From positions 126,001 through 190,000 of IMG/VR virus record IMGVR_UViG_3300025096_000001: DNA of 64,000 nucleotides; one strand, given 5' to 3'. Origin of the DNA: a virus. This document shows, one piece after another, positions 1 to 64,000 of the stretch; position 1 is the stretch's first letter, and the number at the start of each line of letters is the position of its first letter. The notes under the pieces are model-generated. The model saw nothing but the letters and a program-made list of their open reading frames with translations. It made no database searches and was not told where the DNA came from. A program made the position numbers and the translations under genes.

Positions 1-310
1 GTTGCGCTTGAGTTGCGTTGACTTGGCTTGGCTCTGGCTGCGGCCGCTGGTCGCGGGCATCCTCTTCTTCAAGTGACGGGCCGGGATTGCCCACAGCACC
101 GCCGCCGGGGGCGCCCGGTGGTGCGGAGATCTTTTTCTCATCGTCTTTGTCTTCAAGCGGGTCTTCAACCTTCTTCATGCCGGTGGGATTGCCACCTTCA
201 TTGCCACCCTGCTGAGTTAAAACTTTAATTGATTTCTTTATGCCAGCCGCAGACTTGCGGGCAACATCTTCTGTTCTTACTTCGTTTATGTATCTAAACC
301 ATTTGTCCAT
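1..310 (-). CDS. Hypothetical disordered protein, 3' end outside window
   Basis: A minus-strand reading frame opens with ATG at 310 and is still open at position 1, so only about the first 103 residues are seen. The N-terminus reads MDKWFRYINEVRTEDVARKS. The rest is rich in Gly, Pro, Glu, Asp and Gln and looks disordered. The upstream AAAGGAA serves as ribosome binding site. The opening WFRYINE resembles the start of the 1191-aa protein at 4007-7582, and its spacing recalls the capsid-targeting peptides of T4 internal head proteins. That would fit a protein packaged in the head, but this is inference. An ACTATTTA octamer sits only 4 nt before the start codon. No function can be assigned. Confidence 0.7.
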   Translation of the reverse strand, partial: MDKWFRYINEVRTEDVARKSAAGIKKSIKVLTQQGGNEGGNPTGMKKVEDPLEDKDDEKKISAPPGAPGGGAVGNPGPSLEEEDARDQRPQPEPSQVNATQAQ

Positions 311-314
311 GTTA

Positions 315-322
315 TAAATAGT
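315..322 (-). promoter_or_regulatory. ACTATTTA octamer before partial gene
   Basis: The minus strand reads ACTATTTAT here, identical to the octamer found before many virion genes in this window. It is only 4 nt from the ATG at 310, so as a -10 element it would give an almost leaderless message. This is the least convincing member of the set together with the copy at 19783. Confidence 0.35.
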
Positions 323-332
323 TTCCTTTATA

Positions 333-1409
333 TTAAAAGGGTTTAACCTTGTTGTATTCAACAGATATCAAATGCTGGTTAGATGACATAGTGTGGGCAA
401 TTGTCCAACTAGCGCCTAGATCCGTAGAAACATTGATATATCCATTTCTTCCGACAACGACAATGTTTGTCCCATCAGACGCGATTGAATAGGGATTGTT
501 GTCTGTCTGTGCGCTGCCGGGTTTCGTGAGAGTTGTTACACTCGACCAAGAAGCAGCATTGTCTGTGCTTTTATACATATTGCGTCTGGCGGCGCCAAGC
601 ATCCATGTGCTGCCCGTGACATATGTGGCACAGTCCGCGGATCGATTCCACACGGGAGGGTTTGTTTGGGTCCATGTATCCGTAGTGTTGCTCTGAGCCA
701 TCGAAGTGCATGTGTTAATTGATTCTCCTTCCTCTGTCGCCAACCAAACACCATTTGCATATTCCATTCCGATGTGTTTATCAGAACCCAAGTCAGCAGA
801 TTTATACCAGTTCACGCCATCATCGTAAGATTTTAATATGACGCCCAGTGTTCCCATTCCTGCCATCCATAGGCCATTTCCATCAGTCGCTATTGAATCA
901 CACGCTTTCGGCTTGTTCCCTGTACTGGTGATGTTGGCATCGGTCCAGCTTGCCCCATAATCGGATGAGTAGCGCATTGCGTGGTTCTCATGCTCTCGCC
1001 CCAAGATGAGGGTTTCATTTGCTCCATATTCTATTGCTGTACCGCCGCCGCTGCCTTCGGGATTTACAACAGTCCAAGAAGCTGCGTCGGTAGGATCGGT
1101 ACTATACATCACTCCGTTGTTGTCAACCGTAGAGCAGCCGTACCATGTATCTGTGCCGCTCCCATTCTTTCCAAAGGTTAAGTCTTTGAAGGCGCTGATT
1201 CCAGTCACGGTAATCTCCGTCCATGTCGATGCATCCTGATCGGTAGAGTAGGCGAGCTTCGTACCACCAACTGCTACCCACAGGGGACTGTGGCTGGCAG
1301 GAGCATCTGACGCCGTTTCCCCACTCACTTTGGCGATCTGCGACGTGGTTTTTCCACTCACCCCCGCGATGCTTGAGTAGGCGATGCCATTTATTTTGCT
1401 GACACCCAC
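333..1409 (-). CDS. BNR/sialidase-type beta-propeller virion adhesin
   Basis: This 358-aa protein starts with GTG at 1409 directly after the stop of the upstream fibre gene, so the two are translationally coupled. Residues 1-30 carry the short repeated module seen in many phage structural proteins (INGIAYSSIAGVSGKT, then SQIAKVSG). From about residue 45 it has recurring blades such as LAYSTDQDASTW, VMYSTDPTDAASW, MRYSSDYGASW, MYKSTDNAASW and NVSTDLGASW. These are BNR-type Asp-box repeats (S-x-D-x-G-x-x-W like) of sialidase or Ycf48-like propellers. No catalytic site could be recognised. The probable role is receptor or glycan binding at the virion surface. The neighbouring tail-fibre gene supports this. 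Confidence 0.7.
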   Translation of the reverse strand: MGVSKINGIAYSSIAGVSGKTTSQIAKVSGETASDAPASHSPLWVAVGGTKLAYSTDQDASTWTEITVTGISAFKDLTFGKNGSGTDTWYGCSTVDNNGVMYSTDPTDAASWTVVNPEGSGGGTAIEYGANETLILGREHENHAMRYSSDYGASWTDANITSTGNKPKACDSIATDGNGLWMAGMGTLGVILKSYDDGVNWYKSADLGSDKHIGMEYANGVWLATEEGESINTCTSMAQSNTTDTWTQTNPPVWNRSADCATYVTGSTWMLGAARRNMYKSTDNAASWSSVTTLTKPGSAQTDNNPYSIASDGTNIVVVGRNGYINVSTDLGASWTIAHTMSSNQHLISVEYNKVKPF

Positions 1410-2621
1410 TTAGCTTAACTCCAGTGTCGTTGACTCCGGACAAAAATATATAACATTGGCTGTGTTCGTGCAATAACCAATGCACCTCACGATGTCGCCC
1501 GTGCCGGATGGTAATGTAGTGTCCATCGATGCAGCCGTCGTTGAAAGATACACCGGCAAGCCCGATATAAAGTTAGACAGGTAGGTGGTTGCGTCGAAAA
1601 ATCCGCGCAACAAAACTCCATCAGACGAAGAAGAACCAAGCGCAATACCCAACAAGCCATCACTCGTAGCAATTGCATCTGCGTCTGTCTCTGTCCACGC
1701 GCCACTGCTATTGAGATAGTAGATTTTACCGGCGGTCAGGTTCCCGGTACCGAATGTCACCACTTCACCGCCGCCCGTATCGTTTGCAAGGGATGTTGGA
1801 TCATGGTGAACGTCGAGAGCGGTCTTTGGGGAGTTGGTGTCTATTCCCACTTTATCAGCAGACCCGTCCACAAAAAACATATGGGTGCTAGTCTCAGACT
1901 CTACTCGAAAATCTACCAAAGAGTCGTCGCCATTAATGCCGTGCTGTTCATTAACCACAACCTCTGGAACAGCACCATTTAACCGTAAGCCTTCTCTGAC
2001 TGTATTCTGGTCGTTTACCTTGAAGACTATGTGCTTGTTTATAGTTTTATTTTCAATTAGGATATTATCGGATGAGTTAACGCCAATCGTCGCCATATCG
2101 GTGCCGGCTTCTTGAAAGAGAATAGTGGCCTCAGTAGCATTTAGCGTTAAGATTTCTGTGGGGCTGGCTGTGCCGATTCCCACTTGGCCTGCGGACGCAT
2201 CACACCTCAGCAGTGGAGAGGTGTTGGCGTCGTTAGTGTTAACAACAAAGTCAACATTGTTATTCCCATTATTGACAGTGACTTGGTGAGGGGCAGAATC
2301 CTTTTTGTGCATGCCAAACAAATTAAGTCCGCCGGCCTCAAACCTTATTCTATCGTCCGTAAAGTTAATGTATGTGTTAGCATCACCATTGTGATAAATC
2401 TTCTGATCGATTCCAATGTCTCCTGCCACATCAAGTGTGTAGTCAGGCGTTGTTGTGCCGATGCCGACTCTATTGTGCTGGGCGTACAAAACTGAAGATC
2501 CACTAGGGCGCAACGTGATGGTGTCTTGATCGAAATCAATGTATGTCATCTCTCCAGTGCGATCATCTTCAAAATAAATATCGCCCTGACGAACGCTACC
2601 TGTGCTAAATTTGTAACTCAT
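1410..2621 (-). CDS. Tail-fibre-like structural protein with repeat motifs
   Basis: This 403-aa protein begins MSYKFSTGSVRQGDIYFEDD. It contains the fibre-type repeat VGIGTTTPDYTLDVAGDIG near residue 50, with variants VGIGTASPTEILTLNATE near 145 and VGIDTNSPKTALDVHHD near 258. Such repeats are typical of trimeric phage fibres and of bacterial surface proteins with intramolecular chaperone tails. The C-terminal 100 residues are Gly/Ser/Thr rich and contain no recognisable peptidase motif. The stop codon abuts the GTG start of the adhesin gene. The probable role is host recognition or tail decoration. The similar MAYKF start of the 652-aa fibre at 61584-63542 suggests related N-terminal attachment modules. 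Confidence 0.7.
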   Translation of the reverse strand: MSYKFSTGSVRQGDIYFEDDRTGEMTYIDFDQDTITLRPSGSSVLYAQHNRVGIGTTTPDYTLDVAGDIGIDQKIYHNGDANTYINFTDDRIRFEAGGLNLFGMHKKDSAPHQVTVNNGNNNVDFVVNTNDANTSPLLRCDASAGQVGIGTASPTEILTLNATEATILFQEAGTDMATIGVNSSDNILIENKTINKHIVFKVNDQNTVREGLRLNGAVPEVVVNEQHGINGDDSLVDFRVESETSTHMFFVDGSADKVGIDTNSPKTALDVHHDPTSLANDTGGGEVVTFGTGNLTAGKIYYLNSSGAWTETDADAIATSDGLLGIALGSSSSDGVLLRGFFDATTYLSNFISGLPVYLSTTAASMDTTLPSGTGDIVRCIGYCTNTANVIYFCPESTTLELS

Positions 2622-2626
2622 AGCTG

Positions 2627-2971
2627 TTATCCTCCATCATACATAGTTTGTTCACCATCTTCAAACGTGATAATAGTTTTGTTTGTTGGGTGGGGTTTTA
2701 TGTGTATCTTTACAAAGTCATCAAAAGCATCAAAGAATGCAATAGAGCCACGAGGGGCAGGTGTGAGCCAGTGTATTACTGTGTGACCTGTGGCAAAGGT
2801 AGCACCCTCTATCACGACCCCCTCACCCGAAACTCCGGACTCATCGTGCTGGCGACAAACTGTGAAAGTTCTAATTCCTTCTGGCGCTCGATTGGTGGGC
2901 TTCTTTGGTTTTAGATCTTCAGGCTCAGTTGAAAGGTCTTTTATGTCTTCGGGGGTATTGTCCTCACTCAT
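2627..2971 (-). CDS. Small conserved phage protein with RHDESGVSG-like motif
   Basis: This 114-aa protein has an acidic, Pro/Lys-rich N-terminus. A domain follows from about residue 36 with the pattern FTVCRQHDESGVSGEGVVIEG and then GHTVIHWLTPAPRG. I know this pattern from small phage and bacterial proteins with a D/E-SGVSG-x-G-V-V-x-EG core and a following V-x-x-W strand. Their function is unknown. The gene sits 5 nt before the fibre gene and 1 nt after a small coiled-coil gene, so it belongs to the same transcript. Confidence 0.6.
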   Translation of the reverse strand: MSEDNTPEDIKDLSTEPEDLKPKKPTNRAPEGIRTFTVCRQHDESGVSGEGVVIEGATFATGHTVIHWLTPAPRGSIAFFDAFDDFVKIHIKPHPTNKTIITFEDGEQTMYDGG

Positions 2972-2972
2972 C

Positions 2973-3209
2973 TTACGCTTCTCCTTCGGGTTCTTGTTCT
3001 AATAATGATTCCATACATATATCTTTTATTGCGTTCAGTGCTGCTCTATCAGCCTCTACTTCATCTATACATATTTCTTCTTCTTCGGCCTCACCCATAG
3101 AATCTTTAATATTTGTAATTGTATCTTTAAAATTCTTGATTGTCAAGTCTAATTCTTTAATTTTTTCAATGATGTTCCCATAACACACCGTGTTCTTCTT
3201 GTTTGACAT
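2973..3209 (-). CDS. Small coiled-coil protein, unknown function
   Basis: This 78-aa protein is strongly charged. Its heptad-like Leu/Ile spacing (IIEKIKELDLTIKNFKDT) points to a helical coiled coil, and its C-terminus is acidic (EQEPEGEA). It lies between the serine protease gene and a small conserved gene with minimal spacing. No family is recognised. Confidence 0.55.
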   Translation of the reverse strand: MSNKKNTVCYGNIIEKIKELDLTIKNFKDTITNIKDSMGEAEEEEICIDEVEADRAALNAIKDICMESLLEQEPEGEA

Positions 3210-3228
3210 GATGTTTCCATCTCCTTTA

Positions 3229-4002
3229 TTATTCTTCTTCTAATAAGTCCCAGTCTATTTTGTGCAAAGGAACCACAATAACTATATCCTCCAGCACCGT
3301 AATCCCAAACTCGGTGTAACCTAAGTTTATTGCCATTATAAATCCGATCAGCTTGTGGTTTTCATTAAACACACCCGAACCTGATGATCCGGGCCAAGCA
3401 AACGAGTGGATGTATATATTATCACTTTCTGTATATCCTACTATGCTCCCTTCGATTGTAAGTGGTCCCATGCCGCTGGGGTAGCCTGTGTAAACTGTGT
3501 CAGTACCAATTGATAGGTTCTCCACCCACTTATTGTCTCTTGGTATACGATGTGTTGCTTCAACAGCGACTCTATCCGGGATCACATCTACTTCTAATAT
3601 GGCATAATCTACCTCTTCATCATAAGCTGATAGTTCTGTACAATTATATATATTTTCACCTACTACAATTCTGATATAGTCACAATCTTGGGTGCTGATT
3701 CCATGACTAACTGTTAAAACATAATATTTACCATTTCTAACAATATAGGTTCCCGAAGAAGATGAAACATAGCCTCCCTTTGGTGACATCGACATTACAC
3801 TTACTGAACTGAGCCTAGAGGCCCTTACCGATAATGAAAATGGAGGTTCTAAAGTATCGGATATATTTTGATCCGATCTAATATCTACTGAGCGATCTGC
3901 TTTTGAATCTATATAAGACGAAACAATCGCCAAAGCACAGATGGCTAAACAAACCAACGCTGTGCTTATTCTTTTTATAACCTTTTTGTAGCGCCCCAGC
4001 AC
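3229..4002 (-). CDS. Membrane-anchored or secreted trypsin-like serine protease
   Basis: This 257-aa protein starts with GTG at 4002. The basic residues RYKKVIKR precede a hydrophobic segment at about 13-30, which would act as a signal anchor or signal peptide. The rest has the chymotrypsin-fold triad in order: His100 in LTVSHGI, Asp132 in VDYAILEVD and Ser207 in PGSSGSGVF. The flanking strands (YIVRNGKYYVLTVSH, KLIGFIMAIN) fit an S1/S1C-type protease such as an HtrA catalytic domain, with no PDZ domain. Cys107 and Cys121 could form a disulfide, as expected for an exported protein. It follows the 1191-aa gene by 4 nt. The substrate is unknown; cleavage of a host envelope or virion protein is a guess. 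Confidence 0.7.
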   Translation of the reverse strand: MLGRYKKVIKRISTALVCLAICALAIVSSYIDSKADRSVDIRSDQNISDTLEPPFSLSVRASRLSSVSVMSMSPKGGYVSSSSGTYIVRNGKYYVLTVSHGISTQDCDYIRIVVGENIYNCTELSAYDEEVDYAILEVDVIPDRVAVEATHRIPRDNKWVENLSIGTDTVYTGYPSGMGPLTIEGSIVGYTESDNIYIHSFAWPGSSGSGVFNENHKLIGFIMAINLGYTEFGITVLEDIVIVVPLHKIDWDLLEEE

Positions 4003-4006
4003 GGGG

Positions 4007-7000
4007 CTATACCTGCTTTTGGAAGCTAAGAAAGACTGGCAATTCTTTTAAGCCTGACTTCTTTGCAAACCAAACAAGGTCTTCGCCGCCGGTTATTTTA
4101 ATGCGGCCATTCTGCCCAATCGCTAGATACACAGGATTATCGGCGCCTGTGCGAATAAATTGTTTATATCTGCCGTCGAAGTCTCTCTTATCTCCTCGAT
4201 AATAATTTGAAGTATAAGGTAGAAGCTCTGAAACAGGCATCATCGTGTGGTATCTCATATCTCTGGAGTCAGTCGGAGCATCGTATGCCATGACTCCGCC
4301 GTCGGCCCAGTCGTCTACCATTCTTTGAAGGGCTGGTCGAGGCGTTGGGCGCTGCTTAGTGAGGTTGGATCTCGTTTGGGCACCTAATGCGCCGGCCACA
4401 CCACCAAAGTTGCTAACCATTCCACCATACTCTTCAAGAACTCTAGATTCGCGAACGGTGCGAATTGTCCCTTGTCGATTTGTTCTGTGCATAGAAGATA
4501 CCGTTAAGAGTTTAATGCCTTTAATTCTTCTCATTGCCGGCAAAAGTATCTCGTCTCGGTATTCGACACGAGATTTGGCCCCTATCAATTCGAATTTAAT
4601 ATCATATAAAACATATTCAGCCGTGGGTGTTACATTCCTCTTTTTAGCTGCTACGGGCCGGACTGTGGTAACGCCGGGTATGCCGCGAATCTCTGTGGCA
4701 GTTTCAGATTCACTACCGCCTATGTCTCTGCTGACTGTACAACCAATCTGCACGTTATAAATGCGCAGATCATAAGTTGGGTCTGCTTCGTTGAGCAGGT
4801 TTTCTATTCTCGCAATCTGATGCTCAACGTTCTCTTGTGCAGGTCTTGGCTCACCAACTGTACCTTGTAGTTCGGTAGCGGATCTTGCCTGTGCTTCTGT
4901 GGCAGCGCCAAGTTTCCGTACCTGTTGGAACACATAGTCATCAAAGTTGCGGGGTTTGCCAATATTGGCCTCATCGTCTAACTCAATGTCAGCTTCAGGT
5001 CCATAGTATCGGAAGCGGCGCTCGACTAGTGGTTGGAGATAGTGCTTCCACATGACAAACCTTTGAACTTCACTCATCTTGTCATAAACGGCATCAAACC
5101 ATGAGACTATCAGCATTATCCTCTCGGCGTCAGTATTACCCGTGTCTGCGTTGGCAGAATGAATCGACTTAATAATTTCACGAGCCTTAACAAACTCTTG
5201 GTTGCTTAAAACCTTGCTTCTTGTTCTCTCTGCCTGTTCAACCAGTGGTTCAAGCGAGTACTCGATGGTCTCGTTGGCAGCTGTCATGATCAGTTCAGGA
5301 TTCTTATCTAGGAAATCTACAATATCTCTAACTACTTCGATCTCTCCTTCTGGAGATTGGGAACTAACACCGATGGTATACTTCCATGCAATGCCCATGT
5401 CAGGGTATCTTTGTCGATACTGTTGACTACGACTTATTTGTGGTAGGATAATGAAGCGCGAGTCTTTAGCCAGCACCAATCGTGGTGAGGGCGCTCTGTA
5501 ATTCGACCCTAGGGCCAGTGAAAGCTGCCGGCCGCCGACGGTTTCGGATTGCTTCCTATACGCTGTTTGAATATGGCCGGCCATTCGAGTGTTCATCTGC
5601 TCGGTTTCAATTCTCCTGTGGTTGCCACCGCCGAACATCTTTTTATAAAGAGTCTCGACTGGAGGACGGTTCAAGGGGTGTCCCTCAAAGTCATTCAAAT
5701 ATTGTTTAAGTAAATTTGGAATTTTAACGTCACTCATAATAAGATTAGCATCTGCCGCTTCTTCGGTTGGTGTGAACCAAAATTCAACGCCAGTATCATC
5801 TTGGTATACCTTAAAGTTTTTGAATTTCATCTCAGCTAAATCAGCTTCAGCGCGGTCGTATGCGCTCTTGGCAATGTATTGTTCCATGACAAGCGCACGG
5901 CGAATCTTCTCAGCTAGCTGATTAAAATTGGCGTCGATTTCTAACATCTCATCCGCCCAGCTATCGTAGGCCGCGGCATCGCCGGGGTCGTCGAGATCTG
6001 ATGCTTCTGTCGTGTTGGTCCTTATTGTTATCTCAAGGTGTGCGGTTTCTGGTGGTTCGGGTTCACCCAATTCCCAATTGGGGTCAAAGGCTTTCATCAT
6101 GGTAACCGTCCACTCAACTTCCGCATCTTCACCGGGCAATTCGTAACCTATGTCATCGAGACCGATCTCGCCTTCAAAGTCGCTTGCTTCGCTTCCCCAC
6201 GTATTGATAGGAATATCCTCAAGTTCTAGCGGTTCTGTTGAGTCGGGTCCGGTCGTTGGTCTATACATGCCGTCTCTTGTCTCAAAGCCCGGCCATCCAA
6301 GGTTGATTTGAAAATTTATGTCGGCGCTCATATATAAATAAATGCTGCGGGGATCTCCGCCGAAGTCCTCGCCGCTTTCAACCGTGCAACCAATTGAAGA
6401 ATTCTCATTTTCGTGACGTTGATCGTAGAACCTCTCGTCAATACCCTCAACATTTTCTTGAACAGCTTCCATAATCTCTTCGATATTGCCGCTAAAGCTG
6501 GCGCTGGTCTTGCTTGCGAGGTATTCATTCATCATCTCAAAGCCATCGTAGTCGTTAGAGTGCTCACCAGTTTCTTCTACAGATTCGATATCATAACTGT
6601 TGATGAACCACGCAATATGGTCCCACACTTCTTCAGGTGGAGCGTCGTTTTGTCGGCCTTTAATTTGGTAAAGTATATTGTCTCCCCATGTCATTGTGAC
6701 ATAAGACGAGGACTCGCGGCGATTCTTGCTCTTCTTTTTGCGGAGAGATACTAATAGACCACGATTATCAGTACCACAGTGCCCCATACGCTCGCCTTCA
6801 ACTGCACAGTTAGAAGTTTGAAGGTTGTACCAGTATGACCCATCATCGAACGTGTGCATAACATCATCTGGATCTTCTTTATTTTCGAAGTAAGTTTGGG
6901 CAATAGTGAGAAGTTCCTCGGCATCAACCTTACCAGTGGAGCGCTGTACAGCGTCTTTGGTCAACTCATAGTTGGTTGGGTCATCATTTAAGAACGCGGC

Positions 7001-7582
7001 AATTGAATCGTAGCTGTTCCACCAATGGCGGTATCTAGATTGCAGCATATTATTTAAGTCTTCTTTTGTTGTCTCGACCTTTTCAGATGGGACGCCTGTT
7101 TTGCTTAAAGCTTTGACCGCCTTCATTATCATCTTGCGCCACGTACCAAAAGGTTTAGCTACGCCGTTCTTGACGTTCTGGATAACAAACTTAACACGCT
7201 TGCCTTGTTCTATTCTTTCGTCGTCATATGCTTGGCGTGGCTTGGTTCTTATAGCACTCGGATCGTATGGTTCTACAGTACGCGCGTCTACATCGCCGGG
7301 TCTGCCTTCGTCATCCTTTGGGCCGTCACCAATAACATAGTCATTGTAATCATTAATCAGGGTGTTAACAAGAGTAAACTGTAGTTCGGTAAGAGTTCTA
7401 CCGTACTCGCGATCGTTCTTCCACAGGTTACCCATAAGCACCTTAGATTTCTCAGGTGCATCCGGCATTGCTTCTTCAATCCAATCGATGACGTATTCTG
7501 GAAGGCCTATATCTCGTAAGCCTTCGATGAGCATGCGGTCGTCTTTTAAATAACGAAACCACATATCTGTAGATTTTTGCAT
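4007..7582 (-). CDS. Giant protein with PcfJ-like domain, possible internal head protein
   Basis: The start is placed at ATG 7582 because GAGGT lies 6 nt upstream, giving 1191 residues. The N-terminus (MQKSTDMWFRYLKDDRML) resembles that of the partial gene at 1-310. Around residues 260-340 the pattern SNCAVEGERMGHCGTDNRG, then LVSLR, SSYVTMTW and ILYQIKGRQNDAPP recalls the phage PcfJ-type domain (MGHCG, SLR, QIKGRxNxxP). Its biochemical role is not known. Near residues 960-1070 there is an alternating-strand region (IRGIPGVTTVRPV, RRIKGIKLLTVSS) with an ACT-like look. No protease, polymerase or nuclease motif was seen. An ACTATTTA octamer 19 nt before the start suggests late expression, as for virion proteins. 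Confidence 0.65.
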   Translation of the reverse strand: MQKSTDMWFRYLKDDRMLIEGLRDIGLPEYVIDWIEEAMPDAPEKSKVLMGNLWKNDREYGRTLTELQFTLVNTLINDYNDYVIGDGPKDDEGRPGDVDARTVEPYDPSAIRTKPRQAYDDERIEQGKRVKFVIQNVKNGVAKPFGTWRKMIMKAVKALSKTGVPSEKVETTKEDLNNMLQSRYRHWWNSYDSIAAFLNDDPTNYELTKDAVQRSTGKVDAEELLTIAQTYFENKEDPDDVMHTFDDGSYWYNLQTSNCAVEGERMGHCGTDNRGLLVSLRKKKSKNRRESSSYVTMTWGDNILYQIKGRQNDAPPEEVWDHIAWFINSYDIESVEETGEHSNDYDGFEMMNEYLASKTSASFSGNIEEIMEAVQENVEGIDERFYDQRHENENSSIGCTVESGEDFGGDPRSIYLYMSADINFQINLGWPGFETRDGMYRPTTGPDSTEPLELEDIPINTWGSEASDFEGEIGLDDIGYELPGEDAEVEWTVTMMKAFDPNWELGEPEPPETAHLEITIRTNTTEASDLDDPGDAAAYDSWADEMLEIDANFNQLAEKIRRALVMEQYIAKSAYDRAEADLAEMKFKNFKVYQDDTGVEFWFTPTEEAADANLIMSDVKIPNLLKQYLNDFEGHPLNRPPVETLYKKMFGGGNHRRIETEQMNTRMAGHIQTAYRKQSETVGGRQLSLALGSNYRAPSPRLVLAKDSRFIILPQISRSQQYRQRYPDMGIAWKYTIGVSSQSPEGEIEVVRDIVDFLDKNPELIMTAANETIEYSLEPLVEQAERTRSKVLSNQEFVKAREIIKSIHSANADTGNTDAERIMLIVSWFDAVYDKMSEVQRFVMWKHYLQPLVERRFRYYGPEADIELDDEANIGKPRNFDDYVFQQVRKLGAATEAQARSATELQGTVGEPRPAQENVEHQIARIENLLNEADPTYDLRIYNVQIGCTVSRDIGGSESETATEIRGIPGVTTVRPVAAKKRNVTPTAEYVLYDIKFELIGAKSRVEYRDEILLPAMRRIKGIKLLTVSSMHRTNRQGTIRTVRESRVLEEYGGMVSNFGGVAGALGAQTRSNLTKQRPTPRPALQRMVDDWADGGVMAYDAPTDSRDMRYHTMMPVSELLPYTSNYYRGDKRDFDGRYKQFIRTGADNPVYLAIGQNGRIKITGGEDLVWFAKKSGLKELPVFLSFQKQV

Positions 7583-7600
7583 ATTTTTACCTCGACAATG

Positions 7601-7608
7601 TAAATAGT
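7601..7608 (-). promoter_or_regulatory. ACTATTTA octamer before 1191-aa gene
   Basis: The minus strand reads CTACTATTTACATTG, 19 nt before the ATG at 7582 and upstream of its GAGGT ribosome binding site. The position fits a -10-type late promoter element. Confidence 0.55.
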
Positions 7609-7619
7609 AGGTTTTATAA

Positions 7620-8381
7620 CTAACCGCTGGCAAAAAGGTCCGTATCCAATAAGCGCGCCGTATCTTTCCAACTTTCTATCTCTATTGTTCGTCCATTTTT
7701 ATGTTCGTTTAAGACTCTTGCCAGTGTGTGATCGTTGCCTGGGTACGTAATTCTATCACCCACAAAAATAATTTCGCTTGTTTCTATCATATCTTTAAAG
7801 TATCTTGAGACTATTTGTGATTTATCATCACCTATTTGAAATATATCGATACTAACTGCTCCGCCCACAACAAAATCCAACTTCTTGTACTTATTTTTAA
7901 GTTTTTCAACGATCTCGACGCGTTCATTATTTAATTTATCGTATGACGCATACTCTTTTCGTTGAGTCATTGTGGCATTCCTGCCGACGATCGAAAAGTT
8001 TACCATACCCACTCGTTCCTCATAGTGTTGGCCGGTCTTAGTGTGATAAGGAGAGTCCATAACACACCGCTCAAGCGCGCTAAAAAATAACTTAGGCTTG
8101 TCTACCTCAAACTTATTTTCGTACACTAGAGTCCACTCACTGTAGTCCTCTGTGCATCTTCTAAGATAAAAGGCGTTGCCCATACAAGGAAACACACCGT
8201 GCATCGAATCAAGTATTGGGCGCCCCAATTGATCTATGATTCGCGTAAAGGAACCACCAGAAACAATATAGACTTGTTTGTCCTTTGTCCACTTCAGAAA
8301 TTTATTAGCAAACTTTGGATCAATCTTGGTTTTGGCTGGCGTCAAAGTGCCGTCCACATCAAATAAAAATATCTTATTCAT
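7620..8381 (-). CDS. Eukaryotic-type phosphomannomutase-like HAD enzyme
   Basis: The start at ATG 8381 is supported by GGAAAGG just upstream and a TAATG overlap with the preceding gene, giving 253 aa. HAD motif I is at residues 8-12 (DVDGT). A GGxF/GGS loop (VSGGSFTRIIDQLG) follows. The block GMVNFSIVGRNATMTQRKEY matches the cap of human PMM2-type enzymes (GMLNVSPIGR..), and IFVGDRITYPGNDH matches their FGDKTxPGGNDHE motif. This family interconverts mannose-6-phosphate and mannose-1-phosphate for GDP-mannose synthesis. The same fold includes sucrose-phosphate phosphatases, so a phosphatase role is possible. This is the eukaryotic HAD type, not the bacterial ManB/AlgC fold. Confidence 0.75.
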   Translation of the reverse strand: MNKIFLFDVDGTLTPAKTKIDPKFANKFLKWTKDKQVYIVSGGSFTRIIDQLGRPILDSMHGVFPCMGNAFYLRRCTEDYSEWTLVYENKFEVDKPKLFFSALERCVMDSPYHTKTGQHYEERVGMVNFSIVGRNATMTQRKEYASYDKLNNERVEIVEKLKNKYKKLDFVVGGAVSIDIFQIGDDKSQIVSRYFKDMIETSEIIFVGDRITYPGNDHTLARVLNEHKNGRTIEIESWKDTARLLDTDLFASG

Positions 8382-8734
8382 TACCCTTTCCAAAAAAGTT
8401 GAACACCGACAATCATAAACGAAAGCAGGACACATATCATAGTCTTGCTTGTGAACATGCTCTCATGTAAAAAATACCAAGTCAGCAGCGGGAAAGTCAG
8501 GTACGACATACTAAAAATTAAAAAGCGTGGCCCCCACACCTGTCCCATTTCTTCATAAGCAGCCTTCACTCCATAAATGAAACAAAGACCCGCAGGGAGA
8601 CCAAAGAGTGCGACAGCTAAAATCTGTTTACCTCTCCACCATTCCCATGCAAACTGCGAGTTTATTTGAAACCATGCTAATGTTTGTCCTATTGCGAACA
8701 GCGTGCAGGCATATAACATCTTAGAAGTTAGCAA
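8381..8734 (-). CDS. Small multi-spanning membrane protein, DMT/SMR-like
   Basis: This protein of 112-117 aa has about four hydrophobic segments, at approximately residues 5-22, 36-55, 68-88 and 95-114. Its size and topology resemble half-size members of the drug/metabolite transporter superfamily, and the segment SYLTFPLLTWYFLHES recalls EamA/SMR helices. The start is uncertain. A TTG at 8734 has GAGGTGG at good spacing but overlaps the upstream gene; an ATG at 8719 follows that gene's stop by 1 nt with a weaker site. The stop overlaps the start of the phosphomannomutase-like gene. The substrate is unknown. Confidence 0.6.
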   Translation of the reverse strand: MLTSKMLYACTLFAIGQTLAWFQINSQFAWEWWRGKQILAVALFGLPAGLCFIYGVKAAYEEMGQVWGPRFLIFSMSYLTFPLLTWYFLHESMFTSKTMICVLLSFMIVGVQLFWKG

Positions 8735-9485
8735 CTACCACCTCTTTTGCCATATTTTCATTCGTAGTAACCATTCCATATTGGTTCACAAGGGTTAGTC
8801 GGCAATTGTTGTATGCGCGCAGAACGCGGGGATCATAATCATAAGTCGCTATGATACGGTTATGAGAGGTTTTTGTTAACTCTGCTAATTTTCGGTGATT
8901 TACAAGAGTTTCTTCTATTCCTCTATTTTTACCGTGTTCAAAAAGTCCGTAGTTAAACTTGCCGCCGGCTATGAAGCTATATTCTTCAGATGGAGTGGCG
9001 CGCTGGATCGATTCGATTGTCTGACCACTGTATGAAATGTGAAAGTTTTCTGGCATTCTGAACCGGCGTAGATATGATATGCTAATGGGGTTAAAATATT
9101 CTTTACTGATTGTGCCCGAAGATATCATTCCCGTTTCTGAATGGGAATTGAGCAGAAAGAATAGGGCTGCCTTTATAAAAGGGCTGCTGTTTTCGTGCCA
9201 AATATCCTGTAGGACTGAGAACATTTGTTCGTCTTCAAATTTGAAATCATCCGATGTGACTATATCATATACTTTTTTGCTATTGTATTCCATGCAACGC
9301 CAAAAATGATAAACAGGCAAGCTAGCTGTGTGTGCCTTAACAAACAGACCGTTCTCCGCTAACCCAAATTCAATTTTTCCATCATAGAATGCGTACGAAT
9401 TTACAACGGCGCCGCGTGGGATAAGGCCGCGGATGACGGCGCCGGAATTGTTAACATGCTTTCTGTTTTTAATCGGAGACTTCAC
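8721..9485 (-). CDS. D12-type adenine methyltransferase-like protein lacking DPPY
   Basis: This 254-aa protein starts with GTG at 9485, overlapping the previous stop by 17 nt. Its middle (AALFFLLNSHSETGM) and C-terminus (IIATYDYDPRVLRAYNNCRL, then YGMVTTNENMAKEVVVANF) parallel the FFLN-x-x-FNG and C-terminal S-x-x-D...K-x-x-E-x-x-I-x-N regions of D12-class N6-adenine methylases. The expected DPPY catalytic motif is absent; the corresponding stretch reads SFIAGGKFNYGLFEHG. It may be an inactive or repurposed relative. Alternatively it is an unrelated protein with a similar sequence pattern, so the family call is tentative. Confidence 0.4.
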   Translation of the reverse strand: MKSPIKNRKHVNNSGAVIRGLIPRGAVVNSYAFYDGKIEFGLAENGLFVKAHTASLPVYHFWRCMEYNSKKVYDIVTSDDFKFEDEQMFSVLQDIWHENSSPFIKAALFFLLNSHSETGMISSGTISKEYFNPISISYLRRFRMPENFHISYSGQTIESIQRATPSEEYSFIAGGKFNYGLFEHGKNRGIEETLVNHRKLAELTKTSHNRIIATYDYDPRVLRAYNNCRLTLVNQYGMVTTNENMAKEVVVANF

Positions 9486-9876
9486 CAGAAGCCCCTACAT
9501 TCCCCATAGCTTGTTTAAACTGGGCTAACTTTTCATGTAGATCATTCAGATTTTCTGGTATTGGTAGCACATTGGGATCTATTCCTTGCGGTGGCACCGG
9601 CGGTAATGGTTTTTCAGTAAGCTGTTGAGTTTTATAGGTTAAGTAAGATTGGATAATATTGTTTATGTCTCCTAATATGGCGTCGACACCCGATAAATTC
9701 ATTCTGATTGAATCAAGGTGTTCGTGAGCCTCCAAGGTCAGCATGTTTTGTGGACATGTATCCATAGCCGTACTTATTTCGGTCAGGCGCGCTGATGCGT
9801 TAGAAGCCATCCTCTCGATCTCTGTTGGCAATTCTTCGATGTTTACTGAATATTGTATGTTAACTCTCTGTGTCAT
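9469..9876 (-). CDS. Hypothetical helical protein with Pro-rich linker
   Basis: This 135-aa protein has an acidic helical N-terminal half (IEELPTEIERMASNASARLT) that looks like a coiled coil. A proline-rich linker follows (EKPLPPVPPQGIDPNVLPIP), then a short C-terminal helix. It lies 2 nt from the following small gene and overlaps the methylase-like gene. No function is recognised. Confidence 0.55.
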   Translation of the reverse strand: MTQRVNIQYSVNIEELPTEIERMASNASARLTEISTAMDTCPQNMLTLEAHEHLDSIRMNLSGVDAILGDINNIIQSYLTYKTQQLTEKPLPPVPPQGIDPNVLPIPENLNDLHEKLAQFKQAMGNVGASGEVSD

Positions 9877-9878
9877 GG

Positions 9879-10175
9879 TTATCCTTTAAGTAAGTGTTTG
9901 TTATTTTGGTTTAGAGATTTTTCAACAATGTCTGGGGCACCAACGACTACTATATCTGTTCCGGTGTGTCCTCTATTAATTGTCAATTTGGTGAATCTGT
10001 GGGCGTTGGATAGATCAGAAGGTAGTTTGCCTTGCTCATTCAGTGTTTGCATTCTGGCCTCTTCTCTTATCATTATAACGTGCTCGGGATTTATGAAAAC
10101 CTCTCTAAGCATATAACGCTCGTTTGTTGTTATGGTGTTATTACGATGAATTTCTGTTAATTTAACTAATCCCAT
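9879..10175 (-). CDS. Small conserved phage protein (FlbD-like strand pattern)
   Basis: This 98-aa protein begins MGLVKLTEIHRN. The start codon overlaps the previous stop in a TAATG arrangement. The pattern V-x-INPEHVIMIREE followed by RFTKLTINRGHTGTDIVVVG resembles short all-beta FlbD-like proteins common in phages. Their role is not established. It is co-transcribed with groEL. Confidence 0.5.
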   Translation of the reverse strand: MGLVKLTEIHRNNTITTNERYMLREVFINPEHVIMIREEARMQTLNEQGKLPSDLSNAHRFTKLTINRGHTGTDIVVVGAPDIVEKSLNQNNKHLLKG

Positions 10176-10381
10176 TATCTTTCTCCTATTGGGTATACGT
10201 GTCTCTTTTCAACCGTAGTTTCTCGGCCTTGGGTGTAAATGCGACAAGCATTAGAAGCTTCCTCTCGCAAAAATACCCCAGTGATAGGCTTCTCCGTCTT
10301 TGTGACGTTCATACTCCCGTTGTCTGTATAATCCCACAAGTTGACATCTTGTGGGATATGAACTAGATCTCCTTGTTGCAT
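10175..10381 (-). CDS. Small protein coupled to groEL, unknown function
   Basis: The start at ATG 10381 overlaps the groEL stop (TAATG) and follows CGGAGAT, giving 68 aa. It begins MQQGDLVHIPQDVNLWDY, a beta-rich SH3-like pattern, and ends RHVYPIGER. Its position after groEL raises the idea of a cochaperonin, but it lacks GroES-like sequence. A better GroES candidate is at 25996-26274. Confidence 0.55.
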   Translation of the reverse strand: MQQGDLVHIPQDVNLWDYTDNGSMNVTKTEKPITGVFLREEASNACRIYTQGRETTVEKRHVYPIGER

Positions 10382-11961
10382 TATTCTATCTCCGTTTGGA
10401 TAATTCCATAATTCGTGGTGATCAGCGTGCCGGCACAACTCGCAGCGTTCTGGAGTGCTGTAATCGTTACCTTTACGGGGTCGATTATTCCCTCTTGCAA
10501 CAAGTCAGATAACTGCAAGGTTAAAAAATTCCAGCCGCACTCAGCCTCAGTTGAGTTTAAGACCTGATCAACAATCAAGTCGGGGGACTGGCCAGAGTTT
10601 AACGCCATCTGCCGTATAGGTTCTTCACATGCTGCACGAACAATAGAAAGTGCTAGCGCTTGCTCACTGCTCTGAGTTGAGACTGCTATCTTTCTAGAAG
10701 CCCGAAGGATTGCTGTGCCGCCGCCGGCCACGATTCCATCTTCTTGTGCCGATCTGACGGCCTCTAGTGCATCCTCTAATCTGTGTTTTCGTTCCGTCAT
10801 CTCTACTTGGGTCGAACCGCCGACGTGAATCACGGCGACACCGGATGACAATCTGACTATTCTTCCCTGCAAGCCTTCGCAGGTCTGCATAGATTCTGTT
10901 TGTTTCATTTCACTCTTGAGTGAGTTAATCTTTGTCTCCAATTCTTCGTAGTCACAATCCCCACCAACAACAACTGTCTTATACTTATTGCTTTCGATTG
11001 TCTTGGCTGAACCCAAATGTGACATTTTGACGTCTGATAATTTTATGCCGCTCTCTCTGGAGATGAATGTGGCGCCGGTTGATAAAGCAAGATCTTCTAA
11101 AGTGTTTCTTCTCTCTTCGCCATAATAAGGGGCTTTTATGGCCGCAACCTTTAATGTGCCGCGCATTGCGTTCATAATCATTGCCGCTAGCGCCTGACCC
11201 TCCACATCTTCAGCCACAATAACAAGCGGTCGATTCTCGCGGGCTACCATTTGTAGGGTTGGCAATATATCTTCCACAGCTGCAATCTTGTTGTCGGTAA
11301 CTAAAAACAGCGGACTCTCGTGGGTCATCGAAGCGCGGCGCTCATCGGTAATAAATGCACTAGCACAAAAACCAGAGTCGAACCTAAAGCCTTCAGTTAT
11401 ATCAAGACTGGTATCTACCGATCTCGATTCTTCGATGGTAATGGCGCCATCTTGCCCCACTTTGTCAATAGCAGTCGCTATCAATTTGCCTATCGTAGAA
11501 TCATTGTTCGCTGATATGGTCGCGACCCTCTCTATATCAACGATACTGGTTACTGGCGCCGCCATTGATTTAAGATTTTGAACCACCTCTCTGACAGCCA
11601 AGTCTATACCTCGCTGTAATTCAACCGGTGAAGTACCAGCGGCTATATAGCGCTGAGACTCCCTAAGTATGGCCCGGGCCAAAACGGTTGATGTGGTGGT
11701 TCCGTCACCAGCAGCGCTATTCGTTTCAACAGCAGCTTGTTTTATAATCTGCGCACCAGCATTTTCAAATGGATCTTCTAATGCAACAAAGTGTGCCACC
11801 GTAACACCGTCTTTGGTAATGAACGGCTGTTTTCCCTTTTCTTGCAGCAAGACATTTCTGCCGCGGGGTCCAAGAGTAGAAGCAACGTTGTCTGCTAAGA
11901 CATTGGCTCCTTTTATTATCTTATTTTGTAATGTTTGATTGTCTGAATACTCTCTAGACAT
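10381..11961 (-). CDS. groEL: Chaperonin GroEL (60 kDa subunit)
   Basis: This 526-aa protein matches the GroEL family over its full length. ASTLGPRGRNVLL near residue 27, the ATP-site motif GDGTTT at residues 85-90, PYYGEERR in the apical region and DALEAVRSAQEDGIVAGGGTA near residue 390 are all present. The Gly-Gly-Met repeat tail of bacterial GroEL is missing. GroEL forms a double ring that folds client proteins inside an ATP-driven chamber. Phage-encoded GroEL presumably folds phage proteins such as the capsid protein, for which T4 uses host GroEL plus gp31. A consensus sigma70 promoter lies directly upstream. Confidence 0.95.
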   Translation of the reverse strand: MSREYSDNQTLQNKIIKGANVLADNVASTLGPRGRNVLLQEKGKQPFITKDGVTVAHFVALEDPFENAGAQIIKQAAVETNSAAGDGTTTSTVLARAILRESQRYIAAGTSPVELQRGIDLAVREVVQNLKSMAAPVTSIVDIERVATISANNDSTIGKLIATAIDKVGQDGAITIEESRSVDTSLDITEGFRFDSGFCASAFITDERRASMTHESPLFLVTDNKIAAVEDILPTLQMVARENRPLVIVAEDVEGQALAAMIMNAMRGTLKVAAIKAPYYGEERRNTLEDLALSTGATFISRESGIKLSDVKMSHLGSAKTIESNKYKTVVVGGDCDYEELETKINSLKSEMKQTESMQTCEGLQGRIVRLSSGVAVIHVGGSTQVEMTERKHRLEDALEAVRSAQEDGIVAGGGTAILRASRKIAVSTQSSEQALALSIVRAACEEPIRQMALNSGQSPDLIVDQVLNSTEAECGWNFLTLQLSDLLQEGIIDPVKVTITALQNAASCAGTLITTNYGIIQTEIE

Positions 11962-11984
11962 TGATACCTCTATGTTAGATTATT

Positions 11985-12013
11985 ATTATAACCCTGATGT
12001 GCATTCTTGTCAA
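11985..12013 (-). promoter_or_regulatory. Sigma70-type promoter for groEL operon
   Basis: On the minus strand TTGACA (12013-12008) and TATAAT (11990-11985) are separated by exactly 17 nt. Both boxes match the sigma70 consensus perfectly. The promoter lies 24 nt before the groEL start. Confidence 0.85.
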
Positions 12014-12016
12014 GGA

Positions 12017-13759
12017 TTATTTATCAGTTTGTAGTATTTCTTTTGAGCTAATGTTGTTTGCGTTATTAACTGAGGCTGACGCCAAGCCGTCATCCTCCAA
12101 TCCGCCGGCAAAGAATGAATTTAAACTATCTGACAAGATCTTCAGCGACTGAAAAATCTCTGTCACTTCTTCGTTGAGAATGTCTCTAACATTGTCAACA
12201 ACATTCTTGACCTCATTTCGCCCAATTTTAATGCTGCCAATATCAATTGTATTTGTTGGGGCGCCCTCATTGGTAGCTTGCGTCTGATTAAGAGAAAAGT
12301 GTCCCGTAGTAAGATATCCCCAACTGTTTAGCAAAGCTATTTTTTTCTGTTCGGCATCTTTAAGTTCGATGTCGTATATTGTTATCGATTCCTCGGGGCT
12401 GTAGAATTCTCCGTCTTTTACCATTCGGGCAATCTCTGCGTTTCTCTCGTCTGTTTTCTTCGAAGCACTGTGTTGCGCCCTAACAAACTTATTGGCGGCG
12501 CCAATGGCACTACCTAGGGCTTCTCGACCACTAGGACGCCACGGAAGCACTTTTTCAAACAAAGTCTTGACTATTTCTCTGACTTTTTTACCATCGAGAG
12601 CAGAAATGCCACGCACAACACCCTGTGGTACTCCACCAAACCTTTTCGGGTCGGCGTCTTGAAACAAGTCTTCGTTCTTTGCCCAATTTAATTCTTGAGC
12701 AAGTGCTTTAAACGCCTCTTGATTAAGTGGGATTTTTCTTTCTATGATTTCTTTTTCTAACTTAGCCAAAAAAACTTTCTCTAGCATCTGGGGACCGGGA
12801 AGACTGCCGGCATCTGGGAGGTCTAGTTTAATCGAGTCTTTAGAGCGACCGATAGTCATCCCTTTTAGCTGGTTGACGACATCCTTTGACAACATGATGC
12901 ATTTTTGTGATTCTGGTTTTGAATTTGCGATAATTTCGACAACATTATCTAAGTTAAAATCAAATTGATAAAAATGTATCTTTCCTTCTTGGTCAAGGTC
13001 ATCACCCTTAAGGGTTTTTGTACACACCACATATCTCATGGCGTTTGGAAAGGAAGATGCCCAAGTATGCGCTTCCTTCCATGTCATAGTAAGATCTCTC
13101 ACAAGATCTCTATAACTGCCGCCTACCTCTAAGTTGCCCTCTTTATAAAGCTTAAGGCTGACTGGAACCTCGCCGCCACCGCCTGAGCGATCTGTGTAAT
13201 CGGCAATTGTGCCAGAGTTCGTCGGCACCTGTTTGCCACTCACAAGTGCAGAGAGAAACGATTCAAAACTAAAGCCAGCAGAGGACGCGTTAAAGTTTGT
13301 AATTACTTTGGTAAGTGTTTTATAGAATACGAGATACGAAATAGCCTGAACGAGTCGTTTAGTGCGGTCATTGCCGGCTTGTTCCTGTATCATTCCTGTA
13401 CCATCGGAATAAAATCGAGACAGCCCCCGAATCTTCTCTGTCAAACTGGTGCCTTGAACGTTGCCAAGATAGTCTTCCAACAATTTGCGTTGTGGTCCTG
13501 CGATTTCTTTTCCACCTTTTTCGGGAGTGCGGAGATCTGACCAGCCAATTTCTGAAACCTCTATATTCGGAATCATCTTCAAGATCATTTCGATGGCTTG
13601 TTCGTCATCTTTTGGGTTGATCATCGCTTTTGGAACGGCAACGTCCTCATCAATAACCGAGGTAACGGCATCTTCCACCATTTCCAGCAACATCTGAATA
13701 TCAAGTTTATTGACCTCTTTCAGATATTCCTCTCTTAAAATCTCAGATAGTTCAGACAT
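12017..13759 (-). CDS. Conserved phage protein with possible PD-(D/E)xK-like core
   Basis: This 580-aa protein begins MSELSEILREEYLKEVNKLD. A conserved-looking block at residues 155-205 reads FNASSAGFSFESFLSALVSG, then TIADYTD and VPVSLKLYKEG. Glu166, Asp187 and Ser201-x-Lys203 could mimic a restriction-nuclease-like core in which the usual acidic residue of the (D/E)xK pair is Ser. I know similar FNASSAGF blocks from other phage proteins, but their function is unclear to me. The C-terminal half is helical. It lies between clpP and groEL, 10 nt after clpP, and shares their operon. Whether it is a virion or a cytoplasmic protein is not known. Confidence 0.6.
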   Translation of the reverse strand: MSELSEILREEYLKEVNKLDIQMLLEMVEDAVTSVIDEDVAVPKAMINPKDDEQAIEMILKMIPNIEVSEIGWSDLRTPEKGGKEIAGPQRKLLEDYLGNVQGTSLTEKIRGLSRFYSDGTGMIQEQAGNDRTKRLVQAISYLVFYKTLTKVITNFNASSAGFSFESFLSALVSGKQVPTNSGTIADYTDRSGGGGEVPVSLKLYKEGNLEVGGSYRDLVRDLTMTWKEAHTWASSFPNAMRYVVCTKTLKGDDLDQEGKIHFYQFDFNLDNVVEIIANSKPESQKCIMLSKDVVNQLKGMTIGRSKDSIKLDLPDAGSLPGPQMLEKVFLAKLEKEIIERKIPLNQEAFKALAQELNWAKNEDLFQDADPKRFGGVPQGVVRGISALDGKKVREIVKTLFEKVLPWRPSGREALGSAIGAANKFVRAQHSASKKTDERNAEIARMVKDGEFYSPEESITIYDIELKDAEQKKIALLNSWGYLTTGHFSLNQTQATNEGAPTNTIDIGSIKIGRNEVKNVVDNVRDILNEEVTEIFQSLKILSDSLNSFFAGGLEDDGLASASVNNANNISSKEILQTDK

Positions 13760-13769
13760 ATCGTGCTCC

Positions 13770-14438
13770 TTATATAATTATGTCGGCGATGCCTAATTCT
13801 ACCGCTTCTTCTGCTGTTAAATAAACATTTACTTTCCGGTCAAGCATCTTCTTGATTTGTGACTTCGACATGTTAGTTTCTTCAGTTAAACAACTAATAT
13901 ACATTTCTTGTAGTTGCTCTATCGCTTCCATCTCGTTCATCATATTGTGAAGAGCACCGTGATTACCACCAATAACTGAGTGGATCATTACGCGGCAATT
14001 CTTGCCGATCTTTCGTTTGCCGGTTGTGCCGCCGGCCAAAAGCAACACGCCGGCAGACATAACTTTGCCAACCCCAACCGTGCTAATCTCGTTGCGACTC
14101 TTAATATCTCGCATTATGTCATAGAGGCCAAACATGTCATCGGCTGAACCTCCATAAGTCGAAATATAAAACTCAATCGGCTTTTTATCTTCTTTGTTCT
14201 TTTTATGCTTATTGATGTTATCAAGATATAACATAGCATGAATAACTTCAGCTACCTTTTCTTCGGTCACATCACAGAAAAGGCCAATTGTGTTGAGTGG
14301 TGGCCCCTCTTCGGCGGCCTCTGCAGAACCTAATGATTCCGGATCTAGAATGATTATTTTCTTGTCTAGACCTTGCGGAGAATCAGTGTCATCAGATTCA
14401 ATGATAGTTTTAATCTTTTCGGCTATTTCTTTAATCAT
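13770..14438 (-). CDS. ClpP-like serine protease
   Basis: This 222-aa protein belongs to the ClpP/crotonase-fold peptidases. The substrate-binding segment FYISTYGGSADDMFGLYDIM precedes the nucleophile Ser128 in GKVMSAGVLLLAGG, and His153 lies in RVMIHSVIGG. At the Asp position, judged by the YLTAEEAVELG block, there is Asn204. Asp200 is close by and might substitute. ClpP normally forms a double heptamer fed by ClpX or ClpA. Phage versions may act as prohead proteases or modify host proteolysis. Its placement with GroEL favours a proteostasis role, but capsid maturation cannot be excluded, since no gp21-like protease is seen in the window. Confidence 0.85.
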   Translation of the reverse strand: MIKEIAEKIKTIIESDDTDSPQGLDKKIIILDPESLGSAEAAEEGPPLNTIGLFCDVTEEKVAEVIHAMLYLDNINKHKKNKEDKKPIEFYISTYGGSADDMFGLYDIMRDIKSRNEISTVGVGKVMSAGVLLLAGGTTGKRKIGKNCRVMIHSVIGGNHGALHNMMNEMEAIEQLQEMYISCLTEETNMSKSQIKKMLDRKVNVYLTAEEAVELGIADIII

Positions 14439-14846
14439 CTACTTATCCTTTAAAAATTGTTGAATATATTGAAGACCCTCTGTATTTAAATAGATCATTG
14501 CTGAGTCCCAGTCATGGAATTCAATTATATCTTTATAAAACGGAGGATGATGTTTAATGATCTCCCTTACAGCTTTTCGTTTATACTGCTCAATTCCTTC
14601 TTCAAAATTGATCTTAAACGCTTCGATGTTGTGCTCCGAAATATCGGACTTGTTCATCTCTATTATTCTAGTGTTCTTGGCATAGTTGAGGGACTCCAGG
14701 CCTCTCACTATAAGAAACAGCGATAAGGAGTGTGAAAACTTTAGAAGCACTATCCCAGTGCGCGTTTCACGAATAAAATAAAATGTTTTACACGTGAAAT
14801 AACCGAACACGAAGGATAGGATATATAACCACCACACACTCTGCAT
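14439..14846 (-). CDS. Hypothetical protein with N-terminal membrane segment
   Basis: This 135-aa protein begins MQSVWWLYILSFVFGYFTC, a clear membrane segment. A charged helical remainder follows, with HHPPFYKDIIEFHDWD in its C-terminal half. It is the first gene of the clpP-groEL transcript, with GAGG as ribosome binding site. No family is recognised. Confidence 0.6.
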   Translation of the reverse strand: MQSVWWLYILSFVFGYFTCKTFYFIRETRTGIVLLKFSHSLSLFLIVRGLESLNYAKNTRIIEMNKSDISEHNIEAFKINFEEGIEQYKRKAVREIIKHHPPFYKDIIEFHDWDSAMIYLNTEGLQYIQQFLKDK

Positions 14847-14863
14847 ACATTACCTCAAAAAAA

Positions 14864-14903
14864 TTAACCACTAAGAACTATTCGAATGTGTCCTAGTGGT
14901 TAA
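14864..14903 (-). terminator. Hairpin plus T7 tract at the 5' end of clpP transcript (attenuator candidate)
   Basis: The minus strand has TTAACCACTA and TAGTGGTTAA as perfect 10-nt arms around a 20-nt loop, followed by seven T (14863-14857). It starts at about +1 of the promoter at 14908-14936 and ends just before the ribosome binding site of the first gene. This could be an attenuator or a 5' stabilising stem. Confidence 0.6.
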
Positions 14904-14907
14904 AATT

Positions 14908-14936
14908 ATTATAACTGGCTTGTGTAAATTTGTCAA
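14908..14936 (-). promoter_or_regulatory. Sigma70-type promoter for clpP operon
   Basis: TTGACA (14936-14931) and TATAAT (14913-14908) on the minus strand are separated by 17 nt. Both match the consensus perfectly. It drives the membrane protein, clpP and the 580-aa gene. Confidence 0.85.
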
Positions 14937-14938
14937 GC

Positions 14939-15526
14939 CTATTTTGTCAGACGTTTCATAATTCTTTCAGCTAAGCTGTCAACAATTGCTTCCTTTTTGT
15001 CTTGAGCGCGCAAGCGCTGAGCAACACGGCGTGCAACCTCTGCAACTAAGTCCTCTTCATCCTCTTCGGCACTCATGTCTAGTTCCTCACCCCCTTCTGG
15101 TGCCTCAAGGTCGTCTTCTGCTGGAAGTTCTTCGTCATCCAAAGCCAGTTCATCTTCAGCACCGAGTTCGGCTTCTGAGCCTCCCATCGCAGCTTGAAGT
15201 CTGTCAGCGAGGTCAATAATAGCCTGCGCTTCATCGTCAGAGAGTTCCATCTCTCCCTCAAGGCCAGCTTCTTCAGCCGGCTCATCCATAGCTAGTTCAT
15301 CGTCTACGGCTTCTTCGTCACCCATGGGTAATTCATCAGCAGGTGCTTCTTCAGCACCCATCTCGATGCCCATTTCATCTTCCTCTTCGGGAAGTTCATC
15401 GCGAGCGCCGGGAGCCTCCGAACCGTACCCCATTTCTTGAAGGCGTGGAGTGCCAACCACCGACATGTCTGCCAGTTTCATAAAGCGGCGAAGTTCGCCT
15501 TCTGTCAATAAAGTTTTGCGAGCCAT
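14939..15526 (-). CDS. Acidic core/scaffold-like protein with LTE-G motif
   Basis: This 195-aa protein begins MARKTLLTEGELRRFMKLAD. A long, highly acidic Glu/Asp/Ala-rich stretch runs over residues 35-160, and a basic helix closes the protein (VARRVAQRLRAQDKKEAI). LTE followed by Gly at residues 7-10 fits the (L/I)xE cleavage pattern of T4-type prohead proteases. Acidic prohead core proteins such as T4 gp67/gp68 have similar composition. An ACTATTTA octamer lies 39 nt upstream of the start, in keeping with late expression. The role in head assembly is inference. Confidence 0.6.
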   Translation of the reverse strand: MARKTLLTEGELRRFMKLADMSVVGTPRLQEMGYGSEAPGARDELPEEEDEMGIEMGAEEAPADELPMGDEEAVDDELAMDEPAEEAGLEGEMELSDDEAQAIIDLADRLQAAMGGSEAELGAEDELALDDEELPAEDDLEAPEGGEELDMSAEEDEEDLVAEVARRVAQRLRAQDKKEAIVDSLAERIMKRLTK

Positions 15527-15564
15527 CTATAAATCTCCTTAAGGTTCTAAACTCAGTTCAAAAG

Positions 15565-15572
15565 TAAATAGT
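15565..15572 (-). promoter_or_regulatory. ACTATTTA octamer before acidic core-like gene
   Basis: The minus strand reads ATACTATTTACTTTTG, 39 nt before the start of the acidic protein. It lies in a short gap within an otherwise early-type gene region, which suggests that this gene is switched separately. Confidence 0.6.
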
Positions 15573-15592
15573 ATTTAGTTGCCGATATATCC

Positions 15593-15853
15593 TTAATTTT
15601 CGAAACAACTTAAAATATTTGTGTTCTTTATCTTTATGAGAGCCTTAGTTTCTATCTGTTTAACTCTTGCAAAAGATATGCCAGAACGTTCGGCAATTTG
15701 TCGTAAAGTCATCGGACCATTATCATAAATAGATATCAACGTACAATTATATTCATTTTTAAAATCTATCCATAGTCTACAGTCTTTGTGGGGGCATGCC
15801 GTCTTGAGCTTTATGCACTGGCGAGAGCACGGCTTTAATCCATCTTTCGTCAT
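15593..15853 (-). CDS. Minimal sigma region 4-like regulator with Cys motif
   Basis: In this 86-aa protein residues 48-77 (MTLRQIAERSGISFARVKQI, then ETKALIKIK) match sigma70 region 4.2, the helix-turn-helix that reads the -35 box. The N-terminal half has four cysteines (CSRQC, CPHKDC) that could bind zinc, followed by WIDFKNEYNCTL. It lacks the other sigma regions. It could be a promoter-recognition factor, an anti-sigma or co-sigma protein for phage late promoters, or a DNA-binding repressor. Its gene overlaps the stop of the upstream gene. Confidence 0.7.
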   Translation of the reverse strand: MTKDGLKPCSRQCIKLKTACPHKDCRLWIDFKNEYNCTLISIYDNGPMTLRQIAERSGISFARVKQIETKALIKIKNTNILSCFEN

Positions 15854-16179
15854 AGGTCTGGGTGCTCCTCTTCAATCAGGTCAAATATATTTTCAATCTC
15901 GCCATCTGTAAATCCAAAATCTTTAACAGCTTGGGTGCCTTGGGCGCGAAGCTTTTGGGATTTTGATTTTCTATCCTTTGATTGCGTACTAATCTCGTCT
16001 ATGTATGATTCTATCCTTTCGTCGCCAGCTATATATGCGGTGATTATGGAACGGAAAAACTCTGATTGCTTGATACCGGCGTGTTTAAGTTTTATTATTA
16101 ATTGAGCATGCCGGTGGTCATTCTCGGTAAAGACTATTCTTTTATTTAATTCGCCAATCCCTACGCTACCAGTCGACAT
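15850..16179 (-). CDS. Conserved small phage protein, unknown function
   Basis: In this 109-aa protein the pattern FTENDHRHAQLIIKLKHAGI, then QSEFFRSIITAYI matches a small family I know from T4-like phages. A basic stretch (QSKDRKSKSQKLRA) and an acidic tail follow. It overlaps both neighbours by a few bases. A DNA-binding, ribbon-helix-helix-like role is possible but not shown. Confidence 0.55.
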   Translation of the reverse strand: MSTGSVGIGELNKRIVFTENDHRHAQLIIKLKHAGIKQSEFFRSIITAYIAGDERIESYIDEISTQSKDRKSKSQKLRAQGTQAVKDFGFTDGEIENIFDLIEEEHPDL

Positions 16180-17201
16180 TAGAAATTCCTCGTTCGAATG
16201 TGCGTTCCGCTTTCGGACTGGCCGGCGGAAGTTTGAACTATAAACTCAGACTTTATCTGCAGTTCTGTCAAGTTGCGGGCGCCACTGTAAGAGAATCCAG
16301 AACGAATACCCTTGTCTAAATCTTGTAGAAACAATTCTACCGGGCCACGTGCCGGCACTCTGCTGGTAATCCCCTCATAAGATGAGTACTTGCCGCGCCA
16401 GTCGACTTGGGCTTCTTTAGATGCCATCCCTCGATAAGTTTTCCAGCATTCACCGGTGCTATCTCGGAAGATCTCGCCCGGAGTTTCGTCGGTGCCAGAT
16501 AAGAGAGAACCAACCATGACCGCATCTGCGCCGGCGGCCAAAGCTTTAACTATATCACCAGAGTTCTTTATACCACCATCGGCTATAATTTTTACATCTC
16601 TATCGGTTTGAGCACAGTCTATGATAGTTTGAAGCCCGGGAACGCCATGGCCGGTTTGAATCCGAGTGGAGCATATAGAGCCTCCACCAATGTTACACCT
16701 AATGCTATCAGCGCCCCAATCGGACAAATCATTGATTCCCTCTAAGGTGGCGACATTACCCGCCATAATATGAAAATCTTCTCCAACTATTTTTCTAACC
16801 TCTTCTAAGGCGCGCCTCATCATGATATGATGGCCGTGGGCTACATCAATACACAAATAGCCTATTTCGGCGTCTCGGAGGGCCTGTGCGCGCTCTATAT
16901 AATCTCCTGATACTCCAATGGCTGCACCAATAATACTCGGCTCAAACAGCCTTCGTACGTGGGCTACCTGTACATCAATCGTATTGTAACGATGGATGAC
17001 GGCACTTGCGCCGGCATCAGTCATGGCGTTGGCCATTGCTGTTTCTGCTATTGTGTCCATTGGCGAGGCTATGATGGGCAGCGGTAAACTAAAGTGTTCA
17101 CTAAGATGACCGCTGATATCAATATCACTCCTTGATTCAATGTCCGAGTATTGCGGCCGCAACAGTACGTCGTCGTACGACAGCCCTATCCTTCTTTTCA
17201 C
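16179..17201 (-). CDS. IMP dehydrogenase-like enzyme without CBS domains
   Basis: This 340-aa protein starts with GTG at 17201, coupled to the thioredoxin stop. It has a TIM-barrel IMPDH/GMPR core: SYDDVLLRP at the N-terminus, the catalytic loop GGGSICSTR with Cys167, [20 protein letters not shown], and the flap region YRGMASKE. The C-terminus ([10 protein letters not shown], then [13 protein letters not shown]) resembles IMPDH rather than GMP reductase. The regulatory CBS pair is absent, so the length is that of a GMP reductase. IMPDH makes XMP from IMP, the committed step to guanine nucleotides. GMP reductase remains the alternative. Confidence 0.8.
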
Positions 17202-17584
17202 TTGACTTCCTTTTTGATAAAATCACGCATTTGTTTTACTGTAAACCATGTTTTTTTATTTGGTTTTTCTGGTTCTGGCATAACTTCATATTTAGCCATT
17301 CTCTGGCGCGGCATATCTGGATCAGGCTTAACAGCCACAATAGACGGGACGCCCCTGAATTTCAACTTCTTCGGTATTGAAGGGTCATCATTCACGTTGA
17401 AAGCATAAAAGTATAAACCCTCTTCCTCTGAAAATTCTTTTGCAATGTCCATGTAATACTCTTGAAGCGAGTGGCATAAGTGACAAGAAGTGCTGTAAAA
17501 TTTTATAACACACGTTATAGGTTCCTTAACTTGGTTGTGTAAAATTTGGTGCAAGCTTTCTTCGTTAATCCGTTGAACTTTCAT
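17198..17584 (-). CDS. Thioredoxin-like protein
   Basis: This 128-aa protein has the redox motif CHLC at residues 34-37 after the strand CVIKFYSTS. The cis-proline loop FRGVPSIVAV is about 40 residues later. A short C-terminal extension is rich in Pro and Lys. Thioredoxins reduce ribonucleotide reductase and other enzymes, so it may serve the phage-encoded RNR at 26292-28259. The gene overlaps IMPDH (ATGA/GTG region) and the preceding zinc protein gene; GAAGGAG precedes the start. Confidence 0.85.
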   Translation of the reverse strand: MKVQRINEESLHQILHNQVKEPITCVIKFYSTSCHLCHSLQEYYMDIAKEFSEEEGLYFYAFNVNDDPSIPKKLKFRGVPSIVAVKPDPDMPRQRMAKYEVMPEPEKPNKKTWFTVKQMRDFIKKEVK

Positions 17585-17843
17585 TCTCTTTCTCCTTCTT
17601 GTAAGCTTCTACTGCTGCCGTCGCCTTTTCCCAACAATCAGGGCAATACAGTCGAATTGTTGTTTCATCTCTCACCACTACATTCCAAGTCATAGCCATT
17701 TCTTTACTTGTTTTGTCATAAGGCTTAAGGCAGGATAAGCACTGGTCTGGAAGGTTCTCAAATTGAAGAATTTTATCGGCGAAATTTTGGGACATGTCTT
17801 TGTTCATCTTTTTTTTGAGAGTGCGGCGCTGTTTCCTGTTCAT
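17565..17843 (-). CDS. Small basic zinc-ribbon protein
   Basis: The start at ATG 17843 overlaps the methylase stop (ATGA), giving 92 aa. The N-terminus MNRKQRRTLKKKM is very basic. CLSC and CPDC, about 30 residues apart, form a probable zinc ribbon. Proteins with this N-terminus are common in T4-like phages. Nucleic acid binding is likely, but no role is known. Confidence 0.6.
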   Translation of the reverse strand: MNRKQRRTLKKKMNKDMSQNFADKILQFENLPDQCLSCLKPYDKTSKEMAMTWNVVVRDETTIRLYCPDCWEKATAAVEAYKKEKENESSTD

Positions 17844-18313
17844 CTGTTTATACCCTCGACCCTCCAAAGTTCGCTACCTCCGTCGAATACTACGACTGCT
17901 GATGGAAATGGGGCTGAGTTCTTACTGTCACCAAATTTAAGGCGGCCTTTTACAAAGTGAATCTCTGATGCCTTCATAACGTACTTGTGCCAGTACTTTG
18001 TGTCGGTTCGCGCGGGGATAAGCATTACTACCTTAGTATCATTCTTCATAGCTTCATTATACCCCTTCTCTATCCACTTGTCAATGCCTCTTCCGTAGGG
18101 AGGATTAACAAAACAGGTAAACCCTTCCCAATCTTTTTCCAAGCCGTTCTCGGCCTCTGTGAAGAAGTTGGCGCACTTAGTGTTATGTGTGCTAGCACAA
18201 GGGTCCAAATTAAAAGGACCAAAGCGCCAGTTAAGCTTGTCAAAGAACTCTGTTGGGGTTGCCCAATTGCCAGTCTTGGAACTAAAAAGGGTCAGTTGTG
18301 TTGATTTATTCAT
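17840..18313 (-). CDS. Phage N6-adenine DNA methyltransferase (Dam/PF05869 type)
   Basis: This 157-aa protein has the short phage Dam pattern: WATPTEFFDKLNWRFGPFNLD, then PCAS, the catalytic NPPYGR at residues 70-75, MLIPARTDTKYW and FVKGRLKFG. These enzymes methylate adenine in DNA using S-adenosylmethionine and may protect phage DNA from host restriction. Target specificity cannot be read from the sequence. The start overlaps the dUTPase stop and the gene ends inside the start of the zinc-ribbon gene. Confidence 0.85.
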   Translation of the reverse strand: MNKSTQLTLFSSKTGNWATPTEFFDKLNWRFGPFNLDPCASTHNTKCANFFTEAENGLEKDWEGFTCFVNPPYGRGIDKWIEKGYNEAMKNDTKVVMLIPARTDTKYWHKYVMKASEIHFVKGRLKFGDSKNSAPFPSAVVVFDGGSELWRVEGINR

Positions 18314-18764
18314 CTGTGCTCCCTAGTGCGCCGTCGCCGCGAGTGCTAATGGTCATCGGATAGTCATATACATTGCCAATCGATTCTTTGGCTCGGAAGT
18401 GGACCACTGGTGTCATGACCAGTTGTGCAATCTTCATTCCGGGCTGAATAAATTGTGGCTCGCTGCCGACATTGTGTAAATTTACAAATACCTCACCATC
18501 GTACCCCGAATCGATTACGCAGGCTCCGACGAGAAGACTTCTCTTGGCAGCGTTGCCGGAGCGATTCTTTACCTCTAACATATATCCGTGTGGGATTCCA
18601 AATTTAAGACCGGTCTGAAACAGGCCAGATTGACTTGGCTTTAGGAATCGGCCGGCGGCCTCTTCTTGTGGGGGGCTATAAAATATATCTAAGCCGGCGT
18701 CGGATGGGTTGGCGCGCTGTGGTGTTCTGGCGTTATGTCTTGTCTTATAAAACTCAAGAATCAT
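18306..18764 (-). CDS. dut: dUTPase
   Basis: The start at ATG 18764 is chosen because GGAGGAG lies just upstream; this gives 152 aa. The five trimeric dUTPase motifs are present in order: DAGLDIFY, NRSGNAAK, VIDSGYDGEVFVNLHN, PGMKIAQLVMTPV and the C-terminal RGDGALGSTD. The enzyme hydrolyses dUTP to dUMP, keeping uracil out of DNA and feeding dTMP synthesis. It slightly overlaps the preceding small gene. Confidence 0.92.
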   Translation of the reverse strand: MILEFYKTRHNARTPQRANPSDAGLDIFYSPPQEEAAGRFLKPSQSGLFQTGLKFGIPHGYMLEVKNRSGNAAKRSLLVGACVIDSGYDGEVFVNLHNVGSEPQFIQPGMKIAQLVMTPVVHFRAKESIGNVYDYPMTISTRGDGALGSTDE

Positions 18765-19008
18765 TTTCTCCTCCCGACAGGATGTTGAAATTTTCAACAA
18801 CTTCATCGATGTTTACCTTGCCCTTATAAAGACGGTAAGCCTTTACAGCAGCACGAATTTCATCGGTGTTCAACCAGTTGTTTTCTCGGAATTCAGTTCG
18901 CAAATCGCGCCTCTGTTCCTTATAAGGCTCCATGGCCTCTTCAATAGCAGCCAATGTTCGGATATATTCCTTAACATAGCGCTTCCTCTCCTCATTTGTT
19001 GTAGCCAT
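18754..19008 (-). CDS. Conserved small helical phage protein
   Basis: This 84-aa protein is helical and charged (YVKEYIRTLAAIEEAMEPYK, then EQRRDLRTEFRENNWL). Similar proteins occur in marine T4-like phages with unknown role. It is the first gene after the promoter at 19035-19063 and overlaps dut. Confidence 0.55.
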   Translation of the reverse strand: MATTNEERKRYVKEYIRTLAAIEEAMEPYKEQRRDLRTEFRENNWLNTDEIRAAVKAYRLYKGKVNIDEVVENFNILSGGENDS

Positions 19009-19034
19009 TCGGCCCTCCTTTTGTTTACTATACT

Positions 19035-19063
19035 AATATAACAAATATATTCTCTGTTGTCAA
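19035..19063 (-). promoter_or_regulatory. Sigma70-type promoter for dut-methylase-IMPDH operon
   Basis: TTGACA (19063-19058) and TATATT (19040-19035) on the minus strand are separated by 17 nt. It lies 27 nt before the first gene of a run that includes dUTPase, methylase, thioredoxin and IMPDH. Confidence 0.75.
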
Positions 19064-19067
19064 CACT

Positions 19068-19778
19068 TTAATCAATATTAATTTGAAAAACTTGATGCAA
19101 GAATTTTTTAATCAGTGCTTCTTGAGCTTCTTCTGTTTGTGCTTCAGCAAAAGCGTAATTATAAGTCGATTTTTCATTATCAATAATCTTCTGTATTGAT
19201 TCGGATTCCTTTTTCATCCACCTAATCTGTGGCTCATAATTCTTAGGTGTGGAGATTTTAAACTTCTCTGCGGTTTCTATTAATACAAAGTATTTTCTCT
19301 TTTTTAATGCATTTACGCAATCTCCGAACATACTTACCCTTGATTTAATTTCAGATTCTGGCAGGGATTTGTCTATTCTGTCTGGGTGGATTGCGAGAGC
19401 GATCTTCTTGAACAGCTTGGCAAATGATTCGTGTATGGCGATGGCATCTGCTGACATTTGATATTCTTCATCAACTTCTTTTTGCGGAACCTTATTATGA
19501 ACAGCTATCGTCGTATCGCCAATGCTATCTATATCGGCCTCATCATCAGTGTTGTCATCAGCTATCTCGTTGCAGCCGTATAATTCATCCAGGCGCTCTC
19601 TGTTTTGTTTGTCGAGTTGAGATATGTCAATATTTCTTTCCGCACAAAACTTACGATAAAACTGTTCAAATTCGCCGGCGGCTTCCTTGCCAACTGCGCG
19701 AGCATAATCCAATTCTTCGTGTACAAATTTTAATCTGGATAAGGATCTGTGCCACTTTAATTTTTTGCTTATGGACAT
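19068..19778 (-). CDS. J-domain (DnaJ-like) protein
   Basis: In this 236-aa protein the segment KLFKKIALAIHPDRIDKSLP contains the HPD tripeptide at residues 131-133, preceded by a basic helix as in helix II of J-domains. It is followed by a helix with ALKKRKYF. J-domains stimulate Hsp70 ATPase. The flanking regions are charged helices with no zinc-finger or Gly-rich region, so this is a class III-type J protein. It probably redirects host DnaK or works in replication, as lambda P and DnaJ do. An ACTATTTA octamer lies 5 nt before the start codon. Confidence 0.65.
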   Translation of the reverse strand: MSISKKLKWHRSLSRLKFVHEELDYARAVGKEAAGEFEQFYRKFCAERNIDISQLDKQNRERLDELYGCNEIADDNTDDEADIDSIGDTTIAVHNKVPQKEVDEEYQMSADAIAIHESFAKLFKKIALAIHPDRIDKSLPESEIKSRVSMFGDCVNALKKRKYFVLIETAEKFKISTPKNYEPQIRWMKKESESIQKIIDNEKSTYNYAFAEAQTEEAQEALIKKFLHQVFQINID

Positions 19779-19782
19779 GCCT

Positions 19783-19790
19783 TAAATAGT
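19783..19790 (-). promoter_or_regulatory. ACTATTTA octamer adjacent to J-domain gene start
   Basis: The minus strand reads AAACTATTTAAGGC directly before the ATG at 19778. The spacing is too short for a normal leader, so this copy may be coincidental. Confidence 0.3.
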
Positions 19791-19800
19791 TTAACGAGCG

Positions 19801-22800
19801 TCAAGCTAACAGCTTAAATGTTCTACCAACAGCATATGTCGAAAATCCCCAGTTTTCATCGTACTTTAATCGAGCCATGTAAGGTCGATTTAAATGAATG
19901 CGATCCTTTTCGGGTTTAATGCCCCAACAGCGAATGCGTGTTAGTTCGTTATTGCTATCGATAACTTCTACAATCCAATAGTCTTTGCCTTTTTTGGTCT
20001 TTTTCGGAACAATCTTGCGCGGGATGAACCAGCACACTTGAAGCTCTTGATCAAATTCTGAAATAGGGGGGATGAATCTATCTTGTAATCTCTGTACGGT
20101 GTCTGGCCTAATAACAAGGTTAATCGGAAACACGCCAGTCAAATCAGATTTAAACTGGATAATCTCTTCTTCGCTAAAGTCTCCTTCAGGCCGATACAAC
20201 TCGATATTCTCGGCTAGCTTCTTAAGATTTTTTGGACGGTCGACAACACACGAAGACCAGAAATGTTTGCGGCCGCTAAAGCGTTCATCAACGATGTTAT
20301 CGAGAGCACCGCCGCGACACAGCGCGTCCAGAGACTTCTTGTTTAGTTTAGAATATGTAATACCCTCATTGAATAAAAGATCTTCCGCGCTATTAAGAGG
20401 ACGATTAGCAAGTATCTGATCAATCGCAGATGTGCCCAATCCCTTAATTGAAGTTAATGGCTGGATTAGTGTTTTACTATCTTCGTTAATCTCCCACACG
20501 GTGCCTGACTTGTTCACATCTAGTGGTGCGATATCAAAGCCATACTTCTTTGCAATGTTGATCGCCTTCTCTTTGCGGCTCTCAGGTTCCTTATCTAAGA
20601 ACGCAGCCATCCACTCCGCAGGATAATAATGCCACAACCATGCGCACTGGTAAGAAATGATAGAATAACTTACAGCATGTGACTTGTTGAAACCATAGCC
20701 TGAGAAGAATTCAAACTTGTCCCAGAGGGATTGTGCCTCGTCGCGGGGAATCTTGTTGTGTACGCAGCCTTTAATAAACTTGTCATGCAGTCTGCCCTTA
20801 ACAGATCCCTTGCCGGTTCCCTTTTTGGTCAACACCTTGCGCAACATGTTTCCTTCATCGAGCGTCAAGCCACCAAGCTTGTGAGCCAATAGAGCAATCT
20901 GTTCTTGAAAGATAAGAAACCCAAAAGTCTCCTGTGTGATCTCGCAAGCCTCATCAGACAAATACTTGATCATATGTGGCCTTTCCTTCGCTTCTACATA
21001 ATCTGCGTCGACGCCGGCCGACAATGGGCCGGGCCGAAAAATAGATGTGATGGCCGAAACATCAATGATGTTGTTTGGCTTTGCTTTTACACAAAACTGT
21101 TGGGCGCCGTGCTCTGTAAATTGGAATACCCCAGCCCAGCGGCCGGTGTGAAAAACTTTCTCGTAGACAGTCTGGTCATTCATGTCCAGCCGATCGGGGT
21201 GAAGCTTATTCTCATAGTAATCACGCACCTGTGTAAACGTTGGGTTCTCTACGTCGTGATGGCGACGAAGGATGTGTTCAATGCAGCCCTCCATCATCTT
21301 GAGTGTGGACAAGCCAAGCAAATCGAACTTAATGAAACCCATTGGTTCAAGGTGTCGAACGTTTTGGCCTTCTGCCCAAGGTGCTTGGCGCACACCACCG
21401 GAATTAATCAATGGCATATTCGCATCAAGGTTCTCAGCAATAACAACACCGCCGGCATGACGAGAACAGGAGCGAACCTGCCCAACCAAGCCTTCAACGT
21501 GTGTCTTAACTTCAGGATACTTATTAAGATAGGTCTGCAGGGCTGGAGAGAACTCCATAACCTCTTCCCATGTGGGCGCATATACTCCTGCCTTGATGCC
21601 GTGCTTTCGCTTGGCTTCCGGTGTGGCTTCGCGGATCATAACCGAAGTAACGGTATTCACCTCCGTAAAGGGAATATTGTATAGCTTTGATATGTCTTTA
21701 ATCAACGACTTAAGCTGTAACGTGTTCCAATTAGAAATCGGGGCAACGCAGTCCTCTCCCCACATTTCTACCAACTTTTCCTTTAGAGCCATACTGTCGG
21801 ATACATCATAATCAATATCTGGATAGTCTTTCGCATCAGAGCGCAAGAATCGCGAGAACAGTAGACCATATTTAATCGGGTCGACCTGGGTAATGTTTAA
21901 CGCATATGCCACCAATGAACCTGCGGCAGAGCCGCGGCCCGGTCCGGTTAGCATCATGTCTGTGGCGACGTCGACGATTGATTTCATTGTTAAAAAATAC
22001 TTAGAGAACCCTCGGTCATCGATAACATTCAATTCGTGGCGCAGTCGGTCTGTGTACTCTTTATTGGTGTGGAGACCCTTTTCTTTGAGACCTTCTAGTG
22101 CGAAGTTCACCAACGCTTGTGTGGCAGTGAAGCCGGCCGGGACAACGAATTCAGGAAGGCGAACTGTGTTATCAGGTAGGAATGATTCGATGCGATCAAA
22201 AGCAATTCTGTGTGTCTCTTCAATACTCTGTAAGACCACACCATCATCATAATCAAAGCCTTGTTCTTCCGAATACTGCTTATAGCTTTCCCACATTTGA
22301 TCGCCGTTCTTCGGATACAACTCATAGCCGATCTCTTCAACGCCGGCCGGCAGTTGGGATTCTTCGTCTGCCCATGAGGGCCGCCCTTTACCAAGCCAAC
22401 CAAGACGCTTGTAAAGCTCTCTGTCCTTCCAAGCGTCAGGGTTGGGGTAATGGCTATCAGCTGTCGTGACTAGTCTAACGCCAAACTCTTCAGCAACCTG
22501 AATCACATACTGATTAAGTTCATGTTGCTCTTTAATATTGTTCCATTGTATCTCGGCATACCAGCGATCACCGAAAATGTCAACCATACGTCGTGTGGAC
22601 TCGCGCATAGCCTCCAGTACGGCTTCGGCGCCGTCATCTCGGTTCTCCCAATAGTTTCCAGCGTACACCCCGCCAAGACAAGCAGATGAGGCAATGATAC
22701 CTTCATTGTATTTCTTAAGAAGCTCATAATCGATACGTGGATATCGGTAGAAATTCTCCGATTGATATGATTCCGATACCAATTTAAATAGGTTATTCAG

Positions 22801-23232
22801 GCCGGTTTGGTTCTGAGCCAAGAGCACTAAATGGCGGCGACGACGAAGAACATCTTGCGTCTTCTTACTGTTTCCCTCATCCTCAACCGTGGCGCCAGAT
22901 TGGCCGCCCTTCTTTGCGGCTCTGGCGCGTTTCTTGTCTTCCATGGCGCGAGCATATTCTTCATGCCACTCTTCAATAGAGGGAATGAAGTAAGCCTCAC
23001 AGCCAAAAATAGGCTTAAAGTCCTTGCCCTGTTCTTTCATTTTCTTGGCGTGTAGCACCTGATATGCTAGCCCATTCATGTTCCCATGATCGGTCAGCGC
23101 TAATGCATCACCGCCATTTTCATAGCAAAAATCCATGTGTGCTTGGGGATACCCGATTGCGTCAAAGATAGAGCCTGCAACGCTGTGCGCATGCAGACCT
23201 ACAAATTTAATATTAGAATCGACTCGATTCAT
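19801..23232 (-). CDS. dnaE: Bacterial-type DNA polymerase III alpha subunit (family C)
   Basis: This 1143-aa protein has an N-terminal PHP domain (VGLHAHSVAG at 11-20, ALTDHGNMNG). The palm motif PGRGSAAGSLVAYAL starts near residue 431, and PDIDYDVSD at 471-479 carries catalytic aspartates 472 and 474. CSRHAGGVVIA, GYGFNKSHAVSY, a helix-hairpin-helix region (IKGLGTSAIDQI) and a C-terminal OB-like region complete the DnaE layout. The exonuclease domain of PolC is absent. As T4-like phages normally use a family B polymerase, this is presumably the phage replicase. The PHP site may or may not proofread. A promoter lies just upstream. Confidence 0.95.
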   Translation of the reverse strand: MNRVDSNIKFVGLHAHSVAGSIFDAIGYPQAHMDFCYENGGDALALTDHGNMNGLAYQVLHAKKMKEQGKDFKPIFGCEAYFIPSIEEWHEEYARAMEDKKRARAAKKGGQSGATVEDEGNSKKTQDVLRRRRHLVLLAQNQTGLNNLFKLVSESYQSENFYRYPRIDYELLKKYNEGIIASSACLGGVYAGNYWENRDDGAEAVLEAMRESTRRMVDIFGDRWYAEIQWNNIKEQHELNQYVIQVAEEFGVRLVTTADSHYPNPDAWKDRELYKRLGWLGKGRPSWADEESQLPAGVEEIGYELYPKNGDQMWESYKQYSEEQGFDYDDGVVLQSIEETHRIAFDRIESFLPDNTVRLPEFVVPAGFTATQALVNFALEGLKEKGLHTNKEYTDRLRHELNVIDDRGFSKYFLTMKSIVDVATDMMLTGPGRGSAAGSLVAYALNITQVDPIKYGLLFSRFLRSDAKDYPDIDYDVSDSMALKEKLVEMWGEDCVAPISNWNTLQLKSLIKDISKLYNIPFTEVNTVTSVMIREATPEAKRKHGIKAGVYAPTWEEVMEFSPALQTYLNKYPEVKTHVEGLVGQVRSCSRHAGGVVIAENLDANMPLINSGGVRQAPWAEGQNVRHLEPMGFIKFDLLGLSTLKMMEGCIEHILRRHHDVENPTFTQVRDYYENKLHPDRLDMNDQTVYEKVFHTGRWAGVFQFTEHGAQQFCVKAKPNNIIDVSAITSIFRPGPLSAGVDADYVEAKERPHMIKYLSDEACEITQETFGFLIFQEQIALLAHKLGGLTLDEGNMLRKVLTKKGTGKGSVKGRLHDKFIKGCVHNKIPRDEAQSLWDKFEFFSGYGFNKSHAVSYSIISYQCAWLWHYYPAEWMAAFLDKEPESRKEKAINIAKKYGFDIAPLDVNKSGTVWEINEDSKTLIQPLTSIKGLGTSAIDQILANRPLNSAEDLLFNEGITYSKLNKKSLDALCRGGALDNIVDERFSGRKHFWSSCVVDRPKNLKKLAENIELYRPEGDFSEEEIIQFKSDLTGVFPINLVIRPDTVQRLQDRFIPPISEFDQELQVCWFIPRKIVPKKTKKGKDYWIVEVIDSNNELTRIRCWGIKPEKDRIHLNRPYMARLKYDENWGFSTYAVGRTFKLLA

Positions 23233-23241
23233 TGTGCCTCC

Positions 23242-24123
23242 TTAAGTGTTATAAGGTATATTAACATGTATATGAGGCAAAGTCAACTCTTTTCTTGGAG
23301 TTTGTATAACTTTTTCTGATCCCATGTATGAACGATATTGCTCCCACTCAGAAATATCATAATACCAGTCGATTTCGACTGTGTTAGCAGAAGAGGTGTC
23401 TATTTCAGCGAAGACGTCTTGAATCTGAAATTTTCTTGCCGACCACCTCTCGTTTATCGGTAATTTTTGACTCGGATATTTTTGGTTGGGTAAGGGGGGT
23501 AAATACTCCCTTGTGGTTTTTTGGTTTATTGATTTCCTGCACTTTTTAAAGTCCTCTCCTTTCATGGTAAATGATGTACATATATTTTCTTTAACGGTTT
23601 GACCCCTGTAAGTTAAAAAGAAATTAGTTTTTGGGTTTGCAATTTGTTTTCTATAATTTCGTATATCGTAAATATCATATACTGACATAGGAAAACTTAC
23701 AAAGTAGTTGTTCGGTAAAATCCATTTTGAAATTTTATATGCGGTGTACCATGCTGTATACATTCCATATAAAACAGACCACCCATATGAATCACGGCGA
23801 TCGCGATCCTTTGGGTGGATTGGTACGTAATAAATAGGTACTTCTTTTCTATGTTCTGCATAAAATTTATAAAATTTTCGCTCGTAGTAAACCGGATCAT
23901 ATACCCAGTCACCAACTGTCTTGCGTATAATCGGCGCCAAATCATTGTTCGCTACAATCCATATGGTGCTGCAGCCGGCCATAGCACATTCAAAAACCGA
24001 CTTCTGAATAGCAGTCAAGCCATTGGCGACAGGCAACAAAATCTCGGGTACCGGGCTATCAATATCTGTTATTAAATTGGCCACAGGAATAATCCCGGCT
24101 GTGTGTATGTGGCTGGCCATCAA
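23242..24123 (-). CDS. Nucleotidyltransferase-like protein, tentative
   Basis: This 293-aa protein starts GIIPVANLITDIDSPVPEIL, then LPVANGLTAIQKSVFECAMA and IWIVANNDLAPIIRKTVGDW. This order recalls the nucleotide-binding N-terminus of sugar-phosphate nucleotidyltransferases (G-x-x-T-x-L, cooperative segment with I-I-V-x-N). The second block YYVPIHPKDRDRRDSYGWSV contains acidic and basic residues that could form the active site. The C-terminal half is unfamiliar. If correct it would join a sugar-1-phosphate to a nucleotide, which could connect to the phosphomannomutase-like gene. A predicted promoter for dnaE lies inside its 3' end. Confidence 0.4.
   Translation of the reverse strand: MMASHIHTAGIIPVANLITDIDSPVPEILLPVANGLTAIQKSVFECAMAGCSTIWIVANNDLAPIIRKTVGDWVYDPVYYERKFYKFYAEHRKEVPIYYVPIHPKDRDRRDSYGWSVLYGMYTAWYTAYKISKWILPNNYFVSFPMSVYDIYDIRNYRKQIANPKTNFFLTYRGQTVKENICTSFTMKGEDFKKCRKSINQKTTREYLPPLPNQKYPSQKLPINERWSARKFQIQDVFAEIDTSSANTVEIDWYYDISEWEQYRSYMGSEKVIQTPRKELTLPHIHVNIPYNT
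23258..23286 (-). promoter_or_regulatory. Sigma70-type promoter for dnaE
   Basis: TTGACT (23286-23281) and TAATAT (23263-23258) on the minus strand are separated by 17 nt. It overlaps the 3' end of the upstream gene and lies 26 nt before dnaE. Confidence 0.6.
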
Positions 24124-25079
24124 ATTCCTCTTAAAAGTCGATCGTAGGCCATATAAGTTTGTGATAAATCTGCGTATACACTTTCTCTCTCGCTCTTGTT
24201 GACAACTTTAACGCCCTTAATGTTTTCCAAGGTCCGGTCGGAGCATGAGGATCTCTTGTTGCGCCTGATATGCGTTGTTTTAAATTTATAATAAAGTTTT
24301 CTACCATTTGAATCGTGTCCGTTGAAAAGGCCGCGCATTCCTCTTGATTCCATTTCGGAGACAAGTTTGAATCTAGCCATTGTTTCTGAAAAATTAAAGT
24401 CTGACATCTGCTCTTGTTTTAATATTGAGAGCACACAAGCATCTTTAACAGCAGTATTTCCATCAATGCGGTCTGATGGATAAAACCATACTCGTTTAAC
24501 AAAACTATCATCTGTCTGAAAGTAATCAATCTCATGTTTTCCACCTTTGTTGAATGCTATCCAATCATAGCATAAATAATCAGTATTATCAAGTATTTTT
24601 TCTGTTCTGTTGCCAGATATATTGTCATCGCCAAAATAGTAGCACTCGTTAAACCTAATTTCGGCTATTTTTGAATATTCATTAAAACAGATTATCTTAT
24701 TGTCTTCTATTCTTAGGCTTTTACATAAGTTAGACAGCGGCGCGTTGCCATTCAAGGATAATAAAAACAGCAACCTCTCCCATAACAATTGTTTGGGAGG
24801 ACCAACACTGAGCGATTCACCAAATGTCGTTAAGCTTTTTTGTTTTATATCATCAGGAAAATTAAATCCTGATACATCTATGTCGGGTGCTAAGTAATCA
24901 AACCGGAAGGGTTTTCTCAAATCTGAGAAAATTACTGGAGAAAAATTCTGGGCTGCGAAGATAATCGCATCAAAAGAACTCCCTATCACCACGGTATCGT
25001 ATTCAAAGATCAAGTTATTTATCGTCGCAATAGTCGCCCTGTACACTATATCCAGTTGATTCTTCAATTTTAATCTCAT
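24120..25079 (-). CDS. Hypothetical protein with Rossmann-like N-terminus
   Basis: This protein has up to 319 aa. The segment YDTVVIGSSFDAIIFAAQN looks like a beta-alpha nucleotide-binding start. The rest (VGPPKQLLWERLLFLLSLN, then CYYFGDD, WIAFNKGG) is not recognised. The start is uncertain: ATG at 25079 overlaps the endolysin gene by 65 nt, while a TTG at 25013 just after that gene's stop would put the Rossmann-like strand at the N-terminus. Its stop overlaps the nucleotidyltransferase-like gene. The two are probably functionally linked. Confidence 0.5.
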   Translation of the reverse strand: MRLKLKNQLDIVYRATIATINNLIFEYDTVVIGSSFDAIIFAAQNFSPVIFSDLRKPFRFDYLAPDIDVSGFNFPDDIKQKSLTTFGESLSVGPPKQLLWERLLFLLSLNGNAPLSNLCKSLRIEDNKIICFNEYSKIAEIRFNECYYFGDDNISGNRTEKILDNTDYLCYDWIAFNKGGKHEIDYFQTDDSFVKRVWFYPSDRIDGNTAVKDACVLSILKQEQMSDFNFSETMARFKLVSEMESRGMRGLFNGHDSNGRKLYYKFKTTHIRRNKRSSCSDRTLENIKGVKVVNKSERESVYADLSQTYMAYDRLLRGI

Positions 25080-25968
25080 CTAAGAGACTCTTGATTTCAA
25101 GACCTGCGCAGTCTATCTTTCTTTTACTGACATGATAATGACTGACAAATCCGCTGAACTTTCCATACGGTACATCCTGTACGTAGGTAGTAGCTGTCTT
25201 TCCAAATTGGTTGAGCGGGGCTTCTAATGGGATACCTGTTGACTTATGAATCGCTTTCCAAAGAGCCTTTAGTGCTTCTATTTGTGCCGGATAAAAATCC
25301 ATAAATGGTTGCAGTTTATTATGATGCACCCAAGCATTTTCAACTAGAGGCCTCTCGCCGAACCCATTTCTCACATACCAGTCCTGATATTTAGGATAGT
25401 ATGCGTTACTGATTTCGACCCCAACAGAGGCCCTGTTCGATCTCTCTGAGCCGGCATGCCAGGCGCCGTGTTGCATATCCATAGTCTGATATATTGTTCC
25501 GTCATTATCGATTAAAAAGTGTACTGATATTCCTCTTTTATCTAAAACACTTTGGCAGGACTTAGAACTCAAGCAAACATCCCAATGATTTACAAAATAG
25601 CGGATGTTTCTCTTGGGCCGGCCGGCATAACTATAATAGTTTCCGGTACGTGCCTTAAGGCCGCTCTGTTCTGACCAAAGTATAACTCTGTCCCATTCGA
25701 TTGGGCAAAACTCATTATTATATACAATATAATTTGAATATTGTGGCGAGTCTGGCTTAAAGGCATCAATATCTGATTGCCTGTCGGTCCATAGGCGTCG
25801 GAAAGTGGATGGTCCACACAAACCGTCGGCTGTGAGATCATTTTCTTTCTGCCATTTTTTGATTGCTCTGGTTAACTTATCATCATAATACTTTTCACCA
25901 AACCAAGTTGGATCCCAGCCCAGCTTGGCTGCTGAAGCTTCATTGTAAAAGTTTTTATCAATAGGCAT
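25015..25968 (-). CDS. Endolysin: N-acetylmuramoyl-L-alanine amidase with peptidoglycan-binding domain
   Basis: This 317-aa protein has an N-terminal PG_binding_1-type domain (KLTRAIKKWQKENDLTADGL, then GPSTFRRLW at about 32-61). An Amidase_2/PGRP-like zinc amidase domain follows: IRYFVNHWDVC with the first His, HFLIDNDGTIYQTMD, HGAWHAGS, VGVEISNAYYP and the terminal VSHYHVSKRKIDCAG with the second His and Cys ligand. It cleaves the bond between N-acetylmuramic acid and L-alanine at lysis. No signal peptide is seen, so a holin is needed; none was identified here. It lies just downstream of the GroES-like gene. Confidence 0.88.
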   Translation of the reverse strand: MPIDKNFYNEASAAKLGWDPTWFGEKYYDDKLTRAIKKWQKENDLTADGLCGPSTFRRLWTDRQSDIDAFKPDSPQYSNYIVYNNEFCPIEWDRVILWSEQSGLKARTGNYYSYAGRPKRNIRYFVNHWDVCLSSKSCQSVLDKRGISVHFLIDNDGTIYQTMDMQHGAWHAGSERSNRASVGVEISNAYYPKYQDWYVRNGFGERPLVENAWVHHNKLQPFMDFYPAQIEALKALWKAIHKSTGIPLEAPLNQFGKTATTYVQDVPYGKFSGFVSHYHVSKRKIDCAGLEIKSLLDEIKIEESTGYSVQGDYCDDK

Positions 25969-25995
25969 ACTCTGGACTCCCGTTGTATCTTTCCA

Positions 25996-26274
25996 CTATG
26001 ATACTATTCCTACTATATAGTTCTCCAGTACAACATTGATGCTTTTATCCATAAAGTTAATCTCCTCTATCATCGCTTTGTCTACCACAACCTTCGCCTC
26101 CGGGCGCAACAAATTGTTAAATTTAACATCATCGGCGACAGCCACAACTGATGCGACTCCATATTTTTGCTGTTGTGGTTTAAAATCATCCGGTAGTAGG
26201 ATGGCCGGCGTATCACTCTCCGGCTTATCTTCACACATCTCAAGTTGAATGTGTCTGTTCACTGGTTTAAACAT
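25996..26274 (-). CDS. GroES/gp31-like cochaperonin
   Basis: The start at ATG 26274 has AAAGGAG 6 nt upstream, giving 92 aa. The order of elements fits the GroES fold: MFKPVNRHIQLEM as first strand, a polar mobile-loop-like segment ending ILLPDDF, then YGVASVVAVADDV, LRPEAKVVVDKAMIE and the last strand VLENYIVGIVS. Cochaperonins cap GroEL; T4 gp31 does this to fold the capsid protein. The phage groEL lies 14 kb away under another promoter. Sequence identity to GroES is low, so the call rests on length and pattern. Confidence 0.65.
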   Translation of the reverse strand: MFKPVNRHIQLEMCEDKPESDTPAILLPDDFKPQQQKYGVASVVAVADDVKFNNLLRPEAKVVVDKAMIEEINFMDKSINVVLENYIVGIVS

Positions 26275-26291
26275 GTTTTCTCCTTTTACGT

Positions 26292-28259
26292 TTAAATGGT
26301 ACACGAATCGTTTGTGCAAAATTTGCTGCCGGCGCCACCCTCTTCTGTGTCGATCCGGTGCAGCGGTTTTATATTTTTTGATTTGCTTTCGTATTGTTTT
26401 TTGGTTATAGGTTCGTACGGAGCCTGTACATATCCTGTCTCTTGATATTTCAAAAATGAGACAGCTTTAAGTCTTGTTTCATACATCTCTAAGGCGCTCT
26501 TGAGAGAGTGTGCCTCTTGTTCTTTGAAGGTTACCGTGATCGAAACTGAGTTGTCTGCCCAATAGTGTTGATATTGTGCCGCGATCTCTAACTGTTCCCA
26601 AATTGAGACAGAATCTTTTCCTTTCTCAAAATATGGTTCCTTCACTGGAAACTCTACGACCATAGTGTTTGGCGAGTACTTATCTTTTTCTATATAATAG
26701 CCCGCTGCCTCAAGGCGCGGAAGCAACTCTGAAGATTGTGCGAACCTGATTCGCCTAATATAATATTCGGATTCTGGAAAGTGGATTCCGGGCGTAGATC
26801 CATTCAAAAGCGACACTGTTCCAGATGGTTTAATAGATGTCATTCGAATTGATTTTGGAATACACAACCAGTTTGAGTACTCTTCATCAAGCTCTTTCAC
26901 ATAATCATATGCCTTGTCACACATATTATACATCTCGCGACGACCAAATTTATTAAACGCCTGCACCACACCCGACTGCGAGAGTCCGATGCGTCGATTT
27001 TTAAGCATCTTTGCATTTGTTTCTGGCCAGTGTGTGTTTGAAAGTGTAATAGTTTTACCATAAAGATAAGCGATCTTAAGAGTCTTAAGATAGTCTTCTT
27101 GATTTTCGTGCTTTGCTGGATATGTTTCTACCAAGCAACACAATTCTGCGTCCTCAAGCTGTTGTTCGACACAGGGATTAAAGCCCGCCACATTCACATC
27201 ATCATAGCGCGGGCCGTCTTTGAATCTCCCTCGCGTCCTAGCATTGTCTAACCAGATATAGCCCGGCTCTCCGTTCTTCTGTGATTGCTCTGCGTGCCAT
27301 GTATAGTCCATGCCCACCACAGCGTTGAAGGAATTATTGGAACCCCATCGATGATGCATTAGCTTTTCTGAATCATTTTTCATTTCAAGATAATACTTGT
27401 CATCGTGGCGGCCCATTGCTAGGGCGGCTGAACGGCGTACGTTACCAGCCACCACACACCGGCCGATAAGATTTTCGGTATCAACAATATCAACCGAGGT
27501 GATAGGCTGATCGATTTTACTAGAATATAACTCTATTAAAGACTTGTGTAATTCTTTAAGTGGGCCTGACCCTGAAGATGTTCCGCCGAAGCCCTTAATC
27601 AGAGCGCCTTCAGGACGAATAGCCGAGTAATCAAACTTAGGAATACGGCCCCCAAAATAGAAACCATCAAGAAGAGTGTGGACCGAATCCACCCAGCCCT
27701 CGCGAGAGTCGTCGATGACTAATGTGTCATTTGTATACTGGGGTTCTTTAATAATAACTGTGTTTCCTCCCTCAGTATCGAAGCCGACGCCGATACCAAC
27801 CATCAAAGCATCCATCATCCAAGCAAACAGATAGCCTCCCTTAGTGGAGAGGTCACGTGTGGAGCGAAATGCGCAATTAAATAAACCTGCAGCAGTACGC
27901 TCGTCAACAAACTTGGTGCCCATCATCCACAGGCCGCGGCCCGGTGGAGTCCACTTCAAGTTGAATAGACGATCATAAGCATCTTTTGCAGTCTTCTGCG
28001 CTTTGGCATCGTTCCACTCAAGCCCCAAAAAGAACACATGCTGCTTCTGCATGTTAAACATACCTTCGATTACACGGCGGCATGTTTGCCACCACTCTTC
28101 CGTCCCGGTCGCTTCTGGATCAAACTCACTCAACCTACGAGAATACGTGCGTTTATAAGTAACATACCCCAATGGTCCCCAAGGTACCTCTTTTTCTTTA
28201 TATTGATCCATAAATGTGTCAGAAAGTCTGAATCTGCGTATGTTGTCAAGTGTTCTCAT
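26292..28259 (-). CDS. Adenosylcobalamin-dependent ribonucleotide reductase (class II, monomeric type)
   Basis: This 655-aa protein has the RNR ten-stranded barrel motifs: the NCAFRST region with an N-terminal active-site Cys, GGTSSGSGPLKELH, NPCVEQQLEDAELCCLVE with the thiyl radical Cys, PSGTVSLLNGSTPGIH and SVSITVTF. The C-terminus ends FCTNDSCTI, supplying the two cysteines that re-reduce the active site. WTPPGRGLWMMGT and its length match the monomeric class II enzymes of the Lactobacillus leichmannii type, which use B12 and ribonucleoside triphosphates. It makes dNTPs for phage replication with reductant from thioredoxin. No cobalamin riboswitch was recognised upstream; the gap to the helicase gene is only 3 nt. 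Confidence 0.9.
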   Translation of the reverse strand: MRTLDNIRRFRLSDTFMDQYKEKEVPWGPLGYVTYKRTYSRRLSEFDPEATGTEEWWQTCRRVIEGMFNMQKQHVFFLGLEWNDAKAQKTAKDAYDRLFNLKWTPPGRGLWMMGTKFVDERTAAGLFNCAFRSTRDLSTKGGYLFAWMMDALMVGIGVGFDTEGGNTVIIKEPQYTNDTLVIDDSREGWVDSVHTLLDGFYFGGRIPKFDYSAIRPEGALIKGFGGTSSGSGPLKELHKSLIELYSSKIDQPITSVDIVDTENLIGRCVVAGNVRRSAALAMGRHDDKYYLEMKNDSEKLMHHRWGSNNSFNAVVGMDYTWHAEQSQKNGEPGYIWLDNARTRGRFKDGPRYDDVNVAGFNPCVEQQLEDAELCCLVETYPAKHENQEDYLKTLKIAYLYGKTITLSNTHWPETNAKMLKNRRIGLSQSGVVQAFNKFGRREMYNMCDKAYDYVKELDEEYSNWLCIPKSIRMTSIKPSGTVSLLNGSTPGIHFPESEYYIRRIRFAQSSELLPRLEAAGYYIEKDKYSPNTMVVEFPVKEPYFEKGKDSVSIWEQLEIAAQYQHYWADNSVSITVTFKEQEAHSLKSALEMYETRLKAVSFLKYQETGYVQAPYEPITKKQYESKSKNIKPLHRIDTEEGGAGSKFCTNDSCTI

Positions 28260-28262
28260 TGT

Positions 28263-29654
28263 TTATGTTTTCCTTCTTAGTTTGGTATATTTGGCTTTGA
28301 GCAGGTCTTTCTGTGCTGTTGGGCCTAAAGCCACGGGTGCGGTGGCAACTGCTGAGCCACTGTTTGATACGCTTGTCTGCGTTTGTACCTTTGGTAATAT
28401 CTTTATGTTGACACTGGACGTGTCCATAAAAATTTCGTAGACAATACCATCAGGACCGTTCCTGTTCTTGGCAATAAAGATTTTTCCTTTATTGTTTTGC
28501 TTGTCTTCGATCGTACGTGAAACAGAGAAAATAAAATCTGCTACAAAGCATTTATTAAACGCTTCTGAGATTTGCTCCATAGTAATCACCTCTGCACTAA
28601 GTCCTGATCGGTTTGTCTGAGAGGCTGTCCACACGGGACATTCAAACTCTGTCGAGATCGCACGTAACTCTTCATAAATAGATTCTAACTCATTGCGCTT
28701 CTCTTTTCTTATTACAACTGGTCTCAAAAGATCTCCATAATCTACTATTACCATACCGGGCTTTATACCACGCTTCACCAACTTTGAAAGGTGTGCTTTA
28801 ATGGTGTTTGTGGATGCAGACTTGGTTGGGTACTCTTTAATTATGAGCGAACCATCAATATCTTTAATTTCTTCATAAACTTCTTCTTTAAAATTTATGA
28901 TCTCACCCAAGGGATATCCGGTAATGCAACTATCATAGCGATTTGCAATCACAGTCTCCTGTAGTTCTAAAGTATAGTGGATAACTGTTTTGCCTTCTTT
29001 AATAGCTTCGGCGCCTAGGTGTACCAATACCATAGATTTTCCAGCGCCGGTTGGTGCTATGACCACTCCAAGCTCGCTCTTGCCCAAGCCTCCGCCGGCG
29101 ATCTTGTCCATCTCAGACCAGCCAGTGGTGACTGGCATTCTGTGCTTCGGCACAAATCTTTTCTCAAAATCTGCCAAGTAATCATATCCAAAATTGTTAT
29201 CAGACCCAAGCTTAAGGGCGTTGTTTATCTCTGTTGAGATTTCATCGAATGAACATGTTTGCAACAAACCAACAGACCTCATCATGGCCTCTTTTAAGGT
29301 TTGTTTTCGACAAAAATCGAGAGAGGTCTCTTTTATAAACTCACCGTCTGTAACTTCATAGCCGATTATCTTATTAAAGTAATCTAATACCTGCTTAACT
29401 ACCAACTCGTCTTCATCTGACATGTCGGTATGTAGAATAGTATCCATAGTGGCAGATGAAGGATGTCTATCATATTTTTCACGATAGTCGATTGTCTTAG
29501 ATAGGAATACACGCAAGTATTCAAGTTCCAGAAAGTTAATATCTAACACCTCTGTGATCTGATCTGCGAATGGTCGATCTTCAAAGATTAATTGTACTAA
29601 CCCCTCTTGAAACGTCTTGCCATATTTGCCAAAGTTTTCATTCTTAGAATGCAT
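28263..29654 (-). CDS. Replicative DNA helicase, DnaB/gp41 type
   Basis: This 463-aa protein has the Walker A motif APTGAGKS at residues 200-207. VIHYTLELQETVIANRYDS (motif 1a), MVIVDYGDLL (Walker B region), WTASQTNRSG (motif 3/4) and a C-terminal RNGPDG segment follow. This is the SF4 hexameric helicase layout of DnaB and T4 gp41. The N-terminal 150 residues are helical, as in the DnaB dimerisation domain. It unwinds DNA ahead of the replicase. No primase domain is fused. It has its own promoter upstream and is followed within 3 nt by RNR. Confidence 0.9.
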   Translation of the reverse strand: MHSKNENFGKYGKTFQEGLVQLIFEDRPFADQITEVLDINFLELEYLRVFLSKTIDYREKYDRHPSSATMDTILHTDMSDEDELVVKQVLDYFNKIIGYEVTDGEFIKETSLDFCRKQTLKEAMMRSVGLLQTCSFDEISTEINNALKLGSDNNFGYDYLADFEKRFVPKHRMPVTTGWSEMDKIAGGGLGKSELGVVIAPTGAGKSMVLVHLGAEAIKEGKTVIHYTLELQETVIANRYDSCITGYPLGEIINFKEEVYEEIKDIDGSLIIKEYPTKSASTNTIKAHLSKLVKRGIKPGMVIVDYGDLLRPVVIRKEKRNELESIYEELRAISTEFECPVWTASQTNRSGLSAEVITMEQISEAFNKCFVADFIFSVSRTIEDKQNNKGKIFIAKNRNGPDGIVYEIFMDTSSVNIKILPKVQTQTSVSNSGSAVATAPVALGPTAQKDLLKAKYTKLRRKT

Positions 29655-29680
29655 GTGCCCTCATGTGTCGCTGTATATTA

Positions 29681-29708
29681 AGTATACCAGAAGTAGCCCA
29701 GTTGTCAA
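29681..29708 (-). promoter_or_regulatory. Sigma70-type promoter for helicase-RNR operon
   Basis: TTGACA (29708-29703) and TATACT (29686-29681) on the minus strand are separated by 16 nt, 27 nt before the helicase start. Confidence 0.7.
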
Positions 29709-29738
29709 GCCACAAGGTAATGTATTTTATGATTACCA

Positions 29739-30704
29739 TCACTTCTGGCATTCAATGTGTATTTTATTTAACTGCGCTCGGAGATCATCCCAGTTTAATT
29801 CTCCAAAGCCATCCTCCCTCATCATCCCAATAAGTTGTGTTTTGTTAAAGTCGCAGTCAAAACTTTCAATAGAGTCTGCCACGTATATTTTTGATTGCAC
29901 TGACATTTGGGGCATGTATAGTTGCATCATCTTATAGTTATGCTCAATGAGGCTCTTGTTATCAGCCACATTGGCATAAAACTTTAACTTACTATCTGCA
30001 GCGCTGCAGTGGTCTACAACTTCGTCGACAGTGGCCGTCTTCTCTGTAGAGAGTAGCGTTCCAAGTCTCTTAGCCACCGTAGCGAAGCCGGCACCCTTAA
30101 CTCCGGGCAAGTTGTCTGAAGCATCTCCAATAATTGCCCGGGCGAGTGCCATGTTCGTTGGGTGGATTCCGGTCTGCTCAAGAATTCTCTTAGTATTAAG
30201 AAACTCATCCTTGGTTGGGCGCCAAAGCACAGTCTCTTCATCACATACTTGCATGAAATCTCTATCATTAGAAACAATAATTTTCTGCCAGCCAGCATAA
30301 AGTGGAAGCTGCGTAATGTGTGCAATAATATCGTCGGCTTCAATCTCTGGAATCATGAACTGGATGATCGGCATCTCGTTCATATATTCTATGATTCGGC
30401 TTTGTTGCCACATCTTATTCTGCAACTCTTCGTCATCGGTTAAGTTGTGGAAAGCGCGGTTCAGACGAATAGGCTTTCTACCGGCCTTATAATTCTTGTC
30501 CATTGTCTTGCGCTTCTTTGATCCATTTGGACCATCCCATACGACGATCACATTGTCTGGCCGTGTGGTTCTCACAAGCTTTTGTAGGATTTTGATAAAT
30601 CCTTTAAGACCTCCGATCGGCTGACCGTTGGTTGATAAACTTGGGTCTACAATGTAGGCCCTCAAATATGCATTCAATGCATCTACTATTAATACTCGTT
30701 TCAT
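29739..30704 (-). CDS. 5'-3' exonuclease (FEN/RNase H family)
   Basis: The start at ATG 30704 follows AAGGAGG by 9 nt, giving 321 aa. Acidic metal-binding motifs are in order: VLIVDALNAYLRA, VWDGPNGSKKRK with YKAGRK, IPEIEADDIIA, IVSNDRDFMQV and AIIGDASDNLPGVKGAG, which is the helix-3-turn region. This is the layout of the Pol I 5' nuclease and T4 RNase H. It removes RNA primers and flaps on the lagging strand. No polymerase is fused; the separate short family A polymerase at 36890-38068 could be its partner. Confidence 0.9.
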   Translation of the reverse strand: MKRVLIVDALNAYLRAYIVDPSLSTNGQPIGGLKGFIKILQKLVRTTRPDNVIVVWDGPNGSKKRKTMDKNYKAGRKPIRLNRAFHNLTDDEELQNKMWQQSRIIEYMNEMPIIQFMIPEIEADDIIAHITQLPLYAGWQKIIVSNDRDFMQVCDEETVLWRPTKDEFLNTKRILEQTGIHPTNMALARAIIGDASDNLPGVKGAGFATVAKRLGTLLSTEKTATVDEVVDHCSAADSKLKFYANVADNKSLIEHNYKMMQLYMPQMSVQSKIYVADSIESFDCDFNKTQLIGMMREDGFGELNWDDLRAQLNKIHIECQK

Positions 30705-30736
30705 GTAATCAAAACCCTCCTTCATGATTATAATCT

Positions 30737-30765
30737 ATTATAACCAATCCAGAGGGTAAAGTCAA
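30737..30765 (-). promoter_or_regulatory. Sigma70-type promoter for exonuclease gene
   Basis: TTGACT (30765-30760) and TATAAT (30742-30737) on the minus strand are separated by 17 nt. A second TATAAT follows at 30732-30727. Confidence 0.75.
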
Positions 30766-30774
30766 GGATTATTT

Positions 30775-31923
30775 TTATTCTTTTACGGGTACTGTGAGAT
30801 CTTCAGGGTCTGCGTAATATGATTCTGCATCCCCTTCTCTTTTGACGAACTTCTGCACGATTTCTTCATCCATAATTTGTAAAACTTTTTCTTTGAATTC
30901 TTTATCTTCTGTGATCAAGCTGTTCCACTTCGAAGGTTGAAACTTTTTCTCATACTTTCCAACCTTTAACGTATACCATGCACCAGCAGAAGTTAAACAC
31001 TCTGATGATTTGATTGCATCGAACCAACTCTCTTCATCCCGAATGCCAATTTCGTCAGTACCCCACAAGATTCGGAAGGCGCAAGAGCGTCCCTGTGTAC
31101 CAAAGCGAGACTTTTCAAGTTTGATTTTGACCTCCGATCCAATCCGGAAACCCTTATCATCTAAAACAAACGAAGATTTAGCCTTGCGACCGGTCAACCA
31201 GATACGCAAAGAATAAGCATAGTGCATAGCCTTTCCGCCGGGAGTGATGTAAGGTGTCGTCATTGCTACAATACGAGCAGTCGGTCCTTGTGGGATATTC
31301 GTCTTCAACTGGTTAAGTACAATGAAAGTCGCCTGCTTATCTGCGATAGGGATCGTCAGCTTTGACATTCCCTTGGCGAGAATGCGCGCCTTCATTGCCA
31401 TCGAAGATTGTGGATTGAAGTCGCCTTCAACGTCTGATACAGCCGGTGTAAATGCCAGTGAGTCCCAGATCAAAACAAGCTTATCTTCTGTGGCACCAAG
31501 TAGATCTTCGATGGTCTCTAAAACAAACTCGACAGACGATGCTTGTACATACATTAAGCGCCCTAAATCACAGCCAGCAGCCTCCAAAAAACTTGGGTCG
31601 ATTGCTGATTCAGAATCAAAATATACCACAAGCTTGCCCTGTTTCTGGGCGTTTGCTGCAATCTGTGCAGCCATGTAAGATTTACCGGTTGATTCCAAGC
31701 CGGCTATTTCTGTAACTTTTCCCACGGGGATGCCAGCAACGCGCCCTTTACTAATAATTGAATCAAGCCATCGAGAACCGGTTGGGATCCACTCCTTGAC
31801 TTGGGTTGGATTATCGCCAGTTAAATCGTGGGCAACGTTGCGGCCCGCTTTCTTGTTAACGATCTTCATGAGATCTTGAAGATTTACGCGGCCCGCTTTT
31901 GCGCCCGCAGATTTTCTAGCCAT
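30775..31923 (-). CDS. uvsX: UvsX/RecA-like recombinase
   Basis: This 382-aa protein has Walker A GLESTGKS at residues 75-82. VVYFDSESAIDPSFLEAAG, LVLIWDSLAFTP (Walker B) and FIVLNQLKTN (loop L2 start) follow. The N-terminus is basic and Lys/Arg rich; the C-terminus is acidic. It is closer to phage UvsX than to bacterial RecA in the region GGKAMHYAYSLRIWLTG. It forms filaments on single-stranded DNA for recombination-dependent replication and repair. It is the last gene of the SSB-to-UvsX group; the hairpin repeat at 31959-31980 lies before its start. Confidence 0.92.
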   Translation of the reverse strand: MARKSAGAKAGRVNLQDLMKIVNKKAGRNVAHDLTGDNPTQVKEWIPTGSRWLDSIISKGRVAGIPVGKVTEIAGLESTGKSYMAAQIAANAQKQGKLVVYFDSESAIDPSFLEAAGCDLGRLMYVQASSVEFVLETIEDLLGATEDKLVLIWDSLAFTPAVSDVEGDFNPQSSMAMKARILAKGMSKLTIPIADKQATFIVLNQLKTNIPQGPTARIVAMTTPYITPGGKAMHYAYSLRIWLTGRKAKSSFVLDDKGFRIGSEVKIKLEKSRFGTQGRSCAFRILWGTDEIGIRDEESWFDAIKSSECLTSAGAWYTLKVGKYEKKFQPSKWNSLITEDKEFKEKVLQIMDEEIVQKFVKREGDAESYYADPEDLTVPVKE

Positions 31924-31958
31924 ATTTATATTCCTTCTTAGCTTAGTTTATTAAAAGC

Positions 31959-31980
31959 GGCAGACTTTGACCGGTCTGCC
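31959..31980 (-). repeat. Intergenic hairpin repeat, copy 1 (before uvsX)
   Basis: On the minus strand GGCAGAC and GTCTGCC form a 7-bp stem with a short loop containing CGGTCAAA. The 5' flank CCGCT and the 3' T-rich flank are shared with the other copies at 32214, 34651, 34814 and 35145. Confidence 0.85.
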
Positions 31981-31998
31981 AGCGGCCTTGTTGTTGGG

Positions 31999-32187
31999 CT
32001 ATGCGTTTTTAGTTTCTTGGACATGCAATCGCATTGCTTGTGCTGAAGTTTTCACCTCTTGCATAACTTTGCGGACCCTTGTGCCAGCGGCACTATTTCC
32101 ATCGTTGTAAAACTTATTAAAATCTACTCTCGTTTCCTCAAGTAGCGTAATCAAATCTTCCAACGCGTTCGGTGTTGAATCACTCAT
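31999..32187 (-). CDS. Hc1-like small histone-type protein, tentative
   Basis: This 62-aa protein reads FNKFYNDGNSAAGTRVRKVM, then QEVKTSAQAMRLHVQ. It matches the GN-x-AA-x-R-x-R pattern of chlamydial-type histone H1-like Hc1 N-terminal domains, also found in many bacteria. It lacks the long Lys-rich tail that binds DNA in Hc1. Its place between ParB-like and uvsX genes fits a nucleoid or recombination accessory, but the role is inferred. It is flanked on both sides by the hairpin repeat. Confidence 0.5.
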   Translation of the reverse strand: MSDSTPNALEDLITLLEETRVDFNKFYNDGNSAAGTRVRKVMQEVKTSAQAMRLHVQETKNA

Positions 32188-32213
32188 TCTGTTCTCCTTT
32201 AAAATTAAAAAGT

Positions 32214-32235
32214 GGCAGACTTTGACCGGTCTGCC
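32214..32235 (-). repeat. Intergenic hairpin repeat, copy 2 (before Hc1-like gene)
   Basis: Sequence identical to copy 1 across stem and loop. On the minus strand it is followed by ACTTTTTAATTTT, so it could act as a weak terminator. Confidence 0.85.
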
Positions 32236-32247
32236 AGCGGACTTGAC

Positions 32248-33183
32248 TCAGTTTTCGATGAGGTCATTAATTTTTGCCATGGGCAAACTCTTGTTCTTGC
32301 TTGCTCTTGAAGCATTTGGTGAGTTGACCTTGCGGAAATCAGTAATGATTCCGCGGGCGATACACTGAGCGGCCTTGTTTACAACGGCGCCGCCGGCGGC
32401 TTTATAATCTGAAGCCACCACTCGCTGCTCGTACAATGCTTGTCGCGCGATGAACCACTGCTCAAAATCGGCACTAATCTTAGATCGAGTATTGCTCAGA
32501 GCAGAGTAAAGATTGAAAAGTATCGCCAAGCCTTCTAAAAGCTCAACCCTCATCTCTTCATCTTCCAGCCACGTGCTCTTAATCAGGGTGGCGGCCAACT
32601 TAGTATTTTGACCTCCCTGCTTGAGAGCACGACGGAAGCCGCCAATTTTCACGCGAGGGCTGTGTGTTTTTTCGTCGGGAACAAGCCCGACAATACCCCC
32701 TGCGTCTTGAGAACCGTATACACACAAGCCACACCTAATAAGCTGCTGGCTTGTGAGGAGGGCATCTTTTCGGAAGCTCTTCACGTCGTGAACAAAAACT
32801 TCCTCCTTGGTTGCACTGGTGCGATTGTAAAGGTTAAGTTGAGTAAACAGTTCGTGATACTCTTCCATGTCCTTTACTTGATAAATCATCGCAGGGATTT
32901 CCTTTGCATCAGGGAAAGCCAACTTGTACATGTGGCGGCGATGATCTCCGTCGAGCAACTTAGGCTCAATTCCGGAACCAATGGGGAACATCGCAACAGC
33001 GATGGGGCCAAACAGGTTCCAATTCCATCCATTTTTAAGATACCTAGCAATCAATTTGGATTTGGTATCTCGATTTACGTGGCCGTGAGTGTCCACGGAC
33101 ACTAAGGCATACGTAGGCTGGGTGTTCAGGATTACAAGTTCTCCTGCAATGAGGGAATTTTTCCCTTTTAGTTTAACTGACAT
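32248..33183 (-). CDS. ParB/sulfiredoxin-fold protein
   Basis: In this 311-aa protein residues 60-125 contain GIEPKLLDGDHRRHMYKLAF, then IPAMIYQVKDMEEYHELFTQ, the ParB N-terminal pattern (D-G-x-H-R, then strand I-P-x-x-I). The downstream region has no obvious helix-turn-helix. The fold occurs in CTPases, nucleases and phage DNA-modifying proteins. It may bind or nick DNA during replication. It follows the D12 methylase gene after an approximately 78-nt gap without a hairpin copy. Confidence 0.65.
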   Translation of the reverse strand: MSVKLKGKNSLIAGELVILNTQPTYALVSVDTHGHVNRDTKSKLIARYLKNGWNWNLFGPIAVAMFPIGSGIEPKLLDGDHRRHMYKLAFPDAKEIPAMIYQVKDMEEYHELFTQLNLYNRTSATKEEVFVHDVKSFRKDALLTSQQLIRCGLCVYGSQDAGGIVGLVPDEKTHSPRVKIGGFRRALKQGGQNTKLAATLIKSTWLEDEEMRVELLEGLAILFNLYSALSNTRSKISADFEQWFIARQALYEQRVVASDYKAAGGAVVNKAAQCIARGIITDFRKVNSPNASRASKNKSLPMAKINDLIEN

Positions 33184-33260
33184 GATATTACTCCTTTGTT
33201 TTGATCATGTTTTTTGTAGTTATTGAAGCCAAAATCGGACTTACTCTAGGCGCTACAAAA

Positions 33261-34127
33261 TTACTTTTCGCCTATCATTAATATCTCTCTCGCTTTCTTA
33301 GCACTGTGTGTGCCATCTTCGTTTTTCTTTCTTCTTCCCGCTGTATATGTTACATCGAAATATATAATGTTATTTGTTCCTTGGCGAGCCTCAAAAAAGC
33401 CATCACCAACATCTCTATTAGACATCATAACAAATGCGCCCAAAGATGTCAAGTCATTTACGAACTTAATTACTGATTTTTGCAAATCATCATCAAAATC
33501 AACACCATACTGTGTAAAGGATCCGCGATAGGGGGGATCTAAAAATATATATGAATCAGGTGTTGCTTCGCTTATCGTGCCGCGGAAATCTCCCGTCATC
33601 AACTTACAGTTCTGTAGTGCTCTGTTCCACTGTAGGACATTTTCCTTATCATAGACCTTATCTTTATGATTTAGAAGACCCGAGGGGGTTCCGAAGCGGC
33701 CATTTGTATTCTTGTTAATTTGCCAGATTCCATTGAAGCCAGTTTTCATTAAAAAGTATAACGTTGCAGCCTCTTCTGTCTTGGTCCAGCCTTCAAAGTC
33801 AAAGGCATGCTCTTTGCGGATCCTATAATAAAATACCTTTCTATCTTCTCTGGATAGAGGTAGGTATTCGTTTGATAATTCATCGACCCTTTCCATGAAA
33901 GCATCAACATCGTTTCTTACTGCTTCATAAATCGACATTATTGAAGCGTTTGAATCGTTTATAACAAATTTGGCTTTCGGGTTTTTATTGTAGGCCCAAA
34001 TAAACATTGCGCCGGCACCAACAAACGGTTCGATATACGAACCAAATGTCTCTGGTAATACTTGTTGTTCTTTATACTTCTTAATCAGGCGCGTTTTGCC
34101 GCCGGCCCACATAAATAATGGTTTCAT
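33261..34127 (-). CDS. D12-class N6-adenine DNA methyltransferase
   Basis: The start at ATG 34127 overlaps the stop of the nuclease gene and follows GGAGGGG, giving 288 aa. KPLFMWAGGKTRL at the N-terminus and YIEPFVGAGAMF form the SAM-binding region. FLMKTGFNGIWQ is the middle motif and DPPY at residues 197-200 is the catalytic motif. This is the Dam/DpnIIA family, which often methylates GATC, but specificity cannot be read. Its immediate coupling to an EcoRI-like nuclease suggests a restriction-modification pair. Confidence 0.9.
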   Translation of the reverse strand: MKPLFMWAGGKTRLIKKYKEQQVLPETFGSYIEPFVGAGAMFIWAYNKNPKAKFVINDSNASIMSIYEAVRNDVDAFMERVDELSNEYLPLSREDRKVFYYRIRKEHAFDFEGWTKTEEAATLYFLMKTGFNGIWQINKNTNGRFGTPSGLLNHKDKVYDKENVLQWNRALQNCKLMTGDFRGTISEATPDSYIFLDPPYRGSFTQYGVDFDDDLQKSVIKFVNDLTSLGAFVMMSNRDVGDGFFEARQGTNNIIYFDVTYTAGRRKKNEDGTHSAKKAREILMIGEK

Positions 34128-34630
34128 CACCCCTCCACCAGACTGTCTAGCCATCTGTTTAATTCCGATGCATACTCCACAGGATCTGTAACGTTCTCTA
34201 GAACCGTTGCGCCGGCGTACCGTAACATATCAATTAAAGGGCCGGTAGAACCGCTGCCCTTAATCTTGACAAAGCCCGGACCCTCACAAGATACAAACAT
34301 CTGCCTTCCTTCTAAGAAGGTTAAATATTTACACACTCGTTCACAGGCATTTTGCGGAGAAGTCTGCCACTTATTTTCACAAACACCAACAAGGTTGTTT
34401 TTGTAAAAAATGAATCCTCCGTCGGCTTCCCAGCGCTGGGATTTTCCATTTGCTTGGCGCGAGTATTCCCCTCGACAGCCTAATATCTCTTCGATTGTAA
34501 CCGACTTTCTAATTTCCCACTCTGGACCTCTCCGAGAAACTACCATGAATACATAATCAATGTGTCTTTTTTCTGATAAGATTGAATTAGTACTAGTTGC
34601 TGTAGTTCCCGGCTGGATTCCACCACGCAT
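34127..34630 (-). CDS. EcoRI-like PD-(D/E)xK nuclease, putative restriction enzyme
   Basis: This 167-aa protein contains ADGGFIFYKN with Asp70, VGVCENKWQ with Glu85 and Lys87, and QNACERVCKY with Asn94 and Arg98, then FVSCEGPGFV. Compared from memory, EcoRI has PDGG, EAKHQ and NAIERSHKN followed by FLEGSNF, in the same order and similar spacing. That gives a complete D-ExK metal site. The gene overlaps the D12 methylase start by one base. Alone it could also be an orphan nuclease that degrades host DNA while the methylase protects phage DNA. It is shorter than EcoRI (about 277 aa). Confidence 0.65.
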   Translation of the reverse strand: MRGGIQPGTTATSTNSILSEKRHIDYVFMVVSRRGPEWEIRKSVTIEEILGCRGEYSRQANGKSQRWEADGGFIFYKNNLVGVCENKWQTSPQNACERVCKYLTFLEGRQMFVSCEGPGFVKIKGSGSTGPLIDMLRYAGATVLENVTDPVEYASELNRWLDSLVEG

Positions 34631-34650
34631 TTTGCCTCCTTAAAAATAGC

Positions 34651-34672
34651 GGCAGACTTTAACCGGTCTGCC
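34651..34672 (-). repeat. Intergenic hairpin repeat, copy 3 (before nuclease gene)
   Basis: Same stem as the other copies, with one loop change (TTAAA instead of TCAAA on the minus strand). It is followed by GCTATTTTTAAGG and the nuclease ribosome binding site. Confidence 0.85.
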
Positions 34673-34683
34673 AGCGGCTTTTT

Positions 34684-34791
34684 TTACTCTGCTGTATCAA
34701 CAGAGCTAGCGGTATCTTCCGCAGTATCGTCTTCCTTATCACCACAAGCCATCATTAGCGTTGCAGCAAGGATTGGTAAAACGAGTCTCAT
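34684..34791 (-). CDS. Tiny lipoprotein (35 aa)
   Basis: An ATG at 34791 preceded by AAAGGAG opens a frame of 35 codons ending at TAA (34684). The N-terminus MRLVLPILAATLMMAC is a signal peptide ending in a lipobox (L-M-M-A-C), with Cys16 as the lipidated residue. The mature part GDKEDDTAEDTASSVDTAE is acidic. A lipidated peptide of about 20 residues would sit on a membrane surface. Roles known for phage lipoproteins include superinfection exclusion and outer-membrane spanins; neither can be chosen here. Hairpin repeats flank the gene on both sides. Confidence 0.75.
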   Translation of the reverse strand: MRLVLPILAATLMMACGDKEDDTAEDTASSVDTAE

Positions 34792-34813
34792 CTTCTTTGT
34801 CTCCTTTAAAGGT

Positions 34814-34835
34814 GGCAGACATTGACCGGTCTGCC
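34814..34835 (-). repeat. Intergenic hairpin repeat, copy 4 (before lipoprotein gene)
   Basis: Same 7-bp stem, with one loop change. On the minus strand it is followed by ACCTTTAAAGGAG, so the hairpin directly precedes the ribosome binding site. Confidence 0.85.
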
Positions 34836-34849
34836 AGCGGTTTTATTTA

Positions 34850-35116
34850 TTACTCTTCTTCCGCAGTGTTGGCGTCGTTTGTGCCAACTTCTATTGTAGA
34901 CTCTTCTGTGCTTGTTTCACTGGAAACGGGCACAGTAGTTTCGCTATTTTCAGCATCCGTGGTAGAGGTACTGGATACCTCTTCCGCCTCCTCATCTGAT
35001 TGAGCAGGGGCCTCATAAGTACAAGTTCCGTATGTAGTTGCGAGCACCAAAGCACCCCCAACAAAACTGACCTGCACTTTCCATCGGGACCATGCCGATT
35101 GTAACCATTCTAACAT
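34850..35116 (-). CDS. Single-pass membrane protein with acidic Ser/Thr-rich tail
   Basis: This 88-aa protein has a short N-terminus WLQSAWSRWKVQ, a hydrophobic segment VSFVGGALVLATTYGTCTY at about 16-34, and an acidic, Ser/Thr/Glu-rich tail to the C-terminus. The charge distribution suggests N-in, C-out topology. The tail resembles the acidic mature part of the neighbouring 35-aa lipoprotein, so the two may act together at the envelope. A spanin-like or superinfection role is speculation. Confidence 0.6.
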   Translation of the reverse strand: MLEWLQSAWSRWKVQVSFVGGALVLATTYGTCTYEAPAQSDEEAEEVSSTSTTDAENSETTVPVSSETSTEESTIEVGTNDANTAEEE

Positions 35117-35144
35117 AATATTATCTCCTTTTTATTAAGAATGT

Positions 35145-35173
35145 GGCAGACTATTTTCCAACCCCGGTCTGCC
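35145..35173 (-). repeat. Intergenic hairpin repeat, copy 5 (after SSB gene), divergent loop
   Basis: The stem GGCAGAC/GTCTGCC is conserved but the loop is enlarged and different (GGGGTTGGAAAATA region on the minus strand). The stem is therefore kept while the loop varies, as expected for a functional RNA hairpin. Confidence 0.8.
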
Positions 35174-35200
35174 ATCGGTACCCAAACGTACTATTTAGAT

Positions 35201-35971
35201 TTAGCCACTCATCAATTCATTAAATGCGCGGTCGACCTCACTTGTTCCGTTAGAGGGACCGTACTTGGCTGTCTCTCTAGAGCGACCTTCTGCAGATTTA
35301 TCTGAAGAAAGCTGTGCATCTAGAATGGCGTCGACTTGCTCTGAGTTGAGACGCTCAAAAAGAGTATCTACATCCGGCATGCGATCGAGGAGGGCAGGGA
35401 TCGCTTCCGTATCAGGCAATAGTGTGGATGTGTTACGACGCATCTTCAAGTTTGTCTGGGGATAGGCACCGGTCTTAGTTGGCTTTGTATAAGTCAACGT
35501 AATGTCGGTTCCAACTTGAATATCTGTAATGTCACCATATTCCGGATCGAGGATGTAGCCAAGAAGCAACTCGTAAGCCTTCTTTCCATAGCCATACATC
35601 TTAATTCCCTCGTCTTCTCGACCGCGGACTACGACTGGTGAGAAATAGCGTTGGCGTACAAAGAGACTCTTTGCAAGCTTCTTGCTTTCCTCATCGTTGG
35701 TTGCAACTCCTTCCTTCCACAAGGTAGAAGCGAACTCACAAATGGGACAACCTTCTCCAAAGTTACGCTTTGGACACATGATGCCGCCCTTGTGTTCACC
35801 CACGTTATAGTGGAAATGAATTTCCCTAAGTGGGTCACCGTCCTTGGCCGGTACAATACGAATATCAGTATCGCCCTCGTCCGGTTTAAAAAATACCGAA
35901 GTTCTTCGGTCGGGGTCATCGCCCCTAAGTGATGCGAGCTTTCGTCGCATAAGATCCATATCAATTCCCAT
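35201..35971 (-). CDS. Single-stranded DNA-binding protein, gp32-like
   Basis: This 256-aa protein has an N-terminal region MDLMRRKLASLRG. A zinc-binding cluster with HYNVGEHKGGIMCPKRNFGE and then GCPIC (His, Cys, Cys, Cys) and an OB-fold-like core (DIRIVPAKDG, FVRQRYFSPVVVRG) follow. The C-terminal tail is acidic and Ser-rich, as in T4 gp32. Gp32 coats single-stranded DNA and organises replication and recombination proteins. A near-consensus promoter directly upstream suits strong early expression, and UvsX is in the same gene run. Confidence 0.85.
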   Translation of the reverse strand: MGIDMDLMRRKLASLRGDDPDRRTSVFFKPDEGDTDIRIVPAKDGDPLREIHFHYNVGEHKGGIMCPKRNFGEGCPICEFASTLWKEGVATNDEESKKLAKSLFVRQRYFSPVVVRGREDEGIKMYGYGKKAYELLLGYILDPEYGDITDIQVGTDITLTYTKPTKTGAYPQTNLKMRRNTSTLLPDTEAIPALLDRMPDVDTLFERLNSEQVDAILDAQLSSDKSAEGRSRETAKYGPSNGTSEVDRAFNELMSG

Positions 35972-36003
35972 TTTATTTTCTCCTGTTAATGGTTAATAAA
36001 GTA

Positions 36004-36022
36004 TGTTGAGCTTTCCTCAACA
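36004..36022. repeat. Inverted repeat TGTTGAG/CTCAACA at the SSB transcription start
   Basis: Seven-base perfect arms around a 5-nt spacer lie just downstream of the -10 box of the SSB promoter and span the expected start site. It could be an operator, or a transcript 5' stem if initiation is slightly upstream. Confidence 0.5.
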
Positions 36023-36025
36023 CCT

Positions 36026-36054
36026 ATTGTATTACACTCGACGTATCATGTCAA
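36026..36054 (-). promoter_or_regulatory. Sigma70-type promoter for SSB operon
   Basis: TTGACA (36054-36049) and TACAAT (36031-36026) on the minus strand are separated by 17 nt. The -35 box overlaps the stop codon of the upstream gene. Confidence 0.75.
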
Positions 36055-36893
36055 GTGTTATTTTGGATTACGTTAGTGTGGGCAACGCAAAACCCAAAGT
36101 CTTCAGTGTGCGGTGTTTCATAGATGGCATATGATATGCGCTTGAAACTATTTCTTGGTTTCTTTTTAAGCAAGTCGACCAATCTCCTGTGTAGTGTACC
36201 GTCTGTTTCTAATTTCTTCTGATTTATACATATATAATAACATATATCCCGAGGGGTGTCAAGGTCAAAAAACCATTTTTCTTCAAGATTTTTTGGATCG
36301 AGGGCACCAATCGAGCGAATGCGATTGACTTCTAATGGCTTTGAGATCATACCGATCTCAGGTTCGTTGTGCATAAAAAAATTTACGTAGTGAATCATAG
36401 AAAATATTGAACTGTTTATAGATTCATAATACTTCTTAATCGGAATATTGTCAAGTGATTTTTCTATCTCAAGGTTAGAAATTATAGTAAAAGACTTAAA
36501 AAGGCCCGACCGAGCGTACTCTTGTAAAACCCCAAAGACTGTTTTTTCAATTAACTTACGTATACCAGTCATCAGCTCACCATCGGGCTTAATATAATAC
36601 AAATCTATTTTCTTGTCCTTGATTTGTTCCAATATACCAAGAGTATAATTTGAACTATAAGACGATCCTACAACGATCACTTGAACGTGCTCGTCTATAT
36701 CGGCAAAAAAATCTTTGAGGTCCGGAACATTCTTTTCGTAATCTTCTGGACTATCATAAGGTTTTAATTTGTGTTTTCTTTTTGAGTTTCTTTTGACTGA
36801 ACTGTTAAGTTTATATACACTGTAGTTGCCTACCTCGCCAAAGCAATCAGCAATTTTCGAAGCAGCGTTTCCAATACCAACGACCGATATCAC
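36051..36893 (-). CDS. FtsZ/tubulin-like candidate
   Basis: This 280-aa protein starts MISVVGIGNAASKIADCFGE, like the FtsZ start (V-x-G-V-G-G-x-G-x-N). VQVIVVGSSYSSNYTLGILE at about residues 70-89 takes the place of the FtsZ glycine-rich T4 signature, followed by IDLYYIKPDGELM (FtsZ: TVAVVTKPF). SFTIISNLE and IKKYYESINSSIFSMIHYVN parallel the FtsZ IVIPND and DAF-x-x-ADDVL segments. The GGGTGTG signature itself is lost. Known phage tubulins (PhuZ) position DNA or a nucleus-like compartment. A simple Rossmann-fold protein is the alternative. Confidence 0.4.
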   Translation of the reverse strand: MISVVGIGNAASKIADCFGEVGNYSVYKLNSSVKRNSKRKHKLKPYDSPEDYEKNVPDLKDFFADIDEHVQVIVVGSSYSSNYTLGILEQIKDKKIDLYYIKPDGELMTGIRKLIEKTVFGVLQEYARSGLFKSFTIISNLEIEKSLDNIPIKKYYESINSSIFSMIHYVNFFMHNEPEIGMISKPLEVNRIRSIGALDPKNLEEKWFFDLDTPRDICYYICINQKKLETDGTLHRRLVDLLKKKPRNSFKRISYAIYETPHTEDFGFCVAHTNVIQNNT

Positions 36894-38068
36894 ACTTCCA
36901 CCTTTTTGAGATTGTAATAATCTTTTCCTATGCTGACATTTGCAATAAAGCCGTCTTCAAAAATCTCTTTTATCTTTTTGATGTGGGTGCGCTCATCATT
37001 ATGACAATCTATTACCACCTCATCGTGTACAATGTGTGAGATAAATGACTTACAGTTGTTGTTAACTAAATATCGATCGATCAAAATCGCCTTCTCCAAA
37101 ACCCTGTCTGACGTGGTACTTTGTAATAGATAATTGAGTGCCTTTCTCTCTTCTACTTTGATCTTGCGGCCGTATGGTGTATTAATATAACCATCGCTAT
37201 ACCATTTGTCAAGAACTTTTTTGCGATCATAGTGGTCACTATCGATATCATTCGACGACGGATCATATAACCATGCAAAAAATCTTACTTTACATTCCTC
37301 TCTTGTTATCTCTTGCTCAAAAAGATGTAAACTATTCCACTCATGAATATCGATTTTTGGCTGTGCTTCATCACTAAGCTGCAGCAGTGTTCTAACTTCA
37401 GCGCCATTATAATCTAAACACACGAACGCGTCGTTGCATGGTTTTATTACCTGACGGATCTCTTTCTTAAGAGTCAGAATAGGGAATGAGTGTGGTTTTG
37501 TTGTGAGGCGGCCGGTCACTGTTCCAAACAGATTATAATCTATGTATCTATAATTTTTTATGATCTCTTGGATTCTAGCCCTTTCCCTTGTCGCTGTCAA
37601 CAAATGGCGGCAGTCACTCACCGAGAGGTTTAACTCTTGATATTTAATCTTATGCAACAGCTGGGAAACATTGTTCATGTGAACATAGTTATCTGGTTTT
37701 TCATAATTTTCATAAACGTGTTGTGTTACTTTATTCCTAACTTCACAAAATCTCTGTAAGAAATCTTGTGGTACCAAGTCAAAGATACAGTGATCGCGCA
37801 TATTTATTTTGGCTATTTTGAACGACTTAATATAAGCAGTTAACTTATTCTGGCAGGCCTTCATTTCATCTTTATATGCTTCCGGGCAGCAATCAACTAT
37901 ATTCTCACCGCCTACCCAAAGATTCATATATTCCACATCTTTTTCGTAAAGGGAGCCTGAATATTTCCAGGTTTTTGTTAGATTAGTTGGGTAGTCATCA
38001 AAGTACAATTTGCCATCGACGTATATACCAACACATTCTGACTTGTCATCAAGAGTTTGAAAATACAT
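36890..38068 (-). CDS. Short family A (Pol I-like) DNA polymerase
   Basis: This 392-aa protein covers only the polymerase half of Pol I. FGTVTGRLTT at 181-190 is followed by motif A VCLDYNGAEVR with Asp219. A degenerate O-helix reads REECKVRFFAWLYD (Lys present, usual YG lost), and motif C is IVHDEVVID with His348-Asp349-Glu350. No 3'-5' or 5'-3' exonuclease domain is fused. Both catalytic carboxylates are retained, so it may be active in gap filling together with the separate exonuclease at 29739. DnaE is the more likely replicase. The genes on both sides overlap or nearly touch. Confidence 0.8.
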   Translation of the reverse strand: MYFQTLDDKSECVGIYVDGKLYFDDYPTNLTKTWKYSGSLYEKDVEYMNLWVGGENIVDCCPEAYKDEMKACQNKLTAYIKSFKIAKINMRDHCIFDLVPQDFLQRFCEVRNKVTQHVYENYEKPDNYVHMNNVSQLLHKIKYQELNLSVSDCRHLLTATRERARIQEIIKNYRYIDYNLFGTVTGRLTTKPHSFPILTLKKEIRQVIKPCNDAFVCLDYNGAEVRTLLQLSDEAQPKIDIHEWNSLHLFEQEITREECKVRFFAWLYDPSSNDIDSDHYDRKKVLDKWYSDGYINTPYGRKIKVEERKALNYLLQSTTSDRVLEKAILIDRYLVNNNCKSFISHIVHDEVVIDCHNDERTHIKKIKEIFEDGFIANVSIGKDYYNLKKVEV

Positions 38069-38078
38069 TTTACACTTT

Positions 38079-39365
38079 TTAATAATTATCTGGGTTTAGT
38101 TGTTCGATAGGTATGGCGGACAGTTCTCCCCTTGAGAAGCTTCTGTTCAATTTTGCTGGCCGAACAATACTATAATAATAATCCATAGTGAATGGTTTGT
38201 CAAGTGGTTTGTTTAAAAATCTTTCAAAATAGATTTCCAGAGGGGCTGGGTTACCCATAATCTCAATTTGCTTGAGTACATCTTTTACAAGAAGTCTTTT
38301 TTGTTCCTCATTAATATCTAAGTTTTCTTCATGTAGTCTCATGAGGATATATAATTTATCGAAGATTAGTGATCGAGGTGCATCCAAATAAACATAAAGT
38401 TCACCGAGTGTATAAGTCTCGGGAGTTACCACTTCTGTGATCTTGTGGCCATCGCACATCTTTGTTTTCGAAAAGGCACTTTTCTTAACAGAATTATAAA
38501 TTTCCAATAGAAGAGATGGCAAAGTACCCCGAGTTTTTAATGAAGCTTTGTAAAATCCGCCCGCACCATCATTTAACATAATATAGCCGGATCCCAGGCC
38601 GGCCTCTTGTATGTATGACTGTATTTCTGGCGTCTTAACATCGCTAACTATCCTCCACGGTACGTTATAATCTATCGCAAATCCATATTTGTTGCAAGCG
38701 TTTACAAAAAATTCCCAGTTAGGGCTTTCAATAAACTTTTTTTGTTTGTCGTCGTCGTTATCGTAAGATAGATCTGCTATTTCAATTGCTAAACCAGAAG
38801 ACATAATGTCATTAAAATGGCCTTTAACATATGAAGTGAAGGTAAATGGTATTGTTTTGACAATATGAGGAAACGCCTTCATAAACTCTTCTAAGAAATG
38901 TAAAAAATTTTCAACTTGTATATTTTTGGTCTTAAACAGTTGTGCGAGGTGTGCTTTAAAAATACGTATATAATTTTCATAACCTTTCGTTGGTCTGTGG
39001 AATGCTTTATATACTGTTAAATTTGTTAGATATGGATCATCGCGCTTAATCTGGCCGGTGGCGGCACACCTCTCAAACTCACGGCGCATCTCATTAAATA
39101 AGTCGGCTACAAAATTAAAGCACTCAAATTGTTCTTCTGGAGGTGTTCTTGGTATTTGTTTGATATAGTGGGAATTCTCCGGCACATATATAGGAGAAAA
39201 ATAATTATCCATTTTTCCATAATAGCACATTTCCCCAAAGTTGAAGTCTATTACATTTCTATAACCCTTTGCGCCCATGGATGGTATCGTTCTTTTGTAC
39301 ACAGTTCTTTTATTGAATAATTTAATGGTACTCTCGTCATTTGATTCTGCATAATATTTTGACAT
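38079..39365 (-). CDS. Conserved hypothetical protein, possibly virion or baseplate-linked
   Basis: This 428-aa protein begins MSKYYAESNDESTIKLFNKR. A central segment VKGHFNDIMSSGLAIEIADL, then PNWEFFVNACNKYGFAIDYN VPWRI looks conserved-like. No enzymatic motif was found. It is preceded by AGGAGG and lies between the large baseplate gene and the short polymerase. A structural role is suggested by its position only. Confidence 0.55.
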   Translation of the reverse strand: MSKYYAESNDESTIKLFNKRTVYKRTIPSMGAKGYRNVIDFNFGEMCYYGKMDNYFSPIYVPENSHYIKQIPRTPPEEQFECFNFVADLFNEMRREFERCAATGQIKRDDPYLTNLTVYKAFHRPTKGYENYIRIFKAHLAQLFKTKNIQVENFLHFLEEFMKAFPHIVKTIPFTFTSYVKGHFNDIMSSGLAIEIADLSYDNDDDKQKKFIESPNWEFFVNACNKYGFAIDYNVPWRIVSDVKTPEIQSYIQEAGLGSGYIMLNDGAGGFYKASLKTRGTLPSLLLEIYNSVKKSAFSKTKMCDGHKITEVVTPETYTLGELYVYLDAPRSLIFDKLYILMRLHEENLDINEEQKRLLVKDVLKQIEIMGNPAPLEIYFERFLNKPLDKPFTMDYYYSIVRPAKLNRSFSRGELSAIPIEQLNPDNY

Positions 39366-39385
39366 ATACTATAACCTCCTATATA

Positions 39386-42300
39386 TTATAACGCTGGGTC
39401 GGCGATGTCGGAATCATCTTCTGGTGGTGTTGGCAATAAACATGCGCGTGGCACCGTGCCGCCATCTCCGGTAGAACTAAGCGATAAATTATCGCCGTCG
39501 ACGCCTTCGTCCGCTTCAGAATCTATCTGGTTGACCCACTTGGTGTGCAATATTGAGTTAGCATATCCGGGGCCGAATTCATGCTCTGAGCGTACAATCA
39601 TGTAATAGCCACCTACACCCAATTTGGTCATACCAAAGTCGTCTCGGCCCAAGCCAAGAGGCATATCAGGGGCAAAGCCGCGCGGGTCGATGAATATGTA
39701 CTGGCCCGGGAACGCCTGAACATTTGAAAACATATCTACCTGGGCATCGTATATAACCCTCAACTGCTGCAGTCCGTCATAGCCGTCTTGTTCAAACCTA
39801 ACTTCCGCTAAACCTTTTGTTTGGGTTTTGGTCAATTTAATATTTTTAAGCGTGCCTCGATCTCGGCCGAGTGTATAATGAAATATACCAGCATTTTCAT
39901 CCATTGTTTTATTACCAAGCATTCTCTCGTTCGGCATGACACGCCCGACAAAATAAACTAAGTAATTATATAACTGACTCAGAGGCGCAGTGTTACGCGC
40001 AGAGCCGGGCGGCCCAGAAGTATTTAAAATCGGACGCAGACGCTCTCCGTCGTCTGGGTCATACGCGGGGAAATCTTCCATATGTGCTCTAAATGCGTAT
40101 GATTTGCCGGTCTGTTTTGCGCAAGTGCTGACGCCAGAATCAACACAAGTGCTCCCTTGCGTAGCAAGCTCATTGGCAGCATATTTCGCCCGATCCGACA
40201 AGTCGATGAGTCGGCCGGTAATTATATCATATTGTCCCGATTCGCCGGCGGCGTTGGTGCGCTCCGGACTAAAGCCAGATATAGTGGCTTGTTGTAGTCT
40301 AGCTTTTTGTTTAATATTATATCCAAAACAACTGGAATCGTTGAGAAAATCTTTAACAAGGCCATTTATTAGGTCATTCAAAAACCTTGTAAGAGGATAG
40401 AATACTTCATCTTTTTTAAACATAACGTTAGTTAGCCATTCAGCAAAGTATTTAACAGATATTGGCATGTCACCCAAGTTAACCACCACGTGAGGATTCG
40501 ATTCATCATAATTTGGATTTGTAAATTCTACCGGACCCAACAATACTCTCATTTTTTCAAAGGAGCCGGCTGCTTTCTTATAAATGGAGGCTTTAGCTTT
40601 AACATCTTCACACTGGATCGCGGGATCGCCAATGAGTTCATCTAAGGCATTATCCTCGCCTAATTCTTTTAATTCTTGTCCGATGCGCATTAATATTTTA
40701 TCAACCAGATCACTCAAATAAAAATATTCAATTGTCGTAAAGTCCGGATTATCAACAAATAAAGCTGCAGCTACTCGGTTGCGCGCTGTTGCCGGAGCGT
40801 CCGCGTCATCAATATTATCATCCGAGTAGGCGGCTCCGGCAGTAGACATAGCTTCGTTAAGCATTTCTTGTAAATTTCCATTCTGTGTAGATGTGTTAGC
40901 ACTAGGTATGATGCCGCTCATCTGGAATGGGTTGTTGTATGATGTTAATCCACCAAAAGAAAAGTTTTCTTCGAGGTCATCATAAGTGCCGAACGGACCT
41001 CGCATTAAGAAATTACTTAGTACGTCATTGGGTATGTTTATACTATAAATCAAATCGCTTGCTATCATGTCTGTAAAGAGAGCAGATAAAGACTGCTCAA
41101 TTTCTCCGTTGACCACTTCAGAGAATTCGTCCTTTACAATATCCACTTGTTCTCTATCACAGGTTCTTTGATATTCTTTTATTTTAAATTCTCTAGCTAA
41201 GCGGGCTTTAGTAATGTTGACATCCGAAAAAACATTAAATACGTTTGTATCAAAAAACTGCTCTGCATATGCAAGAAAATTTAAATTAAATGTGACTCGG
41301 CCCATCTCATCGAAATCAAAATTATGAACAGTGGGTGTTAAATTTAGTGTGACATAGGACTCCTTTAGTGCTCTAAGCACATCTGCGGAAATAGAGCCGG
41401 GTGAACCGGCTGGTACGCTTAAGCCCACAACCGCCTTTAGTCTAAAATTTAATTCAGAGTTTATCACGTTCTCAGTGAACAAATCCATCGTCGGGAAGCA
41501 ATTGGCGGCATCGGCACTGCTGGGCACGGAGGCGGGTGCTGTATTCCACGTTTTCATTGCGAGATCTAAATAACTATATTCGTCGCCGGCGTGAGATGTC
41601 CGCGTTCGATGCAGTTCTTTAAAACTATTGGCAAAGATCTTTAGATTAGCCTTGATGCTTTTTTTAACAGCGAAAGGGTTGCTTCCGTCGTAAGTGAAGT
41701 TAAAGCTTTTTAGGCCGGCGCCTACTCCCCTGTTTTTTGCATCACGAAACAAGTCCATCTCATCTTCTGAAAAATGAGACTCAAACGAGATCTCTACTTC
41801 GTGCTCGGTACCTTCATCGTCAAATATTACCTTATATAAACGAATATAAGGCTGAATATTAGACAGTTCGTGAGGCTTTGCATTCTGCAAATATTTTAAA
41901 TCGGGATTTACTGTCAGTGCGTTCATAAATGCATAGGGATTTCCATCCAGCATCAGACACGCGTTGTGCTCCGAATTTTCATTGGCGCTAATATCTGGTA
42001 CAGCCATATATGGTAATCTTTTATTGATTTTTTTATACATGTTGTTGGTGTCGTCGTCTATATCAGTATATTTTTGATCAACAAAATCTCTTTTATAGAT
42101 AGACAAGCTTTGCACAAAACTTAGTAAAAAACACTGGTGCCTGAATATATTTAATTGAGCATCGGCAATCCCAGGGTTGACTGTGGACATTGAGCCAAGC
42201 GCATTCTGAGCACTGACAGCTTCATCTTCAAGGCCGGCCCAACGGTCCAAAAAATCCTCAAACAGATTCTCATGTCGGCCGCCGAGGTCTTTGACTGCTA

Positions 42301-43744
42301 ATTTTTGTTCGCAGATGACCTTCATATATTCTCTTTGGATTTCAACAAGTTTGTTAGAAGAATCCAACAAGCGCGCGGCGAAGGTTTCGATAATCGACGC
42401 GCCGCCGTGGAGGGCATTATAATAAGCATCAGCAGCGTCTCCCGTACCAATGTACCCGCCGTTCTTCAACATATCAGCGGATTTTTTCACTCGGCGGCAA
42501 ATACTTCTTAATGACCATACCCCGTGATCAGCACCAGAGTACTCGCCGAAGCGAGTGTCATTTTCTCGAACATCGGTCCAGCCATGTCTATTGGGCTTCT
42601 CTCTGCTAATTTCTGTACTTTCTGTGTCGAATGCACCGATCTCTGGGGTACCCATCCAGCCGCCACCCGATCTTAAGACGCTTTGAATAGATCCATAGGC
42701 CGTTCCGCAGAGCGCCAATAGCGGCTCATCAGGTGCACTTGTTGGGTATATGGAGGTTTTATTGTGGTAGAATGCAGTGAACGGAGGGTTGGACCCTGTG
42801 CCGGCATTGAGTAGTGCACAGTGGGAGGCCTGGGTACCCCGGATCTGTCCAGAATCGGCGCCGCCGTGTATGCCAAGGATCCCTTGCTCGCCACCGTGGT
42901 TCAACCGAAGGATTCCTTGCATCGTGCCCCCGGGGTTGGTCATGGCGCTGGCCGCTAATTCATCGACGGCCTCTTGGGACCATGACTTGCCACCGGTGCT
43001 CTGGTTGGCCCGTCCGTCACCACTTGGGAAGGAGTCAGAAGAAAGTTGTTCACAAAGACGTTGGACCATATAGTGCATTATCGCCACCCAGTATGCCCAC
43101 AAATGTGGATAATTCGGGTCGAGGCTCGCGAGGCCGGCAGGAGTTCCTGCGCCCGGGACGGCGTTGTCGATTCTCGGTACCGCTGGGTCCAAAGCGTAGA
43201 GAGGCAGTCGGTTTTCTGGCGGATTAGTGTAATCCCGGGCGACCGGAGCAAGGCTGTATGCAAATGTGCTACGTCTTATTGCGTCATGCTCTAATAAGTT
43301 ATCAGGCGCCGGTGTTGAGGCGTTGTTGGCCATATCGTTATATAGTTGTGTTTGCATGATGGTGCCGCCAAAACGAAACCAACGGGGCCGGCCATCGATG
43401 TTACTCCACGGTGGCGGGTTACCGGAGAGCCAACTGATACCAAGGTCGGTTGGATCCTGCCAATAAGTTTTCATCGCGGATCTGTGTTCGCCGCAGTGGG
43501 AGCTGTTTTCCTCTGCCAAGGCGAGATCGTCAAGGTAGTTGTCAAAAGTAGTTTTCAGTAACTCGATGATGGTGACGAAATTGCCAGATTCACTGTAGAC
43601 TTTGCCGACTGCTTCCTGCAGGGCTTCAGAAACTACATTGCCTGCTTGGAGGATTGCTTGTCTGTCTTCTTCGTCCATTTCGGCTTGCTGCTCAGCACTT
43701 GGCCTCCAGAAGAGGAGGGCAGGTAGTAATCCCGCGGTGCCCAT
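39386..43744 (-). CDS. Very large tail/baseplate structural protein
   Basis: This 1452-aa protein has its start overlapping the stop of the LysM-like gene (TGATG). It is rich in Asn, Asp, Ala and Tyr. It has a long helical N-terminal part, several mixed domains and a C-terminal beta-rich domain (GQYIFIDPRGFAPDMPLGLG, then GGYYMIVRSEHEFGPGYANS). The final domain pattern, ending in IVR-x-x-H-x-F, resembles phage tail domains that carry late-control-type beta barrels. No lysozyme motif was recognised. Its position after tape measure and LysM/gp53-like genes argues for a baseplate wedge or hub component. Confidence 0.65.
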   Translation of the reverse strand: MGTAGLLPALLFWRPSAEQQAEMDEEDRQAILQAGNVVSEALQEAVGKVYSESGNFVTIIELLKTTFDNYLDDLALAEENSSHCGEHRSAMKTYWQDPTDLGISWLSGNPPPWSNIDGRPRWFRFGGTIMQTQLYNDMANNASTPAPDNLLEHDAIRRSTFAYSLAPVARDYTNPPENRLPLYALDPAVPRIDNAVPGAGTPAGLASLDPNYPHLWAYWVAIMHYMVQRLCEQLSSDSFPSGDGRANQSTGGKSWSQEAVDELAASAMTNPGGTMQGILRLNHGGEQGILGIHGGADSGQIRGTQASHCALLNAGTGSNPPFTAFYHNKTSIYPTSAPDEPLLALCGTAYGSIQSVLRSGGGWMGTPEIGAFDTESTEISREKPNRHGWTDVRENDTRFGEYSGADHGVWSLRSICRRVKKSADMLKNGGYIGTGDAADAYYNALHGGASIIETFAARLLDSSNKLVEIQREYMKVICEQKLAVKDLGGRHENLFEDFLDRWAGLEDEAVSAQNALGSMSTVNPGIADAQLNIFRHQCFLLSFVQSLSIYKRDFVDQKYTDIDDDTNNMYKKINKRLPYMAVPDISANENSEHNACLMLDGNPYAFMNALTVNPDLKYLQNAKPHELSNIQPYIRLYKVIFDDEGTEHEVEISFESHFSEDEMDLFRDAKNRGVGAGLKSFNFTYDGSNPFAVKKSIKANLKIFANSFKELHRTRTSHAGDEYSYLDLAMKTWNTAPASVPSSADAANCFPTMDLFTENVINSELNFRLKAVVGLSVPAGSPGSISADVLRALKESYVTLNLTPTVHNFDFDEMGRVTFNLNFLAYAEQFFDTNVFNVFSDVNITKARLAREFKIKEYQRTCDREQVDIVKDEFSEVVNGEIEQSLSALFTDMIASDLIYSINIPNDVLSNFLMRGPFGTYDDLEENFSFGGLTSYNNPFQMSGIIPSANTSTQNGNLQEMLNEAMSTAGAAYSDDNIDDADAPATARNRVAAALFVDNPDFTTIEYFYLSDLVDKILMRIGQELKELGEDNALDELIGDPAIQCEDVKAKASIYKKAAGSFEKMRVLLGPVEFTNPNYDESNPHVVVNLGDMPISVKYFAEWLTNVMFKKDEVFYPLTRFLNDLINGLVKDFLNDSSCFGYNIKQKARLQQATISGFSPERTNAAGESGQYDIITGRLIDLSDRAKYAANELATQGSTCVDSGVSTCAKQTGKSYAFRAHMEDFPAYDPDDGERLRPILNTSGPPGSARNTAPLSQLYNYLVYFVGRVMPNERMLGNKTMDENAGIFHYTLGRDRGTLKNIKLTKTQTKGLAEVRFEQDGYDGLQQLRVIYDAQVDMFSNVQAFPGQYIFIDPRGFAPDMPLGLGRDDFGMTKLGVGGYYMIVRSEHEFGPGYANSILHTKWVNQIDSEADEGVDGDNLSLSSTGDGGTVPRACLLPTPPEDDSDIADPAL

Positions 43745-44082
43745 CAGTAAGACCCCAAAGCAATTAATGCTTGTTGTAAATCTAATGGTATTTCAATTAC
43801 AGCACCATTTGGAATATCAGCCTCGGTTGGTTTACCATTCCACCAAGCAATAACCCACCAATATTCAGGATCTCCGTAATGCTGGTTTGCTAATTTATAT
43901 AGACGATCTCCGTATCCCCACACATGAGTTGTTGTTGCGGAATCGATGCGATCGATCAGATCCGGGTTATACATTACCGGTGTTGCATAATGTGTAATTG
44001 ATGTTCCTTGTCTCTTATCTCGAAGAAAGCTATAGAAATCGGTGCTATTGTGTAAAACTTTTAAATATTTATATCTCGGCAT
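43744..44082 (-). CDS. LysM-type baseplate protein (gp53-like)
   Basis: This 112-aa protein has a C-terminal LysM-like motif (HVWGYGDRLYKLANQHYGDP, then EYWWVIAWWNGKPTEADI and GAVIEIP). T4 gp53 and many phage baseplate proteins have this single LysM fold at the C-terminus, where it binds other baseplate proteins rather than peptidoglycan. It overlaps the giant downstream gene by one base. Confidence 0.75.
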   Translation of the reverse strand: MPRYKYLKVLHNSTDFYSFLRDKRQGTSITHYATPVMYNPDLIDRIDSATTTHVWGYGDRLYKLANQHYGDPEYWWVIAWWNGKPTEADIPNGAVIEIPLDLQQALIALGSY

Positions 44083-44095
44083 AATTTAACTCTCT

Positions 44096-45331
44096 TTAAT
44101 CGATCCAATCTTCGCCATACAAAGCTTCGCCGCCGGCTATTGTTCCCTGCAAATAATCGGCGCGATCCTGCCGGCGGTCTGCCCGGGCAGCGTGGCGTGC
44201 ACGAGAACGATCAGAGCGGTCGGTGTCATTGGCTTTTGCTCTAGAAGCTGCTGCGCGGGACTGGGCTGAAGCTGCGCGGCCGTCTTCGCCGGCGTCCTTT
44301 CTGGCACGTCTTTTTCCAAACATTCCTGCATATCTAGCCTCCGCCTGCATGCGCTGTTGTTCGGTTAATTCGTCTTCATCGTTCATATCGTCGATTCGTG
44401 ATTCGATTCTATCATGGAATTCTTCGTTCAGCCTTGCGACGGCGCTAAAATCCATGCTCCGATCGGCGCCAGGATTGGGGGAATCACCTACTGTACCATA
44501 TGGAAAGAGCGCGGCGGAGAAATTCTGCCCATACCCTTCTTCATCGCGAAGCCAACCTACTGGATGTTCGTGAATTGCGGCAAAACTTATATTAATGTCG
44601 ATCATTTTAGGGAGAATCTTACCATGAGCTGTTTCAAATACACCATGATCTGGATTATCCAGATTATGATTTATTGCGAGATTTTTAATAACCCCCAAAA
44701 GACCACCATGGCCCATGGTGGTCCCACCACCTGGGAGGAAGTCGGACATATTCGAAGACGCGTCTGTGCCGCGGGCAATGAAACCTGCAGCGCCGTCGGG
44801 CTGGGCACTCAGAAGATTCATTACTCTCAGCCTTACTAACGGAGAGTTGGTGAGAGTTAAAGCATCTGTGGAAAAGGAAGTATAAGCATCATAAGTGGGA
44901 TACAAAAACTGCACAAGTCGCTGAACCTTGTTAAGATTCTCGAAAGCTTCTCCAACAGTGGCGGCTGGGATATTTAAAGCTAAAGTTATGTCTCTCGTAT
45001 TTTGTTTAAACATATAGATCGGATCGGCTCGGCCATATACAGTTTCTGCTGCCCAATCACAATTGTAAGATTCGTTGTAAGCAGTGATAAAGGCTTTAAA
45101 ATTTACGTCTTCGTTGGACGGAGCGTGTTGAAAAGACACATAAAAGCCTTTGTTGGCCATAGAGTCAGAAGCATCAACATAATAGGGGCGATAACCTTGA
45201 ATTAGGTGCCCCGATCCAGACGGATTATCTACGATGGAATGGCCATCACCACCACCAGATCTGTCGTATTTTGTAACCTTGAAGAATGGTGCGGTGACGC
45301 CGTCCCTGTCCCAATCGTGTTTGTTACTCAT
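44096..45331 (-). CDS. Tail/baseplate structural protein with basic C-terminus
   Basis: This 411-aa protein has a core (VSFQHAPSNEDVNFKAFITA, ETVYGRADPIYMFKQNTRDI, TLALNIPA, EAFENLNKVQRLVQFLYP, PLVRLRVMNLL) of a kind I know from marine T4-like tail proteins. The last 110 residues are Arg/Ala/Asp rich and helical. The core resembles phage tail hub or tube-initiator beta domains in its strand pattern, but no precise homologue is named. It sits between tape measure and the LysM-like gene. Confidence 0.65.
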   Translation of the reverse strand: MSNKHDWDRDGVTAPFFKVTKYDRSGGGDGHSIVDNPSGSGHLIQGYRPYYVDASDSMANKGFYVSFQHAPSNEDVNFKAFITAYNESYNCDWAAETVYGRADPIYMFKQNTRDITLALNIPAATVGEAFENLNKVQRLVQFLYPTYDAYTSFSTDALTLTNSPLVRLRVMNLLSAQPDGAAGFIARGTDASSNMSDFLPGGGTTMGHGGLLGVIKNLAINHNLDNPDHGVFETAHGKILPKMIDINISFAAIHEHPVGWLRDEEGYGQNFSAALFPYGTVGDSPNPGADRSMDFSAVARLNEEFHDRIESRIDDMNDEDELTEQQRMQAEARYAGMFGKRRARKDAGEDGRAASAQSRAAASRAKANDTDRSDRSRARHAARADRRQDRADYLQGTIAGGEALYGEDWID

Positions 45332-45361
45332 TTTTATTATCTCCCTATATTAAGCCTAAGT

Positions 45362-48013
45362 CTAAGACCAGCCCAAAATTCCGTCGCGACGGTTCTCGTG
45401 TTGATCCTCTTCCACTACTTTAATTATCTTTCTATCCAAAACTTCACCATCTAAAGTCATCGTTACGTTAACATTTATTGGTCTCTGCGAACCTGATTTC
45501 TTTCCAGAGCCGCCGGTTTGCCCACTTCTATCGGGACGGCCGGCTAAATTATCTGCGGCCATGCTAGCTACTGCCGCGGCTTTCATGGTAGCAGTTAGAG
45601 AGATCGCTTTAGCTGTTGGAATATCGTCCATAGCTTTGGCAACTTTCTCTAGAGCGGCCGCTAGAGCAGTAACCTTTTTAACTTCAAGCTCTGCTAATGA
45701 CGATGTAAATGTGGCGATCGCCTCTAAATCTTTGGTTGATACAAACAACAGCCCCAAACCAAGGACAATCATTCCAGCGCCCATAGCTGCTAAGCCTATG
45801 CCGGCCGCGATCATGTACGGAGCGCCTAAAACAAGAGCAGCGACAAAACCAGCAAAAGCCAATACCTTCTTTATATCTATTGCTTCAAACATCACAGCGA
45901 AACCTTGAGCCATTAATCCAATTCCCAATGCGGCGATAAAGACCGCAGCCCCAATAGCAAGGAAGACTAATGCAAGTATGCCAAGGCCGGGCGATGCGGC
46001 AACCGACGCAATGCCGGCTGCAGAGATTGCCGGTGCCAAGAAATATAACCCAACGCCAACGAGCACTAATGCAGCGCCCATGCCAATCATCTGTTCATTG
46101 CTAAGGAGACTGAATGCGGCGGCCATTAATGCCATTCCTGCTGCTACGAGAAATACTGCAACACCGATCTGCATCAAAGGAACTGCTAACGCCTGAAGGC
46201 TTGCGGCCCCTGTTTCTCCAACCCTGGAAATAGCGAATATTGCTGCGGCTAATCCGAACAGGGCCAATACAACTTTAGATGGGGAAGCGATCATGAGATA
46301 GTATACAATTGCCGCAATTGCCAAAGCAAGGATTCCTAGGCCAATTGCCGCTGTTTTACTTGTCGCTGCTGAAGCAACGTTTGCTGAGACAAGACCCCAC
46401 TCGGCCGCGGTTTGGATCGTTTTTGCTAAAGCTAATCCCATAGATGCTACTTTCATTGCAGCCATGAGCGGAATAGCCACTTTGATCATCCATATGTTCT
46501 CAGACATAAAGCCTGTGATTTTCTGCATGACGTTAGCCAATGGCAAAAAGGCTTCAGCCAATTGTTGACCCATAATTGCCAATTCTTCTTGGGCGCTTTG
46601 GACTTTTTTGGCTTGTTCTTTTTCTTCGATAAGTTGTTCAGCAGTCATGCTTGCGGAACCGCCAAGAGCATCCATATCGCCAGACAACATCATCGCTAAA
46701 TCACCCACATCAGATAATCCAAGCGCTTCTGTATAAAATTGTTTCTGATAATATGACATATCATCAAACGATAAGCCAGTATTCGTGATTGCCTCTCTTA
46801 TAGATTCAAAACGGGCGGCGGGATCTGTCTCCATCATCATATCCATGGCATTAACCATGTTTCCACCAAGTGCGGCGTTTAGCTGGCCGGCCATTTCGGC
46901 GGCGCCTTCAAAAGTATCAAATCGATTTGTTATATTTAATACCTTCTGCATTTCCATGCCGGTAATCTTTGAAATTCTTGAAAGATCTTTGAAGGCTTTT
47001 ATACCTTGATCTCCAAATTTGGCTAACTCGCTGCCGGCTGCAGCAAATTCAGCCGCTAACTCTCCGGGGGCGCGCCCAAGTGCGCGGGCTGTTGCTACAA
47101 TCTCGCGTTGAGTGCCCTCTGCTTGTTCTGCAGACTGTCCAAAAAACTTAGTTGAGTTCTGCATGCCTTGAGCAAAATCTGCCTGGGCTACGCCAAGCTC
47201 ATTGAGGACTGCACTAGTTTCAGTTAGGGCGTCTCTCTGGGTTTTTGAAAGCATTGTAAAGTCTGTCATGCCGGTGATCATCGCTGACTGGGCTTCAACC
47301 GCATCTTCCATACTTACACCATATTCATTTAAAGCTGTATATTGTTCTTCAATGGATTTAGTGTATTGTTCGCCAAGTTGGAACTGGCGCTCGAAACCTT
47401 TTGTTAGTGAATCAAACTGAAGCACAGTTGATTTTATTAAACCAACAAATTTCATCAAAGGGCCGGTAGATGCTTCTCCAAGCTTTCGTACCGAGTATTG
47501 GAGTTGATCCATCTTGGAACGTTCCATGATGGCGGAAAATTCTGCGGCGCCTGCGACAAGTTTTTGTTGAAACGCATCGCCGGTACCGTCTATTATGGCC
47601 TCAACTTTTTTAGCCCCCTTCTCTTGCTCGTTGAGGGCCTCTAATAAGGCTATATTAGCTTTAAGTTGTTTTTCTTGTTCGGCGGTAATAGTTTTGCCGG
47701 CGACTGCAGCCTCTTCTAAAAGTCTAATTTCTTGCCTAAGTGCTTCTTGCTGAGCAACTTGAAGAGTCTTCCTTCTAGCAACAGTGGTGGTATAGTTTTC
47801 AGACTTATCAACCAAGTCTTGCATTGATGCAACGTACGCCTGCTGTTCAGCTAACGTCTCTGTTGTGACATTGGCAACCTGCTTTGTGAGCGCAAACTTC
47901 TTCTCTAGATATTCCAACTCTACTTGTAAGAGTTCATTATTCTGTTTTAGTTGAAGAGCTTGTTCTAAGGTTAACTTATTTAATCTCTCTTGTTGTTCTG
48001 GGGTTAGCGCCAT
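45362..48013 (-). CDS. Tail tape measure protein
   Basis: In this 883-aa protein residues 1-150 are coiled coil (QALQLKQNNELLQVELEYLE). The middle has the tape-measure pattern with VSMEDAVEAQSAMITGMTDF and FAAAGSELAKFGDQGIKAFK. Residues 500-770 are a long hydrophobic, Ala/Gly-rich series of membrane-like helices. The C-terminus is basic. It sets tail length and is ejected into the host envelope. The gene starts after GAGGTACCTCC and follows a strong terminator. Confidence 0.9.
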   Translation of the reverse strand: MALTPEQQERLNKLTLEQALQLKQNNELLQVELEYLEKKFALTKQVANVTTETLAEQQAYVASMQDLVDKSENYTTTVARRKTLQVAQQEALRQEIRLLEEAAVAGKTITAEQEKQLKANIALLEALNEQEKGAKKVEAIIDGTGDAFQQKLVAGAAEFSAIMERSKMDQLQYSVRKLGEASTGPLMKFVGLIKSTVLQFDSLTKGFERQFQLGEQYTKSIEEQYTALNEYGVSMEDAVEAQSAMITGMTDFTMLSKTQRDALTETSAVLNELGVAQADFAQGMQNSTKFFGQSAEQAEGTQREIVATARALGRAPGELAAEFAAAGSELAKFGDQGIKAFKDLSRISKITGMEMQKVLNITNRFDTFEGAAEMAGQLNAALGGNMVNAMDMMMETDPAARFESIREAITNTGLSFDDMSYYQKQFYTEALGLSDVGDLAMMLSGDMDALGGSASMTAEQLIEEKEQAKKVQSAQEELAIMGQQLAEAFLPLANVMQKITGFMSENIWMIKVAIPLMAAMKVASMGLALAKTIQTAAEWGLVSANVASAATSKTAAIGLGILALAIAAIVYYLMIASPSKVVLALFGLAAAIFAISRVGETGAASLQALAVPLMQIGVAVFLVAAGMALMAAAFSLLSNEQMIGMGAALVLVGVGLYFLAPAISAAGIASVAASPGLGILALVFLAIGAAVFIAALGIGLMAQGFAVMFEAIDIKKVLAFAGFVAALVLGAPYMIAAGIGLAAMGAGMIVLGLGLLFVSTKDLEAIATFTSSLAELEVKKVTALAAALEKVAKAMDDIPTAKAISLTATMKAAAVASMAADNLAGRPDRSGQTGGSGKKSGSQRPINVNVTMTLDGEVLDRKIIKVVEEDQHENRRDGILGWS

Positions 48014-48053
48014 TAGGAGGTACCTCGTTTATCTAAGATAATTAGTTACAAAC

Positions 48054-48079
48054 AAAAAAAGACAGGCTTTTAACCTGTC
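48054..48079 (-). terminator. Intrinsic terminator before tape measure gene
   Basis: On the minus strand GACAGG-TTAAAAG-CCTGTC is followed by seven T. It overlaps the stop of the 78-aa gene, so tape measure transcription is separated or reduced relative to the genes before it. Confidence 0.85.
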
Positions 48080-48315
48080 TATCTGCTACCGCCAAAATTG
48101 GGTGGTGGCCCTGGATTGTTGCGAGACGTCAATGTTTGGGAATTAGAGCCTCCGCCCTTAGATGCTTTATCCATAATTTCCTTTTCAGTCTCTAGTTGTT
48201 TGATTAATCTTTCTGTAAACCACTTTCGTAGGCCGATCGGCAGATTATAAGCTTCCGAAAACGACCATCCTCCAGAATATTTTAAAAAGAAAAATTGCTC
48301 ATATACATTTTGCAT
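48079..48315 (-). CDS. Small tail assembly protein
   Basis: This 78-aa protein reads FFFLKYSGGWSFSEAYNLPI, then GLRKWFTERLIKQLETEKEI. The position directly before the tape measure and the size fit a tail assembly chaperone or hub accessory. The C-terminus is Gly/Asn/Pro rich. No frameshift site was identified. It follows the gp26-like gene by 4 nt. Confidence 0.65.
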   Translation of the reverse strand: MQNVYEQFFFLKYSGGWSFSEAYNLPIGLRKWFTERLIKQLETEKEIMDKASKGGGSNSQTLTSRNNPGPPPNFGGSR

Positions 48316-48319
48316 GTAC

Positions 48320-49189
48320 TCATCGGTCAGGCCAAAAAAAGTCCGCAGTTAGCGGCACCTCCATGTCTTGTTCGTGGCCGCACTCTGTACATTCGAAGAC
48401 TTGACTCAAGTTAATGTTTGGTGTTGCTATCTTGTATACTGACCTAAGATGTCTGGCATCTGCAGTGGGCATATTATCAACAACAAAATTGATGTTCTTT
48501 TGTTCTGTGTCTCCATTCACTGCGACAACAAAATGTTTAAGTTGTCTTGTGACAGTGTTTTCATCCTTCTTTCTCTTTCGAGCATTTTCCATTTGAGTCA
48601 GAAGAGAGCGCTCGTCGCGACCATTCAACAATTTAAAAGTTACTTCAATTTTAGTTCTAGGCAACAGGGTGTTGAATGTTCCATCTCCATTTGCGGTGGC
48701 CTCGGATTCGTGCAAATCGTTACCGCTATAAACAGTAGAGTCGTTTAAATCAAAATGGTTCTCCTGTGCAGCGGAACATGTTGGACACGTTACTTTGGTT
48801 ACATAGTCTTGGCCATATCCTGACACGCGCGCGGATATCAAAATTGCATTACGATCACCAACCAGAAGTGTGCTGGGGTCAATAGCCTTGTTGACTATAA
48901 TACTCGAAATAAGCCTTTCCAGGGCTATACCCTTCTTTAAAAGTGCGCGTGAGGTAAGAAGATCTTCTTCCTTGGCTGTCATCTGTTTAACTTCAATCGT
49001 GTCTTGATTGTGTAAAGGGTGACCCTCTGAATAGAAGCGACCTTTAGATGGTAGTTCAACGAACTCAGTTGGCACAACAAAGGAAAACGAATTATCGCTC
49101 TGAGCCTGTTGTGTTAATACTTGAGGAGGGGGTCCGTTGTTCTCTGGCGCTGGCGGAGCCATTCCCGTCCTGTTTTTATTTCTAGACAA
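48320..49189 (-). CDS. gp26-like baseplate hub protein
   Basis: This 289-aa protein contains FVELPSKGRFYSEGHPL, MTAKEEDLLTSRALLKKG, LVGDRNAILISARVSGYGQD and a zinc finger formed by CPTCS and CTECG. It matches the T4 baseplate family that includes gp26 (MTAKEED and GDR-x-A-I-L motifs). The N-terminal 30 residues are Pro/Gln rich. It is expected to take part in baseplate hub assembly or to associate with the tape measure. Confidence 0.8.
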   Translation of the reverse strand: MSRNKNRTGMAPPAPENNGPPPQVLTQQAQSDNSFSFVVPTEFVELPSKGRFYSEGHPLHNQDTIEVKQMTAKEEDLLTSRALLKKGIALERLISSIIVNKAIDPSTLLVGDRNAILISARVSGYGQDYVTKVTCPTCSAAQENHFDLNDSTVYSGNDLHESEATANGDGTFNTLLPRTKIEVTFKLLNGRDERSLLTQMENARKRKKDENTVTRQLKHFVVAVNGDTEQKNINFVVDNMPTADARHLRSVYKIATPNINLSQVFECTECGHEQDMEVPLTADFFWPDR

Positions 49190-49241
49190 TATACACCTCT
49201 TTTGCTAAGTTGTCCTTATGTTAATAGTTTGTTTTAAAGTC

Positions 49242-49829
49242 TCAAACACCAAAGAATTCTTTCTTGCCGGTGCCGGATGCAGCCACTGATATACCAGCTG
49301 TCTCAACTCTCGCCCAATCATACTTAAGAGTGACTGACATCTCTGTGAGATCATCGCCACCATACTCTAGATCACCATATTTGACTTCTGTAATAAATGC
49401 GTTCCAAAGAGTCCACTTTTCAAGCTCGCCACCATTGGCATCGAGTTGGGTAATTATTACAGAACCCAAAGCAGAGGTAGCCTTAGCTTTTGACATTGTA
49501 GAAAGAGCAGTTGTATCTGCTGGGGGAGCATAACCACCCTGAACGATGATGTCCGAGAATGTAGCTGCCATATCAGGATCCACTGGGTCAACAAGGGTAA
49601 GTGATACGTCTTGCCAAGTTACGGATCCTGGGTAGTAGAACGTATGGTTAAGATACTTGTGTTCTGATGCCGCAATCTGAAACGATGGCTTGCTAACTGT
49701 TTTAGCATACCAGAGAACTGCTCCTCCGATAGCCGCAGAGACTCCTTGGAACTCTACGGTAAATCTAAATTTTCTCTTTGGATCATTAAGAGTGGGGTCT
49801 TCCCCGAAGTTTGTTGACCAGAATGGCAT
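49242..49829 (-). CDS. Tail tube protein (gp19-like)
   Basis: This 195-aa protein begins MPFWSTNFGEDPTLNDPKRK, followed by FRFTVEFQG and WYAKTVSKPSF. YYPGSVTWQDVSLTLVDPVD and the final KYDWARVETAG complete the tail tube fold common to T4 gp19 relatives. Tube subunits stack as hexamers inside the sheath. An ACTATTTA octamer lies 29 nt upstream, preceded by a hairpin after the sheath gene. Confidence 0.9.
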   Translation of the reverse strand: MPFWSTNFGEDPTLNDPKRKFRFTVEFQGVSAAIGGAVLWYAKTVSKPSFQIAASEHKYLNHTFYYPGSVTWQDVSLTLVDPVDPDMAATFSDIIVQGGYAPPADTTALSTMSKAKATSALGSVIITQLDANGGELEKWTLWNAFITEVKYGDLEYGGDDLTEMSVTLKYDWARVETAGISVAASGTGKKEFFGV

Positions 49830-49857
49830 TTTTAGTTACTCCTTGTAAATCTATATT

Positions 49858-49865
49858 TAAATAGT
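49858..49865 (-). promoter_or_regulatory. ACTATTTA octamer before tail tube gene
   Basis: The minus strand reads ACACTATTTAAATATAG, 29 nt before the tube start, directly following the hairpin at 49868-49888. Confidence 0.7.
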
Positions 49866-49867
49866 GT

Positions 49868-49888
49868 GTGAGGGGAAAATCCCCCCAC
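49868..49888 (-). terminator. Hairpin after sheath gene
   Basis: GTGGGGGG-ATTTT-CCCCTCAC on the minus strand folds into an 8-bp stem with one G-T pair, just after the sheath stop. No T tract follows, so termination may be partial. Confidence 0.6.
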
Positions 49889-49893
49889 TTATC

Positions 49894-52800
49894 TTAGTCA
49901 TCGAATGATGCGCCGGTTGATGCAATCACGAAGTCAATCGCGATGTACTCGATAGCTCTTGCAGGCTTAATCATGATCTTGGCATACAAGATGTTCTGAT
50001 CGATCAGGTCTGGGGTTGTTGTACTTTCATCGAGAATCAGTTTGTAATCAGTGATACCAAACTGAACCTTGACGTTAGCAAGGAATGGTTCAATGAGAGA
50101 CTTAAATCTGTTCCAAGTTGCTTGGACATTTTGCTCAAAAAGAACCTGAGTCGACAGAATAGAGATCTGCTTCTTCATGTAGATAACCAATCTGCGGACA
50201 TTAATTCTGTCAAGTGCTGATTGGCGTTCTTGGAGGGTTTTCTGACCAAACACCACGATTCCGCTAGACGGGAAAGAGGCGATTGGATTAATACGGGACT
50301 CGTAAAGAGTGTCACGTTCCTTAGATGTGAGTCTCTCGGTAATTCCAGTAACTGGGATACCCGCAGCGCCATCGGAAAGTCCGCCGCGGTTAAACCCTGC
50401 TGGAGCAAACCAAACATCGGACTTGGCTTGCGAACTAGCAAGGACACCCATCATAGCGACAGATGGCGGAATCCACAGAAGTTGACCGGATGTTTGGTCT
50501 CTCGTCTGGACCCATGGGTAGAATGTACAACCATAGCTCGAATCGAGTCGGCGATCTCTAAGTGCTTCGGCAGCTGCATTTGGGGTCGTTCCAATTCTAT
50601 CTTTCTTGCTGCTGTTGTAAGCTTCGGAGGCTGGTATATAAACATTAGCTAAGTCGATAAGAGCCATTGCGTCAGCGCGGTTTTCACACACGTCAATCAT
50701 ATGAGTTGTAAGAGCGTCAACAGTGAGGCCCGGAGAAACAAGCATGTTCATATCGAGAGATTCTGGATCAGCAACCGAGTCTATAGCTTGTCTATAGGTG
50801 TTATATGTATAACTGTTGAGTTCAGTTGCGCTAGTACCGATGCCGGCATTGTAAAGCGGATCTGGGTAGTGTATATCCCATCCATCGAATCCACCCCAGA
50901 ATGGTGCAGTAAATCTGTCATACCCTGCATCAAGTAGAGTCTTATAGTTTTGGCCGGATTTTCCGGTAACACTATATTCATCATTTCTTGAGCCGGATGC
51001 ATAGAAGTATCCACCGTCAGAACTATGTTCGGCGACGTCATCCAAAGTGAAGATATAACCAAAGGGATCTACACCATTGATACTCGCGCCGTTTGTTGGA
51101 TCATCAGGGAAACTAGAATACATAAGTCTGTGGAAGTCTCGTAAACTCTGTTCTGGGCGTGTTGCGGAGGCTTCTCTAGTTGATGCCATTCCGAAATATG
51201 CATTTGTTGGATCAGCAAGGCCGCCATCAGATGCAGAGTGCCGTAAGCGAACAGTCGGGAACGCCATCGTTCCGTAAACTTCTGGATTATCGGTTGCAAG
51301 CACCAAGCTGCCTGTTAGGGCGTTCGTGCCGTGGCGGTCTGAAAGAACAGAACCGGAGAACAGTCCATTGTTTCCTTGGATATACGTTGTTAAGTCCGAG
51401 GACATAACACCGATCGTTGATTGTGGACCAGCACCCTTAAGATCTTTGAATTTGGGAGGTGAATAGTATCCGAACGGTAGAAGTAGTGGGTCTGTACCGC
51501 CCGCTTCTACAGTTGAATCCATTGCCACATAAATAAATTTCGACTTGTTGTCGTATTCACCATAAGTTTTAAGCATGCGATTGGTAGAATCCCACTCAAC
51601 ATATTTGTCGCCAATTCTTCTTGCGACAAAGTTAGGTGAAGTTGGGTCAAGTGTAAGATTGTCGTATCGTTCAACAACTTGAACCTTGTTATCAGTGTCA
51701 CCCAACATGCGTAAAACAAGCGAGAAAGTTCCATAATCTGTTGTCGTGGTGTTAGATTGGCGAATTTTCTCGATAGAGACTTTGAGGTTTTCGGATAGCC
51801 ATTGGCCATGGCCGCGGCCCTTAAGTCTGAAAAGCTTTTGTGCTGAATCTGGTGTATATGTACTTGCGGCGCCCAAATCCTGACCAACGAACCAACCAGC
51901 GACTGCCTCGCGTGAGGACTGCTGCTGAAGGTTTGCGGGACCCTGATTACGTGAAGAACCGCTAGCAATCGGAAGAATAACACCGAAGGCCTTAGCGCCT
52001 ACAAGGTTAGCACCACCACCGACAAAAGTGTCAGCGGCTGCTCCACCGGTAAATACACCGTCAGAAGCTGCGGCTGCAGCACCAACAGTTACATTATCCA
52101 AATTAGAAGTTATTGTTGTGTTTCCTGCTACACCAGCAGTATCTTGAGTTATTGTAACGTTAAAAACTCCCGTGCTAGGTTCAGTTACTGCTGATACTGT
52201 CACCAAGTCTTTTATTGTGCTAAGTTCAATTGCAGCTTTAAAGTGATCTGCGCCATTATAGGATCCTAGACGTCCGAATTGTGTAGCAGTTTCTTCTGCG
52301 GCGCTGGCGCATGTAAGTGTTGCGCTTGTTCCGTTAGTTGCAAGGATGGTTATCGCCTTAGCTGCAGTAGGTGCATTAGTAAAACTAATCACAACAGAGG
52401 CGGCGGTAGTGGACTTACTGACCGGGGCAGATCTAAGTGTCTGCTCGAATGTTTCTCCAAGCCAATAATTTCTGGCAGAGGTTGATGGGTAGAATGCGCC
52501 AGCATCTGTTGTTAACTGCGGATTGGTGTTGAGGGTCTTGCGAATGAAGTTCTCTTTTGAATCATCGAAAGAAACACTGTTTTTCTCGATACCATAAAGT
52601 GAGCTTGAGACAGTGATTGTCCAATCATAGGTAGAGGAATCGTTAGCAATAAGTTTTCCTACGCCCTCGCCCTTTTGCTGAGCGACGGTTGTACCGTAAT
52701 ACATTGTACCGGAGAGCATAACCGAGCCTGAATTTTCAACATAAAACACGGCTGCAAGCGAGCCAGTGCCGGCTTGACCTGCAAGAGCATCATTTGATGA

Positions 52801-53247
52801 AGATGGGAAAATCCATAATCCATAGGCTCCGCCTTGCTCATTTGCGTTCTTTCTCTTATCAGCAGCGCCAGACATTGGCTCATCACCAGTCTTCCAGCCG
52901 GCATATCCTGAAGTGGCAGCAGTGTTCTGCTGACCGAGAAGTCGGATGAAAGTTAGCGGTGCAACATTTGCGTTTAAGAATGCCTTGGCCGCGTACGTAC
53001 TGTACATTGGCGATTGCTTATTCCCATATCTGGAGATATCTCCTCCGCCGTTACCCGGTACTGTTTCACCGAACATCTCCACAAATTGTGAATACGACTC
53101 TACTTTTACAGGAGTCATCGCGAGACCGCGAGTGGACCGGCCGATTACGACAGGACCGATTGCATCTGCTGACTTTGGAATGAACGAATTATCAATTTCA
53201 TTGATAAACACACCCGGAGATACAAATTTAAAACTTTTTACTGACAT
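49894..53247 (-). CDS. Tail sheath protein, extra large
   Basis: This 1117-aa protein has the conserved sheath N-terminus SPGVFINEIDNSFIPKSADA, then GPVVIGRSTRGLA. The C-terminal domain reads YPWVQTRDQTSGQLLWIPPS, GIPVTGITERLTSKERDTLY, GIVVFGQKTLQERQSALDRI and NVRRLVIYMKKQI. The C-terminal catalytic-like fold is that of contractile sheaths. T4 gp18 has 659 residues, so roughly 450 residues are inserted in the middle. These include Gly/Ala/Thr-rich Ig-like stretches (SAVTEPSTGVFNVTITQDTA region). The insert probably projects outward. The gene has an ACTATTTA octamer 53 nt upstream. Confidence 0.92.
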   Translation of the reverse strand: MSVKSFKFVSPGVFINEIDNSFIPKSADAIGPVVIGRSTRGLAMTPVKVESYSQFVEMFGETVPGNGGGDISRYGNKQSPMYSTYAAKAFLNANVAPLTFIRLLGQQNTAATSGYAGWKTGDEPMSGAADKRKNANEQGGAYGLWIFPSSSNDALAGQAGTGSLAAVFYVENSGSVMLSGTMYYGTTVAQQKGEGVGKLIANDSSTYDWTITVSSSLYGIEKNSVSFDDSKENFIRKTLNTNPQLTTDAGAFYPSTSARNYWLGETFEQTLRSAPVSKSTTAASVVISFTNAPTAAKAITILATNGTSATLTCASAAEETATQFGRLGSYNGADHFKAAIELSTIKDLVTVSAVTEPSTGVFNVTITQDTAGVAGNTTITSNLDNVTVGAAAAASDGVFTGGAAADTFVGGGANLVGAKAFGVILPIASGSSRNQGPANLQQQSSREAVAGWFVGQDLGAASTYTPDSAQKLFRLKGRGHGQWLSENLKVSIEKIRQSNTTTTDYGTFSLVLRMLGDTDNKVQVVERYDNLTLDPTSPNFVARRIGDKYVEWDSTNRMLKTYGEYDNKSKFIYVAMDSTVEAGGTDPLLLPFGYYSPPKFKDLKGAGPQSTIGVMSSDLTTYIQGNNGLFSGSVLSDRHGTNALTGSLVLATDNPEVYGTMAFPTVRLRHSASDGGLADPTNAYFGMASTREASATRPEQSLRDFHRLMYSSFPDDPTNGASINGVDPFGYIFTLDDVAEHSSDGGYFYASGSRNDEYSVTGKSGQNYKTLLDAGYDRFTAPFWGGFDGWDIHYPDPLYNAGIGTSATELNSYTYNTYRQAIDSVADPESLDMNMLVSPGLTVDALTTHMIDVCENRADAMALIDLANVYIPASEAYNSSKKDRIGTTPNAAAEALRDRRLDSSYGCTFYPWVQTRDQTSGQLLWIPPSVAMMGVLASSQAKSDVWFAPAGFNRGGLSDGAAGIPVTGITERLTSKERDTLYESRINPIASFPSSGIVVFGQKTLQERQSALDRINVRRLVIYMKKQISILSTQVLFEQNVQATWNRFKSLIEPFLANVKVQFGITDYKLILDESTTTPDLIDQNILYAKIMIKPARAIEYIAIDFVIASTGASFDD

Positions 53248-53299
53248 GTGAATTGCCCCTCTTTATAAAAACTTGGTAATTGATGCCTCAATCATAATT

Positions 53300-53307
53300 T
53301 AAATAGT
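53300..53307 (-). promoter_or_regulatory. ACTATTTA octamer before sheath gene
   Basis: The minus strand reads ATACTATTTAAATTATG, 53 nt before the sheath start and downstream of the terminator-like hairpin at 53342-53360. Confidence 0.7.
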
Positions 53308-53341
53308 ATTTTGCTTTTCTAAAGGATAGACTACTTTTAAT

Positions 53342-53360
53342 AAAAAGAACTTTTCAGTTC
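53342..53360 (-). terminator. Terminator-like hairpin after gp15-like gene
   Basis: GAACT-GAAA-AGTTC followed by TTTTTA on the minus strand, beginning 5 nt after the stop codon at 53366. The stem is short, so strength is uncertain. Confidence 0.6.
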
Positions 53361-53365
53361 CTGAA

Positions 53366-54241
53366 CTAGTCTTCGAAGATTGTTGTTAAGCCTGACGGCG
53401 CTTCTGTTTCCCTTGGAAACTGATATTCTACGACGTTTTCATCAATTCTGGCAATCGGTCGATCTTGGTTCTCACCATCACCAACAAGATACCCCAACAC
53501 ATTAATTGTTATTTCTGTTGAATATAATCTCGAATCTTCGCCCATTGAAGCCGCATTATTGGTCTGATTAAAGCTGGATTGTATAAAACCTTCGTAAATG
53601 TGACCTTTTCTCTTCATGGTGAAGGCGTTTATTTGACCGGTTCTTGTAATAAACGGAGTAGTCAATTCATTAATCTGTTGTTGGTATTGAGTTTTGATAG
53701 ATACCTTGTACTCTACATCTACGTAAATAGGGATAGGTATGGAGACAGTCTGTATTACAATCTTTTTGTTAGTTCTTTTGGTATATCTTTGGCGAGACGC
53801 GGAAGTGTTGGTTCTGGTGCCATCAGTTACGGCGAAGTTTCTGGTCTTATCTGGGACTATTCTTTTAGCTATAACGAGTCGACCGGGTCGACCATTTTTC
53901 TTGTCGGAGTATAAGTGCGCCTGAAAAGATCCTTTTTTAGCCGGATCTTTAGATATGCTTGTTCTCTCTATACTGATTAAAGGCAGTTTTAAGGCGCCAG
54001 CATCGTCGCGGAGTTCTTTATCGTTCTTTACTTGATACGCTCTCTCTGGTGCTTGCCATAAAACAGGTACCTCTCTGAATCCTTCGTTGGTTGTTGTACT
54101 TAACGACAGATCTTCCTTAAGCCATGACACGATTGCATAATCAATATCCTCAATTGTGGACGACAGCATTCCCACCTCTTTCAAGGTAAGCTTGCCTTTG
54201 CCTTCCGGCAACATTGCAAAATCAAAGTTATCAGGTAGCAT
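53366..54241 (-). CDS. Tail completion / sheath terminator protein (gp15-like)
   Basis: The start at ATG 54241 overlaps the end of the gp14-like gene, giving 291 aa. REVPVLWQAPERAYQVKNDK, then LKLPLISIERTSISKDPAKK, and IPIPIYVDVEYKVSIKTQYQ form a pattern seen in T4-like tail terminator proteins. The order after gp13- and gp14-like genes and before the sheath matches T4 gp13-gp14-gp15-gp18. It probably caps the tail tube and stabilises the sheath end. Confidence 0.7.
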   Translation of the reverse strand: MLPDNFDFAMLPEGKGKLTLKEVGMLSSTIEDIDYAIVSWLKEDLSLSTTTNEGFREVPVLWQAPERAYQVKNDKELRDDAGALKLPLISIERTSISKDPAKKGSFQAHLYSDKKNGRPGRLVIAKRIVPDKTRNFAVTDGTRTNTSASRQRYTKRTNKKIVIQTVSIPIPIYVDVEYKVSIKTQYQQQINELTTPFITRTGQINAFTMKRKGHIYEGFIQSSFNQTNNAASMGEDSRLYSTEITINVLGYLVGDGENQDRPIARIDENVVEYQFPRETEAPSGLTTIFED

Positions 54242-54719
54242 CAAAAAGTCCCTTTCTTGCTCTGCGGCATCTTGCCGTCAACTCAAAATCATAATCAACC
54301 TGACCAAAGAGCTTTTTCTCCTCGGAAAGTTTAACGATCTCGTAATAATATGAACCATATAAAACAAAGTCGCCCTCTCTTACATAGAGGTCCTGATCTT
54401 CTTCAAGCCTTCTGTTATGAAAATGTATATTAATCTCCCAAGTTTTATCAATTCCGGCCCCATCCATATAGTCTGTTGAAAAGTCAGTATATTCGACAAG
54501 TGCGTAGACTCTGATTGGTGGCAGAAACGTTTTTTCAATAGCCTCGCCATATAGATCGTGAAACTGGGTGTTCTCCATATCTATTGGGTAATATAATATT
54601 TGTTGCCCGATGACCTTTTCAATAAGTTCATCATTGACTTGTTTTACTAAATCTCGCTCTTTTTTACCAAGAAAAAGCGGTGGTGGGGGCGCATCAGGTT
54701 GTTTCCAGTCATCAGCCAT
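54231..54719 (-). CDS. Neck protein (gp14-like)
   Basis: This 162-aa protein reads LGKKERDLVKQVNDELIEKV, IGQQILYYPIDMENTQFHDL, YGEAIEKTF and VYALVEYTDFSTDY. The HDLYGEAxEK element is characteristic of T4 gp14-type neck proteins. A final strand region (FVLYGSYYYEIVKLSEEKKL) resembles head-closure folds. It joins head and tail. It is placed 7 nt after the gp13-like gene. Confidence 0.75.
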   Translation of the reverse strand: MADDWKQPDAPPPPLFLGKKERDLVKQVNDELIEKVIGQQILYYPIDMENTQFHDLYGEAIEKTFLPPIRVYALVEYTDFSTDYMDGAGIDKTWEINIHFHNRRLEEDQDLYVREGDFVLYGSYYYEIVKLSEEKKLFGQVDYDFELTARCRRARKGLFDAT

Positions 54720-54726
54720 AGTTTAA

Positions 54727-55995
54727 CTATCCTACAAAAATTGGGAGCGGAGTAACCTTCAAGACATTAGAGGCCGCATCAGTAATTTCTTGATCAGATT
54801 TCGCCAGAGCGGTGTACTCCATCTCTTTGATCATTTCAACAAGCTTATCTTTAAGCTGAGTTTGTTCTTCTTTAGCTTGCGATAGAAGTTCTGAGTGATT
54901 TAGCGTTACGCTCTCGCCAGGAATTGGCATTGTAGTAAACTTACCGCGAATTTGTCCCAACATTTCTTTGCAAAGAGCCAAGGAGTATTTTCTAATCCAC
55001 TGCTTACCCATAGAGTTGATGTTCTCATAAGGAAGATTGTCAAACGGTACTGTGTTGACGTTATTAATTCCCTTGACACCCACATCATAAGAGCCTGTTT
55101 CAAACGGCGCTGGATCTACATAAAATTTAACCCATATGCGATCGCTTGATTCGTACCCCCAGTAACTAGGTGTTGGGAATAGCCTCAATCTGCCATCAAT
55201 AAGTTCATAAGAATAGTGAGATGTTCTGGTATATATGGAATCCTCATACATTATAGCCTGCATTTTGTTTTGCCACGTTGGGATAACTTCGAATGTCGCA
55301 TCATCTGCAAACTGGCCGTATGTTGACATATTTCCCACTACACCTACGCCGCCATAGTACCCATAGAAGCGCCACATTGCCCGTGGCGAGCGATAAAAAA
55401 CTTTTGTTACCAAAGCGCGCTTGTCACCAATTTTCCCAGCGTAATCGACAGGCCGGCCATTGTCATCAACGCCTGATAATGAGGCAGACTGGATGATCCC
55501 TTGTAGATCGTAATCTTGCTGATTCTCTTTCGGACTGAAAGATGCGGAATACTGTGGTACATTTCCGCCAAATCCGCCGGCTGCTGCCGCGGCGTCACCT
55601 ACACGGCGTGAATACCCAAGAGTAAAGCGCGGATATCTTAGACTGGCGCTAACTGGACCACTCGTTAGTGCTCCCTTGTGATCAAATGTTCCTGTCGCCT
55701 CTCCAAGAACAGTCGAAAGGATATTTTTCGCTTGATGTAAATTAATTATATAAGAATATTCTAAAACCGCCTCTTCATATGAGGCGTATACATTTGATGG
55801 AGTAAGTTCAATGTCAACGACATCGCCTCCAAGTTTCTTAAAGACATAAGCGACTTGAGAGGAGGCACCACTAATAAATTGTGTTGATTCTGTGTATGCA
55901 CCAATTGGTAATGCGGTAGTTACTTGGCTTGTGCTTCCAGTGGAAGTGAGTATAATTGCGCTGGTTGTGGACTTTGGCGATAGATTGGTTGGCAT
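54727..55995 (-). CDS. Neck/connector protein (gp13-like)
   Basis: In this 422-aa protein residues 60-90 (DIELTPSNVYASYEEAVLEY) and the helical C-terminus (WIRKYSLALCKEMLGQIRGK, then LNHSELLSQAKEEQTQLKDK) match connector or neck proteins of marine T4-like phages. Inserted Gly/Ala-rich beta regions lie between. It closes the portal vertex after packaging. An ACTATTTA octamer 21 nt before the start and a terminator before that mark it as the head of a new transcript. Confidence 0.75.
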   Translation of the reverse strand: MPTNLSPKSTTSAIILTSTGSTSQVTTALPIGAYTESTQFISGASSQVAYVFKKLGGDVVDIELTPSNVYASYEEAVLEYSYIINLHQAKNILSTVLGEATGTFDHKGALTSGPVSASLRYPRFTLGYSRRVGDAAAAAGGFGGNVPQYSASFSPKENQQDYDLQGIIQSASLSGVDDNGRPVDYAGKIGDKRALVTKVFYRSPRAMWRFYGYYGGVGVVGNMSTYGQFADDATFEVIPTWQNKMQAIMYEDSIYTRTSHYSYELIDGRLRLFPTPSYWGYESSDRIWVKFYVDPAPFETGSYDVGVKGINNVNTVPFDNLPYENINSMGKQWIRKYSLALCKEMLGQIRGKFTTMPIPGESVTLNHSELLSQAKEEQTQLKDKLVEMIKEMEYTALAKSDQEITDAASNVLKVTPLPIFVG

Positions 55996-56015
55996 GCATA
56001 TATTCTCCTACTCTT

Positions 56016-56023
56016 TAAATAGT
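56016..56023 (-). promoter_or_regulatory. ACTATTTA octamer before neck gene cluster
   Basis: The minus strand reads TCACTATTTAAAGAG, 21 nt before the gp13-like start, 13 nt after the T tract of the terminator at 56036-56059. Confidence 0.75.
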
Positions 56024-56035
56024 GATCTCATAAAC

Positions 56036-56059
56036 AAAACCCCCTGCGAATACAGGAGG
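56036..56059 (-). terminator. Intrinsic terminator after small basic gene
   Basis: CCTCCTG-TATTCG-CAGGGGG followed by TTTTGTTT on the minus strand. It is followed at once by an ACTATTTA octamer, giving a terminator-promoter junction. Confidence 0.8.
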
Positions 56060-56093
56060 CATGTTAATATCAAATATAATTTATTAGTAAATC

Positions 56094-56249
56094 TTAATCT
56101 TTCTTTGATTTTGGTGTTGTTTTGGCAGCATCTTTTTTGGCTGTCTCCTTTTTGGGAGTCGCGGCTGGCGCCTTTTTCGGTGCCGGCTTTGATTTTGCCT
56201 TAGCAGCTGCTGCTTCTTTTTCTAATTCTGGTTTTGTGGTCCAGCGCAT
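56094..56249 (-). CDS. Small Lys/Ala-rich basic protein (51 aa)
   Basis: The start at ATG 56249 has AAAAGGAG upstream. After MRWTTKPELEKEAAAAKAKS the protein is Lys/Ala/Pro/Thr rich, with repeats of the KKxAxxTPK type, recalling H1-tail-like sequences. It is flanked by terminators on both sides and has its own ACTATTTA octamer, so it is probably made late and strongly. It could bind packaged DNA or cement the head, but this is inference. Confidence 0.65.
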   Translation of the reverse strand: MRWTTKPELEKEAAAAKAKSKPAPKKAPAATPKKETAKKDAAKTTPKSKKD

Positions 56250-56273
56250 AGTAAATTCTCCTTTTGTTGTAAT

Positions 56274-56281
56274 TAAATAGT
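56274..56281 (-). promoter_or_regulatory. ACTATTTA octamer before small basic gene
   Basis: The minus strand reads AAACTATTTAATTAC, 25 nt before the ATG at 56249 and 11 nt after the 12-bp hairpin at 56293-56318. Confidence 0.75.
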
Positions 56282-56292
56282 TTAGAAATAAC

Positions 56293-56318
56293 AAAGTCCA
56301 CCAAAATTGGTGGACTTT
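56293..56318 (-). terminator. Strong 12-bp hairpin terminator after head protein gene
   Basis: AAAGTCCACCAA and TTGGTGGACTTT are perfect 12-nt arms around a 2-nt centre. TTATTT follows on the minus strand. As a near-perfect palindrome it may work in both directions. Confidence 0.75.
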
Positions 56319-56341
56319 GAGCATTTAATTTATGCTTTATA

Positions 56342-56911
56342 TTAGTCAACAGAAATATCTGCAGTCTTCATTCCGACAAGGCGAACAACTAACTGTCCAG
56401 CATTAAGGGTAGTATCAGCGTTATTATCGCCAGTGATGAATATGTACTTACCATCAGTTGTTGCCGAATTAACAACACCAGCGCCGACTCTCTTGGCACT
56501 AGTAGCGAACCCAGCATTAACATCTGCTCTGTTAGTAAGAGCAACATCAATTGCAGCTTCGCTATCACCAATAGCAAGACTACAAGCAGTAACAGTTGTG
56601 AGTGCTTCCATAATGTATGTTTCAGTCGATTGCAGTACGCCATGTACATCATCTTCCCATAACATCAGATGCGCAGAGGCAGTTGAGCTATGAGTCCCAA
56701 TTGGGCGGTCAACAGTGGATGACCTAATATCGGTTTCTGATGTTCCAAGATCAAGAACAATCTCGGTGATAAGAAAAACACCGTCTTTAATTATTCTGTG
56801 ACTTTTAACTGCTCCAGAGATACCAGCGCCAGCTTGGTATGCTGTATCTGTACCAGTCGAACCGTGTCTAAGTAGAGCATTTAATCTTTGTGCTCCTATT
56901 CTTTTTCCCAT
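56342..56911 (-). CDS. Virion head protein, possible decoration protein
   Basis: This 189-aa protein reads MGKRIGAQRLNALLRHGSTG, then SHRIIKDGVFLITEIVLDLG and a beta-rich Ala/Thr-rich rest (NAGQLVVRLVGMKTADISVD). The MGxRxxxxRLxxLLxxG start, with an I-x-T-E-I-x-x-D-L-G strand, is familiar from small marine phage structural proteins. Position right after the capsid gene suggests a head decoration or vertex protein. A candidate structured RNA forms its 5' leader. Confidence 0.6.
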   Translation of the reverse strand: MGKRIGAQRLNALLRHGSTGTDTAYQAGAGISGAVKSHRIIKDGVFLITEIVLDLGTSETDIRSSTVDRPIGTHSSTASAHLMLWEDDVHGVLQSTETYIMEALTTVTACSLAIGDSEAAIDVALTNRADVNAGFATSAKRVGAGVVNSATTDGKYIFITGDNNADTTLNAGQLVVRLVGMKTADISVD

Positions 56912-56945
56912 AATAATTTCTCCTTTTTATTTTATTATTATTGCA

Positions 56946-57041
56946 ATAACTTGTCCTACCCAATGATTCTGTTCCAGCCACCTCGGAACAGGATCTTTCT
57001 GTGGGCAGTGGCCTCGCCCAAAGGAGAATATTTCAAGTTAT
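56946..57041 (-). ncRNA. Candidate three-way-junction RNA with complementary loops
   Basis: On the minus strand the outer stem pairs ATAACTTG (57041-57034) with CAAGTTAT (56953-56946), 8 bp, and TCCT with AGGA continues it after an 8-nt bulge. Inside are two hairpins. P2 is TGGGC/GCCCA with loop GAGGCCACT (57007-57015). P3 is CTGTTCC/GGAACAG, extended by GAT/ATC across one mismatch, with loop GAGGTGGCT (56976-56984). GCCAC in the first loop is complementary to GTGGC in the second, so a kissing interaction is possible. It lies between the capsid gene terminator and the next head gene and begins at about the start site expected from the octamer at 57044. No known riboswitch consensus was recognised. 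Confidence 0.55.
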
Positions 57042-57043
57042 AG

Positions 57044-57051
57044 TAAATAGT
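57044..57051 (-). promoter_or_regulatory. ACTATTTA octamer before structured leader
   Basis: The minus strand reads TAACTATTTACTATAAC. It follows the capsid gene terminator and directly precedes the outer stem of the candidate RNA. The next gene starts 133 nt downstream. Confidence 0.65.
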
Positions 57052-57124
57052 TAGTAAAACCGTAAAAACGAAAATCTGAAAAAACTTGCCGGGGAAAATT
57101 TTAACGATATACATCCAAAAATAC

Positions 57125-57151
57125 AAAAACCTCCCTGAATAAACAGGGAGG
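57125..57151 (-). terminator. Intrinsic terminator after major capsid gene
   Basis: CCTCCCTG-TTTATT-CAGGGAGG followed by TTTTT on the minus strand, 31 nt after the capsid stop codon. This is a classic strong terminator. Confidence 0.9.
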
Positions 57152-57182
57152 TCATGTATAGTGCAAAGGTTATAAAGCTATT

Positions 57183-59015
57183 TTAGCTGGTACCTGACTC
57201 ACCCAAGAGTCCGCGGACTACAACGATACCGTACATATCAGGACGCACCATTTGCTTGGCATAACGCGTCATGACTCCCTTACGGGGTACGAAGTCTTCT
57301 GGTCCGAAGATCGTAGGAGTGGTTTGCAGTGGAACGTATGGAGCATACACATATCCGCTTTCAAGGAAAGAGGATCCGCGACGACCAACGAGTACCACGT
57401 TGCGCAGGAAGTATGGGTCAACAATGACATCAAACTTCTTACTCAGTGAACCAACACTTACTGCACCAACAGATCCCTTCTCATCGTCATGAGTGACGGA
57501 AGCACGGAATCCAGCAGTGAACTCAAGGATGTTGGCAACCTCTGGACTTACGACCAAGAAGTTGGCACCACCACGCAGAGTCTTACGGTGGATCTGAGCA
57601 GACACATCGTTGATTGTCTCAACAAGCGTCTCGTACCACTCGCTAACAGTACCGGTGAAGTCAGGAGCAGCCGCAGACGCTCCAAGCTCAGCACCAGTTG
57701 AACGGTTGACGAAAAGACCCGGTGAGCGTGACCAGTAGTAAGTAGATGCAGTAGCACCATTTACAAGGTCAGCAAGGATCTCACGATCAATCTCAAGAGC
57801 AATTTGCTCAGAGAGAATGCTGGTCAACTCAACCTCTGCATCAAGGTTGTGGTAGGCGTTGAGGTCTTGACCTAACTCCGGAGTCCACTTAGCCTTGAGC
57901 TTCTTGGTTTGAGCAGTAACAGCGATCGAGTCAACCTTGATGTCGATCTCGGGGATGTCAGTAGAAGCTTCCAGTGGGAAGAGATCACCAACAACAGCAC
58001 CGGGAGCAGCAGTAACACCATCAATTGTATCCTTAAGTGGCATTGTAATGTACGCTTGGGCGATTGCATGGTTCAGTGCAGTTCCCGCTGCAACATTGGC
58101 ATTAAGTGAAGCGATTGGTCCAGCGACAACTATGCGCACTGCAGCTGCGTCGTTCATACCATCAGTTGCGGATACAGTTGTGGTCAGACGTCGAATCTGA
58201 TGACAGTTTGTAATTGCCGTCGCGCCAGACGAGAAGTCAGTGGCGAGGTCGGTCAGGACCATGACAAACGCCGAAACGTTATCAAAGTCAGCATCACCAG
58301 CAGAAGAGACGAACTGGTCGCGATCGAGATCAGCAACAATAACGCGCAGAGAACTATCTGTGGAAGCCAGAAGATCTGGGTCATACTGAATCTTTCTAGC
58401 GTCAGCTTCGGAAACGTTTCCATCAAGCAAAAAGCATCGATATGCACCTTCGCCGGTTGCAATGTCTCCGCTCAGAGAACCACTTGGAGACGCATATGCG
58501 TAACCAACAGCACCATCACGAAGCGGACCAGAGAAGCCCTCTTTGTATGTTCCACCAACTAAATCAACGCCACCGGTGATTTGTGAACCAACTTGATCTG
58601 AACCGTAAATCGATGCATTAGCTTCGTTACCCATACGTGGAGAAACCAAGCCTGAGTCTGTTCCACCAATATCTGGTGAAAATACGAAGTCAAGAAAGAA
58701 GATGAGTCCGGATGGAAGGCTCATCGGCTGAACGGAAACGAGATCGTTTGCAATCAGTCCAGCAAAAACACGACGCACGATTGGGAATGCGACGGCTGCG
58801 AAGCCCTCTACATCACCAGCAGCAAGTGTGCTTTGCTCACGAAGAAGTTCCTTAGCTTGGTTCTCTAAGAGACGAGCCATGGAATCCTTCTGTCGGTCAG
58901 TTTTCAGTCCTTCTAAAAGTCCTGTGCGCTCCCACTTTGATAACAAAGCGTGACCTTCTGCGCGCATATCACGATTGACTACACCTTCGGTGAGTCTTTC
59001 AATAATGCTAGCCAT
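57183..59015 (-). CDS. Major capsid protein (gp23-like)
   Basis: In this 610-aa protein the N-terminal 70 residues (MASIIERLTEGVVNRDMRAE) are a helical delta-type region. AFPIVRRVFAGLIANDLVSV, then QPMSLPSGLIFFLDF matches the conserved T4 gp23 family block. The C-terminal part (ANFLVVSPEVANILE, FDVIVDPYFLRNVVLVGRRG) fits the HK97 fold. LTE-G at residues 8-11 and LLE-G at 33-36 match the (L/I)xE cleavage rule of T4 prohead proteases, so a propeptide is likely. It follows the scaffold gene, as in T4. Confidence 0.92.
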   Translation of the reverse strand: MASIIERLTEGVVNRDMRAEGHALLSKWERTGLLEGLKTDRQKDSMARLLENQAKELLREQSTLAAGDVEGFAAVAFPIVRRVFAGLIANDLVSVQPMSLPSGLIFFLDFVFSPDIGGTDSGLVSPRMGNEANASIYGSDQVGSQITGGVDLVGGTYKEGFSGPLRDGAVGYAYASPSGSLSGDIATGEGAYRCFLLDGNVSEADARKIQYDPDLLASTDSSLRVIVADLDRDQFVSSAGDADFDNVSAFVMVLTDLATDFSSGATAITNCHQIRRLTTTVSATDGMNDAAAVRIVVAGPIASLNANVAAGTALNHAIAQAYITMPLKDTIDGVTAAPGAVVGDLFPLEASTDIPEIDIKVDSIAVTAQTKKLKAKWTPELGQDLNAYHNLDAEVELTSILSEQIALEIDREILADLVNGATASTYYWSRSPGLFVNRSTGAELGASAAAPDFTGTVSEWYETLVETINDVSAQIHRKTLRGGANFLVVSPEVANILEFTAGFRASVTHDDEKGSVGAVSVGSLSKKFDVIVDPYFLRNVVLVGRRGSSFLESGYVYAPYVPLQTTPTIFGPEDFVPRKGVMTRYAKQMVRPDMYGIVVVRGLLGESGTS

Positions 59016-59063
59016 TTTTAAATACCTCCTTATAATTATTGTATTTTATTTGGTTTTCGGCAC

Positions 59064-60263
59064 CTATTTGATGCCTGCTAGTCTTTTCAGTCTATCCGAA
59101 ACCGGATCGGCTGAAGTGCTTTCCTTGCGGGTAGCACGTATTACAGAAGAACGACGGCTGATTGCTTCGCCCAGTGATTGTGGTCCACGCTTAGGCGTTG
59201 ACTGCACTGTGCTTTCAAGCGTATCATAAATTGTACGCGCTTCTGTGACAGAACCAGCATTAGAAATTGCTTCGACAATCTTTTCTTTTTGTCGCTCATT
59301 CAAGGAGGTATTTCTAAGAACACGGTTCGTGTATAGTAAACGAGCATTGGACAAATTAACGTCTTGTAGACTTTCTTTAAGCTGCCCAACAGCTTGTTCG
59401 TATTGAGAAAGTTTCTCAGTGAGTTGGTTATTTTCAAAAACCAACTCTTCTTGAGCTTTCTTTAAATCTTTCATTTCTTCTTCAACTTCAGTTGATCGGC
59501 GATGAGCAAATTCTTTTTCTATTTGTCTCTTCTGATCTGCACCAGACCGGCCGGCCCAGCCAGAGAGGTCGGCGCCCATATCAACTGTGAGTTTTTCCAT
59601 AATGGCATCAACAAGTGCGTCGACATTTTCTTCCATGCCTTTCATCGCTTCCTCGTCTTGTTCGCCGGCAGCCGCAACTTGGGCCGCGGCAGCTTCGCCT
59701 TCGCCGGCGCTACCATCAGAATCGGCCATTTCGCCAGAGCCTTGAGGATCTTCACTATCATCTTCATTCAGATCTACTTCGATCTCCTCGTCTTCAAGGA
59801 GAGAAGCAATATCTTCTTCATTAATCTCTATCTCTTCATCTTCAGAGAGTTCGTTTTCTAATTTTAGAACAGCCTCTTGGAGAGCTTGTAAATCAACATT
59901 AAACTCTACGGGGGTGCCTGAACTTACTGATCCTTCGAATCCGTCTACTGCTGACAGTGGTACATCAGGCGCTATATCGGCTTCTGGGGCAACTTCTTCC
60001 TCGCCAGCGAGAGACGTTATGGGATCTTCTGCGGCCATTGGATCTTCAGCGGCCATTGGATCTTCTGCGGCCATTGGATCTTCTGCGGCCATTGGATCGG
60101 CTGCAGGCTCTATAGCCATCTCTTCTTCTTGTTCCAATAGTTGGTCAAGCGTGCGTTTGACTTCGTTGGAATATTTGTCGATTATAGCAGACTCAGCGTT
60201 TTTAAGGGCAGCTTCTTTTAGTGCTTTTGCATCAACAATGGCTTCGTTCAATAAATTAGACAT
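59064..60263 (-). CDS. Prohead core/scaffold protein (gp22-like)
   Basis: This 399-aa protein is very acidic and begins MSNLLNEAIVDAKALKEAAL. DPMAAE tandem repeats lie near residues 57-82, followed by a long Glu/Asp-rich middle. A coiled coil covers residues 270-320 (EEEMKDLKKAQEELVFENNQ), and the C-terminus is basic (RRSSVIRATRKE). Location immediately before the capsid gene and composition fit T4 gp22. It would shape the prohead and be degraded on maturation. An ACTATTTA octamer lies 37 nt upstream. Confidence 0.8.
   Translation of the reverse strand: MSNLLNEAIVDAKALKEAALKNAESAIIDKYSNEVKRTLDQLLEQEEEMAIEPAADPMAAEDPMAAEDPMAAEDPMAAEDPITSLAGEEEVAPEADIAPDVPLSAVDGFEGSVSSGTPVEFNVDLQALQEAVLKLENELSEDEEIEINEEDIASLLEDEEIEVDLNEDDSEDPQGSGEMADSDGSAGEGEAAAAQVAAAGEQDEEAMKGMEENVDALVDAIMEKLTVDMGADLSGWAGRSGADQKRQIEKEFAHRRSTEVEEEMKDLKKAQEELVFENNQLTEKLSQYEQAVGQLKESLQDVNLSNARLLYTNRVLRNTSLNERQKEKIVEAISNAGSVTEARTIYDTLESTVQSTPKRGPQSLGEAISRRSSVIRATRKESTSADPVSDRLKRLAGIK
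60022..60093 (-). repeat. Four tandem 18-bp repeats in scaffold gene
   Basis: Four 18-bp units begin at 60022, 60040, 60058 and 60076, with one mismatch in the second. They encode a six-residue MAAEDP unit. Near-identity of units at the DNA level points to recent slippage expansion. Confidence 0.9.
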
Positions 60264-60299
60264 CTACGGTCTTCTCCTAAAAAAATATATATTTCAAAT

Positions 60300-60307
60300 T
60301 AAATAGT
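60300..60307 (-). promoter_or_regulatory. ACTATTTA octamer before scaffold gene
   Basis: The minus strand reads AGACTATTTAATTTG, 37 nt before the scaffold start, in a 97-nt intergenic gap that also holds a weak ATCAAAA/TTTTGAT hairpin. Confidence 0.7.
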
Positions 60308-60359
60308 CTACCGCACATCAAAATGACTTTTTTTGATAGCGAGAACCATTACACATTAT

Positions 60360-61487
60360 CTAACTGCCTTTGGAACCAATGACCCACCAGTTTTCCCCAT
60401 CGGACTGGAGTGTTCTTGATGAATAATTCATTTTAAGTGTCATTTCTTCGTTTATGTCTATGGTGCCTTCAACGCTTTTTATAGCTATAGGTTGAGAATT
60501 TAATTTGTACTTATTCAAATTGGCTTTCTTTATTATTAAAATTCTTCCTGAGTTATCACACGCCGGCGGCAATGTAACGGTCATTCGATTTTTACCTGAT
60601 TGACATAAAATAGTATAATCATCACCTTGTACTTCATAATTGGCTTTAGAGACTTTTTTAATATTCATAAATACGGCGCCGCAACTAACCAACTTATTGT
60701 CAGCTATCACCGTATTTGCATCCAGTTTTCCTTCAATATTCAGTTTCTTGGTTGTTGGATTAAAAGATAGAGCGGGGTCTGCTCCCAAATCTTTACCGTC
60801 GTTAAATTGTAAATACCCTTTACGGCCTGAAGGGTGTAGTGTACGCGGGCCAATATAGTTATCGTATAGGTTCTTTAGTGTTGTGTGTTTGGTAGTACCA
60901 GAAGATGTATCTGAAACTATCAATAAATCTAAATCAGCCACATTTTGGCCGGCAAGATCAATTCTTTCGGTTTTGGCAGGATCCACATATACTTTGTTGT
61001 CTCTAATCGCTAGGCCGGCCTTCGAGGAAAAGTTTAACGCAACCCCCTCTTCATCACACTTGATTCCTTCATGTGCCAAAACTTGCAAACTTCCGCGGAC
61101 ATCTTTTAGTCCACTACCAAAATTAAGAAATTCAGAACCTATTTTATCGACAAACTGATTACTAGGTAATCTCGTTGTTCCTGATGCATCTCCTATAAGC
61201 GTGCCGGCTTTGATGCCGGGGGCAGTCAAAACTTGCCCATCAAAGGATAGGTTGTGGTTGCTACGAGCGACACCATCACTCTCATATGTTAACACAGATT
61301 TATTAGTGGACCCGTAAAGTTTTTTAATTGGAACATCTTTAATCGTAATGCATGGTTCACCAGCATCTGTATCGAAAAAAATACTAGCACTAACTGTATT
61401 TTTAAAAACTTTTACTCCGTCAATTTCTTGATCAGCGTGTTGGTCTACCGATCCTAACACATTGCCCTTGATCATATTATAGGCCAT
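60360..61487 (-). CDS. Fibre-like virion surface protein
   Basis: In this 375-aa protein residues 1-30 (MAYNMIKGNVLGSVDQHADQ) resemble N-terminal attachment modules. GKLDANTVIADNKLV, then YTILCQSGKNRMTVTLPPAC, and a C-terminal strand TLQSDGENWWVIGSKGS follow the pattern of phage fibre or whisker ends that finish with a W-x-V-I strand. It has no catalytic motif. It has its own ACTATTTA octamer 19 nt before the start, following a strong terminator. Confidence 0.6.
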   Translation of the reverse strand: MAYNMIKGNVLGSVDQHADQEIDGVKVFKNTVSASIFFDTDAGEPCITIKDVPIKKLYGSTNKSVLTYESDGVARSNHNLSFDGQVLTAPGIKAGTLIGDASGTTRLPSNQFVDKIGSEFLNFGSGLKDVRGSLQVLAHEGIKCDEEGVALNFSSKAGLAIRDNKVYVDPAKTERIDLAGQNVADLDLLIVSDTSSGTTKHTTLKNLYDNYIGPRTLHPSGRKGYLQFNDGKDLGADPALSFNPTTKKLNIEGKLDANTVIADNKLVSCGAVFMNIKKVSKANYEVQGDDYTILCQSGKNRMTVTLPPACDNSGRILIIKKANLNKYKLNSQPIAIKSVEGTIDINEEMTLKMNYSSRTLQSDGENWWVIGSKGS

Positions 61488-61505
61488 TTTGTTCTCCTAA
61501 CACTA

Positions 61506-61513
61506 TAAATAGT
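61506..61513 (-). promoter_or_regulatory. ACTATTTA octamer downstream of a strong terminator
   Basis: The minus strand reads GAACTATTTATAGTG. It begins 5 nt after the T8 tract of the terminator at 61518-61551 and lies 19 nt before the 375-aa gene start. This is the clearest terminator-promoter junction in the window. Confidence 0.8.
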
Positions 61514-61517
61514 TCGC

Positions 61518-61551
61518 AAAAAAAAGGACGCCCCCATTTCGGGGGGCGCCC
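61518..61551 (-). terminator. Strong GC-rich intrinsic terminator
   Basis: GGGCGCCCCC and GGGGGCGTCC pair over 10 bp (one G-T) around CGAAAT, followed by eight T on the minus strand. A second small hairpin CCAAC/GTTGG lies just before it at 61560-61573. Confidence 0.92.
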
Positions 61552-61583
61552 ATAAGAATCCAACAAAAGTTGGAAAGTGTATA

Positions 61584-63542
61584 TTACACGATTCGGTAGT
61601 CGCCAGCAGCAACATAGACCATAGAGACAGCACCATATGGTGACTCTACTCTAATGGATGTCTCGCCGTCGATTGTATCGGTACCCGCTCTGCGAATCTC
61701 GATATAACGAGCAACGGTAACACCGTCTTTAGCTTTAAAGCTCAAGACGTCTCCGGGTGTTCTAGTAGAACCAGTTGGCATGCTAAGGATGACCGAACCA
61801 GTTACAGCCGCATCAAAGAAGTTGTAACCTTCCGCAAGTGTACCACCACCATGGGTAGGTAGAGCACTTGGGGTACCAGCACCATCAGCAACAAGCTTGT
61901 TACCAGAAACGCTGAGACCTGCACCCGCAATTAAAGTCAGAAAAGCATCATTTTGTTGATACTTAATTTTGCTATCAGTTGCATCGAACCACGCAATTCC
62001 ATCGGCTGCGGGAGCATAAGTAGCGGCCGCAAAGCCATCAAGGAAGTTAAGTTCAGCAGCAGTCGATGTGACTGCACCATCAGCAAGATTAAGACCGCCA
62101 GCTTTAAGGATGTTGAAGTCCAAGTTGTTGGCAATATTGATGTCGGAACCAGCTTCAAATTGCATCATGTCAGTGTCTCCGGCTGCCCCAACATATCCGT
62201 TATCGGCTACACCTACACTGGCACAAAGAACATTACCGCTTCCATCATAGATAACACCTTTATTGGCAACAACGCCCCCAGCGGACGAACCGTCGAGCAA
62301 GTTAAGCTCTGCGGCTGTTGAGGAGACTGCTCCATCAGCAAGCTGCAAACCACCAACTTTCATAACCTTAAAGTCAAGATCATTTGCAAGTGTGATGTCA
62401 GTACCGGCATCAAATTGCATCATGTCAGTATCACCGACAGCGCCAATATAACTATCATCGTTAACGATGAAGCTTGTACCGGCAACAGCGCCTGCGTTGC
62501 TGTAGATAACACCTTTGCTGTTTACAACAGCGCCGGCTTGTGAGCCGTCGAGCAAGTTAAGCTCTGCGGCTGTTGAGGAGACTGCCCCATCAGCAAGCGT
62601 AAGACCACCAGCTTTAAGAATCATAAAGTCGAGGTCGTTTGCAACGCTGATTTCGTTAGTGGCGTCAAATTGAAGCATGTCAGTATCACCGACAGCGCCA
62701 ATATAACTATCATCGTTAACAATCATGCTTGCACCCGCAACGGCGCCTGCGCCGCTGTAGATTACAGCTTTGCTATTGACGATTGCGCCGGCTTGTGAGC
62801 CGTCGAGTAAATTAAGTTCTGTAGCAGTTGAAGAAACCGCAGTTGCATTAAGCGTAAGCTTGCCGTCTGGAACGACAAGACCAGCCGCACCCGCAAGGAT
62901 CAGATCGTCAGCCGATGCATCCCACAGCATGTATGCCGAAGCAGTGTCACCGAAGAACTTAACATCATAACCAGTGTCATCCACACCAACGGTAATTGTT
63001 CCGTCAGCTTGAACCGCACCGTCGATGTCTACGGCATCAAGATTAGCTGTTCCGGCGACGTCGATGTCACCGGAGAAATCTCCAGATGCAGCATCGAGTT
63101 CACCAGAAATGGTGATGTGACGGGCGCCACTGATATCAAGACTGGCATCAAGGACCATTGCCTTGTTTGCAGCAGCAGCACCAGCGGTAATGCCGTCCAG
63201 CTTCAACAGATCAGCTTGAGTTAATTGCGCACTGCCAATCTCGAAGTAACCAGTTGCGGTAACGTTACGAAGACCGGTAATGTCTTTGTTGCTGTCTAAG
63301 ACAACTGCCTTGGAAGCAGCTGCAGTACCAGCAGTGATGCCGTCGATCTGCAGAAGATCTGCGACACTCAAGGCCAAGTCACCACCGCGCGCGGTAATAG
63401 TACCAGCAGCGGGCATACGAAGACCGAGAGAAGCAGAAATAACACCTTTAGATGCATCGCCGCCGCTTTTGGCGACAATGTCGCCTTCTTGTGTAAGGGA
63501 ACCGCTCAATGTAGCAGCCCCTAATTGAAATTTATAAGCCAT
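61584..63542 (-). CDS. Repetitive tail-fibre-like protein
   Basis: This 652-aa protein begins MAYKFQLGAATLSGSLTQEG. The motif VSSTAAELNLLDGSQAG recurs four times at 85-residue spacing between about residues 235 and 505, with intervening SYIGAVGDTDMLQFDA segments. Other units (LTQADLLKLDGITAG) form a shorter repeat near the N-terminus. The C-terminus carries TIDGETSIRVESPYGAVSMV, a fibre-tip pattern shared with the protein at 63660. It is a long beta-rich fibre or head fibre located next to capsid genes. Confidence 0.75.
   Translation of the reverse strand: MAYKFQLGAATLSGSLTQEGDIVAKSGGDASKGVISASLGLRMPAAGTITARGGDLALSVADLLQIDGITAGTAAASKAVVLDSNKDITGLRNVTATGYFEIGSAQLTQADLLKLDGITAGAAAANKAMVLDASLDISGARHITISGELDAASGDFSGDIDVAGTANLDAVDIDGAVQADGTITVGVDDTGYDVKFFGDTASAYMLWDASADDLILAGAAGLVVPDGKLTLNATAVSSTATELNLLDGSQAGAIVNSKAVIYSGAGAVAGASMIVNDDSYIGAVGDTDMLQFDATNEISVANDLDFMILKAGGLTLADGAVSSTAAELNLLDGSQAGAVVNSKGVIYSNAGAVAGTSFIVNDDSYIGAVGDTDMMQFDAGTDITLANDLDFKVMKVGGLQLADGAVSSTAAELNLLDGSSAGGVVANKGVIYDGSGNVLCASVGVADNGYVGAAGDTDMMQFEAGSDINIANNLDFNILKAGGLNLADGAVTSTAAELNFLDGFAAATYAPAADGIAWFDATDSKIKYQQNDAFLTLIAGAGLSVSGNKLVADGAGTPSALPTHGGGTLAEGYNFFDAAVTGSVILSMPTGSTRTPGDVLSFKAKDGVTVARYIEIRRAGTDTIDGETSIRVESPYGAVSMVYVAAGDYRIV
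62036..62840 (-). repeat. Four long repeats of 255 bp in fibre gene
   Basis: The DNA segment encoding ELNxLDG recurs at about 62036, 62291, 62546 and 62801, a strict 255-bp (85-codon) period. The middle copies are nearly identical over tens of bases, so unequal crossing-over or slippage could change copy number. Confidence 0.85.
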
Positions 63543-63659
63543 TTATAAAAACCCTCCATTTAAGTTTGTTTATAGCGTGAGCAGACATACCAATACAAAT
63601 TTATAATCTGGATGGTGTGCGTGCCCGCTTTTAATTAGTACGAAGGGGGACTATATTTT

Positions 63660-64000
63660 CTAGAATATGAAGTACTTACTGTTACCGTCACAATAAAGTT
63701 GGACAGATGCATTAGGTGATTCCAAAACTAATGAATTTTGACCATCAATAGTTTGTGCGCCGGCCGGCCTAATCGTTATATTATTGCTGCCGGCCTGGCC
63801 GCCTTCATCTTTAATGACCATCTTTTGTCCACTTGATAAGGAGGCGGCCGGCAGAAGTCTTATATCGAAAGAGCCGCCAGTAGAATCGGCTCCTATAAAA
63901 TAATCATTGACTGCAGCGGTAACATGATTTGTTACCAGTCTCCGATTCAGCTTTAATCCGCCACCAACCTGCAATACATTCGAAGAGAATAGGAGATTCG
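63660..64000 (-). CDS. Fibre-like virion protein, 5' end outside window
   Basis: The frame is open to the end of the window and shows about 113 residues. It reads SSNVLQVGGGLKLNRRLVTN, then DYFIGADSTGGSFDIRLLPA, and closes with IKDEGGQAGSNNITI, TIDGQNSLVLESPNASVQLY and CDGNSKYFIF. This is the typical C-terminal fibre or head-surface strand pattern of phages (KDxxGxAxxNxITI, then IDG, then L-Y-x-D-G-x-x-W/Y). The true start lies beyond 64000. Its similarity to the end of the 652-aa protein suggests duplicated surface proteins. Confidence 0.65.
   Translation of the reverse strand, partial: NLLFSSNVLQVGGGLKLNRRLVTNHVTAAVNDYFIGADSTGGSFDIRLLPAASLSSGQKMVIKDEGGQAGSNNITIRPAGAQTIDGQNSLVLESPNASVQLYCDGNSKYFIF

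Follow-up and report, generated by a model that had tools for sequence, protein, structure and literature searches.

The question raised by this locus is whether the interval between a phage capsid gene and the next head gene encodes a structured RNA and, if so, of what kind and in what role. The window (the whole stretch of DNA analysed, 64,000 nucleotides) is part of a 195-kb virus record and carries on its minus strand, in this order, a gp23-like capsid gene, a terminator, a late-promoter octamer, the candidate RNA, a palindrome, a Shine-Dalgarno sequence, a 189-aa gene and a second terminator (Table 1). As the downstream gene has its own promoter and its own terminator, its transcript is monocistronic. 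Each of the small genes 3' of the capsid gene (window 56319-56000) likewise has its own terminator and late promoter, the next units showing a terminator (56319-56292), an octamer (56281-56274), a terminator (56060-56039) and then another octamer, so that the head region is transcribed as single-gene units. On the 5' side of the capsid gene, a 399-aa gene (window 59064-60263) contains a run of near-identical AAEDPM repeats.

Table 1. Features of the locus, in the order in which they lie on the minus strand of the window.
Feature	Sequence or product	Position	Strand	Basis or remark
Capsid gene, upstream of the RNA	gp23-like major capsid protein, 610 aa	57183-59015	minus	PHROG 138 major head protein, E 6e-69
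Terminator hairpin 3' of capsid gene		57153-57128	minus	sequence
Late-promoter octamer	ACTATTTA	57051-57044	minus	sequence
Structured RNA as first delimited		57041-56946	minus
Outer strands	ATAACTTG and CAAGTTAT	57041-57034 and 56953-56946	minus	sequence
Inferred transcript start (+1)	first letter of ACUUG	57038	minus	octamer spacing and T4 late-promoter rule; no RNA data
P1a 5' strand	ACUUG	57038-57034	minus	97% of cells paired; the 8 letters ATAACTTG if the transcript starts at 57041
P1b 5' strand	UAUUC	57030-57026	minus	89% of cells paired; double changes at all five pairs
Potential anti-Shine-Dalgarno, within P1b/J12/P2	UUCUCCUU	57028-57021	minus	CTCC invariant (90/90); Shine-Dalgarno pairing in the pseudoknot-free MFE fold
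P2 5' strand	CUUUGGGC	57023-57016	minus	covariation of 22-40 and 25-37 significant after ancestry correction
Loop L2, 9 nt	DNA GAGGCCACT / RNA GAGGCCACU	57015-57007	minus	kissing GCCAC at 57012-57008
P2 3' strand	GCCCACAG	57006-56999	minus	covariation
P3 5' strand	GAUCCUGUUCC	56995-56985	minus	five P3 pairs significant after ancestry correction
Loop L3, 9 nt	DNA GAGGTGGCT / RNA GAGGUGGCU	56984-56976	minus	kissing GUGGC at 56981-56977
P3 3' strand	GGAACAGAAUC	56975-56965	minus	covariation
P1b 3' strand	GGGUA	56961-56957	minus	alignment of 90
P1a 3' strand	CAAGU	56953-56949	minus	alignment of 90
Palindrome	TTATTGCAATAA	56949-56938	minus	overlaps the 3' end of P1; may serve as a hairpin or dimer site
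Shine-Dalgarno of downstream gene	AGGAG	56924-56920	minus	sequence; AGGAG in 90/90
Downstream gene	189 aa, probable capsid-associated protein	56911-56342	minus	translation; structure model
Terminator hairpin 3' of downstream gene		56319-56292	minus	23 bases past the gene

The candidate folds as a three-way junction (P1, P2, P3) with a 5-bp loop-loop helix. Taken alone, the window sequence provided only weak evidence, as it folded moderately better than its shuffles (-32.6 kcal/mol, z = -2.5, with 3 of 200 shuffles equally good); the strength of the case is supplied by the relatives. Searches with the capsid and downstream proteins yielded 84 loci on other viral contigs, 23 of which had the RNA at the same place, and DNA-pattern searches added many further members, including five (L255, L266, L277, L314, L337) gained with a second-class pattern that otherwise returned mostly chance matches. 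The final alignment comprised 90 relatives, all IMG/VR contigs, and the RNA is now known on more than 100 contigs of public viral metagenomes. These are taken to be marine phages, a view that rests on the sequence names of the relatives and general knowledge of the collection rather than on a check of each source.

Among the 90 aligned relatives the site was the interval separating the gp23-like capsid gene from the gene that follows. Where enough upstream sequence was available, a capsid C-terminus preceded the RNA in almost every member, and the next gene usually opened with MG[NSKR]R...; this constant neighbour and usual start point to one genetic niche. A covariance model of 106 positions (R1), searched against whole records, found one copy per genome tested, the only two second matches (E 0.1-0.3) being on the opposite strand and at chance level. 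It found no copy in five relatives with other leaders. Among named phages, the nearest ones (Microcystis phage Mel-JY01, Rhodothermus RM378 and Flavobacterium immuto) had no copy in their capsid regions, nor had two uncultured phage genomes in theirs; when the leader was compared with named phages by DNA similarity, nothing relevant emerged, only short AT-rich matches, and one loop-1/loop-2 pattern had no match in GTDB genome contigs. On a capsid-protein tree (FastTree, 154 rows, in which L178 and L337 were labelled RNA-less though the RNA is present), the presence of the RNA changed no more than 14 times, and the kissing type 15 times. The cassette of leader and gene thus appears to have been exchanged between phages, and the repeated kissing types on this tree are therefore not all independent origins.

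The stems and the loop-loop helix were supported by compensatory changes. For 59 members aligned with MAFFT, standard pairs filled 91.3% of the pair cells and the covariation score was 0.301, compared to 0.146 ± 0.006 for shuffled alignments; in the model-based alignment of 90 members, these values were 93.3%, 0.353 and 0.152 ± 0.005, respectively. When partners were slid by 1-3 columns in the latter, the score dropped to 0.05-0.08. All five kissing pairs were perfect in 90 of 90 members, without a single broken pair, and occurred as GCCAC/GUGGC (72 members), GCGGC/GCCGC (14), GCCGC/GCGGC (2) and GCCCC/GGGGC (2). One DNA pattern demanded GCCAC/GUGGC, so its members were preselected for that pairing; the sets free of this selection (the 23 protein-based loci, with three types, and those from a loop-free DNA pattern) also had zero broken pairs. 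The GCCGC/GCGGC type arose in two different RNA backgrounds (L253 and L266). The joining strands CUCCU, AGAAAGA and UCAUUG were highly conserved.

The alignment was also submitted to an ancestry-aware test in the manner of R-scape, in which substitutions were re-dropped on random branches of a FastTree tree (200 replicates). An earlier run, distorted by misaligned subfamilies and by a 2-nt insert in L015 and L061, did not find the kissing pairs significant. The later run had more members, the insert corrected and the kissing columns kept out of the tree; for the named structure, two kissing pairs were then significant (33-62, E = 1.5e-5, with 4 of 4 changes on the same branches; 32-63, E = 4e-4, with 3 of 3), together with five P3 pairs (E 1.5e-5 to 0.01) and two P2 pairs (E 1.5e-5 and 0.003). 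P1a was nearly invariant and contributed no significance itself. A shared reading frame was rejected as the cause of conservation: no frame was open in more than 36 of the 90 members, and spacing varied in all three phases. Covariation, including the ancestry-aware test, shows that selection acts at the RNA level, and a real RNA with a covarying kissing helix is very likely.

These results bear on the sequence-only reading that had first singled out the interval. Its coordinates, strands and 9-nt loops containing GCCAC and GTGGC held exactly, on the sequence itself; its three-way junction with kissing loops was confirmed by covariation; its position between the capsid terminator and the next head gene was invariable after the capsid gene; and its statement that no known riboswitch matches held in Rfam searches. 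It would have been refuted by homologous gaps without compensatory changes or by a reading frame kept across homologues; compensatory changes do exist and no frame is kept, so the claim stands. It had missed the inner stem P1b, which is added here. The letters of its 8-bp outer stem were correct, yet only 5 bp (ACUUG/CAAGU) are probably present in the RNA: three letters at the 5' end precede the inferred start, and the 3' TTAT is equally part of the palindrome.

This palindrome lies directly 3' of P1 and shares its last letters. It was perfect over 12-16 bp in 87 of the 90 members, in six sequence versions ((G)TTATTGCAATAA(C), AAGTTATCGATAACTT, GGTTATCGATAACC, (T)GGTTACGTAACC(A), GGTTAACGTTAACC and GTTAACGTTAAC). 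Two of the three exceptions (L015 and L061) retained only ATAATTAT, while L266, also among the 90, and L182, outside them, had GTTGTTGCAATAAC, in which the palindrome is broken on DNA and an RNA hairpin with one G-U remains possible, as GUUGUUGCAAUAAC can still pair with a G-U. The centre was self-complementary in every version (TGCA, TCGA or ACGT); therefore a dimer, of the RNA or of a DNA-binding protein, is as possible as a hairpin.

The proposed start of the RNA at the expected transcript start of the octamer held as a fixed spacing, the start itself being inferred. The octamer was ACTATTTA in 59 cases and ACTAATTA in 17, and the distance from octamer to ACTTG was 5 nt in 63 members and 6 nt in 19 (82 of 88 measured). 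T4 late promoters start transcription 6 nt past the octamer. If the promoters here behave likewise, the 5' end of the monocistronic late mRNA, placed by spacing alone with no start site mapped, probably lies within P1. Among RNA-less relatives, most leaders of genes of this type opened with a hairpin at the corresponding point, in many cases a small one with a tetraloop; of 23 such leaders, 19 had a mostly paired 5' end, compared to 37 of 108 other late leaders on the same contigs (Fisher p = 4e-5) and 33% of shuffles in the same test. It may therefore be the folded 5' end, rather than the junction sequence, that is selected. Unrelated genes placed after the capsid gene (L028, L041, L055, L056) had short, unstructured leaders.

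Further elements were observed around late promoters. A conserved AT-rich DNA element of ~50 bp (GATCTGCCAAATTTTTTCGCCGGTAAATTTTTGAGATTTTCGTTTTT; window 57114-57064, minus strand) also occurred at L011:6900, L019:3461, L041:6881 and L051:4970 and in L122, L156 and L170, usually 11-14 bp upstream of the octamer but in a few cases 6 or 33 bp, whether the RNA was present or not and ahead of differing genes; it may be an upstream promoter element, an enhancer or an origin. Four RNA-less loci (L036, L042, L083, L084) had a second structured leader in the first ~110 nt past the late promoter behind the capsid gene, with a 5' hairpin followed by GGGTAG...CTACCC and CCTAGTATTG...CAATACAGGG hairpins and some compensatory changes, in only four sequences. 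The probable tail-sheath gene had its own recurring late leaders (ATGATTG..ACATCAATT; TGATTAGCTTATAATT...AATTATAA) with possible 5'-end folding (L010:10648, L044:10695, L008:10586, L007:11737 and others; in the window, the gene starting MSVKSFKFVSPGVFINEI, reverse-strand 10693). Ahead of a late gene starting MAYLFQSG or MAYKFQLG (L027:167, L044:1135; reverse-strand 361 in the window), the leader was GC-rich and structured (TGAGCCCACATGCAAATGTGGTGCTTGGGG in L027), its 5' end being strongly paired.

The fold also touches the ribosome site. The conserved UUCUCCUU is complementary to the Shine-Dalgarno sequence of the downstream gene, so folding of the RNA should free the ribosome site. In the pseudoknot-free MFE fold of the whole window leader, the junction was absent and this segment of P1b/J12/P2 paired with the Shine-Dalgarno; CTCC and AGGAG were both invariant (90 of 90). 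Without the kissing helix, which the folding program cannot count, the junction was less stable than the Shine-Dalgarno-paired state by a median of 2.4 kcal/mol (89 members; range -2.8 to +12.7). The 5-bp GC-rich kissing helix could plausibly reverse this predicted order, and the junction is inferred to be complete before the Shine-Dalgarno is transcribed. Evidence that the two segments coevolve was weak: own partners paired at -10.74 kcal/mol compared to -10.47 for swapped partners (permutation p = 0.0005, uncorrected for ancestry), CCTCC and GGAGG co-occurred in only 3 of 7 cases, and such complementarity is partly expected for any CUCC.

The downstream proteins ranged from 149 to 309 aa and had only a short basic N-terminus in common (arginine-rich MGNRRLGRKRL in the family, MGKRIGAQRL in the window protein), the remainder being divergent, a pattern that would suit exchangeable display domains mounted on a capsid anchor. 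The 189-aa protein had no match in Pfam or PHROGs. Its model (mean pLDDT 84) showed an N-terminal helix and a beta-sandwich, with weak PDB matches only, to jelly rolls and carbohydrate-binding modules, and better structural matches to unnamed phage proteins. The earlier placement of the RNA 5' of a virion gene is likely, from position and the jelly-roll-like model, and remains unproven; a role in capsid decoration is likewise probable by position and has not been shown. RNA-less relatives had similar basic N-termini (MGTKRVGLAR, MAKVGRAAR), so the motif more likely docks on the capsid.

Of the three roles first suggested (regulator of late translation in cis, stable RNA, packaged RNA), a cis-acting leader of the late mRNA is favoured and likely, while nothing speaks positively for a free or packaged RNA. 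That its main role is to protect the mRNA and keep translation open is a proposal we would hold no more firmly than its negation, in the absence of start, half-life or translation data. In this proposal, transcription would start at about 57038, placing the mRNA 5' end within P1; P2, P3 and the kissing helix would fold first on emergence, and P1 would close next, before the Shine-Dalgarno is made. With the fold closed, decay that depends on the 5' end would have no single-stranded terminus to act on, so the message would be long-lived; the fold would also lock away UUCUCCUU, otherwise the partner of the Shine-Dalgarno, so that ribosomes load. The leader would support strong late synthesis of the capsid-associated protein and need not respond to any signal. 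RppH and RNase E both depend on 5' ends being single-stranded, which accounts for the stabilising effect of 5' structure (PMC3997798), an argument that applies only if the host, which is not known, has such enzymes. A passive cap would require neither so elaborate a fold nor such conserved joining strands, and this excess hints at a partner that binds the RNA.

The chief rivals, regulated switching and a protein-bound operator, are jointly judged slightly less probable than a leader that mainly protects the mRNA and keeps translation open. As a translational switch (riboswitch, ion or temperature sensor), the junction would be stabilised by a ligand or condition that frees the Shine-Dalgarno, otherwise blocked by UUCUCCUU. 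This remains possible, given that most members have two folds that exclude each other and differ little in computed energy, the topology of the add adenine riboswitch (PMC8191784) and joining strands as conserved as those of ligand pockets. However, the RNA occurs at one gene only, which is late, capsid-associated and without a link to metabolism, the same gene type in a close relative is served by a plain hairpin, no riboswitch family matches, and the covariation between Shine-Dalgarno and anti-Shine-Dalgarno is weak. In the operator view, a phage protein would bind the junction and repress or activate translation, matching supply to capsid number; the binder might be a protein of the capsid or its assembly, or else the downstream protein, with its arginine-rich N-terminus making the contact. 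The basic N-terminus, the conserved junction letters and the well-known autogenous control of T4, e.g. gene 32 (PMC3014915), speak for it, whereas similar N-termini occur in relatives without the RNA and co-occurrence ties no protein to it; without binding data, it is considered unlikely.

Other explanations have less in their favour. An RNA acting in trans, stable or packaged as in the phi29 pRNA layout, with palindrome and loops mediating dimers or rings, cannot be dismissed on loop complementarity alone, which does not separate pairing within a molecule from pairing between molecules, and the palindrome centres are self-complementary in six versions, which a plain hairpin does not need. It is nevertheless very unlikely: the RNA sits in an mRNA leader with the ribosome site right behind, between RNA and gene there is neither a processing site nor a terminator, and T4-like packaging motors are not known to require an RNA. 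A put-like or other antitermination RNA acting on its own RNA polymerase would suit two hairpins at a transcript 5' end; it was rejected on gene layout and is just as improbable, since a monocistronic unit with a terminator 23 bases past the gene leaves nothing to read through. Chance, a coding region or a conserved DNA site alone (for recombination or protein binding) is all but excluded. The apparently exchanged cassette (at most 14 presence changes) and a palindrome that could suit a dimeric DNA-binding protein would fit a DNA site, but stems and loops show compensatory changes, the palindrome is broken on DNA in L182 and L266 while RNA G-U pairing persists, at most 36 of 90 members are open in any frame and length changes shift the frame.

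A bolder reading, which is possible, is a new class of T4-like phage RNA switch, shaped like a purine riboswitch and sensing a signal from phage or host (for instance a protein of the capsid or its assembly, or the nucleotide or ion state late in infection), that would open the Shine-Dalgarno of a capsid-decorating protein only during capsid building, the palindrome allowing RNA dimers. Well-supported tertiary-structured RNAs in late structural genes of DNA phages are rare, and this one, common in viral metagenomes and absent from Rfam 15, covaries well enough for a family to be defined already. It suggests that leader structure, beside promoters and the sliding clamp, is a layer at which late T4-type mRNAs are controlled, and relatives with a simple hairpin or the second structured leader offer natural experiments on the folded 5' end.

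Comparison with known systems started from Rfam 15, in which the region had no match at the gathering score or at E <= 10 and 10 relatives had none at the gathering score. Candidates rejected in these searches were phi29-type pRNA (no match to any Rfam pRNA family), hammerhead and other known self-cleaving ribozymes (no Rfam match) and the purine riboswitch RF00167 (no covariance-model match at E <= 10 in the region, or at the gathering score in the 10 relatives). The phi29 pRNA is also a phage RNA with a three-way junction and complementary loops, but its loops pair between molecules and it is a free part of the motor, whereas the present RNA is fused to an mRNA leader. Marine T4-like cyanophages carry the structured RNAs manA, wcaG and PhotoRC-II (PMC2864571), similarly found by comparing marine metagenomes and T4-like phages; these are tied to metabolic or photosynthesis genes, and all are Rfam families, none of which matches here. 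The leader of T4 gene 32, the most stable T4 message (PMC3014915), shares a structured 5' leader with a pseudoknot-type contact on a T4-type phage mRNA; it has, however, an H-type pseudoknot that nucleates cooperative gp32 binding, in contrast to a kissing-loop junction ahead of a late capsid-adjacent gene. The ompA and papA mRNAs carry 5'-terminal stabilising stem-loops and, if the inferred start is right, resemble the phage leader in pairing at or within a few nt of the 5' end; in both, an AU-rich ribosome site follows the folded leader. Where those mRNAs have one hairpin, the phage leader has ~90 nt in a complex tertiary fold whose junction letters are conserved, and its stabilising effect is unshown. 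In the translational add adenine riboswitch of Vibrio, ligand-free RNA hides the Shine-Dalgarno and bound RNA frees it (PMC8191784); two exclusive states, one hiding the Shine-Dalgarno, are likewise predicted for the phage RNA, with only a weak coevolution signal. Similar in shape is RF00167, also a three-way junction at an mRNA 5' end with P2-P3 loop-loop pairing, a likeness supported by covariation of P1b, P2, P3 and the kissing helix. The phage RNA differs in its 9-nt rather than 7-nt loops with five continuous Watson-Crick pairs, its joining-strand letters, the unequal length of P2 and P3, and its location at a structural gene with no known ligand. We consider it a new leader RNA, very likely structured and placed in no family, that resembles, but is not, a purine riboswitch.
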